Below, one piece after another: positions 1-39,467 of a stretch of 39,467 nt of DNA. The notes below the pieces were generated by a model that saw only the letters and a list, made by a program, of their open reading frames with translations, searched no databases and had not been told where the DNA came from. Location: contig SXHN01000119.1 of assembly GCA_005773635.1 (NCBI GenBank), positions 1 through 39,467 on the forward strand, written 5' to 3'. How positions within the stretch are numbered: position 1 is the first letter of the stretch; every line of letters starts with the position of its first letter. Origin of the DNA: Actinomycetota bacterium (GTDB lineage: Bacteria > Actinomycetota > Acidimicrobiia > IMCC26256 > PALSA-610). The position numbers were made by a program, and so were the translations under genes.

Positions 1-228
1 ATGCCATGGTAGCTCGCGACCATCTGCGCCTATGCCCCGATGGAAGTCGCACTTTATCCGCACCTTGACCCGACCTCTGAATGTTGGACCCGGGTTGGGG
101 TTCATTGGCAAATCTGCTTGGAAATGCCGGGGAGAATCGCCAATGAAGGCGGGCGGAACGGGACGCAGGAAGTTGCGCACGGCGATGTGCGGGCCGATGT
201 CGTACCCCTCGCGTAGTTTGCTCGCCAT
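1..228 (-). CDS. Possible partial CDS running off the left edge
   Basis: A leftward frame is open from an ATG at 228 to the window edge (76 codons, no stop). Its residues look protein-like, with clustered Pro/Gly/Asn and alternating hydrophobic positions, and it favours G/C in the third position. I do not recognise the family. The ATG overlaps the ATG of the rightward ABC ATPase (227-229), so the two starts share bases on opposite strands. The frame stays open further back into the ABC gene, so its start is not well defined. It could be the 5' end of a real divergent gene or only a chance open frame in GC-rich DNA. Confidence 0.3.
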   Translation of the reverse strand, partial: MASKLREGYDIGPHIAVRNFLRPVPPAFIGDSPRHFQADLPMNPNPGPTFRGRVKVRIKCDFHRGIGADGRELPWH

Positions 229-1186
229 GAACTCTGAATCTGTGGCGATTTCGGCCGCGGGCCTGGCGCGCGCGTTCGGTGAAGTGAATGCGGTCAACGG
301 GGTCGATCTGTCAGTCGCTTCGGGCGAAATGTATGGCTTTTTGGGTCCGAATGGCGCGGGTAAATCGACCATGGTGCGGATGCTCACAACCTTGTTGCGG
401 CCGACCTCGGGCTCGGCGCGTGTCGCAGGTTTCGATGTGGCTCAAGAAACTGAGGCTGTGAGGCTGCGGATCGGTGTTGCACTCCAAGATGCGGCCCTCG
501 ACCCAAAGCAGACCGGTCGCGAGTTGCTTGATCTCCAAGCTCGTCTCTACGGTTTGGCCAAAAGAGATCGGCAACGGCGCGTCGACGAGGTGATCCAGAT
601 TGCGAATATTGGTGATGCCATCGATCGTCGCATCTCGACATACTCCGGAGGGATGGCCCGTCGACTCGATCTTGCGGCGGCGCTGATTCACGAGCCCATC
701 GTTTTGTTCCTCGACGAGCCGACGACGGGTCTCGATCCTGCGAGCCGCCAGACAGTGTGGGAGGAAGTCGGGCGTCTCAATCGTGAGTTGGGCATGACGA
801 TATTTCTCACCACGCAGTATCTCGAAGAAGCCGACGCGCTCTGTGATCGAATCGGCATCATCGCCGACGGCAAGCTGGTAGCAGAAGGCACGCCTACCGC
901 GCTCAAGCGCGCCATCGGCACCGACGTCATTATTGTGCGGGTGAGCGGCGACCCAGAACTCGTGCGTGGTCGCCTTGCCGATATCCCTGACGTTGAACGC
1001 ATCGATGTGCGTGGCGACCAAGTGCTGATTTCGTGCGCGCATGGTGCAGCCACAATCAGCCCGGTTGCAGTTGCGCTTGCGGATTCAGACGTCGAGGTGC
1101 GCGACCTCACGTTGCGTACGCCTACCCTCGACGACGTGTTTTTGCAACTCACTGGTGGGCACCTCACCGAAGGGACTGCAGCATGA
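227..1186 (+). CDS. DrrA-type ABC transporter ATP-binding protein
   Basis: ATPase subunit of an ABC-2 type exporter of the daunorubicin-resistance (DrrA) family, expected to drive drug or lipid efflux with the membrane partner encoded next. From the ATG at 227 the protein is 319 aa. Visible motifs are Walker A GPNGAGKST (about residues 40-48), signature YSGGMARRLDLA (about 139-150), Walker B IVLFLDEPTTGLD (about 158-170) and the DrrA-typical LTTQYLEEAD, where Gln stands in the usual switch-His position. A DrrA-like C-terminal extension follows. The frame is open up to 32, but those 65 extra residues precede the normal family N-terminus. No Shine-Dalgarno precedes 227. Its stop overlaps the permease start (ATGA), which indicates translational coupling. 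Substrate unknown. Confidence 0.9.
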   Translation: MNSESVAISAAGLARAFGEVNAVNGVDLSVASGEMYGFLGPNGAGKSTMVRMLTTLLRPTSGSARVAGFDVAQETEAVRLRIGVALQDAALDPKQTGRELLDLQARLYGLAKRDRQRRVDEVIQIANIGDAIDRRISTYSGGMARRLDLAAALIHEPIVLFLDEPTTGLDPASRQTVWEEVGRLNRELGMTIFLTTQYLEEADALCDRIGIIADGKLVAEGTPTALKRAIGTDVIIVRVSGDPELVRGRLADIPDVERIDVRGDQVLISCAHGAATISPVAVALADSDVEVRDLTLRTPTLDDVFLQLTGGHLTEGTAA

Positions 1187-2013
1187 GCGACGTTACGGTT
1201 TCACACGGCGCGGTTCGGCCCGCGGCTTCAGGGCTAGCGCGGCGCGCGGGGTTCATGAGCGATCTGACGACGGTTGCGCGGCGAGCCGTCCGTTTGGCGA
1301 CGCGCGAACCTGAAGCGATTCTTCCCGCGCTTTCGATCCCGCTGTTTTTCTTTATTGTGAACATTGGTGCGCTGCAAGCATTTGTTGAGGGAAACGCCAC
1401 AGCGGGCGTGATCGACTTCAAAGCCTTTCAGCTTCCCGTCGCGATCCTGAATGCGGTTACGGGCGTTTCTCGAGCCGGTTCGCTCGTCGGGGATATTCAA
1501 AATGGCTACTTCGACCGGTTGTTGCTCACCCCGATGCGGCGGGCAACGCTGTTGCTCGGTCTGATGATCGCCGACTTTGCTTTGGTATGCACGCTGTGTG
1601 TCCCGGTCGTGGGGCTCGGGTTTGCACTCGGCGTGCGTTTCGAAACCGGCGTGCTCGGCGTAGCAGCATTTATTCTCATCGCTGGGCTCTGGGGCCTTGC
1701 ATTCACAGGGTTCGCCTACGCCATCGCACTCAAGACCGGAAATTCGGCCGCAGTGAATTCGAGCTTTCTTTTGTTTTTTCCCTTCATGTTTCTCACGACC
1801 GCGTTTCTGCCCAAACAAGCGCTGACGGGGTGGTTGGCGACCGTCGCCGACTACAACCCGGTGACCTATTTGCTCGACGCGCAACGTCACATCATCTCTA
1901 GCGGGTGGGACGGCGCTTCGATGAGCAAAGCCTTGTTGGCGATCGGCATCGTTGGTGCGGTCAGTTTCTCGCTCGCATTCGCGACGCTGCGCGGCCGACT
2001 GAAACGGGGCTGA
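1183..2013 (+). CDS. DrrB-type ABC-2 transporter permease
   Basis: Membrane subunit (276 aa) pairing with the preceding ATPase. The start is the ATG at 1183, whose last bases form the upstream TGA stop (ATGA). The frame is open upstream to 1033, but that part lies inside the ATPase gene and does not resemble this family. After about 45 soluble residues there are about six hydrophobic stretches typical of ABC-2 permeases, including LPALSIPLFFFIVNIGAL, one around FALVCTLCVPVVGLGFAL, and FLLFFPFMFLTTAFLP. The sequence FLPKQALTGWL before the last helix and the following NPVTYLLDAQR region match the DrrB pattern. Transport direction is presumed export; substrate unknown. Confidence 0.9.
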   Translation: MSDVTVSHGAVRPAASGLARRAGFMSDLTTVARRAVRLATREPEAILPALSIPLFFFIVNIGALQAFVEGNATAGVIDFKAFQLPVAILNAVTGVSRAGSLVGDIQNGYFDRLLLTPMRRATLLLGLMIADFALVCTLCVPVVGLGFALGVRFETGVLGVAAFILIAGLWGLAFTGFAYAIALKTGNSAAVNSSFLLFFPFMFLTTAFLPKQALTGWLATVADYNPVTYLLDAQRHIISSGWDGASMSKALLAIGIVGAVSFSLAFATLRGRLKRG

Positions 2014-2016
2014 ACG

Positions 2017-3057
2017 ATGACGACAATTGTTCCGGCCGGCCCACCATTGGAAGAACCGCTCTTTGCAATCGCGCGGCGATCGGTGCTCATTCACGACTCC
2101 GAGCGTGACCGATGGTTGGGCGTCGACTGTTGGTATCCCGCGCTCGACGACTCTGGTGCTGCTTCGGTGTACGAACTTCTGCCTGGCCTCGGGTTCACGG
2201 CAAATGCTCGTCATGAGACAGCGGCAGAAACTCGTTCGTTTCCCCTCGTCGTGTGGTCGCACGGTCGCACCGGTACTCGATCCGCCTACGTGATGTTGTG
2301 TGAGGGCCTCGCCGCGCGCGGATACATCGTGGTGTCGTCCGATCATCCCGGCGACACATTGGGCGACTGGCTTTTGGGTGCCGCGGTCGATGATGCAACC
2401 AATGAAGCTCAACGCCAAGCCGATCTCCGCTTCGTGCTTGACACTGCTACGCAGAGCCACGCGATCATTCCCGCAGGCGCGCGGATCGATCACACACGCA
2501 TCGCGGTGGCGGGCCATTCCTACGGTGCCCACACCGTGCTGAGTCTGTGCGGCGATGAAAATTTCGATTCGCGTATCAAAGCGGTGGCCGGAATGCAATC
2601 GCTCACCCGCAGTATCCGGCGGTCTGCCATCGCTCGGATCTCAGTGCCCTTGCTCATGGTTGTAGGCATGCAGGATGCGACAACACCTCCCGAACTCGAT
2701 GCCGATCGTGCCTTTTCAGCAGCGGGACCACTCGCTCGCCGTGTGGATATCGAAGCTGCGGGCCACCAGGCTTGCAGCGACGTCGGGCTCTATCTAGAGC
2801 TCGCCCCTCAAGTGCCGGAGCTCCCTGATTTTATTGGTGATTTTGTGCGTTCGATGGCCGACAACATCACCGGCACAGCAGGCGACCCTTGGCGCCCGAC
2901 GGTGGGGCTGCATCTCGAGTTGCTCGGGAACTGGCTCGGCGAAGTGCTTGGCGTCGAATCGACCCAGGCTCGCGTCGAGTTCGCGCGCTTGGTTGAACGC
3001 CCTGGAGTCTCGCTGCGCTTGGGTCGCGGAATGGCCCCCGATACAGTGCAGTCATGA
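2017..3057 (+). CDS. Alpha/beta hydrolase (dienelactone hydrolase / PAF-acetylhydrolase-like)
   Basis: A 346-aa predicted serine hydrolase. The fold is suggested by the strand and oxyanion segment LVVWSHGRTG (about residues 77-86), the nucleophile elbow AGHSYG (Ser about 168), an acid-bearing strand MVVGMQD (about 214-220) and a late His in EAAGHQACSD (about 250). This layout resembles plasmanylcholine/PAF-acetylhydrolase-like and dienelactone hydrolase-like proteins. No signal peptide is visible, so it is probably cytoplasmic. It starts 3 nt after the permease stop, and its own stop overlaps the next start (ATGA), so it is probably co-transcribed with the exporter. Substrate unknown; an ester or lipid is likely given the family. 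Confidence 0.85.
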   Translation: MTTIVPAGPPLEEPLFAIARRSVLIHDSERDRWLGVDCWYPALDDSGAASVYELLPGLGFTANARHETAAETRSFPLVVWSHGRTGTRSAYVMLCEGLAARGYIVVSSDHPGDTLGDWLLGAAVDDATNEAQRQADLRFVLDTATQSHAIIPAGARIDHTRIAVAGHSYGAHTVLSLCGDENFDSRIKAVAGMQSLTRSIRRSAIARISVPLLMVVGMQDATTPPELDADRAFSAAGPLARRVDIEAAGHQACSDVGLYLELAPQVPELPDFIGDFVRSMADNITGTAGDPWRPTVGLHLELLGNWLGEVLGVESTQARVEFARLVERPGVSLRLGRGMAPDTVQS

Positions 3058-3482
3058 CCGATGAAATTGACTTCAATGCATTCAACAAGAGGTTGATTGA
3101 AGAGTTCCGTGCCAATGATGGTGTAGTGGGTGGCGACTTCGCCGGATGGCCGCTTGTGCTCATCACAACGATTGGCGCAAAATCTGGGCAAGAACGTATC
3201 GCTCCGCTCGTCTACACAAACGACGGCGACGACATCGTTATCATCGCATCGAAAGGCGGCGCAGCTACGAGCCCCGACTGGTATCACAACATCGTCAAGA
3301 ATCGATCGGTGAAAGTCGAGCTCCCAGGCGACACTTTCACCGCGACGGCGACTGTGCACAACGAGGGCGCGACCCGCGATCGCTTGTATCGCGCGCAAGC
3401 AGACGCAATGCCGAACTTCGATGTCTACCAAAACTCCACCGATCGGGTGATCCCAGTCATCACATTGGCGCGCGACGCCTAA
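3054..3482 (+). CDS. Deazaflavin (F420)-dependent nitroreductase-family protein
   Basis: A 142-aa protein of the DDN-like deazaflavin-dependent oxidoreductase family, split-barrel proteins that use reduced F420 in actinobacteria. The diagnostic core is visible: WPLVLITTIGAKSGQ, then APLVYTNDGDDIVIIASKGG, then DWYHNIVKN and a beta strand KVELPGDTFTATA. Length matches the family (about 130-150 aa). The ATG at 3054 overlaps the hydrolase stop (ATGA), so it ends the four-gene operon begun by the ABC ATPase. Physiological substrate is unknown; family members reduce quinones, nitroimidazoles and other acceptors. It converges with the methyltransferase gene, leaving 72 nt between stops. Confidence 0.88.
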   Translation: MTDEIDFNAFNKRLIEEFRANDGVVGGDFAGWPLVLITTIGAKSGQERIAPLVYTNDGDDIVIIASKGGAATSPDWYHNIVKNRSVKVELPGDTFTATATVHNEGATRDRLYRAQADAMPNFDVYQNSTDRVIPVITLARDA

Positions 3483-3554
3483 TTGCTCTGTACTCCAACG
3501 TCGGTGCCATGAGTGGGGAGCAAGTGCGGCGTGATCATCGACGCGCGCAAGTGG

Positions 3555-4196
3555 TCAGCGCACCGCGCGCACCGCTACGAACGACTCGTCGCCGACACTT
3601 CGCTCGAGCATCTCGGCGCTGCTGAAGCCAACTGCGAGGCACTGCTTCGCGTAGGCACGTCCTTGCTCGACCGTCCATCCGTGACTCGCGTGACCTCGCG
3701 CGTCAGCCCTGACTCGCCGCTCGATCGCAATCATGCGGCCATTCGGCCGCAGGACGCGCAGTACCTCTTGCACGCTACGTTCGAGATCACTCCAATGGTG
3801 GACTGTCGCCAATGCCCACACGGCGGTTGCGCTTTCGTCAGCGACGCCGGTCGCCTCCGCTCTGCCCAGGCTCCACTCGATATTCGATTTCGATGGGATG
3901 AGGCGAGCGACGCGCAGCATGATCGGCGCAGGGTCGATGGCCACGACGCTGCGCACTTGTTTCGCGGCAACCCGTGCGGGTGCGCCAGGCCCACAGCCGA
4001 TATCAATGAGTCGGTCGCTCGACTGCAGATCGCTGAGTTCGATCGCAACTGAAGTGCTGGCTCCACGCGCGAATGCCATGCTGAGTGCGGCCAAGACGCC
4101 GGACACACCGTGGAATTTTGGGTAGTGCGCGTGGTGGTTCGGCGGCTGCGGTGTGTGTGGGCCAGTGCGTGGGCCTGTGCTCGGTTCGGAAATCAT
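3555..4196 (-). CDS. Class I SAM-dependent methyltransferase (UbiE-like)
   Basis: Predicted 213-aa Rossmann-fold methyltransferase. SAM-binding motif I is LIDIGCGPG (about residues 63-71), followed by the acidic strand end VVAIDPAP, then ALATVHHWSDLERSVQEV and EVLRVLRPNGRMIAIE, typical of the Methyltransf_11/UbiE group. The ATG at 4196 is preferred over an in-frame GTG at 4205, because AGGAG lies 8 nt before that ATG and overlaps the GTG. The N-terminus is Pro/His-rich. It is transcribed divergently from a MerR regulator across a perfect palindrome, so MerR control is likely. Acceptor unknown. Confidence 0.85.
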   Translation of the reverse strand: MISEPSTGPRTGPHTPQPPNHHAHYPKFHGVSGVLAALSMAFARGASTSVAIELSDLQSSDRLIDIGCGPGAPARVAAKQVRSVVAIDPAPIMLRVARLIPSKSNIEWSLGRAEATGVADESATAVWALATVHHWSDLERSVQEVLRVLRPNGRMIAIERRVRADARGHASHGWTVEQGRAYAKQCLAVGFSSAEMLERSVGDESFVAVRAVR

Positions 4197-4234
4197 TGCG
4201 GTCACTCCTGATTGAGGGAACTATCACAATCACC

Positions 4235-4266
4235 TTGACAGTTGAACCCGGGTTCAAGTCAACTGT
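4235..4266. promoter_or_regulatory. Divergent promoter/operator with palindrome (probable MerR site)
   Basis: Between the methyltransferase and merR starts lies a perfect 16-bp palindrome, TTGAACCCGGGTTCAA (4242-4257), overlapped by a second inverted pair, ACAGTTGA (4238-4245) and TCAACTGT (4259-4266). A TTGACA hexamer at 4235-4240 can serve as the -35 for merR. A -10 would then fall near 4260-4265 with the long spacer (about 19 bp) typical of MerR-controlled promoters, only a few bases before the ATG. The -10 itself is weak, as expected of an activator-dependent promoter. Binding by the adjacent MerR protein is inferred. Confidence 0.6.
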
Positions 4267-4270
4267 TTGT

Positions 4271-4684
4271 ATGAGTTCTTCGGACCTGCTTTCTATTGGA
4301 CAAGTCGCGCGCTCGGCGGGGATCGCAACTTCGGCGATTCGCTATTACGAGCGGCGGGGCCTGGTGACGCCGACAACCCGCGTCTCGGGGCAACGGCGTT
4401 ACACCGCGGCAGACCTTCGTAAAGTGGTGTTCATTGGCATGCTGCAAGATGCTGGACTCACCCTCGACGATATCGACGGCATTTTGAATTCAGAATCCGT
4501 GCGGGAGTGGAAGGCGATCGCAAGACTGCGGCTCGCGGCACTCAAGGATGAAATTGCGCGGCTAACGCATGCGCACGATCTGCTCGATGGAGCGATGTTG
4601 TGCCGCTATGACCATCCCATGAACCAATGCAAGATCATGGGCGCCGAGATTGACCGCCGCTTGGATGTCGGTCGGCGAATCTGA
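4271..4684 (+). CDS. MerR-family transcriptional regulator
   Basis: A 137-aa MerR regulator. The winged-helix N-terminus is clear: LLSIGQVARSAGIATSAIRY, then YERRGLV and SGQRRYTAADLRKVVFI. A dimerisation coiled coil follows (about residues 76-108). The C-terminal tail has Cys111, His115 and Cys120 (CRYDHPMNQC), a plausible metal- or redox-sensing site near where SoxR-like members carry cysteine ligands, but not the SoxR cluster motif. The start at 4271 is chosen because the HTH begins at once; upstream in-frame sequence is promoter and the divergent gene. No Shine-Dalgarno is present, so the mRNA may be leaderless. Likely target is the divergent methyltransferase gene and itself; inducer unknown. 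Confidence 0.88.
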   Translation: MSSSDLLSIGQVARSAGIATSAIRYYERRGLVTPTTRVSGQRRYTAADLRKVVFIGMLQDAGLTLDDIDGILNSESVREWKAIARLRLAALKDEIARLTHAHDLLDGAMLCRYDHPMNQCKIMGAEIDRRLDVGRRI

Positions 4685-4801
4685 AGGTAGCCCTCAGGAA
4701 ACATCCAGGTATCGTGCCTACCCTGGTCCGTATGCTCGGTCGATCCCCGCACTGTCGAGTTATCCATTGTGAGACCGTCCGACCACTCAGGAGTCGAGTT
4801 C

Positions 4802-5506
4802 ATGGGCAAGATGCGTATTGCAGCTATCGCGGCTATCAGCGTCGTCGTGCTCGTCGTTGGCGGCACATGGGTCTTCATCAATGTGATTAAGGATGAGCCC
4901 GCCAGCCGCCTCACGCTCGATGATTCAACCACCTCAATTCCCAATTCTGGTGCGGAGAATTCTTCTACGACCGCGCCCAGTGGCGTTGGCATCGACGGAG
5001 AATGGAAAGCCACAGCAGATTCGATCGTTGGATACCGGGTGAAAGAGACCTTGTTCGGGCAATCCACCGAAGGAGTTGGCCGCACCAATTCAGTCGCAAG
5101 CAGCATGACGATCGCGGGCACGACGATCGAAAAGGCAACGTTTGAAGTCGACATGACGACGGTGAAGAGCGACTCCGACCGGCGAGACGGCCAGTTCAAC
5201 GACCGGATCATGGAAACCGCCAAGTTCCCGAAGGCAACCTTTGTGCTCACAGCACCAATAAAGCTCGCGAACATCCCGGCAGACGGCGAAGAGATTTCCG
5301 TCAAAGCAACCGGCGACCTGACGCTGAAAGGTACGACGAAGACACTGGTGTTTGAAATGTCGGCGAAGCGATCGGGTGCAACGATCAGCACGCTGAGCAA
5401 CATCAAGATCGTTTTTGATGAATGGGGCATCGACAACCCGAGTGGCGGCCCAGCCACCACCGGAGATGACGGCGACTTGGAGATCAAGCTGGTGTTTCAG
5501 CGCTAG
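4802..5506 (+). CDS. Membrane-anchored YceI-family protein
   Basis: A 234-aa protein with a single N-terminal membrane segment (IAAIAAISVVVLVVGGTWVF, about residues 6-25), a Ser/Thr-rich linker (about 35-60), and a C-terminal YceI-like lipocalin-type beta-barrel. Family features include GEWKATADSIVGYRVKE, VDMTTVKSDSDRRDGQFNDR, AKFPKATFVLTAPI, VKATGDLTLKGTTKTL and a final DEWGIDNPSGG region. YceI domains bind isoprenoid or other apolar ligands; here it is probably anchored outside the membrane. The ATG at 4802 is preceded by AGGAG with 8-nt spacing. It appears to be monocistronic; a 4685-4801 gap holds its promoter region. Ligand unknown. Confidence 0.85.
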   Translation: MGKMRIAAIAAISVVVLVVGGTWVFINVIKDEPASRLTLDDSTTSIPNSGAENSSTTAPSGVGIDGEWKATADSIVGYRVKETLFGQSTEGVGRTNSVASSMTIAGTTIEKATFEVDMTTVKSDSDRRDGQFNDRIMETAKFPKATFVLTAPIKLANIPADGEEISVKATGDLTLKGTTKTLVFEMSAKRSGATISTLSNIKIVFDEWGIDNPSGGPATTGDDGDLEIKLVFQR

Positions 5507-5611
5507 CGCCTCCGCAGCGTCTGTTGGCGTGTACCACCTGCAAACTGTCGGCAGCCATCGGACGTGCACGCACTAGACCAGCGCCCCGAGATAATGATAA
5601 GAACCGGCGCT

Positions 5612-7411
5612 ATGCCGAAGCTGCGCGCGCGTAAAGAGATTCAGTTTCTTGGCGCGCTGGTGCAGGCCGATCGCCCGCTTGCTGTGCTCTGGTATGCGCT
5701 CTTAGTTCTGCGCGGCGTGTTGCCGGCATTGTTAGCGATCTCAACCGGCGTGTTGGTTTCCGCGGTGACGCGTGGCGATTCGCTCACGGGTCCGTTGATC
5801 TTTGTTGGTGTGGTGTTTGTGCTCTACCAAACCCTCGCCCCGTTGCATCGCGCTGCGAGTGCGAACCTGGGGAGCAAGACGTCGGCATGGCTCAACGATC
5901 GGTTGATGGCCGCATGCACCAAACCCAATGGCATGGCGCACCTCGAGCGAGCGGACCTCATTCACGACCTCACTGTCGCTCGCGACTTTGACCTTGGCAT
6001 TATGGGGCCGCCTATGCACATCTCGATCGACTTCATCGCGACCGGATTGGTGGAGATGGTGGTGGGTTTGGCATCGGCGATGGTGCTGTTCGATTTCGCC
6101 TGGTGGGCGCCGATCGTGTTGTTGATTGGTTGGGGATCCACGCACTGGTTGCTCCGCGAGAGTGCCGTGTGGGCCGATCGCGACACGCCAGAGGTGCGTG
6201 ACGCGCAACGTCACGCCGAATACGCGTATCGGCTCGCGGTCGATGCTCCCGCGGCGAAGGAACTGCGCTTGTTTGGTTTGGCGCCGTGGGTGGTTGATCG
6301 TTTTTCGACGCGGCGCCGGCTCTTGCAGGAATTGCGTTGGCGAGCCACCAAGTTGCGTGAAAAGTCAATGATTGGTGCACTTATCATCGTGCTCGGCGCG
6401 AATTTGCTTGTCGCTTGGCGAATCGGCGTAGAAGCCAACGCAGGTACAATCGGGTTAGGTGCGGCCGCCGTATTTCTCACCACGATGATGCAAACCTCGA
6501 CCGTTGCGTTTGGCGGTTTTGGTTGGGCGCTCGACGGAGCCGCGGCTCCCGTGGCCGCCGTGTTGCGGCTCGAAGCCTCGATGCTCAAAGCCGGTGAGCT
6601 GCCGCAAGGCACACGCGTTGCAACGGGGTTACCCACCCACATGATTCGCTTCAGCGACGTCACGTTCTCGTACCGCGACGACACGCCGAAGGTGCTCGAC
6701 GGATTTACCCTCGACATCAAAGCAGGAGAATCAATAGCAATCGTTGGTGTGAACGGCGCAGGCAAGACCACGCTGGCGAAACTTCTTTGCCGCCTCTACG
6801 ACCCGCAATCGGGTTCCATCGAGATCGACGGTGTCGATCTCAAAGAGTTTGACATCGAATCTTGGCGCTCACGAGTCACGATGGTGTTCCAAGACTTTGT
6901 CCAATACGAACGCAGCCTGCGCGCCAATGTTGCGCCGCTTGGCGCGTCCGACGACTCAATCAATCAAGCGCTCATCGACGCTGGCGCGATGCATCTTGCT
7001 GAGCTGGACACGATCTTGTCGAAGGGATATCCCGGCGGTACCAATCTGTCGGGCGGACAATGGCAGCGGGTCGCACTGGCTCGCGCGCTGTGCTCAGTCA
7101 ACGAGGGCGCCGGGCTCGTGCTGCTCGACGAACCGACCGCACAGCTCGATGTGCGCGGCGAATCCGAAATTTTCGAACGCGTCCTCGAAGCGACGCGTGG
7201 CATCACAACGATTTTGGTTTCGCATCGCTTCTCTACTGTGCGCCAAGTCGACCGGATCTGTGTGGTGGAACACGGCAAGGTTGTCGAGCTCGGAAGCCAC
7301 GAAGAACTGATGTCGCTCGGTGGGCGCTACCAAACGATGTTCGATATGCAAGCTGCCCATTTTGTCGAAGTCGACGATGCCGGAGAGGAGATGAGCTATG
7401 AATCCCTCTGA
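5612..7411 (+). CDS. ABC exporter half-transporter, first subunit
   Basis: About 599 aa with an N-terminal transmembrane domain (about residues 25-300) and a C-terminal nucleotide-binding domain. NBD motifs are Walker A GVNGAGKTT (about 379-387), Q-loop MVFQDFVQYE, a canonical signature LSGGQ (about 479-483), Walker B GLVLLDEPTAQLD with catalytic Glu, and H-loop VSHRFSTV. It resembles actinobacterial multidrug, peptide or lantibiotic-type exporters. The start is uncertain: in-frame ATGs at 5564, 5594 and 5612 all lack a good Shine-Dalgarno, and 5612 is chosen because conserved sequence starts soon after. It overlaps the next gene by 14 nt, which suggests a heterodimeric exporter made from one message. 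Substrate unknown. Confidence 0.9.
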   Translation: MPKLRARKEIQFLGALVQADRPLAVLWYALLVLRGVLPALLAISTGVLVSAVTRGDSLTGPLIFVGVVFVLYQTLAPLHRAASANLGSKTSAWLNDRLMAACTKPNGMAHLERADLIHDLTVARDFDLGIMGPPMHISIDFIATGLVEMVVGLASAMVLFDFAWWAPIVLLIGWGSTHWLLRESAVWADRDTPEVRDAQRHAEYAYRLAVDAPAAKELRLFGLAPWVVDRFSTRRRLLQELRWRATKLREKSMIGALIIVLGANLLVAWRIGVEANAGTIGLGAAAVFLTTMMQTSTVAFGGFGWALDGAAAPVAAVLRLEASMLKAGELPQGTRVATGLPTHMIRFSDVTFSYRDDTPKVLDGFTLDIKAGESIAIVGVNGAGKTTLAKLLCRLYDPQSGSIEIDGVDLKEFDIESWRSRVTMVFQDFVQYERSLRANVAPLGASDDSINQALIDAGAMHLAELDTILSKGYPGGTNLSGGQWQRVALARALCSVNEGAGLVLLDEPTAQLDVRGESEIFERVLEATRGITTILVSHRFSTVRQVDRICVVEHGKVVELGSHEELMSLGGRYQTMFDMQAAHFVEVDDAGEEMSYESL

Positions 7412-9212
7412 GCCGGTAGCAACCCAAGGCGATGACATGCCGACCGCGGTGCGGTCACTTGTTCGCATGGTGAAACTTGGTTACAAAGCAGAACCGAAGC
7501 TGATTACCGCAACATTTGCGATGACGATGTTCGCAGCGCTTCCCGACGCGTTGGTTGCATTGTGGCTGAAACTGCTCGCGTCTGGTATTGACGATAATCG
7601 CAAGAACTTGGTGATGATTGCCGCGATTGGCCTCGGCATTTCCGCAACCGGCACGTGGTGGCTCAAGGTGGTATTCGATCGGCTCACGAGAAAGTTCAAA
7701 GATCGTGTATCGGTGGCGCTCGAATCACACGTGGCCACGTTGCAGGCCTCGGTCGCCACAATCGAACATCACGAGCGTCCCGAATATCTGGACCGCCTGG
7801 CGATGCTTCGCGACCAAGCGTTTGCTCTCGATCATCTTTTTGATTCGATTTTCGCAACGTTGGGGTGGATCGTACGGCTACTCATCGTGATCGTGCTTCT
7901 GGCCTCGGTGCATCCGGCGCTCATCTTGCTCGCAGTATTTGCGATCCCCACCGTGATGGCTTCGAGTTCACGGCCAATGGTGGAGCGCAAGGTACAAGAG
8001 TCGGTGGCTGCACGCGATCGCCAAGCGAAGCACGTGTTCCAGATCGCCACGACCGCACCCGCAGGTAAAGAAGTGCGGGTCGCCCAAATCGGTGCGCAGC
8101 TCATCGACGACCGTCGAGCTGCGTGGGATGCTTGGTACGCGCCATTGGCGACTACTCGTTGGACGAGCGCGTGGGTGACCTCTGCGTCATGGGCATTCTT
8201 CGGGCTTGCGTACGTGGGTGCGATCGTGTTTGTCGCGGCAGGGCTGGACTCGCGTGCTGGCGCAGTGCTGTTGGTCGTCGCGGCAGGCGGACGGCTTTCC
8301 GCGTATATCGGCGCGGCTGTCGGGGAGCTTGGGTTTCTGCGAAGCTTCTGGCTCGATGCCGGCCGCAAGTTGTGTTGGCTGGAGGACTATGCCGCCGCGC
8401 TCGCGTCACATGGCGATCTCGTGGTGCCCGACAAGCTGACGAAGGGCATCACCTTCGATCACGTTTCGTTTTCGTATCCCGGCACCGACCGGCTTGTGCT
8501 CGACGACGCCACGCTCACCTTGCCGGCGGGAGCGGTTGTCGCGATTGTCGGTGAAAACGGTGCGGGCAAGACCACGTTGGTGAAACTCCTGGCGCAGATG
8601 TATGCGCCAACCAGCGGCATGATCACCGTCGATGGTCAAAATCTTGCGCACTTCGCCCATGAACAATGGCGTCACGAACTCGCCGGGGCGTTTCAAGATT
8701 TCTTTCGTTTCGAGTTTCAGGCGATGACCAGTGTGGGTCTCGGAGACCTCGCGCACCTCGATAATCGTCCAGTGGTTGAAGCGGCCGTTGATCGGTCTGG
8801 TGCTCACGACCTCATCCAAGCGCTCGAGCATGGTCTCGATACTCAACTCGGTGCGGGCTGGGAAGGCGGCGCTGAGCTGAGTCATGGCCAATGGCAGAAG
8901 CTCGCACTCGCGCGTGGCTTCATGCGTGCCGATCCGTTGGTGCTTGTGCTCGATGAACCCACAAGCGCACTTGATGCCGAAACTGAACACGCGTTGTTCG
9001 AGCGTTACGCGACTGCGGCACGCGGTGGCGCTGCGGCGAATGGACGCATCACGTTGTTAGTTTCGCATCGGTTCTCGACAGTGCGCATGGCAGACCTCAT
9101 CGTGGTGCTCGATGGTGCGCGGGTTGCTGAGGTTGGTAGCCACGAACAGCTCATGGCGAATGGCGGCTTGTACAGCGAGCTCTACACAATCCAAGCGCAG
9201 GCCTACCAGTAA
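7398..9212 (+). CDS. ABC exporter half-transporter, second subunit
   Basis: 604-aa partner of the preceding half-transporter. The TMD spans about residues 30-320. NBD motifs are Walker A GENGAGKTT (about 385-393), Q-loop AFQDFFRFEF, signature LSHGQ (about 494-498, the second Gly replaced by His), Walker B LVLVLDEPTSALD with the catalytic Glu, and H-loop VSHRFSTV. The degenerate signature suggests the two ATP sites of the heterodimer are unequal, as in other heterodimeric ABC exporters, although here both Walker B Glu residues remain. The ATG at 7398 lies inside the end of the first subunit gene. It is followed by the repeat array at 9234-9507 and converges with the MarR gene. Confidence 0.9.
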   Translation: MNPSEPVATQGDDMPTAVRSLVRMVKLGYKAEPKLITATFAMTMFAALPDALVALWLKLLASGIDDNRKNLVMIAAIGLGISATGTWWLKVVFDRLTRKFKDRVSVALESHVATLQASVATIEHHERPEYLDRLAMLRDQAFALDHLFDSIFATLGWIVRLLIVIVLLASVHPALILLAVFAIPTVMASSSRPMVERKVQESVAARDRQAKHVFQIATTAPAGKEVRVAQIGAQLIDDRRAAWDAWYAPLATTRWTSAWVTSASWAFFGLAYVGAIVFVAAGLDSRAGAVLLVVAAGGRLSAYIGAAVGELGFLRSFWLDAGRKLCWLEDYAAALASHGDLVVPDKLTKGITFDHVSFSYPGTDRLVLDDATLTLPAGAVVAIVGENGAGKTTLVKLLAQMYAPTSGMITVDGQNLAHFAHEQWRHELAGAFQDFFRFEFQAMTSVGLGDLAHLDNRPVVEAAVDRSGAHDLIQALEHGLDTQLGAGWEGGAELSHGQWQKLALARGFMRADPLVLVLDEPTSALDAETEHALFERYATAARGGAAANGRITLLVSHRFSTVRMADLIVVLDGARVAEVGSHEQLMANGGLYSELYTIQAQAYQ

Positions 9213-9233
9213 CGCACGGGCGCGGCCGTCCGG

Positions 9234-9507
9234 GGTGGTCACACGATGTGCGGGGATGCGCGGCTTGTGTGGGACCGCGTCGCTTGTGCGGGCGCCGAGA
9301 CTTGGGGTGGTCACACGATGTGCGGGGATGCGCGCCTTGTGTGGGACCGCGACGCTTGTGTCGGGCGCCGGGCGGGGCCGTCCGGGGGTGGTCACACGAT
9401 GTGCGGGGATGCGCGGCTTGTGTGGGACCGCGACGCGCTTGTGTCGGGCGCCGAGACTTGGGGTGGTCACACGATGTGCGGGGATGCGCGGCTTGTGTGG
9501 GACCGCG
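9234..9507 (+). repeat. Four-copy array of a 46-nt dyad-containing repeat (left array)
   Basis: This fills the 298-nt gap between the ABC gene and the convergent marR gene. Units lie at 9234-9279, 9306-9351, 9387-9432 and 9462-9507, each exactly 46 nt, beginning GGTGGTCACACGATG and ending TGTGGGACCGCG. Units 1, 3 and 4 are identical; unit 2 differs at one base. Linkers are 26, 35 and 29 nt and are themselves related (CGCTTGTG, then GGGCGCC). Each unit has outer arms GGTC...GACC plus CACA...TGTG that can form an imperfect hairpin. The last unit ends 3 nt before the marR stop, so the transcript tails of both convergent genes may carry it. The same unit recurs at 13438-13556. Nothing else is seen in this gap. 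Confidence 0.9.
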
Positions 9508-9510
9508 ACG

Positions 9511-10020
9511 CTACGGGTGCTCGCCGAGCGCTCGCAGCAGCTTGTCGAAGAGGCGATCCAACGTGGCACGTTCGCTGGCTGCGATGCCGTCGAGCAACAC
9601 TCGTTGCGCATCGCTGACCGCTTCAATCGCGGCATCAGCTGCGCGTCGACCCTCAACGGTTAACGAGATCAACCATGCTCGCCGATCGTCGGGGTCAGTG
9701 CGACGATTGATGAGTCCGGCATTGTGCAACCGGTCGAGGCGGTTGGTCATGCCTGCTGGCGACACCATCGCGGCACGCGCCAACGTTCCAGGGTTCAGCT
9801 CCGCGCCCGCTCCGCGGCGCCGCAACGTCGCAAGCACATCAAATTCGCCGAGATTGATCCCGTGCGGCGTAAGTGCAGCTTCGACGCGGGGAATGGCCTC
9901 GTTTTGGAATCGAGCCAACCGCAGGCAGGTGGCCATGGCATTGAAGTCGAGATCGGGCCGCTCGATCGACCAGGTATCGATGGTGTCGCGTACGAGATCG
10001 GAGGCGTTCACAGCCACCAT
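9511..10020 (-). CDS. MarR-family transcriptional regulator
   Basis: A 169-aa winged-helix regulator. The MarR core is visible: LTPHGINLGEFDVLATLRRR, LNPGTLARAAMVSPAGMTNR (recognition helix), LDRLHNAGLINRRTDPDDRR (helix plus wing with the DxR motif) and LTVEGRRAADAA. The long helical N-terminus and the C-terminal helix would form the dimer interface. ATG 10020 is chosen; an in-frame TTG at 10029 is possible, and no Shine-Dalgarno is evident. It is divergent from the dioxygenase-SDR-hydroxylase genes and separated from them by 67 nt that contain a perfect palindrome. It is therefore the likely local repressor, relieved by an aromatic ligand (inference from family habits). Confidence 0.9.
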   Translation of the reverse strand: MVAVNASDLVRDTIDTWSIERPDLDFNAMATCLRLARFQNEAIPRVEAALTPHGINLGEFDVLATLRRRGAGAELNPGTLARAAMVSPAGMTNRLDRLHNAGLINRRTDPDDRRAWLISLTVEGRRAADAAIEAVSDAQRVLLDGIAASERATLDRLFDKLLRALGEHP

Positions 10021-10051
10021 CGTAGTCAAAATTAATTCATGTTAGAAACAT

Positions 10052-10081
10052 TTGACATCGAATATTTCGATTCTGTACTAT
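10052..10081 (+). promoter_or_regulatory. Sigma-70-type promoter with embedded palindromic operator
   Basis: TTGACA (10052-10057) and TACTAT (10076-10081) are separated by 18 nt. This would place transcription start about 7 nt after the -10, essentially at the ATG at 10088, so the mRNA is probably leaderless. Between the hexamers lies the perfect palindrome ATCGAATATTTCGAT (10057-10071, 6-3-6), ideally placed for a MarR repressor to block RNA polymerase. The site also sits upstream of the leftward marR gene, so autoregulation is plausible. Promoter and operator functions are inferred from sequence only. Confidence 0.7.
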
Positions 10082-10087
10082 TGGGTC

Positions 10088-11017
10088 ATGTCCGAACCAA
10101 TTATCCGAGTCCAAGATGTTGCGTTTCCTCGCTTCTCAGGCCCCGACCTGGAGGTAATGCAGATGTTTCTTGAATCCTTCGGGATGCATCTGTCCGCTCG
10201 CACCGATGACGCCCTGTACATGCGTGGCACCGACACCAATCATCACGTGCACGTATGTCATCTTGGAGATCCCGGATTCGTTGGCCTCGCGTTTCAAGCC
10301 ACAGCTGAGCAACTCGAAACTCTCGCCGCCGCGACTGGCATCGCAGTGGAACGGAGTCTCGAACCCGGTGGGGGAGTTGTGGTGCACCTTCAAGATCCAG
10401 ACGGCCGGGTCGTCGATGTGGTTGCGGGGATTGACCCGCTAGCTCCGTTGCCGTTGCGCGTTCATGCTGCGACAAATACTGGAGAGTCTCGATTGCGTCT
10501 CGGCACCTTGCAGCGGGTCGAAGCGGGGCCTGCGCAGGTGAAACGCTTCGGACACGCCGCGATCAAAACGGCGTCGCTCGCGTCGGTTGCGACTTGGTAT
10601 CACGACACACTTGGTCTGCTGATCTCCGACGATCTTTGGATTGAAAGCCCAGACCAGCCCAATGGCAGGTTCATGCGTTGCGATCGGGGCGACAAACATG
10701 TTGATCACCACAGCTTGTTGATTATTGAAACTGGCGAATCCAAATTGGGTCATTGCGCATGGGAAGTGGCCGATTTCGACGACTTGATGTACGGGCACGA
10801 AACACTTGCTGCTGCGGGTTATCAGCCATATTGGGGAATCGGCCGCCATGTACTCGGCGGGCAAGTGTTTGACTATTGGAAAGACCCGCTTGGCTTCACG
10901 GTGGAACACTGGACCGATAGCGATCTCCTCAACTCAAGCACTCCTGCGGGTTCGCGATTCTTGTTTGAGCCGATTAATCAGTGGGGCCCGAATCCACCTG
11001 GCGATCTCGACTTCTAA
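10088..11017 (+). CDS. Type I extradiol ring-cleavage dioxygenase (VOC superfamily)
   Basis: A 309-aa two-domain vicinal-oxygen-chelate protein resembling catechol 2,3-dioxygenase and 2,3-dihydroxybiphenyl dioxygenase. The catalytic domain shows the Fe(II) triad: His156 (RFGHAAIK), His222 (LGHCAWEV) and Glu273 (GFTVEHW). Active-site candidates are His207/208 (VDHHSL), His254 (GRHVLGG) and Tyr263 (FDYWKDP), as in bona fide extradiol enzymes. The N-terminal domain (about 1-120) is the non-catalytic repeat. It would insert O2 next to two ring hydroxyls. ATG 10088 is chosen; 12 further in-frame codons upstream overlap the promoter. It is the first gene of a three-gene operon with the SDR and the hydroxylase, downstream of the MarR operator. 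The exact catechol is unknown. Confidence 0.88.
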   Translation: MSEPIIRVQDVAFPRFSGPDLEVMQMFLESFGMHLSARTDDALYMRGTDTNHHVHVCHLGDPGFVGLAFQATAEQLETLAAATGIAVERSLEPGGGVVVHLQDPDGRVVDVVAGIDPLAPLPLRVHAATNTGESRLRLGTLQRVEAGPAQVKRFGHAAIKTASLASVATWYHDTLGLLISDDLWIESPDQPNGRFMRCDRGDKHVDHHSLLIIETGESKLGHCAWEVADFDDLMYGHETLAAAGYQPYWGIGRHVLGGQVFDYWKDPLGFTVEHWTDSDLLNSSTPAGSRFLFEPINQWGPNPPGDLDF

Positions 11018-11029
11018 GAGGAAACTTCA

Positions 11030-11812
11030 ATGGATTTAGGTATTTCTCAGCGTCGTGCAATTGTGACCGCGTCGAGTGCTGGGCTCGGATTCGCTTGTGC
11101 GCAAGCGTTAGTGCGAGAAGGTGTGCACGTTGTGATCAACGGTCGCGATCGCGACAACCTCGAAGCCGCAGCCCTGCAGTTGCGAGACCTTGGAGCTGTC
11201 GACCAAGTGATCGCGGTGTGCGGCAACATTGAGAACGAATCGACACGAGCGGCACTCTTTGCTGCGTGTCCTGCACCCGACATTCTTGTGAACAACAACG
11301 GAGGTCCGAACCCTGGTCGATTCGGCGAATGGAAGCGCGACGATTGGATTGCCGCGATCGACTCCAACATGCTCGCGCCGATCGCGATGATTCAAGGCTC
11401 GATCGATGGGATGGTGCAACGCCAATTCGGTCGAATTGTCAACATCACCTCCGCGATGGTGAAGAGTCCACGTAGCCCGATGGGATTGTCATCGGCGGCT
11501 CGCACCGGGCTCACCGCAGTGTGCAAAGGTTTGTCACGCGACGTAGCGCACGCGAACGTGACAATCAACAACTTGCTACCAGAACGCATCGATACTGGGC
11601 GGCAGCGACAAATGGCCGAGCTCGCAGTCACCTTCAAAGGGATCACGCTTGAAGAGGCCTACGACGATATTGCTCAGACGATCGCCGCCAAGCGTCTCGG
11701 ACGGCCAGACGAATTTGGTGCGGCATGTGCGTTTCTGTGTAGCGCTCATGCCGGCTTCATCAGTGGTCAAAACATCGGCATCGACGGCGGCACCTACGAA
11801 GGCCTGATCTAG
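11030..11812 (+). CDS. Atypical short-chain dehydrogenase/reductase-like protein
   Basis: A 260-aa SDR-fold protein. The cofactor region reads VTASSAGLGFACAQ (a variant of TGxxxGxG) and NNNGGP in place of NNAG. The catalytic Ser (NITSAM) is present, but the usual YxxxK is replaced by SSAAR, so both the catalytic Tyr and Lys are missing. This resembles the BKR-like SDR subgroup known to lack the canonical tetrad. The tail FISGQNIGIDGGTYEGLI is typical of the family. AGAGGAA precedes the ATG. It lies 12 nt after the dioxygenase, and its stop shares one base with the hydroxylase GTG. Normal SDR redox chemistry is doubtful; a ring-fission-product or other role is open. Confidence 0.85.
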   Translation: MDLGISQRRAIVTASSAGLGFACAQALVREGVHVVINGRDRDNLEAAALQLRDLGAVDQVIAVCGNIENESTRAALFAACPAPDILVNNNGGPNPGRFGEWKRDDWIAAIDSNMLAPIAMIQGSIDGMVQRQFGRIVNITSAMVKSPRSPMGLSSAARTGLTAVCKGLSRDVAHANVTINNLLPERIDTGRQRQMAELAVTFKGITLEEAYDDIAQTIAAKRLGRPDEFGAACAFLCSAHAGFISGQNIGIDGGTYEGLI

Positions 11813-13398
11813 TGCAGCAACGCCCTCTTAATATTGATGTTTTGGTTGTTGGTGCAGGCCCGACCGGCTTGACCGCTGCAATCCTGTTGCATCGTTTGGG
11901 GCTTCGAGTGCGCATCGTTGATCAACGCGGAGGCCCGCAGCGTGCTCCGGCCGCGCATGCGGTGAACGCCCGTTCCTTCGAGGTGTGGCGCCAGGCTGGA
12001 GTCAACGTGGACCTGCTTCGGGCGGCTGCGACATCACCCCGCGATGCGGCAGCAACGAATTGGGTGACGAAGCTCGGCGGCAATCTGCTTGGGAGTTTGC
12101 CGTACGAACGTCAGGGCGACGAGATGTTGGCAGTAACGCCAACACCGTTGCGCAATTTGTCGCAGCATCGTCTTGAACCGCTGTTGGTTGCCGAATCGCT
12201 GGCAATTGGCATTGATGTTGAGTACTCGACGACCTGGGTATCGAGTGTGCAGGGCGACGCTTTCATCGATACGGCGTTGCAGTCAGCGTCAGGCGCGGAT
12301 CAAAATGTTCGGGCCAAGTATTTGTTGGCGTGTGATGGGGCGGGCAGCCCGATCCGGCGGTCGTTGGGGATTCAACCGATCGGCCCAGCAAAGCTGCAGC
12401 AGTTTTTGATGGTGCAATTCGAAGCCAACCTGCGGACGATCGTGGCAGAGCAGCTCGGCATCCTATTTTTTGTCATGGACCCCGAATCGAACGGAGTATT
12501 TGTCGCCCACGACGTCGATCACGATTGGGTGTACATGCATCCGTTCGACAGTGATGTCGAACCGATCGAGACATTCACCACAACCCATTGTGAAGCGTTA
12601 GTGCGCGCCGCGATGGTTCCCAACGATGTGCCGATGGCAGTCAAGACGGTCTCGGCGTGGACCATGACGTCGCAGGTTGTGGACCGTTATCAAGCCGGCC
12701 GAATTTTTTTGGTAGGCGATAGCGCGCATCGTTTCCCGCCGACCGGAGGTCTTGGGTTGAACACCGGTGTGCAGGACGCCCACAACCTTGCGTGGAAAAT
12801 CGCAGCCGTGCTTCACGGCACGGCGGGCGAGGAGCTGCTCGACTCCTATGAGGCTGAACGCCGACCAGTCGCTATCAACAACGGCGAGCAGAGTCTCACG
12901 AATGCGTTCAAGATGATTGAGGTGCCGATCGCTCTCGGCACAGACCCCGATGTAGGTGTCGCACGAAACAACATGGATGCCGTCCTGGCTTCGGCCGAAG
13001 GTCGCGCCAGCGTCGCCGCCGCGATCGCGAACCAAGCCGCGCACTTCGACATGATTGGCTTGCAACTTGGCATGATTTACGGCGATGAGCGCGACCAATC
13101 GAAGGTGGATGTCTCGCGCTACGAGCCGTCGTCGACCCCTGGCGGTCGCCTCCCTCACGCCTGGGTGATCCGAGAGGGGCGGTCGGTCTCGACACTCGAC
13201 CTGATACCACTCGACCGGTATGTAGTTTTCCTCGGGCCAGACGCATCGATGCCGCCGGGATACGGGCTGGCCCTGCAGATGCGCGTGGATCGAAACGATG
13301 ATGCACTACAACGTTGGTGGACAACCATCCTTGGGCTCAACGACTCGTCGGTTCTCGTCGTGCGCCCGGATCAACACATTCAGTCCCGTCAGATCTAG
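11812..13398 (+). CDS. FAD-dependent aromatic hydroxylase (TfdB/MhpA-like)
   Basis: A 528-aa class A flavoprotein monooxygenase. It carries the dinucleotide motif VVGAGPTGLTAAIL (GxGxxG about residues 14-19), the DG motif LLACDGAGSPIRRSLG, the GD motif FLVGDSAHRFPPTGGLGLNT (about 298-315) with the following GVQDAHNLAWK, and a C-terminal thioredoxin-like remnant as in phenol and 3-hydroxyphenylpropionate hydroxylases. It would hydroxylate a phenolic ring using NAD(P)H and O2, giving the catechol cleaved by the dioxygenase. The GTG start at 11812 overlaps the SDR stop by one base. No membrane segments. It is the last gene of the module and is followed directly by the right repeat array. Substrate unknown. 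Confidence 0.9.
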   Translation: MQQRPLNIDVLVVGAGPTGLTAAILLHRLGLRVRIVDQRGGPQRAPAAHAVNARSFEVWRQAGVNVDLLRAAATSPRDAAATNWVTKLGGNLLGSLPYERQGDEMLAVTPTPLRNLSQHRLEPLLVAESLAIGIDVEYSTTWVSSVQGDAFIDTALQSASGADQNVRAKYLLACDGAGSPIRRSLGIQPIGPAKLQQFLMVQFEANLRTIVAEQLGILFFVMDPESNGVFVAHDVDHDWVYMHPFDSDVEPIETFTTTHCEALVRAAMVPNDVPMAVKTVSAWTMTSQVVDRYQAGRIFLVGDSAHRFPPTGGLGLNTGVQDAHNLAWKIAAVLHGTAGEELLDSYEAERRPVAINNGEQSLTNAFKMIEVPIALGTDPDVGVARNNMDAVLASAEGRASVAAAIANQAAHFDMIGLQLGMIYGDERDQSKVDVSRYEPSSTPGGRLPHAWVIREGRSVSTLDLIPLDRYVVFLGPDASMPPGYGLALQMRVDRNDDALQRWWTTILGLNDSSVLVVRPDQHIQSRQI

Positions 13399-13437
13399 CG
13401 CCCGCGTTCCCACATTTTGGCGTCGTACTCACCTCGA

Positions 13438-13556
13438 GGTGGTCCCACGATGTGCGGGGATGCGCGGCTTGTGTAGGACCGCGGCGCTTGTGTCGGGCAC
13501 TGAGCCGCGAGGTGGTCCCACAATCTGGCCGCGAAGGCGCAAATCGTGGGACCGCG
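13438..13556 (+). repeat. Two-copy array of the same 46-nt repeat (right array)
   Basis: Two more units lie between the hydroxylase stop and leuS, in the same orientation as the left array. Unit 13438-13483 matches the left units except two bases, one in each outer arm. Unit 13511-13556 keeps the exact 46-nt length and both ends, but its middle is different and it forms a stronger hairpin: GGTCCCAC (13514-13521) pairs perfectly with GTGGGACC (13546-13553). The linker is 27 nt and starts with the same CGCTTGTGTCGGGC found in the left array. The 13399-13437 and 13557-13586 flanks hold only short spacer before leuS. Confidence 0.88.
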
Positions 13557-13586
13557 GGCGGTGTGGGCTTCTAGCCTCAAGGCATC

Positions 13587-16544
13587 ATGAGCGATTCAAC
13601 ACACGACACCCCCAAGTTCCGCTACAACGCCGCGTTCGCGAACGAGATCGAACGCAAATGGCAGGACTATTGGGAGGCTGAACGCACCTTTTGGGCGCCG
13701 AACCCCACCGGGTTGTTGAGCGATGTGAATCGCGAGCGAGCGCACCTTCCCAAGAAATTCGTGCTCGATATGTTTCCGTACCCGAGCGGCGCAGGGTTGC
13801 ATGTCGGCCACCCCCTTGGATTTATCGGCACCGATGTGTATGCCCGTTTCATGCGTATGCAGGGTTTCAATGTGTTGCATGCAATGGGCTATGACGCGTT
13901 CGGCTTGCCTGCCGAACAGTATGCAGTGCAGACCGGGCAACACCCCGCGGTCACCACCGAACAAAACATCACCACCTACCGGGCTCAGCTCCGCATGCTC
14001 GGCCTCGGCCACGATCCTCGCCGTGGCGTCAGCACCACCGACGTCGGCTACTACAAGTGGACGCAATGGATCTTCTTGCAGGTGTTCAACAGTTGGTACG
14101 ACCATTCGAATGATTGTGCCCGCCATGTTGACGAACTTGTGAGGGAACTCGACGCGGGGCTGCGTTTGCCCGACGATGACGGCGTGCCGTGGGCCGAACG
14201 CGACGCACTCGAACAACGGCGCTACGTCGACGATCACCGCCTGGTGTACGTGGGTGAGGCGCCGGTGAACTGGTGCCCCGGTTTGGGAACCGTGTTAGCG
14301 AACGAAGAAGTGACTGCAGATGGTCGTAGCGAGCGCGGCAACTTCCCTGTGTACAAACGGCCACTGAAGCAATGGATGATGCGAATTACCGAGTACTCGG
14401 ATCGGCTGATTGCTGATCTCGACCAGCTTGATTGGCCCGATTCGATCAAACTGATGCAACGCAACTGGATCGGTAAATCCATCGGCGCCGAAGTCGACTT
14501 CCATGTTGTCGGCAAGAAGGGAGCGTCCCGCCAGGGCGCCGCAGCGGAGCAAGGCGAGCCGACCGACCAGGATGCAAGCGACGACACCCTCATTTCGGTA
14601 TTTACCACTCGTCCCGACACGTTGTTTGGCGCTACGTACATGGTGCTGGCGCCCGAACATGAGTTGGTCGATCACATCACTCCGAACGAATGGCCGGAAT
14701 GCCGGCCGGAGTGGCGCGGAATTTTTGGAGCGCACCGTTCGCCGTCTGAAGCTGTATCGGCCTACCGCGACTTCGCCAGCGCGAAGAGCGAACTGGAACG
14801 TACTTCTGAAGGTAAACAAAAGACCGGTGTATTCACGGGCGCCTTCGCCGTAAATCCCGTCAATGGTGCAGAAATACCTGTATTCATTGCCGATTATGTG
14901 CTCACCGGCTACGGAACTGGTGCGATCATGGCGGTTCCTGCGCACGACGCACGCGACTTTGAATTTGCACGCGAATTCGTGATCGACGTTGTGCCGGTGA
15001 TTACACCGTCGCCGGAGTGGTTGCTGAACCATGAAGGCGCGATCGCGGCCGATTGTGCCACCTGGAGTGAATCGTTCCACGGCGATGGTGTCGCAATGAA
15101 TAGCGCGAATGAAGGTGTGTCACTCAACGGGCTGAAGGTGCGCGAAGCCAAGGCCGCCATTATCGAGTGGCTTGTTGGTGAAAACCGGGGCGCGGCAACG
15201 ACGAACTACAAACTCCGCGACTGGTTGTTTTCTCGCCAGCGCTATTGGGGCGAACCGTTCCCGATTGTGTATGACGAGCACGGTCCGATCGCTGTGCCCG
15301 AATCAATGCTGCCCGTAACGCTCCCCGAAATTTCCAATTTCGAACCGGCAACGAGTGATGACCCGGATGCGTTGCCGTCGCCTCCGCTTGGCCGCGCTGA
15401 GGATTGGGTTGAAGTTGAATTCGATCTCGGCGATGGCCCTCGCGTGTATCGACGCGAGGTGAACACGATGCCGCAATGGGCGGGTTCGTGTTGGTATTAC
15501 TTGCGTTATCTCGACCCGACGAACGAAGACCGGTTTGTGGATCGCGAAACCGAACGCTATTGGGGCGAAAACAAACAAGAAGCCGTCGGTGCGGTCGACC
15601 TCTACGTCGGCGGGGTGGAACACGCGGTGCTGCACCTGTTGTACTCGCGGTTCTGGCACAAAGTGTTGTTCGACCTTGGTCATGTCAGTACGCCCGAACC
15701 GTTTCAACGCTTGTTCAATCAGGGCTATATCCAAGCGTATGCCTATACCGATGAACGGGGCATGTACGTAGAGGCGAGCGAGGTCGTTGAACGAGATGGT
15801 GCCTTCACGCACAACGGTAAAGTGGTGAATCGCGAATACGGCAAGATAGGCAAGAGCCTGAAGAACGTTGTCACACCGAACGACATGTGCGATGAATACG
15901 GCGCCGATACGTTCAGAATGTACGAAATGTTTATGGGGCCGCTCGACGCCAGCAGGCCGTGGAGCACGCGCGATGTGGTCGGCGTCAATCGGTATTTGCA
16001 ACGCCTTTGGCGAAGCTGCATCGACGAAACCTCCGGCGATTCGCGCGTCGTCGACGCAGACATTGACGACGACACGCGCCGCGTGCTGCACCGCACGATT
16101 GCTGCGATTACCAACGACATCTCTGTACTCGGCTTCAACACCGTGGTCGCGCGATTGTTCGAACTCAATAATCACCTCACGAAGTTGGTGGAAGCCTCCG
16201 GGAGCGCGCCGCGCGCCGTCGTCGAACCGCTCATCTTGATGACGTCACCAGTCGCGCCCCACATTGCTGAGGAACTCTGGCAACGGTTAGGCCATACCAC
16301 CACGTGTGCCTACGAACCATTTCCGGTGCACGATCCCAAGTGGCTCGTAGCCGACACCGTGGAGATTCCAGTGCAGATCAACGGCAAGGTGCGCGGCAAA
16401 GTGACGGTCGCCTCCGACGCCACCCAGGCCACCTGCGAAGCGGCGGCGCGAGCCGATGAGCGAGTCGCAGCACTCCTTGTGGGAGCAACCGTGCGCAAGA
16501 CCGTTGTGGTGCCAGGTCGGATGGTGAATTTCGTCGTCGGGTAG
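13587..16544 (+). CDS. leuS: Leucyl-tRNA synthetase
   Basis: A 985-aa class I aminoacyl-tRNA synthetase that charges tRNA-Leu in the cytoplasm. The HIGH box reads HVGH (about residues 72-75) in [17 protein letters not shown]. The large CP1 editing domain lies at about 245-440 (contains [16 protein letters not shown] and [19 protein letters not shown]). A zinc-domain-like region contains [16 protein letters not shown]. The KMSKS loop is KIGKS (about 753-757), with a C-terminal anticodon-binding and [10 protein letters not shown] tail domain. Length is close to other actinobacterial LeuS (about 960-970), with small insertions, for example around 308-330. ATG 13587 is followed directly by the typical N-terminus. 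Single-copy essential gene; the upstream region is the repeat array. Confidence 0.98.
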
Positions 16545-16673
16545 AGTCCAGCCCGATCGAGTTTGCTCCGAGCCAGGGCAAGTCGGGATTTCCCCCAAAG
16601 TCTATGAAATCGGTTGCGTTTGGCGCGCCGGTGTCGTCTGCGAGATTCGTCTTGCTAGATCTCGGGGAATCCC

Positions 16674-17324
16674 ATGCACGACTCAATGCCACCGGCGCGG
16701 CCCCAAGTTGGTTTCAATTTGATGTTGCGCGATCCGCGCCGCATCGTGACAGCGTTGGTCCTTATGGTTGCACTTGTCGTGGTGGCAGTTTCGGCGTTGC
16801 GCACCTCGCCAGCATCCTCACCGCCGGGGGCCAGCATCGCGGACGCGAGCCCCTCACTTGACGACTCCACGACCTCAACGTCGGTACAACTCATACTGCA
16901 CGTCGCGGGCGCCGTCGTGCGCCCGGGGGTCGTTGAGATCCCGCCCGGGTCGCGAGTGGTTGATGCCATCGATGCTGCCGGTGGTGCCACCGCAGAAGCC
17001 GATGTTGACCAGCTGAGTCTTGCGGGCAAGGCCGTCGATGGGGCTCGCATCTATGTGCCGCAACGTGGCGAAATTGTGGTGGCGCCGATCGACGCCGGTT
17101 CGGGAGGCCAAGGAATGGGAACCGAAACAGTTGGCCCGATCAATCTCAACTCTGCGAGCCAAGCGCAACTGGAGTCGCTGCCTGGCATCGGTCCGTCACT
17201 CGCAAAGGAGATCATCACGACCCGCGAGCGGCTCGGTGGTTTTGGTTCTGTCGATGATCTCAGACGCGTGCACGGCATTGGTGACCGTCGCTTCGAACAA
17301 CTGCAACCATTGGTAACGGTGTGA
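16674..17324 (+). CDS. comEA: ComEA-like DNA-binding competence protein
   Basis: A 216-aa membrane-anchored DNA-binding protein. It has one TM helix (about residues 24-43), a Ser/Thr/Pro linker, an SLBB domain (ILHVAGAVVRPGVVEIPPGS to GARIYVPQRGE, about 72-130) and a C-terminal double helix-hairpin-helix (INLNSASQAQLESLPGIGPS then FGSVDDLRRVHGIGDRRFEQ, about 150-214) that binds DNA without sequence specificity. In Gram-positive competence it hands double-stranded DNA to ComEC, encoded next with an overlapping start (GTGA). ATG 16674 is used; ATG 16722, just before the TM helix, is an alternative. The 129-nt gap after leuS shows no other feature. Confidence 0.93.
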   Translation: MHDSMPPARPQVGFNLMLRDPRRIVTALVLMVALVVVAVSALRTSPASSPPGASIADASPSLDDSTTSTSVQLILHVAGAVVRPGVVEIPPGSRVVDAIDAAGGATAEADVDQLSLAGKAVDGARIYVPQRGEIVVAPIDAGSGGQGMGTETVGPINLNSASQAQLESLPGIGPSLAKEIITTRERLGGFGSVDDLRRVHGIGDRRFEQLQPLVTV

Positions 17325-18769
17325 GCAGCCACGATGTCGCTCCGGTCGCGGCCACGCTCGCCGTCGTTGCTGGCACCCTGATCGGCCAGCGATTGGGCGC
17401 AGGGCCAGGGCATCTGATGGCACTCGCGAGCCTTATCGCACTCGTGGTGGCGCTCGCGAGCCCGACTCGCTGGTTGCGCCGCGTCGGAATTGCCATTTGT
17501 CTCTGTGCGTGTGGCGCCGCGGTGATGCAACGTGCCCTCAACGGTTCCGCGCGGCACTCGTTGACCGCTGCCGTCGCTCGCGGTGCCGCCGTGGAATTGC
17601 GTGGAGAACTCGTTGGCGACCCGTCTCCTTCGAAATTTGAAACCACTGCCTTGCTTCGTGTGTCGGTCGCCAGCGTTTCGGGCGGCGAGTGGCAACGAGT
17701 CGACCGCGTGCTGGTCGTGCATGCTCGCGCACGGTCGCGGGGCCCCTTGAGCGTCCTTGATGCTGCCGATCACCTGTACTTGCGGGGCGATCTCTTGCCG
17801 CTGCGAGGCTTCGATGAGCGAATGCGCTGGAAGCACGCAGTTGCTGCGGTCGATCTGTACGAGGTCGTTGCGATAGGTGAACCGAGCGCGCCCTGGAAGT
17901 TCGCGAATCGGTTGCGCTCGATTGTGCAGCGCGGGATCGATCGCATGCCGATAGACGATCGCGGGTTACTGAATGGTTTTCTCCTTGGAGACACGCGCGG
18001 TATCGACGATGCCTTGAAATCCGAGTTTCGTGCCGCAGGCTTGTCGCATCTTTTGGCCGTCTCGGGCGCGAACGTTGCGTTTGTGTTGAGCTTGGCGGCG
18101 CCACTGCTCATGCGTTCCAGAATCGGAGTGCGCGTGGGCCTTGGCTGCTGCATTGTTGTGTTGTTCGGCGCGATGACGCGGTTCGAACCTTCGGTGTTGC
18201 GCGCGTCGTGTATGGCGCTCGTCACGCTCGGGGCGCAGCTCGCGGGGCGATCAGTTTCGGCATTGCGGGCATTGTCGTACGCAGTAGGCACGCTGCTTGT
18301 GATCGATCCATTTCTCGTGCGATCGGTGGCGTTCCAACTCTCCGCGAGCGCGTGTCTGGGCATCGCCCTGTGTTCGAAGTCGCTCGCGGCTCGCGTGCCC
18401 GGCCCGGCAATGGTGCAACAAGCAGTGGGAGTGAGCATCGCTGCGCAGATCGGCGTGACGCCGGTGCTGATGGCGACGTTCGGGGGAGTGGGATGGGTCT
18501 CGCCCGCGGCGAATCTGTTTGCAGTTCCGTTAGCCGAACCGATCACCGTCGTGGGGTTGCCGCTCGCAGTCATTGCCTCCATGTGGCGCCCCGCCGCGGT
18601 GCTGCTGCTTCCGGTCGGGTGGGCGCTGCAGTCGATCTCGGCCGTCGCCCGCGTCGCGACGGCCGCGCCGGTTTTGCTGATAGTCGCGGCCGCGTTGACT
18701 ATTGCGTTGGGAGCGACCGTGAGCCGCACCCGCGCTGCGATTGATCAACCGGTAGATTCCTCACCGTGA
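17321..18769 (+). CDS. comEC: ComEC/Rec2-type DNA uptake channel, short form
   Basis: A 482-aa polytopic membrane protein. The N-terminal DUF4131-like part (about residues 1-190) has two TM helices and a soluble beta region. The Competence domain (about 200-450) carries LLNGFLLGDTRGIDDALKSE, then GLSHLLAVSGANVAFVLSL and FEPSVLRASCMALVTL, and a series of TM helices. It ends at residue 482, without the C-terminal metallo-beta-lactamase-like nuclease domain of full-length ComEC (usually about 750 aa). It would conduct single-stranded DNA through the membrane. GTG 17321 overlaps the comEA stop, and the comEC stop overlaps holA. The missing nuclease may be elsewhere or absent. Confidence 0.92.
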   Translation: MSSHDVAPVAATLAVVAGTLIGQRLGAGPGHLMALASLIALVVALASPTRWLRRVGIAICLCACGAAVMQRALNGSARHSLTAAVARGAAVELRGELVGDPSPSKFETTALLRVSVASVSGGEWQRVDRVLVVHARARSRGPLSVLDAADHLYLRGDLLPLRGFDERMRWKHAVAAVDLYEVVAIGEPSAPWKFANRLRSIVQRGIDRMPIDDRGLLNGFLLGDTRGIDDALKSEFRAAGLSHLLAVSGANVAFVLSLAAPLLMRSRIGVRVGLGCCIVVLFGAMTRFEPSVLRASCMALVTLGAQLAGRSVSALRALSYAVGTLLVIDPFLVRSVAFQLSASACLGIALCSKSLAARVPGPAMVQQAVGVSIAAQIGVTPVLMATFGGVGWVSPAANLFAVPLAEPITVVGLPLAVIASMWRPAAVLLLPVGWALQSISAVARVATAAPVLLIVAAALTIALGATVSRTRAAIDQPVDSSP

Positions 18770-19857
18770 ACGCTCCGATTTCGTACGTCAAGGGTGAAGA
18801 CCCGGTCTTACGCGATACCGAGGTCACCAAACTGGTCGAGAAGCTGCTGGGAGACACCGACAAGCTGTACGCGTTTGAAGACTTTACGATCGACACTCGG
18901 CGTCGGATAGCGGGTGACGACGACGACGGCGTTGACAGCGAATCAGACAGTGTCGACCTCCCGCTATTTCGGTCGATCATGAACGCGCTCTCGAGCCCGC
19001 CGTTCATGACACCAATTCGCGTTGTAGCGATACGCAACATCGGAGGGCTCAACACCGACCAAGCCGGTTTGCTCGCGCAATACATCGCGGATCCGCTTGA
19101 TGGGATTTATCTCGTGATGGTTGCCGGGGGAGGGCGCGTGAATACCGCGCTCGACAAAGCCATTAAGGCCGCCAAGGTGCCGACGACCGCGCCGAAGTCG
19201 GAGAAGACCGAAGATGTCCTCGAACAAGCGTTGGCGAACGCCAAGCTTGTATTGCCGAACAACGCGAAGAAATCCATCGTTGACCGCCTCGGCAATGACG
19301 CTGGTCGCGTACCCGAACTCGTGGCGCTGCTTGAGTCGACCTTTGGCGGCGGCTCGCAACTGCGAATCGAGGATATTGAGCCGTATCTCGGCGAGGGTGG
19401 TGCGGTCGCGCCCTACATGCTGACGAACGCAATCGACTCTGGTGATACCGCCACCGCGCTCGATGTGCTGCACCGGTTGTTGACTGCCACCAGTTCCCGA
19501 GAACCGAAACCGATGCATCCGCTGCAGATCATGGGGATGCTGACGCGTCATTACGAAACCCTGGTTCGAATCGATTCACCCGATGTGAAGTCGAAGCAGC
19601 AAGCGGCCGCGGTACTTGGCATGAAGGACTATCCGGCCGGTTTGCGGCTAACGACTGCGCAGCGCATGGGGTCGCGGGGAATCGCCCACGCGTTTCAACT
19701 TCTGGCCCAAGCCGACCTCGATTTCCGAGGAGGAGTCGGCGGCAGACGAGCGATACCGAGCGAGACAGTTATCGAGTTGCTAGTGGTGCGGCTCTGCGGA
19801 GTCGCGAAACGAAGTGCGAACCGCGCACCCGCGCGTAGTGGGGGCTGGCGGCATTAA
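18766..19857 (+). CDS. holA: DNA polymerase III delta subunit
   Basis: A 363-aa clamp-loader subunit that opens the beta sliding clamp. Family landmarks are the N-terminal ISYVKGEDPVLRDTEVTKLV, the AAA-like region with RVVAIRNIGGLNTDQAGLLA and GIYLVMVAGGG, KKSIVDRLGNDAGRVPELVA, and the C-terminal helical collar with LQIMGMLTRHYETLVRI. An acidic insertion at about 46-60 (GDDDDGVDSESDS) is lineage-specific. The GTG at 18766 overlaps the comEC stop (GTGA). The comEC-holA order and convergent rpsT are standard in actinobacteria. The stop is 6 nt from the rpsT stop on the other strand. Confidence 0.95.
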   Translation: MNAPISYVKGEDPVLRDTEVTKLVEKLLGDTDKLYAFEDFTIDTRRRIAGDDDDGVDSESDSVDLPLFRSIMNALSSPPFMTPIRVVAIRNIGGLNTDQAGLLAQYIADPLDGIYLVMVAGGGRVNTALDKAIKAAKVPTTAPKSEKTEDVLEQALANAKLVLPNNAKKSIVDRLGNDAGRVPELVALLESTFGGGSQLRIEDIEPYLGEGGAVAPYMLTNAIDSGDTATALDVLHRLLTATSSREPKPMHPLQIMGMLTRHYETLVRIDSPDVKSKQQAAAVLGMKDYPAGLRLTTAQRMGSRGIAHAFQLLAQADLDFRGGVGGRRAIPSETVIELLVVRLCGVAKRSANRAPARSGGWRH

Positions 19858-19863
19858 CGCTCG

Positions 19864-20133
19864 TTAGCCTTCGGCGTTGGCCTTGTTGGCGGCCTTCATA
19901 AGGCGCGATACGCGCCGGGCCGCTTGGTTCTTGTGAACGACACCCTTACGGCCAGCTTTGGCGAGACGCTTCTGAGCAACGACGATGAGCTCAGGCGCGT
20001 TCTCGTCGCCAGTGGTAATCGCCGCGCGAGCGGCCTTGGTGCGGGTTTTTAACTCCGAGCGCACGCCCTTGTTGCGAAGGCGGCGCTTCTCATTTGTGAT
20101 GTTGCGCTTTTTTTGTGACTTGATATTCGCCAT
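19864..20133 (-). CDS. rpsT: 30S ribosomal protein S20
   Basis: An 89-aa basic, all-helical protein that binds 16S rRNA early in 30S assembly. The sequence begins [20 protein letters not shown] and continues through [11 protein letters not shown] to [20 protein letters not shown], a full-length S20. ATG 20133 is unambiguous. It is leftward and convergent with holA. About 72 nt separate it from the upstream leftward ribokinase gene; that spacer contains GAGG but no strong promoter I can assign. Confidence 0.97.
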
Positions 20134-20205
20134 GGGCGCGATCGACCTCGTTACTCGTTCTCGGAACCGGGGGAGCGTACCAGCCAGCGTCCAGATGGCG
20201 CCGAT

Positions 20206-21102
20206 TCAGCAGTTGAAGCCGACTCTCGGCCCAGCCTCAGCCACAAAACGGTGAATTTCATCCAACGTCGGCTGCCAACCGCGGGCCCCAAAAGCGGTGC
20301 ACGCTAAGGCGCCAGCGGCGGTCGCCAAACGCAAGTTCGTGGTGACCGCCAGTGCCGCGCAGAACGCGTCGCCGGCCCCAGTGGTGTCAACGGCCGCAAC
20401 CCTGAACGCCGGTTCGCGGCTTACAGCATCTCCGATGTGGCTCTGCGCCCCCTGTGCCCCAAGTGTGACGACCACGTTCGAGCACCCGGCGTTGGAGATC
20501 GTTGCGACTCCGTTGTAGTTGTCGCACTCCAGTTGGTTGACCACGACGGTGTCGCACCATGGAAAGACTGAATCAACTGCCCGCGCATCGACGGGTGAGG
20601 GGTTGCAATGCGTACGCAATCCCACATCACGAGCAGTGCGTACCGCAATGCGTGCTGCCTCGATGCCGATCTCGAAACCCACCAGGATTGCTTCGTAGCC
20701 TTCACGCGCGAGCTCGCGGATTGCGGTGGTGATGTGTGCGGCGTTGAGAGTGCGATTCGCTCCGGGCGCAACCGCGATGGAATTCTCGCCTGAAGTATCG
20801 ACCGTAATGAGCGCGATTCCCGTTGCGATCGGGTCCGGTGCATCGACGATGTAGCGGCAATCGATACCGGTCGCCTGAAGGTCGCGTCGGATCTCTTGGC
20901 CGTAATTGTCCTTGCCTACAGTTGCGACGAGCGCCACTGCGGCACCGAGTTTGGCTGCTGCACATGCCTGATTCGCGCCTTTGCCTCCGAAGTGCTGCGC
21001 GAAGGTGCCATCGCTCACGGTTTCGCCGGGTGACGGCAATCGCGGGCCATTCCAAACGAGATCCACATTGGCTGAGCCGACGACGATGAGACGCACGGTC
21101 AC
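20206..21102 (-). CDS. PfkB-family sugar kinase, ribokinase-like
   Basis: A 298-aa PfkB carbohydrate kinase, closest by eye to ribokinase. The N-terminal substrate region is [20 protein letters not shown] with [20 protein letters not shown] (PfkB motif 1, about residues 35-52). Motif 2 near the C-terminus is [14 protein letters not shown], with catalytic Asp about 245 and the GAG anion hole. [10 protein letters not shown] and the ATP-loop features fit. It would phosphorylate ribose or a related sugar with ATP in the cytoplasm. It starts with GTG 21102 and is divergent from lepA (53-nt gap). No transporter or isomerase is adjacent, so the true sugar is uncertain. Confidence 0.9.
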
Positions 21103-21155
21103 AGCATCGCACGAACTGGCGCCTAATCTGGCCGTTTCCCAGCCAGGCAGGCTCT

Positions 21156-22940
21156 GTGACCGCGCTCGATCGAATTCGTAACCTCTCCATCATCGCTCAC
21201 GTCGACCACGGCAAGTCGACACTGGCCGACCGCTTGCTGGAGATCACCGGCGCGGTTGAAAAGCGCGATATGCGGGCCCAGTATCTCGACTCGATGGACC
21301 TTGAGCGTGAGCGGGGCATCACGATCAAGGCGCAAAACGTGCGCGTCGAGTGGGACAACCACGTGATTCATCTCATCGACACGCCCGGCCACGTTGATTT
21401 TGGCTACGAGGTCAGCCGATCGCTGGCCGCCTGCGAAGGGGTCGTGCTGCTTGTCGATGCCAGCCAAGGCATCGAGGCCCAAACGCTCGCCAACTGCTAC
21501 CTCGCGTTGGAAAATGATCTCACCATTGTGCCGGTGCTGAACAAGATCGATCTTCCCGCAGCCGAACCTGAGAAGCGGGCCGCCGAAATCGAAAAGGTCT
21601 TGGGGCTTCCCGCGGAAGATACCTTGCACATTTCCGCGAAAACCGGGATGGGAGTTGAGGCGTTGCTCGACGCCATCGTGGCGCGTATCCCGGCCCCGGT
21701 TGGCAACATCGATGATCCGCTGCAGGCATTAATTTTCGACTCGTACTACGACGCGTACCGGGGCGTGATTAGCGCCGTGCGGGTGTTCAACGGCTCACTC
21801 AAGACCGGCGCCAAGCTGCGTTACGTGCAGCTCAAGATGAACCACGACGCGGAAGAGGTGGGTGTCCGACTTCCGGTCCCGACGCCGGTCGCGATGCTCG
21901 GGCCTGGTGAGGTGGGCTACCTCATTTCGGGTATCAAAGACGTGGGCGAAGCCAAAGTGGGCGAAACCGTGACCGACGCCGCGAAGCCTGGCGAAGCATT
22001 GGGCGGCTATGTCGACCCGAAGCCGATGGTCTTTTGCGGGCTGTACCCGGTGCACGGCGAAGAGTTCGCGGATTTACGCGAATCGCTGGAGAAACTGCGA
22101 TTGAACGACAGCAGCTTCACCTACGACCCGGAAACGTCGGGCGCACTCGGGTTTGGGTTCCGCTGCGGTTTTTTGGGTTTGCTGCATATGGAAATCACGC
22201 GTGAGCGACTCGAACGTGAATACAATCTTTCGCTCGTCGCTACTGCTCCGAATGTCGAGTATGTGTGCAACCTCACGGCGGGCGGCAGTGAAGTCATCGA
22301 CAACCCGTCGTCTATGCCATTGCCGCAACAGATCGACAGCATCGAAGAACCGTATGTACGTATCAACATTTTGACGCCCACTGAGTACATCGGCACGCTC
22401 ATGGAGCTATCGCAGAATCGGCGCGGCGAGCTGCAACGAATGGACTATCTCAGTGAGGATCGAGTCGAGATCGTCTACGACATACCTCTCGGCGAGATCG
22501 TGATGGACTTTTTCGATCAAATGAAGTCTCGGAGTCGTGGCTATGGGTCGCTCGACTACGAACCGATTGGTTATCGAAAAAGTTCATTGGTGAAGGTAGA
22601 TATCTTGTTGAATGCGGTGCCGGTGGATGCCTTTTCGAGCATCGTGCACAAGGACCGTTCGTATGAGTACGGTTCCAAGATGGTGTCGAAGCTCCGAGAG
22701 CTGATTCCCCGGCAGTTGTTCGATGTGCCGATCCAGGCTGCGGTTGGTGGTCGCATCATTGCCCGTGAAACGGTGAAGGCAAAGCGCAAAGATGTGTTGG
22801 CGAAGTGTTATGGCGGTGACATCAGCCGGAAACGCAAGTTGCTCGAGAAACAAAAAGATGGAAAGAAAAAGATGAAGCAAATCGGCAGTGTCGAAGTGCC
22901 GCAAGAAGCTTTTGTGGCGGCGCTCAAGCTCGACGAGTAG
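21156..22940 (+). CDS. lepA: Elongation factor 4 (LepA)
   Basis: A 594-aa translational GTPase that acts on stalled or paused ribosomes. The G domain has G1 AHVDHGKST (about residues 14-22), switch [10 protein letters not shown]3 DTPGHVDF and G4 NKIDLP. It is followed by domain II, the EF-G-like domains III and V ([20 protein letters not shown]) and the LepA-specific C-terminal domain ([20 protein letters not shown], then [20 protein letters not shown] and KKMKQIG). Length is normal. The start is GTG 21156, with an AGGCAGG upstream. Its 3' end overlaps the convergent orphan gene by 17 nt. Confidence 0.98.
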
Positions 22941-23340
22941 CAGCGGCGGCTGCCACTGCGTTGCGCAGCAAATCTTTGCCGCGTTGGAACGTGAAATCCT
23001 GGGGCCAAGGATCGATCGCCCACCAATGTTCGTCCAGTCCCGTCACTTTCGGACCCTCACGCGCCAAAACGCCAGGGTGTCGCAGCCCAAGACGCAGCAC
23101 AAGCACGCCGCTTCCCCAAGCGGCGGCAAATGGCAAACCGGTGCCGCGATCAATGAGCACTGGACAACCGGCCACGTATACGAGCGAACTCCGACACGCA
23201 CGCGCGAACTCTTCGAGATGCGCGATGAGGTCTGGATGACATCGCAGCGTTTCCGGCGCGGGCTTTACATCATCGTAAACATCTACCAGCGAAGCTTCGC
23301 TTGCTAACACGGCGACAACGTCGCTTGGATTCGCGCTCAC
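22924..23340 (-). CDS. Hypothetical protein coupled to acyl-CoA dehydrogenase
   Basis: A 138-aa protein I do not recognise. The GTG at 23340 overlaps the acyl-CoA dehydrogenase stop (GTGA); this coupling is the main reason to call it and fixes the start over a longer frame reaching 23487. It looks globular and soluble, with an N-terminal [20 protein letters not shown], a helix around [38 protein letters not shown] and a Trp-rich [12 protein letters not shown] near the end. No signal peptide or membrane segment. Its last 17 nt overlap the 3' end of lepA on the opposite strand. Co-expression with the dehydrogenase suggests a lipid or acyl-CoA role, but nothing in the sequence shows a function. 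Confidence 0.7.
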
Positions 23341-24485
23341 GAACTCGCGGGGTCCTTCGGGAGCCCCAAGACTCGCTCGCCAAGAATGTTGCGCTGCACC
23401 TCGCTGGTGCCGCCGCCAATCGTGAGCGCTGCGGAATACAGAAACCCGTATGCCCAGATCCCATTCGGATCGCCGCCAGGAGACCATTGCGCGAGGAGTC
23501 CGTCGGTGCCCGCTAGTTCGAGGGCCATTGCCATTACATGTTGGCCGTGCGGATCGGAAATGGCTTTGCGGACGGATGCCTCAGGGCCGGGTTCGAGCCC
23601 GCGTAGGCGAGCCATCAGGGTGCGCATTCGGATGAGCTCGAGTACTCGCGCTTCGGTGTAGAGCGCAGCGATGCGCTGCCGCAACACCTTGTCGTTGGTG
23701 CCGCCCTTGGCGCGCACGATATCGATGACATCGTGTGCAGTTGGGCCTCGACCCCACAGGGCGCCCTCGCCAGAAAGTGAGACACGTTCGTTGCCGAGTG
23801 TCACTTTTGCAAGTCGCCAGCCGTCGTCGATGGTTCCGATGACATTCGCGGCAGGAATTCGCACCGAATCGAAGAACACCTCGTTGAACTCGTGGGTGCC
23901 AGTCATTTGCACAAGTGGCCGGACCGTTATGCCAGGAGTCTGCATGTCGACAACGAAGTACGTGATGCATTGTTGGTCGCTGCGGTCGGGGTCGAAGTTG
24001 GTGCGGGCGAGCAAGATTCCCCATCGGGAAACATGGGCGAGCGTCGTCCACACCTTTTGCCCATCGACGACGAACTCGTCGCCGTCGCGTACCGCTTTAG
24101 TCTGCACCGAGGCTAAGTCGCTGCCTGCGCCCGGTTCGCTGAAGAGCTGACACCAGATCTCCGAGCCATCGAGCAACGAGGGCAACCATCGTTCCTGTTG
24201 GTCTTGCGCGCCCGCGACCAGCAGCGTGGGACCCGCCCATCCAATGCCGATCGGATTCATCGGTTTCGGCACCGCTCGGGTTTGCATTTCGTCATCGATT
24301 GCGAGCTGCTCCCAAGCGTTGGCGCCGCGGCCCCAGGGTGTTGGCCAATGGGGTGCCGCGTAGCCCGCAGACGCGAGCCGACGCGAGAAATCAGGTGGGT
24401 ATGCGCCGTTTGGTGCGTGCTCATCGAGGAATGCCCGCATCGCTTGGCGCGCCGCGTCAGCTTCTGGTGTCCATTGCAGGTCCAT
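23337..24485 (-). CDS. Acyl-CoA dehydrogenase (FadE-like)
   Basis: A 382-aa FAD-dependent acyl-CoA dehydrogenase, expected to introduce an alpha,beta double bond in an acyl-CoA. Family motifs are WCQLFSEPGAGSDLASVQTK (FAD/substrate region), VDGQKVWTTLAHVSRWG, VQMTGTHEFNEVFFDSVRIP and the C-terminal TIGGGTSEVQRNILGERVLG. In the last motif the Glu that is the base in medium-chain enzymes (YEGT) is Gly (GGGT). This occurs in several actinobacterial FadE proteins, some of which work as heteromeric pairs. It is leftward, with ATG 24485, and its stop overlaps the 138-aa orphan start. Substrate unknown. Confidence 0.92.
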   Translation of the reverse strand: MDLQWTPEADAARQAMRAFLDEHAPNGAYPPDFSRRLASAGYAAPHWPTPWGRGANAWEQLAIDDEMQTRAVPKPMNPIGIGWAGPTLLVAGAQDQQERWLPSLLDGSEIWCQLFSEPGAGSDLASVQTKAVRDGDEFVVDGQKVWTTLAHVSRWGILLARTNFDPDRSDQQCITYFVVDMQTPGITVRPLVQMTGTHEFNEVFFDSVRIPAANVIGTIDDGWRLAKVTLGNERVSLSGEGALWGRGPTAHDVIDIVRAKGGTNDKVLRQRIAALYTEARVLELIRMRTLMARLRGLEPGPEASVRKAISDPHGQHVMAMALELAGTDGLLAQWSPGGDPNGIWAYGFLYSAALTIGGGTSEVQRNILGERVLGLPKDPASS

Positions 24486-24587
24486 GCCCTGAACTTACGT
24501 GTTCGAGCTGGGCTGGCATCAAGTACTGAGGTGAGTTCGTGTGGTTTGTCCATCCGGTGCGCGCTTTGGCCCCGTATACGTGCTTGC

Positions 24588-25226
24588 ATGGACGAATTCT
24601 TGGCCGACCGGCTCACGAAACCCCACCCGATGGACCCTGCTGACGTGCAACCGACCTTTGATGGCGCTCGAGGTGCTGATCACGAGTTTGTGCAGCTCAT
24701 CGTGGCGCGGGATCAGGCGGCGTTCGCGGCAATTTACCGACTTCACGGCGACGCCTGTTTCGCCCTGTCGCGCCGGGTGCTCTCCGAACGATCGCTTGCT
24801 GAAGAAGTAGTCCAAGAAGTCTTCGTTAAGCTTTGGAATTCTCCGGAGCGATACGACGCGCAACGCGGCAGTTTGCGTTCATTTTTGCTGGCCCAAATTC
24901 ACGGGCGCAGCGTCGACGTGCTTCGATCGGAGCGTTCCCGCAAGGCCCGTGAGGAACGAGATGCCCGCAAAGTGTCGGTCAGCGCGATCGATGATCTTGA
25001 ATATGAAGTCATCGATCTTGCCCAAGCTGAGGCCGTCCGCAGCGCCTTGTCCGAGCTTTCCAATGGCGAACGTCAAGCGATTGAGCTTGCTTATTTTGGA
25101 GGCCATAGCTACCGCGACGTAGCGGTATTGCTGGAACAAGCTGAAGGTACCGTAAAGAGTCGTATCCGAACCGGGCTCCTGCGCTTGCGAGCTTCAATGA
25201 TCGATGCGGGGTACCAGAACTCATGA
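24588..25226 (+). CDS. ECF sigma factor (SigK-like)
   Basis: A 212-aa extracytoplasmic-function sigma factor. Region 2 is LIVARDQAAFAAIYRLHGDA through LAEEVVQEVFVKLWNSPERY (core binding and -10 recognition). Region 4 is LSNGERQAIELAYFGGHSYR followed by AEGTVKSRIRTGLLRLR (-35 recognition). The pairing with an RskA-like anti-sigma suggests the SigK/ECF19-type group. ATG 24588 is used; ATG 24630 is an alternative. No Shine-Dalgarno is seen, and a TATACG at 24575-24580 ends 7 nt before the ATG, compatible with a leaderless message. The stop overlaps the anti-sigma start (ATGA), the usual co-expression arrangement. Regulon unknown. Confidence 0.93.
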   Translation: MDEFLADRLTKPHPMDPADVQPTFDGARGADHEFVQLIVARDQAAFAAIYRLHGDACFALSRRVLSERSLAEEVVQEVFVKLWNSPERYDAQRGSLRSFLLAQIHGRSVDVLRSERSRKAREERDARKVSVSAIDDLEYEVIDLAQAEAVRSALSELSNGERQAIELAYFGGHSYRDVAVLLEQAEGTVKSRIRTGLLRLRASMIDAGYQNS

Positions 25227-25972
25227 CCACACCAAAAGACCCCGGAATGCAACCCGAAATCGACGAATTGCTCGGCGCGTACGCGCTCGATGCGGTTGAA
25301 CCGATCGAAGTCAACGACATCGAACGGTATTTGACAGGTAACCCGATTGCGCGTTCCGAAGTTGATGATCTGCGCGAAGCGGCAGCGATGCTGGCGCTGA
25401 CTGCCAATGACCGCGACCGAGCACCTGAAGGGCTCTGGGAAAAAATCCGCGCCGAGGTTTCGGACGCATCCTCCGCGGAGAAGTCTGGATCAGTGACCTC
25501 GCTGGACCGAATTCGAGCCGACAAACAAGCGCGGCGCGGCGCCGACCGCTGGTTAATGGCGGCGGCTGCCTTCGTGGCCGCGATTGTGCTCACAGTCGGT
25601 GCAGTGAACCTCACACGCGACGACACCGAGTCCATGGGTGACAAATATTCAGCCGCAGCAAAAGACGGTCGGGTCATTACCTTGGCCGACGCAAAAACCA
25701 AAGCACCGATGGCCCGCGTGGCATTGCGTTCGGATGGTTCCGGATATTTTCGAAACGACGGTCTGCATTCCTTGCCCGCGGGCAAGGTGTATCAGCTTTG
25801 GGTGGTTCCTTCGAGCACCGCCCAACCGGTTTCGGTTGGCATTGTGCGGTCCAGCGACGAGTACACAACAGTGGCGCTCGACGGACAGTTCGTAGCGATT
25901 GCCGTGAGTATCGAAGATGCACCCGGCGCGGTTTCCCCTACTCCCCCGATTGCCTCGGGCGCGGTGAGCTAG
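25223..25972 (+). CDS. RskA-like membrane anti-sigma factor
   Basis: 249 aa. The N-terminal anti-sigma domain (about residues 1-75) reads QPEIDELLGAYALDAVEPIE, like RskA/RslA, but it lacks the HxxxCxxC zinc signature (the position reads GNPIARSEV). One TM helix (WLMAAAAFVAAIVLTVGAV, about 109-127) is followed by an extracytoplasmic RskA C-terminal domain (GSGYFRNDGLHSLPAGKVYQ, then LWVVPSSTAQPVSVGIV and FVAIAVSIEDAPGAVSPTPP). It should hold the sigma factor encoded upstream at the membrane until a signal, probably regulated proteolysis, releases it. ATG 25223 overlaps the sigma stop. Confidence 0.92.
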   Translation: MTTPKDPGMQPEIDELLGAYALDAVEPIEVNDIERYLTGNPIARSEVDDLREAAAMLALTANDRDRAPEGLWEKIRAEVSDASSAEKSGSVTSLDRIRADKQARRGADRWLMAAAAFVAAIVLTVGAVNLTRDDTESMGDKYSAAAKDGRVITLADAKTKAPMARVALRSDGSGYFRNDGLHSLPAGKVYQLWVVPSSTAQPVSVGIVRSSDEYTTVALDGQFVAIAVSIEDAPGAVSPTPPIASGAVS

Positions 25973-26049
25973 CGGCGAGGCCACGCTTCAGGGCTCGATT
26001 CTCCGCTTGGAATCGCTGTTGATTGTGAGCGTGTTGCGGCGCGCGAAGC

Positions 26050-27171
26050 TTGTGCATCGAAGATTCTCGGTTCGGCTACTACATCCACATTCCGTTTTGC
26101 GCGCATCGCTGCGACTATTGCGATTTCGCGACCTGGTCGGACCGCGACCATCTCATTGATGATTATGTCGCGGCATGCAAGCAACAGCTGAGTTCCGAGC
26201 CTGAGCTCCCACCTGCCAGCTCGGTGTTCTTTGGCGGCGGCACTCCGTCGTTGATCGACGCGGCGGCGCTCGCCTCAATACTGTTCGAAATCCCGCGGCG
26301 GTCTGACTGCGAAACCACGGTTGAATGCAATCCAGATCGTGTCGATGCGGAGAAGTTTGCGGACTACGCCGCGGCGGGCGTGAATCGTGTATCGATTGGC
26401 GTGCAGTCAACCGTCGCCCACGTGTTGAACTTCCTGGGCCGTACCCACGAACGCGCGAATGTGCATCGTGCGGTGGCGTGGGCCCGTGACGCAGGGATCG
26501 AAAATGTAAATCTCGATGTGATGTACGGCACGCCGGGAGAATCCATGGATGATTGGATTGTGTGCCTCAACGACGTCATCGCCCTTCAGCCGACCCACGT
26601 GTCGGCCTATGCGCTGACCATCGAACCCGGCACGCCCCTTGGCGCACGAGTCCACGACCAGACCTCACCAGGGCCTGACGACGATGACCAGGCTCGCAAA
26701 TATGAAATCGCCGAAGCGATGTTGAGCGCCGCAGGCTACGGGTCGTATGAGATCTCGAATTGGTCACAGCCTGGGCGGGAGTGCCGCCACAACCAGCTCT
26801 ATTGGTCGATGGGTGAATACCTGGCTGTGGGTTGTGCGGCTCACGGCCACCGAAACGGAGAACGCTTCTGGAATGTCCGCACTCCTGAGCGGTTCATCGC
26901 TGCGGTGGCATCCGGCGCTACTCCGATCGGTGGTTCCGAACGGCTGACCTCCGAGCAGCGTGCCGAGGAAGCATTTGTCCTGGGGCTGCGCATGCGTGAT
27001 GGTGCCGCAGTTGTGAATCCCAGCGAACAAACGCGACAGTGCATTGCTGCCTTGTCCGAAGCGGGGTTCATTTGGCATCGAGACGGCCGCATTGGGCTCG
27101 CAGCACGCGGTCGTTTACTCGCGAACGACATTACGAGCCGCCTGGTCCTGGCCGGCGTCAGCACTCGGTAG
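26050..27171 (+). CDS. hemW: HemW-type radical SAM heme chaperone
   Basis: A 373-aa radical SAM protein of the HemW (oxygen-independent coproporphyrinogen oxidase-like) family, thought to bind and deliver heme. The 4Fe-4S cysteines are C17xxxC21xxC24 (IPFCAHRCDYCDF). FFGGGTPSLI, VSIGVQSTVAHVLNFLGRTH, NLDVMYGTPGES and the HemW-specific HNQLYWSMGEYLAVGCAAHG follow. A true CPO-III has CxxxCxxCxC; here the fourth position is Phe, as in HemW. The only start I can find in frame after the upstream stop is TTG 26050, which leaves a normal, short N-terminus. Its stop lies inside the CIRCE element of hrcA. Confidence 0.93.
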   Translation: MCIEDSRFGYYIHIPFCAHRCDYCDFATWSDRDHLIDDYVAACKQQLSSEPELPPASSVFFGGGTPSLIDAAALASILFEIPRRSDCETTVECNPDRVDAEKFADYAAAGVNRVSIGVQSTVAHVLNFLGRTHERANVHRAVAWARDAGIENVNLDVMYGTPGESMDDWIVCLNDVIALQPTHVSAYALTIEPGTPLGARVHDQTSPGPDDDDQARKYEIAEAMLSAAGYGSYEISNWSQPGRECRHNQLYWSMGEYLAVGCAAHGHRNGERFWNVRTPERFIAAVASGATPIGGSERLTSEQRAEEAFVLGLRMRDGAAVVNPSEQTRQCIAALSEAGFIWHRDGRIGLAARGRLLANDITSRLVLAGVSTR

Positions 27172-27184
27172 CATTGAGTGCTAG
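27158..27184. promoter_or_regulatory. CIRCE element (HrcA operator)
   Basis: AGCACTC (27160-27166), nine bases, then GAGTGCT (27176-27182). With the consensus TTAGCACTC-N9-GAGTGCTAA, each half-site matches 8 of 9. It lies directly upstream of hrcA-dnaJ, exactly where a CIRCE is expected, and overlaps the hemW stop codon (27169-27171). HrcA binding here would repress hrcA-dnaJ in the absence of heat stress. Confidence 0.9.
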
Positions 27185-27216
27185 CCAGTGTCGGCGATGT
27201 ACTGATTGAGCAGATC

Positions 27217-28278
27217 ATGAGCGAAGCCACTCCACAATTCCCAATGGATCTGCCAGTCGACCGTCTCGACGATCGCAAATCGCAGATCTTGCGCGCCATT
27301 GTCGAGGAATACATTTCCTCGGCGCAGCCGGTCGGGTCGCGCACGGTTGTCGAGCGCCAGGGTCTCAACATTTCTGCCGCAACGGTTCGCAACGAAATGG
27401 GTTCGCTCGAACGAGACGGTTACATCGCGCAACCGCACACCTCAGCCGGACGCATTCCAACCGACCGCGGGTATCGATTCTTCGTCGACAACTTCGCGCC
27501 CATTGCGGCGTTGCCGAACCCGCAACGCAAAGAGGTTGCCGATTTTTTTGGTTCTGCATCGCGAGCGATGGACGACTTACTGCACGAGACCAGCCATTTG
27601 CTGTCGCGGCTGACGCATCATGCTGCGGTGATTGTCGGGCCACTGACCGAGGAGTCGCCGATTCGGGCCGTGCAACTTGTGGCGCTCGCGCCACGACAAT
27701 TGTTGGTGGTGGCGATTCTGGCCAATGGCGTAGTTGAAAAAGACACCGTGATACTCGACGCCGACGTGTCCGACGCGGATGTCATGGCGGCATTGGCGGT
27801 ATTGAGCGAGTATTGCGTTGGCAAACCTGTGAGCCTCGTCGGCCACACCGTCGTATCCGATATACCGCTCGACGCCGGAGTTCGGAATTTGGCAGACCGG
27901 GCGTGTCGAGCACTTCATATCCATACAGATAGCGGTCCTGAACCTTTGTTCGTCGGAGGTGCATCGCAACTCGCGGCCGAGGGTGAAGCATTTCAGTCGC
28001 CAGCGTCGGTTGCCCGGCTGCTCGGGTTGTTGGAACAACAGGTGGTAGTGGTTGCAGTTATGCGTGAGCTGCTCGGCCCGGGGCTCACCGTCACCATCGG
28101 GTCCGAGAACTCTCGCGACGATCTTCGTGACTGTTCGCTGGTTTTGGCTCCGTACGTGATCGAAGGCGCTCCGGCCGGTACCGTCGGCGTCCTCGGCCCG
28201 ACCCGCATGGATTATCGCCAAGCCCAGGCCGCTGTTTCCACCGTGTCCTCGCAACTGTCTCGCGAACTTTCGCGATAA
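27217..28278 (+). CDS. hrcA: Heat-inducible transcription repressor HrcA
   Basis: A 353-aa repressor of CIRCE-controlled chaperone genes. The N-terminal winged helix is LDDRKSQILRAIVEEYISSA, then QPVGSRTVVERQGLNISAAT and VRNEMGSLERDGYIAQPHTS, then AGRIPTDRGYRFFVD. The GAF-like dimerisation and stability domain includes RAVQLVALAPRQLLVVAIL and the C-terminal GVLGPTRMDYRQA. The frame is open to a GTG at 27178, but that codon lies inside the right arm of the CIRCE, so ATG 27217 is the better start (ATG 27244 is also possible). It is followed 24 nt later by dnaJ, the usual hrcA-dnaJ operon of actinobacteria. Confidence 0.95.
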   Translation: MSEATPQFPMDLPVDRLDDRKSQILRAIVEEYISSAQPVGSRTVVERQGLNISAATVRNEMGSLERDGYIAQPHTSAGRIPTDRGYRFFVDNFAPIAALPNPQRKEVADFFGSASRAMDDLLHETSHLLSRLTHHAAVIVGPLTEESPIRAVQLVALAPRQLLVVAILANGVVEKDTVILDADVSDADVMAALAVLSEYCVGKPVSLVGHTVVSDIPLDAGVRNLADRACRALHIHTDSGPEPLFVGGASQLAAEGEAFQSPASVARLLGLLEQQVVVVAVMRELLGPGLTVTIGSENSRDDLRDCSLVLAPYVIEGAPAGTVGVLGPTRMDYRQAQAAVSTVSSQLSRELSR

Positions 28279-28302
28279 CTCATCCAGGATTGTTCTGTTC
28301 GA

Positions 28303-29424
28303 ATGCGCGATTTTTACGAAGTCCTCGGTATCGGCCGAGACGCCACCGATGACGACATCAAAAAGGCCTACCGCAAGCTCGCCCGCGAGAATCATCCTGA
28401 CGCAAATCCTGATGACGCTGAAGCCGTAGAACGTTTCAAAGAAATTTCAGTTGCAAACGAGGTGCTGAGCGATCCCGACAAGCGTCGGCGGTACGACCAA
28501 TTCGGGCCAGAAGGCGTGATGCCCGGCGGCGGAGGTGGCGGAGGCGACCCGTTTGGGTTCGATCTCAACGACCTCTTCAGCACGTTTTTCGGAGGCGGCG
28601 ACCCCTTTGGCAGCGGACGCCGAGGGCAAAGTGGCCCACCCCGTGGATCGGATGCCGAGACCACACTCGATCTTCAACTCAACGAAGTCGTCTTCGGCGG
28701 CACCAAACGATTCGACGTCACGATGCCTGTGGCATGCGGTGTGTGCGACGGCAGTGGATGCCAAGAAGGAACCCATCCGCAGACCTGCCCCACCTGCAGC
28801 GGGAGTGGGGAAGTGCGCCAAGTTCGACGATCGATACTCGGACAACTCGTCACGAGCGGTCCCTGCAGCGCGTGTGACGGCACTGGTCAAATCGTTCCGA
28901 GTCCATGCGGCACCTGCCGTGGCGACGGGCGAGTGCGGGGGCCCCGTGATCTCGAGGTGGAAATTCCACCGGGTATCGACACCGGCCAGCGACTGCGCCT
29001 TACCGGGCGTGGCCCAGCGGGGCCTCGAGGCGGACCGGCTGGCGACTTGTATGTGACCGTTCGAGTCGCACCTCATCCAGACTTTGAGCGCGACGGCGAC
29101 GACCTTCACACCCTGCGTACGATCGCGATGACACAAGCCGCACTCGGCACAACACTTGTCGTTTCGACACTCGATGACGATCACACCATTGAAGTGCCCG
29201 CCGGCACGCAGCCCAGCAAAGTGTTTCGCCTGCAAGGCATCGGTGTCCCTTCTCTACGCAGCGGCCGTCGAGGCGACTTGCACGTGCATATCAACCTTGA
29301 AGTGCCAACCAAGCTGAGTCAAGATGAAGCCGAAATGCTGACCCGTTTCGCGGAACTTCGTGGCGAAGAGGTTCACGAACATCGCGACGGCCTATTCGCT
29401 CGCATTCGCAGCGCGTTTCAGTAG
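28303..29424 (+). CDS. dnaJ: Chaperone protein DnaJ
   Basis: A 373-aa type I Hsp40 co-chaperone that stimulates DnaK. The J domain has HPD at about residues 31-33 (ARENHPDANPDD). A Gly/Phe-rich linker follows (about 74-105). The zinc domain has four CxxC pairs at about 145-148, 162-165, 188-191 and 202-205 (CGVCDGSG, CPTCSGSG, CSACDGTG, CGTCRGDG), and then the two C-terminal substrate domains. All functional motifs are intact. It is in the hrcA-dnaJ operon, and so under the CIRCE, without dnaK or grpE nearby; this is like mycobacterial dnaJ2, so a second dnaJ with dnaK-grpE may lie elsewhere. Confidence 0.97.
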   Translation: MRDFYEVLGIGRDATDDDIKKAYRKLARENHPDANPDDAEAVERFKEISVANEVLSDPDKRRRYDQFGPEGVMPGGGGGGGDPFGFDLNDLFSTFFGGGDPFGSGRRGQSGPPRGSDAETTLDLQLNEVVFGGTKRFDVTMPVACGVCDGSGCQEGTHPQTCPTCSGSGEVRQVRRSILGQLVTSGPCSACDGTGQIVPSPCGTCRGDGRVRGPRDLEVEIPPGIDTGQRLRLTGRGPAGPRGGPAGDLYVTVRVAPHPDFERDGDDLHTLRTIAMTQAALGTTLVVSTLDDDHTIEVPAGTQPSKVFRLQGIGVPSLRSGRRGDLHVHINLEVPTKLSQDEAEMLTRFAELRGEEVHEHRDGLFARIRSAFQ

Positions 29425-29433
29425 CGCGGGTCT

Positions 29434-29473
29434 ATGAGTGCCCCCGCTGCGTTATGAGTGCTCACGCGGCTTT
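29434..29473 (+). repeat. Tandem 20-nt repeat forming two coupled 7-codon mini-ORFs before rsmE
   Basis: Between dnaJ and rsmE the sequence ATGAGTGCTCACGC recurs with an exact 20-nt period at 29434, 29454 and 29474 (the first copy reads GCCCCCGC instead of GCTCACGC). Because 20 is not a multiple of 3, the ATGs lie in successive frames. ATG 29434 encodes MSAPAAL and stops at a TGA overlapping ATG 29454. That ATG encodes MSAHAAL and stops at a TGA overlapping ATG 29474, the rsmE start. The result is two mini-ORFs chained by ATGA stop-start overlaps. The rsmE N-terminus, MSAHAGS, is the third copy. Confidence 0.85.
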
Positions 29474-30223
29474 ATGAGTGCTCACGCTGGTTCCTTCACT
29501 GCTGCGGTCGCTCATGCCTTTGTGGCATCGCTCAACGACGATGTCACCATCAATGGCGACGACGGTCGGCACCTCGCGCGCGTTCGACGGCTGCGAAGCG
29601 GTGAGGTCATCACGCTTGCCGACGGCAACGGCAACTGGCGCGGCTACGAGATAGTGAATGTCGAACATACGGGTCTGACCGTGCGAGCGATCTCCGACGA
29701 AATACGGGAACCGGATCTTGCGCCGCGTATCAGCATTGCCCCGGCGTTGATCGCCAAGAACCGATTCGACGACATGATCGTGGCCGCCGTCGAGCTTGGT
29801 GTCGACGCGATTCTGCCATTCGCTGCGCACCGCAGCGTTGTCGAATGGCGCGGCGAGAAAGCTGCGGCTGCGAATCATCGTTTGCAGCGTCTTGCCCGAG
29901 AAGCCGCCATGCAATGCCGAAGATCGCATCTGCCACGCGTGGGCGGGGTCGTTGATGCCCAGCGATTGAGCGCAGAGCCCGGCCTTGTGATCGCCGCAGC
30001 CGATGGTCTCGGCGTCAGGGAATTCGCGATGCAACCTATTCCGCCTCATGAGTGGACAGTGGTGAGCGGGCCTGAAGGCGGTCTCGACCCAATCGACATT
30101 GCCATGCTCGAACAAGCCGGAGCTATCCCGCGGCTTCGGCTCGGGCCTCACGTACTTCGAGCTGAGACGGCTCCGCTTGCGGCGATCGCTGCGCTCAACA
30201 CCTTGCGCGATGTCATCGGCTGA
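29474..30223 (+). CDS. rsmE: 16S rRNA m3U1498 methyltransferase RsmE
   Basis: A 249-aa SPOUT-class methyltransferase that modifies U1498 of 16S rRNA. The N-terminal PUA-like part contains GDDGRHLARVRRLRSGEVIT and LADGNGNWRGY. The SPOUT domain has APALIAKNRFDDMIVAAVEL, GVDAILPFAAHRSVVEWRGE, then RLQRLAREAAMQCRRSHLPR and the knot and SAM loop VVSGPEGGLDPIDIAMLEQA with LRLGPHVLRAETAPLAAIA. ATG 29474 is the third of three ATGs in a tandem repeat; an in-frame codon at 29438 would add 12 unlike residues. It follows dnaJ, as in other actinobacteria. Confidence 0.95.
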   Translation: MSAHAGSFTAAVAHAFVASLNDDVTINGDDGRHLARVRRLRSGEVITLADGNGNWRGYEIVNVEHTGLTVRAISDEIREPDLAPRISIAPALIAKNRFDDMIVAAVELGVDAILPFAAHRSVVEWRGEKAAAANHRLQRLAREAAMQCRRSHLPRVGGVVDAQRLSAEPGLVIAAADGLGVREFAMQPIPPHEWTVVSGPEGGLDPIDIAMLEQAGAIPRLRLGPHVLRAETAPLAAIAALNTLRDVIG

Positions 30224-30416
30224 TGAAGCAGAACTGTCCCGACTTGAGATGATGCACAAGTCGTTGATGAGGCGAAAGTGGACGTAAGGCGTCCCGATCA
30301 ACAGCGTTGAACGTCCGCAGATTGTGCGTCGAGATACCACGCGCATGCGCTCAACTGCTGATATGTTTCCCCACGGGTAACACGCCGGGCACCGAAAGCT
30401 GAGGAGACGGGGCAAG
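30224..30416. other. Intergenic region before the BldD-like gene
   Basis: 193 nt with no gene I can support. A short run of in-frame Met/Lys/Arg codons near 30249-30288 is too small and lacks a ribosome-binding site. GAGGAG at 30401-30406 is the likely ribosome-binding site for the GTG at 30417. The region presumably carries the promoter for the regulator gene; I cannot assign -35 and -10 boxes with confidence. Confidence 0.5.
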
Positions 30417-30911
30417 GTGGCAATGCATGTAGGTGAACGATTACGAGCGATACGCCGACAGAAGGGCTTGTCCCTTCATGACGTCGAGGCTAAGTCGGCG
30501 ATGGAATTCAAAGCGTCCGTGCTTGGGGCATACGAGCGCGGTGAGCGCGCGATCTCAGTTCCGCGGCTCCTGCGCCTGTCGGAGATTTATGACGTTCCGT
30601 CAGACCAATTGCTGCCGCGCGAAATGCTCGACGGCACGATCAATCTTGATGAGGGCGGCCGCACGGTCATCGATCTCAACGGAGGCGTCACGATAGATCT
30701 GCAGCGACTGCACGGTCTCGAAGATCCTGATGCAGCCATTCTGAGTCGATATGCAACTTCGATTCAGCTCGAACGCCAGGATTTCAACGGGCGATTGCTG
30801 ACCATCCGCCGAGACGATCTCCGTGTACTTGCAGCAGTATTGGGTCGCAGCATTGATGAGTTAGGAATGCGCTTTAGCCAGCTCGGGTTGCTTGCAGGGT
30901 CTACGCACTGA
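30417..30911 (+). CDS. BldD-like transcriptional regulator with c-di-GMP motif
   Basis: 164 aa. The N-terminal Xre-type HTH (about residues 5-70: LRAIRRQKGLSLHDVEAKS, then VLGAYERGERAISVPRLLRL and SEIYDVPSDQLLP) matches the Streptomyces BldD DNA-binding domain closely by eye. The C-terminal domain has R120-x-D122-(8)-R131-xx-D134 (RQDFNGRLLTIRRDD), exactly the RXD-X8-RXXD signature through which BldD binds c-di-GMP and dimerises. In Streptomyces BldD represses developmental genes; here the targets are unknown. GTG 30417 follows GAGGAG with 10-nt spacing; ATG 30423 is an alternative. It sits just before phoH rather than near nusB-efp. Confidence 0.88.
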   Translation: MAMHVGERLRAIRRQKGLSLHDVEAKSAMEFKASVLGAYERGERAISVPRLLRLSEIYDVPSDQLLPREMLDGTINLDEGGRTVIDLNGGVTIDLQRLHGLEDPDAAILSRYATSIQLERQDFNGRLLTIRRDDLRVLAAVLGRSIDELGMRFSQLGLLAGSTH

Positions 30912-30969
30912 GTCCGTTCGCGCAATCAACTCGGGCCTGTGGTGTGCGTCAGGTAGTGTTTCGGGCGAT

Positions 30970-31953
30970 TTGACCTCTTCATCGCTCTCCGACGTCGCGA
31001 CTGTCTCTGTACTGGTCCCTGGCAATCACCTCATGGTGGGTCTTCTTGGCTCCCGTGATGAATTGCTGCATCAGATTGATGCGGCATTTCCGGTACACAT
31101 CCACGTGCGGGGCAATGAGATCACGATTACCGGCGCCGCTGCCGACGCGCAGCGAGTCGGTCGTTTGTTTGAAGAGCTCGTGATGCTGTTGCAAGCCGGA
31201 CAATCGCTCGACACCGAGAGTTTGAGCCGTTCCATCGAGATGCTTCGCGAGGACCAACGGCCCAGCGAAGTGTTGCGCACCGAGGTTGTGCGGGGTCGTA
31301 AGTCGGTGCGCCCGAAAACGGCGGGCCAAAAACGCTACGTCGACGCGGTCAAAGACAACACCATCACATTCGCGATCGGGCCTGCCGGCACCGGCAAGAG
31401 CTATCTCGCGGTCGCATTCGCAGTCCAGGCCCTCCAGGCCAAGCAGGTCAACCGGATTGTGCTCACTCGCCCGGCGGTAGAAGCGGGCGAGCGCCTCGGC
31501 TTTCTTCCTGGCGACATGATGGCGAAGGTGGACCCCTACCTTCGCCCTCTGTACGACGCGCTCTACGACATGCTCGATGCCGAAGTGGTTGCGCGATTGA
31601 TGGAGCGAGGGACGATTGAAGTGGCTCCGCTTGCGTACATGCGCGGGCGCACGTTGAACGACAGCTTCATCATTCTCGACGAGGCCCAAAACACGACCGC
31701 CGAACAAATGAAGATGTTCCTGACTCGTCTTGGATTTGGGTCGAGAGCGGTCATTACGGGTGATGTAACGCAAATCGATCTCCCTGATGGTCGGGGTCGT
31801 AGCGGTCTCCTGCAGGTGCGCAAGATTCTCGAAGGTATCGACGGTTTGGCGTTCGTGGATCTGGGGAGTCGAGATGTTGTGCGTCATAAGATCGTCCAAG
31901 ACATCGTCGACGCCTACGCTGTGCAAGATCAGCAACGGTCTCCCGACCGCTGA
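30970..31953 (+). CDS. phoH: PhoH-family ATPase
   Basis: About 327 aa from TTG 30970. An N-terminal KH-like region (VLVPGNHLMVGLLGSRDEL then ITITGAAADAQRVGRLFEEL) is followed by a RecA-like PhoH ATPase with Walker A GPAGTGKS (about residues 137-144), VNRIVLTRPAVEAGERLGFL, Walker B SFIILDEAQNTT and RAVITGDVTQIDLP. PhoH proteins are ATP-binding and probably RNA-linked; they often neighbour ybeY and era, as here. The start is uncertain: the frame runs to TTG 30892, overlapping the regulator gene by 20 nt, but the extra 26 residues are unlike the family and no Shine-Dalgarno is present for either start. Confidence 0.92.
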   Translation: MTSSSLSDVATVSVLVPGNHLMVGLLGSRDELLHQIDAAFPVHIHVRGNEITITGAAADAQRVGRLFEELVMLLQAGQSLDTESLSRSIEMLREDQRPSEVLRTEVVRGRKSVRPKTAGQKRYVDAVKDNTITFAIGPAGTGKSYLAVAFAVQALQAKQVNRIVLTRPAVEAGERLGFLPGDMMAKVDPYLRPLYDALYDMLDAEVVARLMERGTIEVAPLAYMRGRTLNDSFIILDEAQNTTAEQMKMFLTRLGFGSRAVITGDVTQIDLPDGRGRSGLLQVRKILEGIDGLAFVDLGSRDVVRHKIVQDIVDAYAVQDQQRSPDR

Positions 31954-31958
31954 CCCTC

Positions 31959-32477
31959 ATGGACCCTGACGATCCCTCGCTTTACATCGCCGACGAACAG
32001 CGTGACGTCGCTGTCGATCTTGACCGCTACGGTCGGCTCGCGCGTTTTGTGCTCGAACGCCAGCGCGTGTCTCGCGACGTGGAGATGTCACTGATATTCG
32101 TTGATGAGACCACAATCGCCGAATACAACGAGCGATTCCTAGATCAGCCCGGCCCCACTGACGTCTTGTCGTTTCCGATAGATGAAGAAGCTCGCCCGAG
32201 CGGCCGGAGCCCCGACAATGGTGGGCGTGGCCCTGGATCGGGGAGCGACGATCAAGAAATTCCAACGATGCTCGGAGATGTGTTGGTATGCCCTGCGTAC
32301 GCGCAGCGTGAAGCGGCACAACGTAACGTCGCGCTTGATGACGAACTGTCGCTACTCGTCGTGCATGGGTGCTTGCACCTGCTCGGCCATGACCACGTCG
32401 AACCTGAGGAAACGTTAGAGATGCAAACCTTGGAACGCGAACTACTAGCTGGGTTCGCGCAAGTGGTGCAACAATGA
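31959..32477 (+). CDS. ybeY: Endoribonuclease YbeY
   Basis: A 172-aa metal-dependent endoribonuclease for 16S rRNA 3' maturation and ribosome quality control. The zinc triad is His136, His140 and His146 (VVHGCLHLLGHDH), and PGPTDVLSFP marks the conserved substrate region. A Gly/Ser/Asp-rich insertion at about residues 76-103 (between SFPIDEE and MLGDVLVC) lengthens the usual loop. The ATG at 31959 is 5 nt after the phoH stop; its own stop overlaps the next gene (ATGA). Part of the phoH-ybeY-corC-era operon. Confidence 0.96.
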   Translation: MDPDDPSLYIADEQRDVAVDLDRYGRLARFVLERQRVSRDVEMSLIFVDETTIAEYNERFLDQPGPTDVLSFPIDEEARPSGRSPDNGGRGPGSGSDDQEIPTMLGDVLVCPAYAQREAAQRNVALDDELSLLVVHGCLHLLGHDHVEPEETLEMQTLERELLAGFAQVVQQ

Positions 32478-33781
32478 ACAACACCTTCGCGTTGGTGATC
32501 GTTGCTGTTCTCTTTTCAGTCTCAAGTGTCTTGGCGATGGCCGAAACTGCCTTTACCCGCGCCAGCCGCATCAAGCTGCGCGGGTTTGCCGATAGCGGTG
32601 ATAAACGCGCGGAACGACTACTCACGCTGTTCGATGAGCCCGAGCGCACCCTCAACAGCGTGTTGTTGATCGTGTTGTTGTCGCAGATGACATCTGCGAC
32701 CTTGCTCGGCTCGGTGCTCGAATCGTCGGGAGGGCCTTGGGCATTCGTGCTGGGTACCGTGGGTGAAGTCTTTGTGTTCTTCACGTTCGCGGAAGTTGCG
32801 CCCAAGACCTACGCCGTGAAACATCCGGAAAAAGCTGCGCTTCGGCTTTCGGGTCTGTTGGTGTTTCTCACTCGGTTTTTGCCGCTTCGCATATTTGTCC
32901 GTGGGTTTATCGGCCTTGCGAACGTGATTCTTCCTGGCAAAGACTCTGCACAAACTGCGCTCGTCACTGAAGCGGAGATTCTCGCCATGGTGGATGTCGC
33001 TGCCGACGAATCATCGATTGAGGATGAAGAAAAGGAACTCATCCACTCAGTGCTTGAGATCGGCGATACTCCGATCAGCGACGTGATGACGCCCCGCACA
33101 CAGATGGAGGCAATTGAGGCGAGTGGTTCGGTAGAAGCCAGCATCGCTGTCATGATCAACAGTGGATTTTCGCGGTTGCCTTGTTATGAAGGTTCTACCG
33201 ACGACATCGTTGGGCTCGTGTACCTCAAAGACTTAGTAGCCCAATCCGCGGCCGGTGCTGGCGCCACCGCAGTACGTGAATGTCTACGAGAAGCGGTATT
33301 TGTGCCCGAGTCGAAAAAGGTCGACGAACTCCTGCGGATGATGCAAGCCCGCAAGTTTCACATGGCGATCGTCGTCGATGAATTCGGCGGGACTGCAGGC
33401 ATCGTGACGATGGAAGATCTACTCGAAGAAATCGTCGGCGAAATCATTGACGAATTCGATGCCCACGTCGACGAAATTGAGACGCTGGACGAGCGACGGT
33501 GGCGCGTGCCAGGCCGCACCCCGATAGGGGATCTCGAAGACGAAGTCAACGCTGAGTTGGGCGACGACTGGGACACTGTTGGTGGGCTTGTATTTAACGC
33601 GATCGGGCACGTACCCGAGGCAGGCGAGTGTGTTCACTATGAGGGGTTTGAGTTCTGTGCTGAAGCGATTGATGGCCGCCGTATCGTGTCGGTAATCGTG
33701 CGACGTCTGACCCGCGACGAACTTGCCGCGCTGCGCGTCGGCGAAGACGGTGCAAGTGCCACGTCATCGAGTAATTCGTGA
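32474..33781 (+). CDS. CorC/HlyC-family CBS-domain membrane protein
   Basis: 435 aa with an N-terminal CNNM/DUF21 transmembrane domain (about residues 1-180; starts LVIVAVLFSVSSVLAMAETA, the AMAE motif, and TRASRIKLRGFADSG), then EKELIHSVLEIGDTPISDVM, PRTQMEAIEA and two CBS motifs (about 195-320; LPCYEGSTDDIVGLVYLKDL and MAIVVDEFGGTAGIVTMEDL), and a C-terminal CorC/HlyC domain (RRWRVPGRTPIGDLEDEVNA). Such proteins are linked to Mg2+/Co2+ transport or tolerance. Its ATG overlaps the ybeY stop, and its stop overlaps the era GTG. The order ybeY-corC-era is conserved in actinobacteria. Confidence 0.94.
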   Translation: MNNTFALVIVAVLFSVSSVLAMAETAFTRASRIKLRGFADSGDKRAERLLTLFDEPERTLNSVLLIVLLSQMTSATLLGSVLESSGGPWAFVLGTVGEVFVFFTFAEVAPKTYAVKHPEKAALRLSGLLVFLTRFLPLRIFVRGFIGLANVILPGKDSAQTALVTEAEILAMVDVAADESSIEDEEKELIHSVLEIGDTPISDVMTPRTQMEAIEASGSVEASIAVMINSGFSRLPCYEGSTDDIVGLVYLKDLVAQSAAGAGATAVRECLREAVFVPESKKVDELLRMMQARKFHMAIVVDEFGGTAGIVTMEDLLEEIVGEIIDEFDAHVDEIETLDERRWRVPGRTPIGDLEDEVNAELGDDWDTVGGLVFNAIGHVPEAGECVHYEGFEFCAEAIDGRRIVSVIVRRLTRDELAALRVGEDGASATSSSNS

Positions 33782-34704
33782 CCGAGGCAGAATTGCCAGA
33801 CGAACAATTTCGGTCAGGATTCGTGACGCTGTTTGGGCGACCAAATGTGGGCAAGTCCACGTTGGTGAACGCTCTCGTTGGTAGCAAGGTCACCATTGTT
33901 TCTGACAAACCTCAAACCACGCGCACGACCGTGAGGGGTGTGCGCACGACACCGGATCATCAGATGGTGTTTCTTGATACCCCCGGAGTGCACCGTCCTC
34001 GCACATTACTTGGCGAACGCACAAACAAGCGCGCCGTGGAGTCATTGGCCGCTACAGACGTCGTCTGCCTTTTGATGGAAGCCAATACCCAAATTGGGCC
34101 TGGTGATCGGTTCGTCGCGGATCTTGTGCACAAGTCTGATGCCGTCGCTCGGATCGCAGTGCTCAATAAAGTTGATCTCGCGACGCATGACCAGATCGGC
34201 GAGCATCTCGGGCTATTAGGCAGCGGAGAACTCGGAGTGTTCGATGCCTTTGTGCCAATATCCGCGCATCTCGGCGACAACCTGGACGCGCTGATTTCAG
34301 AACTGGTTGCCCACATCCCAGTCGGGCCGCACTATTACCCACAAGGGCAGCTCAGCGACCAGCCCGAGACTTTTTTGGCCGCCGAGCTTGTGCGTGAACA
34401 GCTGCTTGAAGGCGCGCGCGACGAGCTCCCGCACTCCATCACCGTTGCGGTCACAGAGATGGAAGAACGCACGACAGGAAAGGGCGAAGATCTCCTAGCG
34501 ATGCGTGCGGTCATTCGGGTCGAACGCGATTCTCAAAAGGGCATAGTGATTGGGCACAAGGGTGAGAATCTCAAGCGAGCAGGCATGGGTGCGCGTGAGG
34601 AGCTGGAGCGGCTTCTCGGCGTGAAAGTCCACCTTGAGCTTCACGTGCGGGTGGATTCGGACTGGCAACGCAAAGCCAACGCTCTCGATCGACTTGGCTA
34701 CTAA
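33778..34704 (+). CDS. era: GTPase Era
   Basis: A 308-aa GTPase required for 16S rRNA processing and 30S assembly. G1 is GRPNVGKST (about residues 20-28), switch G2 around TTRTTVRGV, G3 DTPGVHRPR, G4 NKVDL and G5-like ISAHLGDNLD. The KH RNA-binding domain follows at about 225-305 (GIVIGHKGENLKRAGMGARE then ELERLLGVKVHLELHVRVDS). GTG 33778 overlaps the upstream stop (GTGA). It ends the phoH-to-era run. After it, 101 nt lead to the oxidase operon. Confidence 0.96.
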   Translation: MTEAELPDEQFRSGFVTLFGRPNVGKSTLVNALVGSKVTIVSDKPQTTRTTVRGVRTTPDHQMVFLDTPGVHRPRTLLGERTNKRAVESLAATDVVCLLMEANTQIGPGDRFVADLVHKSDAVARIAVLNKVDLATHDQIGEHLGLLGSGELGVFDAFVPISAHLGDNLDALISELVAHIPVGPHYYPQGQLSDQPETFLAAELVREQLLEGARDELPHSITVAVTEMEERTTGKGEDLLAMRAVIRVERDSQKGIVIGHKGENLKRAGMGAREELERLLGVKVHLELHVRVDSDWQRKANALDRLGY

Positions 34705-34805
34705 TTCGCCACTCTCGCAGCTATGCCATATAGAGTCGCCAAAGCACGCGAAATCGTTCGTCACAGCCACGCTCGCGGCCGTAGGCCCGGGCCGGGAGAG
34801 GTCTG

Positions 34806-36002
34806 ATGTTGCAAGGAATATGGCGGCGAGGCCGACACACCAAACTTACGGCGTTCGTCGTGCTTGGCGCAGTTGCGCTCGCGGGCTGTGGATCCGACAG
34901 CAGGAACCAATCGACGTTCGAGGCCAACGGCAAAATCGCTCGTGACGATGCCAACATCTTCAATGCATTTTTCATCGTTGCTGCAATTATCGGTATTGGC
35001 ATCATGGCGGCAACCGTGTTCGCAGCGATTCGGTTTCGGTCGCGTCCGGGCAACGAGAATCCGGTCCAGATCCACGGCAACACAAAGCTTGAGCTGAGCT
35101 GGACAATCGCTCCTGCTGTGATCCTTGCGATCATGGGTGTGTTCACCGTCAAGATGATCTGGGACCAAGCTGCCAAGCCCGCAAATGCGATGGAAATCAC
35201 CGTTACGGCCAAACAATGGTGGTGGCAGTTCGAGTACACCAAAGTCGAAGGTCAAACGAAACAGGTAGTGACGGCGAACGAGTTACACATTCCTGCAGGC
35301 GTGCCGGTGTGGTTAACCTTGAAATCCGACAACGTCAACCATTCGTTTTGGATTCCGCAATTGATGGGGACCAAAGACAACATTGATGGCCATGTCAATA
35401 CATTGCAGCTGATCGCGGATGAGGAAATGGCGACTGCTGCCGAGGTCGACCAGTGGCTCGGCGGACAGTGCAAGCAGTATTGCGGGCTGAGCCACGCCGA
35501 CATGCGGGTGCGGGCCAAGGTCGATAGCAAAGAGGTCTTCGCCAAATGGTACGAGAGCCAACTTGAGCCGTGGACTGCGGCCGAGCTCGGCACATTCAAG
35601 CAGTGGGACGACGTCTACGCCTGTTCGAGTTGCCATTACATCCAAGGCCTCGTTCCCGACGACGATGCTGGGGTGCAAGCTGGCAGCAAACCAGTTCCTT
35701 CCCAGCGAGGCCCAAACCTCACCCACCTTGCTGATCGCAAATCCTTCGGGAGCGCGACATTCAGCTACGGCATCGAGTCCATCGACCCTGAGGATCTCAC
35801 CGAGTGGATCTGGGACGCGCAAAAACATTCTGCGGGCCAGGACAACAGCAAGCCGATGCAGTGCCCCGAGTACCCCGACTCGACGGCCAAAATAAAGTGT
35901 GTTGGCATGCCGTCGTTCAAGCATGACAAGCGCAACCCAATGTCGCGCGAAACGGCAAACGAGATCGCGATCTTCTTACTGAATATTGGAAAGAAAGCAT
36001 GA
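34806..36002 (+). CDS. ctaC: Cytochrome c oxidase subunit II with fused cytochrome c (caa3 type)
   Basis: 398-aa electron-entry subunit. A lipoprotein-type signal ends in LAGC (Cys28), followed by two TM helices (about residues 52-75 and 100-118). The CuA domain has W-rich AKQWWWQFEY, His179 (NVNHSFWIP), Cys222 and Cys226 (GQCKQYCGLSH), His230 and Met233. The usual CxExC Glu is Gln224. A C-terminal class I cytochrome c domain has C273SSCH and a candidate axial Met in VGMPSF, so this is a caa3-type subunit that can take electrons on its own heme c. The ATG at 34806 is preceded by GGAGAGG. First gene of the oxidase operon. Confidence 0.95.
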   Translation: MLQGIWRRGRHTKLTAFVVLGAVALAGCGSDSRNQSTFEANGKIARDDANIFNAFFIVAAIIGIGIMAATVFAAIRFRSRPGNENPVQIHGNTKLELSWTIAPAVILAIMGVFTVKMIWDQAAKPANAMEITVTAKQWWWQFEYTKVEGQTKQVVTANELHIPAGVPVWLTLKSDNVNHSFWIPQLMGTKDNIDGHVNTLQLIADEEMATAAEVDQWLGGQCKQYCGLSHADMRVRAKVDSKEVFAKWYESQLEPWTAAELGTFKQWDDVYACSSCHYIQGLVPDDDAGVQAGSKPVPSQRGPNLTHLADRKSFGSATFSYGIESIDPEDLTEWIWDAQKHSAGQDNSKPMQCPEYPDSTAKIKCVGMPSFKHDKRNPMSRETANEIAIFLLNIGKKA

Positions 36003-36033
36003 CCCTTGTTCGCAGTCATCACGGAGTAGTTCA

Positions 36034-37950
36034 ATGACCACTTTGGATCCCTCCTCAGTGCTTGCTCAACGGCAGCAGCGGCTGGCGCGCCCGACCAAGG
36101 CAACCGGCTGGACAAGCTGGCTGACTACGGTCGACCACAAAAAGATCGCAATTCTGTACGGCTCCACTGCGATGGTCTTCATGGTGCTCGGCGGTGTTGA
36201 AGCTCTGCTGATTCGCTTACAGCTGTGGCGGCCAAACGGCACAGTGCTGACCGCGGCGACGTACAACCAATTGTTCACAATGCACGGCACGACGATGGTG
36301 TTCTTGGTCGGTATGCCGATGGCAGTTGCGTTTGGTAACTACTTGCTCCCGCTGATGATCGGTGCTCGCGACGTTGCCTTCCCTCGGATCAACATGCTGG
36401 GGTATTGGATCTTCCTGCTCGGCGGAGTTTTCCTATATTCGAGTTTCTTCCTCGGTGGCGCGCCGAACGGTGGGTGGTTTGGTTACGCCCCGCTGACCTC
36501 AATGCCGATGGCCCGCGGTTTCCTACCGAGCCATGGCGCTGATTTCTGGGCGATCGGGTTGATCATGCTTGGTATCGGCTCCGTCACCTCGGCGGTGAAT
36601 TTCATTGTGACAACGCTGAATATGCGAGCGCCAGGGATGACGCTGTTGCGTATGCCCGTATTCGTATGGATGATTTTCATCATCGCGATGTTGACGTTGT
36701 TTGCATTGCCGCCGGTCACCGCGGCGCTGATCCAGGTCTACATGGACCGCAATTTCGGGACGCATTTCTTCGACGCCGCAGCGGGTGGAGATCCGCTGCT
36801 CTACCAGCATCTGTTCTGGCTGTTCGGGCATCCTGAGGTGTACATCCTCATTCTGCCGGGTATGGGCATCGTGTCGGAGATCCTGCCAGTCTTCAGCCGT
36901 AAGCCGTTGTTTGGTGCCCGAGTTGTCGTCATGTCGGGAATTGCGATTGGTTTCGTTGGTTGGGGCGTGTGGGTGCACCACATGTTCGCAACTGGTGTGG
37001 GCCCCGCGACCACGACCGGCTTCGGGATTGCCACGATGGCGATCGCGGTACCTACGGGCGTCAAAATCTTCAACTGGTTGGGAACGGTGTGGGGAGGTGC
37101 AGTGCGCCTGACCACGGCGATGTTGTACAGCCTTGGGTTCATCGCCATGTTCACCCTCGGTGGGTTGTCGGGTGTGATGCACTCCATCGTGCCCTCCAAC
37201 GGGCAGCAACACGACACATATTTTGTGGTTGCGCATTTCCACTACGTGCTGTTTGGTGGTTTGATCTTCGCGATTTTCGGCGGCTTCTACTACTGGTGGC
37301 CCAAAGTGTTCGGCCACTTTCTCAGCGAGAAGATGGGCAAAGTGGGGTTCTGGCTGCTGTTCGTCGGCTTCAACCTCACGTTCTTCCCGATGCACATCGT
37401 CGGCCTTCAGGGCATGCCGCGCCGCACCTACACATACGGCACCGGGCATGGCTGGGAGCTCATGAATCAACTCGAAACCGTCGGCGGGTTCATTATTGCC
37501 TTGGCCGTCTTGGTGTTCATCGTGAACGTGGTCGCCAGCCGCAAACGCAATGACCTTGCGGGTGCAGACCCATGGGACGGCCGAACCCTCGAGTGGAGCA
37601 TCCCATCGCCCGTGCCCGTCTACAACTTCTTGGAAGTACCTGAAGTCCACGCGTTCGACGACTTCTGGCACCGCAAATACACCGAAGACGAAGAGGGACG
37701 GCTTGTGCGGCTTCCCTCGGGTGGAAGCGATGCAGGTGAACACCCAGAAGGTGAACATAGCGACGGGTCACATATTCACCTTCCGTCGCCGTCGTATTGG
37801 CCCCTGGTCTTTGCGTTCGGTTTGCCCATGTCCGGTTATGGCTTCGTATTCAAGAACTGGTGGTTAGTTGGTGTCGGCGTGGCAGTTTTGATGTTTGGTT
37901 TGACGGCCTGGCTTGTGGAGCCCGACACGGCACAGGACGATCACTCATGA
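36034..37950 (+). CDS. ctaD: Cytochrome c oxidase subunit I
   Basis: 638-aa catalytic subunit of the aa3/caa3 oxidase, carrying heme a, heme a3 and CuB in about 12 TM helices. Key elements are the heme a ligand region FTMHGTTMVFLVG, GHPEVYILILPGMG with His266, Glu268 and Tyr270 (CuB ligand, the K/D-proton Glu of A-type oxidases and the cross-linked Tyr), the CuB pair VHHMFATG, and HFHYVLFGG with the a3 and a ligands. A hydrophilic acidic/His-rich segment (about 545-580) precedes two extra C-terminal helices, possibly a subunit-III-like or CtaF-like extension. ATG 36034 has GGAG 8 nt upstream. The stop overlaps ctaE (ATGA). Confidence 0.96.
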   Translation: MTTLDPSSVLAQRQQRLARPTKATGWTSWLTTVDHKKIAILYGSTAMVFMVLGGVEALLIRLQLWRPNGTVLTAATYNQLFTMHGTTMVFLVGMPMAVAFGNYLLPLMIGARDVAFPRINMLGYWIFLLGGVFLYSSFFLGGAPNGGWFGYAPLTSMPMARGFLPSHGADFWAIGLIMLGIGSVTSAVNFIVTTLNMRAPGMTLLRMPVFVWMIFIIAMLTLFALPPVTAALIQVYMDRNFGTHFFDAAAGGDPLLYQHLFWLFGHPEVYILILPGMGIVSEILPVFSRKPLFGARVVVMSGIAIGFVGWGVWVHHMFATGVGPATTTGFGIATMAIAVPTGVKIFNWLGTVWGGAVRLTTAMLYSLGFIAMFTLGGLSGVMHSIVPSNGQQHDTYFVVAHFHYVLFGGLIFAIFGGFYYWWPKVFGHFLSEKMGKVGFWLLFVGFNLTFFPMHIVGLQGMPRRTYTYGTGHGWELMNQLETVGGFIIALAVLVFIVNVVASRKRNDLAGADPWDGRTLEWSIPSPVPVYNFLEVPEVHAFDDFWHRKYTEDEEGRLVRLPSGGSDAGEHPEGEHSDGSHIHLPSPSYWPLVFAFGLPMSGYGFVFKNWWLVGVGVAVLMFGLTAWLVEPDTAQDDHS

Positions 37951-38612
37951 GCGCCGTGACCGCCGACTCGGCAACACAAGATCACGGGCATGGCGCCAAT
38001 GCGGGGCATGGCCAAACCACCAATACTGGCGTCTCGAATACAAAGCTCGCGGTCTGGGCGTTCCTGTCGTCGGAGGCGCTGTTCTTCGGATCGTTTATCT
38101 CCACCTATCTGCTCTATCGCGGCCGAGACACAAACTTCGCTGCGGCTGGATTGATACCAGAGGCCTACAACCCGCAAGACCTGTTCAACATCGAGTTCAC
38201 CTCAGCGACCAGCTTCATTTTGTTGATGAGTTCGCTCACGATGGTCTTGGCGCTCGCAGCGTTGCAACGCGATGACCACCGACGCTTCCGTATTTGGATT
38301 GCATCCACTGCGCTGTTCGGTCTCACCTTCATCGCCGGTCAGGTCTATGAGTTCACCGAGTTTTACCGCGAAGGCCTGCAGTTGGGCAGCGGCACGTTTG
38401 GCGGATCCTTCTATGTGATGACCGGGCTGCATGGCGCGCACGTCACGGTGGGTATTTTCTGGCTGCTATCGCTCTATCAGCGGTCCCTGCAGGGCAAGCT
38501 TGGCTCCGAAAAGTCCGAAGCTGTCGAAGTTGCAGGGCTGTATTGGCACTTCGTCGACATCGTGTGGATTGTGATCTTCACTGTCGTGTACCTCGTCCCG
38601 TACCACAAGTGA
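37947..38612 (+). CDS. ctaE: Cytochrome c oxidase subunit III
   Basis: 221-aa heme-free membrane subunit. The N-terminus is His/Gly-rich (HGHGANAGHG). Five TM helices follow, with family motifs KLAVWAFLSSEALFFGSFIS, then YEFTEFYREGL, FYVMTGLHGAHVTVGIFWLL and the final AGLYWHFVDIVWIVIFTVVY, including the conserved subunit III Glu (SSEALFF) and WHFVD. It has five rather than seven helices, as common in prokaryotic subunit III. ATG 37947 overlaps the ctaD stop. Confidence 0.95.
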   Translation: MSAVTADSATQDHGHGANAGHGQTTNTGVSNTKLAVWAFLSSEALFFGSFISTYLLYRGRDTNFAAAGLIPEAYNPQDLFNIEFTSATSFILLMSSLTMVLALAALQRDDHRRFRIWIASTALFGLTFIAGQVYEFTEFYREGLQLGSGTFGGSFYVMTGLHGAHVTVGIFWLLSLYQRSLQGKLGSEKSEAVEVAGLYWHFVDIVWIVIFTVVYLVPYHK

Positions 38613-38627
38613 TCGTTTGAGGCTTGC

Positions 38628-39020
38628 GTGAGTACCACAACTGATCTCGTCATCGCAGAAGACCACGGCGCGATTGTTCCTGTTTCGACAGGAGCAGTCG
38701 AGCATGCTGAGGGTCACAGTCATCCTGGTCCGCGCCAATACGTCATCATCGCGGTGATTTTGGTGGTGATCACCGCCATCGAAGTTGGCATGTCATATCT
38801 CGAAGGTGATGTCGACTCGAACGTGTTGATCGCGATGTTGTTGGGTGCAGCAGCAATTAAGTTCGTCCTGGTAGTGGCATGGTTCATGCACCTTAAGACC
38901 GACAGCAAGATCTTGCGACGCTTCTTCATCATGGGGCTCGTCGGGGCGATTTTGCTCTTCACGGTTATCTTTTTGACCTTGCACGGGATGCAGAACTCTT
39001 ACAACTTCCCGACTCGTTGA
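38628..39020 (+). CDS. ctaF: Cytochrome c oxidase subunit IV (CtaF-like)
   Basis: A 130-aa small membrane protein with a His-rich N-terminus (AEGHSHPGPRQY) and three TM helices (VIIAVILVVITAIEVGMSYL; NVLIAMLLGAAAIKFVLVVA; FIMGLVGAILLFTVIFLTL). The WFMHLKTDSKILRR loop is diagnostic of the prokaryotic COX IV/CyoD-like family. GTG 38628 lies 15 nt after the ctaE stop. It is probably involved in assembly or stability of the oxidase. Confidence 0.9.
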   Translation: MSTTTDLVIAEDHGAIVPVSTGAVEHAEGHSHPGPRQYVIIAVILVVITAIEVGMSYLEGDVDSNVLIAMLLGAAAIKFVLVVAWFMHLKTDSKILRRFFIMGLVGAILLFTVIFLTLHGMQNSYNFPTR

Positions 39021-39021
39021 C

Positions 39022-39467
39022 ATGATTGCGGTGACCCGCGTCGGATTTCCAGGGTGGGAGGCTCATCCCGACGTGTGGTTGATTGTCGGGCTGGTCAGTG
39101 CTTTGTACTTCATTGCCGTGCGGCGGGTTGGCCCCACCATGGTTCGTGTGGGTGAGGTCGTCGTAACCCGGCGCCATATTTCGTGTGTTGCTGCTGGCAT
39201 TGGCGTCATCTGGATCGCCTCGGACTACCCGATACACGACCTTGCTGAGCGGTACTTGTTCAGCATCCACATGACGCAACATCTCATGTATTCCATGATT
39301 GCCGCACCGTTGTTGATCTTTGCGTGTCCGCCATGGATGGCCCGGTACGTATTGGAAACGACCCGAACGCTGGGTTTGGTCCGTCAGCTGTCGCGTCTCG
39401 TCCCGGCCATCGTGCTGTTCAACGTGGTGCTAGTGATTACCCACCTCCCCGCGGTGGTGTCGCTCAG
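39022..39467 (+). CDS. CtaG-type (caa3_CtaG) oxidase assembly protein, partial
   Basis: The gene starts with ATG 39022, one base after the ctaF stop, and is cut by the window end (about 148 codons visible). The sequence shows hydrophobic helices (VWLIVGLVSALYFIAV; ISCVAAGIGVIWIAS) and the family-typical SIHMTQHLMYSMIAAPLLIF (conserved His residues), with DYPIHDLAERYLF before it. These match the Bacillus-type caa3 assembly factor CtaG (DUF1404-like), not the CuB chaperone CtaG/Cox11. It is thought to help assemble the copper-containing oxidase, consistent with its place in the operon. Confidence 0.88.
   Translation, partial: MIAVTRVGFPGWEAHPDVWLIVGLVSALYFIAVRRVGPTMVRVGEVVVTRRHISCVAAGIGVIWIASDYPIHDLAERYLFSIHMTQHLMYSMIAAPLLIFACPPWMARYVLETTRTLGLVRQLSRLVPAIVLFNVVLVITHLPAVVSL

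Follow-up and report, generated by a model that had tools for sequence, protein, structure and literature searches.

The catabolic module and its flanking repeats

The window, i.e. the whole 39,467-nt stretch of contig SXHN01000119.1 analysed here, belongs to an Actinomycetota bacterium, whose genome is designated G000 below. Between the ABC transporter gene ABC2 and leuS, the window encodes a MarR-family regulator, an extradiol dioxygenase, a short-chain dehydrogenase/reductase (SDR) and a FAD-dependent hydroxylase, which confirms the make-up of this module as described in an initial annotation. The features of the locus are the following:

7398..9212 (+): ABC transporter ABC2, left neighbour (82% identity and conserved position in the sister species, locus L061, where an array also lies behind it)
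9217..9512 (-): left array, four units, period 72-81 nt, between convergent ABC2 and marR (tandem repeat finder, repeat family D1, covariance model)
9237..9276 (-): 40-bp palindromic element, core 1 (model R1, 55.5 bits)
9309..9348 (-): 40-bp palindromic element, core 2 (model R1, 53.6 bits)
9390..9429 (-): 40-bp palindromic element, core 3 (model R1, 55.5 bits)
9465..9504 (-): 40-bp palindromic element, core 4 (model R1, 55.5 bits)
9511..10029 (-): MarR-family regulator of the module (PF01047, 5e-12; 52% identical homologue at the same position in G040)
10088..11017 (+): glyoxalase-superfamily extradiol dioxygenase (PF00903, 1e-6; 70% identical in G040)
11030..11812 (+): SDR (PF13561, 4e-34; 69% identical in G040)
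11812..13398 (+): FAD-dependent aromatic hydroxylase (PF01494, 7e-83; 54% identical in G040)
13441..13480 (-): 40-bp element, core 5, right array (model R1; differs from the left array by 2-3 mismatches)
13514..13553 (-): 40-bp element, core 6, right array (interior diverged, 8-bp arms perfect; model R1)
13587..16544 (+): leuS, right neighbour

The initial annotation had described six 46-nt repeats bracketing the module, and the bracketing was verified: four units precede the marR stop codon and two lie between the hydroxylase stop codon and leuS, all six in one orientation, with no further copies in the window. The 46-nt unit was found in five near-identical copies (0-2 mismatches; starts at 9234, 9306, 9387, 9462 and 13438, on one strand) and was absent from 100 shuffles. 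The description needs amending on three points, since the conserved core is 40 bp long, the repeat period in the window is 72-81 nt and the sixth copy (13511-13556) has kept its arms but diverged in its interior (13/45 mismatches to the genome consensus). Between the end of the fourth unit (9507) and the marR stop codon (9511-9513, minus strand) there are 3 nt, whereas the fifth unit begins 39 nt past the hydroxylase stop (13398). The left array differs by at least 6 mismatches from any array outside the window, versus 2-3 from the first unit of the right array, and the two arrays are mutual nearest relatives within the genome.

The dioxygenase gives weak matches to HpaD and catechol 2,3-dioxygenase. 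Among 60 relatives, hydroxylase and dioxygenase occur together in one genome, G040, which belongs to another family and has the same four-gene unit with a divergent marR (identities as listed above); one more genome has the dioxygenase only (40% identical). In the sister species (G001), the module is absent from the ABC2-leuS locus, which reads ABC1-ABC2-array, then two other reading frames, then leuS; a single two-unit array, in the sister's own version of the element, lies behind ABC2. Of the junction expected for a relative lacking the module, with one merged array, the sister shows the missing module and one array on the left side, but two other reading frames occupy the interval. The GC and GC3 contents of the module are ordinary, so that its composition gives no sign of recent transfer, and an argument for such a transfer from composition was dropped. 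Furthermore, the module itself contains no nuclease gene. The reported lack of a transposase or integrase holds for the genes read in the window, but an array-framed nuclease gene lies elsewhere in the genome, as described below.

A genome-wide family of 40-bp palindromes

A preliminary DNA search revealed dozens of additional repeat sites in the same genome. The core element is a 40-bp palindrome, GGTC[C/A]CAC-N24-GTG[G/T]GACC, found mostly in arrays with a 73-bp period. A covariance model (R1), built from 37 copies, identified 55 elements in 30 arrays in G000 and gave zero matches in 13 other members of the family. The genome-wide count proposed in the initial annotation thus gives tens of copies, not hundreds, in 30 intergenic arrays, and the module is not their sole site. 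The spacing within arrays is 73 nt almost everywhere, and the linkers often carry a GGCGC motif.

All 30 arrays are intergenic, 13 of them between convergent and 17 between codirectional gene pairs, and most lie within some tens of nucleotides behind a stop codon. None stands between divergent genes, which make up 34/156 of the background gaps of at least 40 nt (Fisher P = 4e-4). The repeat has no match in Rfam. The arms show no covariation, the pair 5-36 is mismatched in 17/37 distinct sequences, and the folding of single units does not surpass that of shuffled sequences; an RNA hairpin is therefore not the conserved feature, and this reading was dropped.

The architecture GGTCCCW-N-WGGGACC was searched for class-wide in 296 genomes, all drafts like every genome compared here, with lengths of 36-48 allowed. 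Enrichment is limited to G000 (19 matches), its sister species G001 (13) and a member of another genus, G006 (5), and every match in these three is exactly 40 nt long; 6 of the 293 other genomes have one match each. The interiors of the elements differ by species, as does the period (51 nt in G001, about 62-63 nt in G006). The sister species carries its own version at the sites corresponding to the G000 arrays behind ABC2 and on contigs C66, C53 and C96, and also around a nuclease gene at the site matching G000 C85. Only five G000 array sites have the same family at the orthologous G001 site. At the C53 site, a terminator-like hairpin follows the array in both genomes. In addition, for 14 of the 30 arrays, the two bordering genes are adjacent in G001 as well.

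A candidate cognate nuclease gene

One of the genes framed by arrays in G000 probably represents the cognate gene of the 40-bp element:

C51:19775-20725: candidate cognate nuclease gene, 316 aa, AbiEi-like domain fused to a Vsr/EDxHD-type endonuclease

The C51 protein has no Pfam match of its own, but is matched by the AbiEi model of PADLOC (5e-13). In its relatives, AbiEi_4 matches the N end and REase_MTES_1575/DUF559 the C end; most of those scanned match PF18741 / PF04480, many of them under the curated cut-off. Its AlphaFold2 model (pLDDT 86.6) predicts an AbiEi two-domain fold followed by a Vsr-like catalytic fold. Indeed, (i) residues 13-204 of the model match the AbiEi antitoxin 6y8q (Z 11.8, 181 residues, rmsd 3.9), and (ii) residues 212-316 match I-Bth0305I, an EDxHD homing endonuclease, in its catalytic domain (3r3p, Z 10.7), followed by 3hrl (Z 10.5) and Vsr (1cw0, Z 8.1), these matches falling within residues 210-316. 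The acidic and histidine residues E215, E257, D259, H264 and D274, candidates for the active site, are invariant across 12 aligned sequences. Binding to inverted repeats has been shown in vitro for both AbiEi and Rv2827c, and AbiEi antitoxins bind such repeats within their own promoters (PMC7319586). The homing endonuclease I-Bth0305I forms a dimer on a target that spans nearly 60 bp (PMC3943268).

The closest homologues of the C51 protein are those of G001 (50% identical) and G006 (43%). In these three genomes, which represent two genera, the nuclease gene (G000:C51, G001:C91, G006:C32) is framed on both sides by the elements of its own species, with 2 + 3 flanking units in G000, 3 + 2 in G001 and 2 + 1 in G006. 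The gene surroundings differ between G000 and G001. The G001 C91 site is organised as array-gene-array and the orthologous G000 C85 site is a bare two-unit array; reciprocally, the sister counterpart of the G000 C51 site, at infB, has no nuclease gene. The flanks of occupied and empty sites are too diverged to show target-site duplications.

More distant relatives of the nuclease in G000, G001 and G002 are framed by wholly different palindromes, each pair of flanks being self-matching. When flanks were compared with each other, 10 of the 14 testable members, close and distant ones counted together, reached scores of 25-73, while 8 of some 421 control genes exceeded 15 (P = 7e-13); among the controls over this threshold are cysS, one GNAT gene, tRNA fragments and low-complexity DNA. 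The four members without flanking repeats are among the weaker homologues. Several of these other palindromes also have dispersed copies, as seen in the few per cent of the genome sequences that were covered. A scan of a genome collection returned four loci: L164 and L166 are duplicates of G001 loci, L163 is incomplete at its end and the flank match of L165 is marginal; no homologue of the nuclease was found in the plasmid collection.

Origin of the bracketing repeats and comparison with known systems

The family described here resembles REP/BIME sequences and their RAYT genes (PMC2817692, PMC3733652) in several respects: the elements are short, palindromic, species-specific and extragenic, with many clustered copies (55 elements in 30 arrays); cognate repeats flank the nuclease gene on either side, as in a REPtron; and several families exist, each with its own gene. 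It differs from them in that the predicted enzyme combines an AbiEi fold with a Vsr/EDxHD-type nuclease instead of a HUH Y1 transposase, in that the units are arranged head-to-tail in arrays, in that the element consensus (GCGGTCCCACA..GTGGGACCACC) has neither a GTAG nor a CGTC head beside the stem, and in its copy number, which is in the tens and not in the hundreds. A RAYT was ruled out as the cognate enzyme, PF01797 (Y1 transposase) being absent from G000, G001 and G006 and detected in the control genomes. The C51 protein shares its predicted catalytic-domain fold with EDxHD homing endonucleases such as I-Bth0305I and with free-standing homing genes, but its DNA-binding part is AbiEi-like, the gene lies between complete palindromes that have many dispersed copies, and neither an intron nor an intein was seen. 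Likewise, its N-terminal two thirds resemble the AbiEi antitoxins of type IV toxin-antitoxin systems (AbiE, Rv2827c), the difference being that a nuclease is fused here and that the palindromes lie on both sides of the gene and genome-wide. Vsr-like REase families (MTES_1575 / DUF559) account for the Pfam matches of most of its scanned relatives.

The repeats bracketing the module are copies of a dispersed REP/BIME-like palindromic family that probably has its own nuclease gene, whose product would drive the copying of the elements to the 3' ends of genes. The substrate would be the 40-bp element, which is constant in length, has inverted ends and mostly occurs in several head-to-tail copies just behind stop codons. 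The AbiEi part of the protein would most likely bind the palindromes and the Vsr/EDxHD-type part would most likely cut at them; repair of the break, or transposition, could then copy elements, arrays and the nuclease gene itself to the 3' ends of further genes. As for the window, the array before leuS probably derives, through local copying or splitting, from an old array behind ABC2, and the presumably acquired aromatic-catabolism operon now stands between the two.

The initial annotation had instead taken the module for a cassette, whose gain, loss or amplification the direct repeats would drive through homologous recombination. In a variant of this idea, a trans-acting nuclease would move array, module and array together as a composite element. 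This is a tentative and rather doubtful reading. It draws on the sister locus, with a single array behind ABC2 in place of the module, on the patchy distribution of the module, found as the same four-gene unit in another family, on the two window arrays, which form a private subfamily in one orientation, and on the nuclease gene, which itself lies between arrays elsewhere and is absent from the orthologous site of the sister. However, array pairs no more than 4.3 kb apart number three, against 1.03 expected by chance (P = 0.08), and they bracket cysS, the 316-aa nuclease gene and the module, respectively. The order thrS-cysS is conserved in the sister species, so that bracketing can arise without gene movement; because of this pair, and because of the arrays located between conserved neighbours (14/30), bracketing alone is weak evidence for a cassette. 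Moreover, the interval is filled with other genes in the sister, which makes it a variable site regardless of the repeats, and no second array-module-array copy was seen. The proposal that the repeats enable module gain and loss is accordingly favoured by the sister's lack of the module and by array kinship, and weakened by the genome-wide occurrence of the repeat and by a number of close pairs near chance.

The position of the arrays could also reflect a host function at 3' ends, as bidirectional terminators, mRNA-end stabilisers or protein-binding boundary sites under selection, the link to the nuclease being secondary. The strict location behind stop codons and never between divergent genes, the sites held in common with the sister and the terminator-like hairpin following the C53 array in both species would suit this reading; it is nevertheless improbable, as the folding and covariation results count against it, no more than three genomes are enriched in the architecture, this family is missing from most orthologous sister sites, and the framing of the nuclease gene would go unexplained. 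Still less probable is that the palindromes act solely as autoregulatory operators of AbiEi-like regulators, with the dispersed copies forming a regulon: the binding of AbiEi antitoxins to inverted repeats in their own promoters (PMC7319586) speaks for it, whereas the elements lie on both sides of the gene, stand behind and not before other genes, never occur between divergent genes, and are associated with a protein carrying a fused nuclease domain. As for a CRISPR-like or attC-like array, evoked by the regular 40-bp repeats and spacers of about 33 nt, its probability is negligible, considering that spacers of the same array are alike, that many share the GGCGC motif, that the arrays are 30 in number, short and scattered, and that they lack an Rfam match.

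For the window itself, the data support a modest claim: two closely related arrays of a mobile-looking family flank an accessory operon. The kinship of the arrays is consistent with the splitting or local copying of a single old array, at the time of the operon's arrival or later, and the arrays may have contributed to the gain of the module. Since the operon now lies between related arrays, its loss or amplification by recombination would be possible. A practical lesson is that a repeat should be counted genome-wide before a module bracketed by it is called a cassette.

In summary, the 40-bp elements and their candidate nuclease gene look like a small mobile-DNA system, so far undescribed. 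The chances seem about even that they represent a new class of mobile element, in which fixed-length palindromes are bound, cut and spread by an AbiEi-Vsr-type endonuclease, with many different gene-repeat pairs per genome and neighbouring arrays that can bracket and carry passenger operons such as the catabolic module; this would parallel REP and RAYT with an unrelated enzyme. Fusion genes of this type match abortive-infection and restriction-like nuclease models, and the literature searched contains no paper that ties AbiEi-Vsr, MTES_1575 or DUF559 genes to cognate palindromic repeats or gives them a role in repeat spreading. If each fusion is the dedicated enzyme of one palindrome family, a function would be assigned to these genes; if this holds true, the REP-RAYT way of life would have evolved twice, each time on a different catalyst, and it would become possible to test where many intergenic palindromes that lack an explanation come from.

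Nuclease-gene relatives and their flanking palindromes

In the sister species G001, contig C65 carries a gene distantly related to the nuclease gene (AbiEi-like domain plus Vsr/EDxHD-type endonuclease) and framed by a near-perfect palindrome, CCTGTGTCCCAC..GTGGGACACAGG. The corresponding site in the genome of the window, G000 (C20:53510), holds an array of the 40-bp GGTC palindrome, and its G001 counterpart carries the nuclease relative with repeats of its own. A further relative, in G000 (C45), has inverted repeats at its flanks, multiplied on one side with the 73-nt period of the GGTC arrays.

L133:1400-1447 and 2421-2468 (G001:C65), palindrome on both sides of the nuclease relative
L138:1355-1411 and 2417-2642 (G000:C45), inverted repeats flanking the nuclease relative

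Other repeats at GGTC-array sites

Different repeats are present in G001 at three sites holding GGTC arrays in G000: AATGGCCCCCT repeats occupy one gap (G000 C25:117420), and the repeat TTGGTCAGTCG..GCTCCG..GGGACGCTCCCT occupies two.

L147:2027-2137 (G001:C56), AATGGCCCCCT repeats
L151 and L155 (G001:C98 and C8), TTGGTCAGTCG..GCTCCG..GGGACGCTCCCT repeat

The leuS region and further repeats

LeuS of G001 contains two long low-complexity insertions, with repeats such as ASGGSVAPLGARA and ASAGERGRSGALGG, both absent from LeuS of the window. In the compared genome G010, a GNAT acetyltransferase gene lies upstream of leuS, with 86-nt repeats containing small palindromes on both flanks.

L061:6593-9808, leuS of G001
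L062:6401-6907, GNAT acetyltransferase gene of G010

The window also has a tandem repeat at 29433-29489 (20-nt unit, 2.8 copies), around the start of the gene that follows dnaJ. In another compared genome, G028 (L075:5200-8700), methyltransferase and sulfatase genes are set apart by three copies of an apparent tRNA 3'-end fragment, which resemble integration sites.
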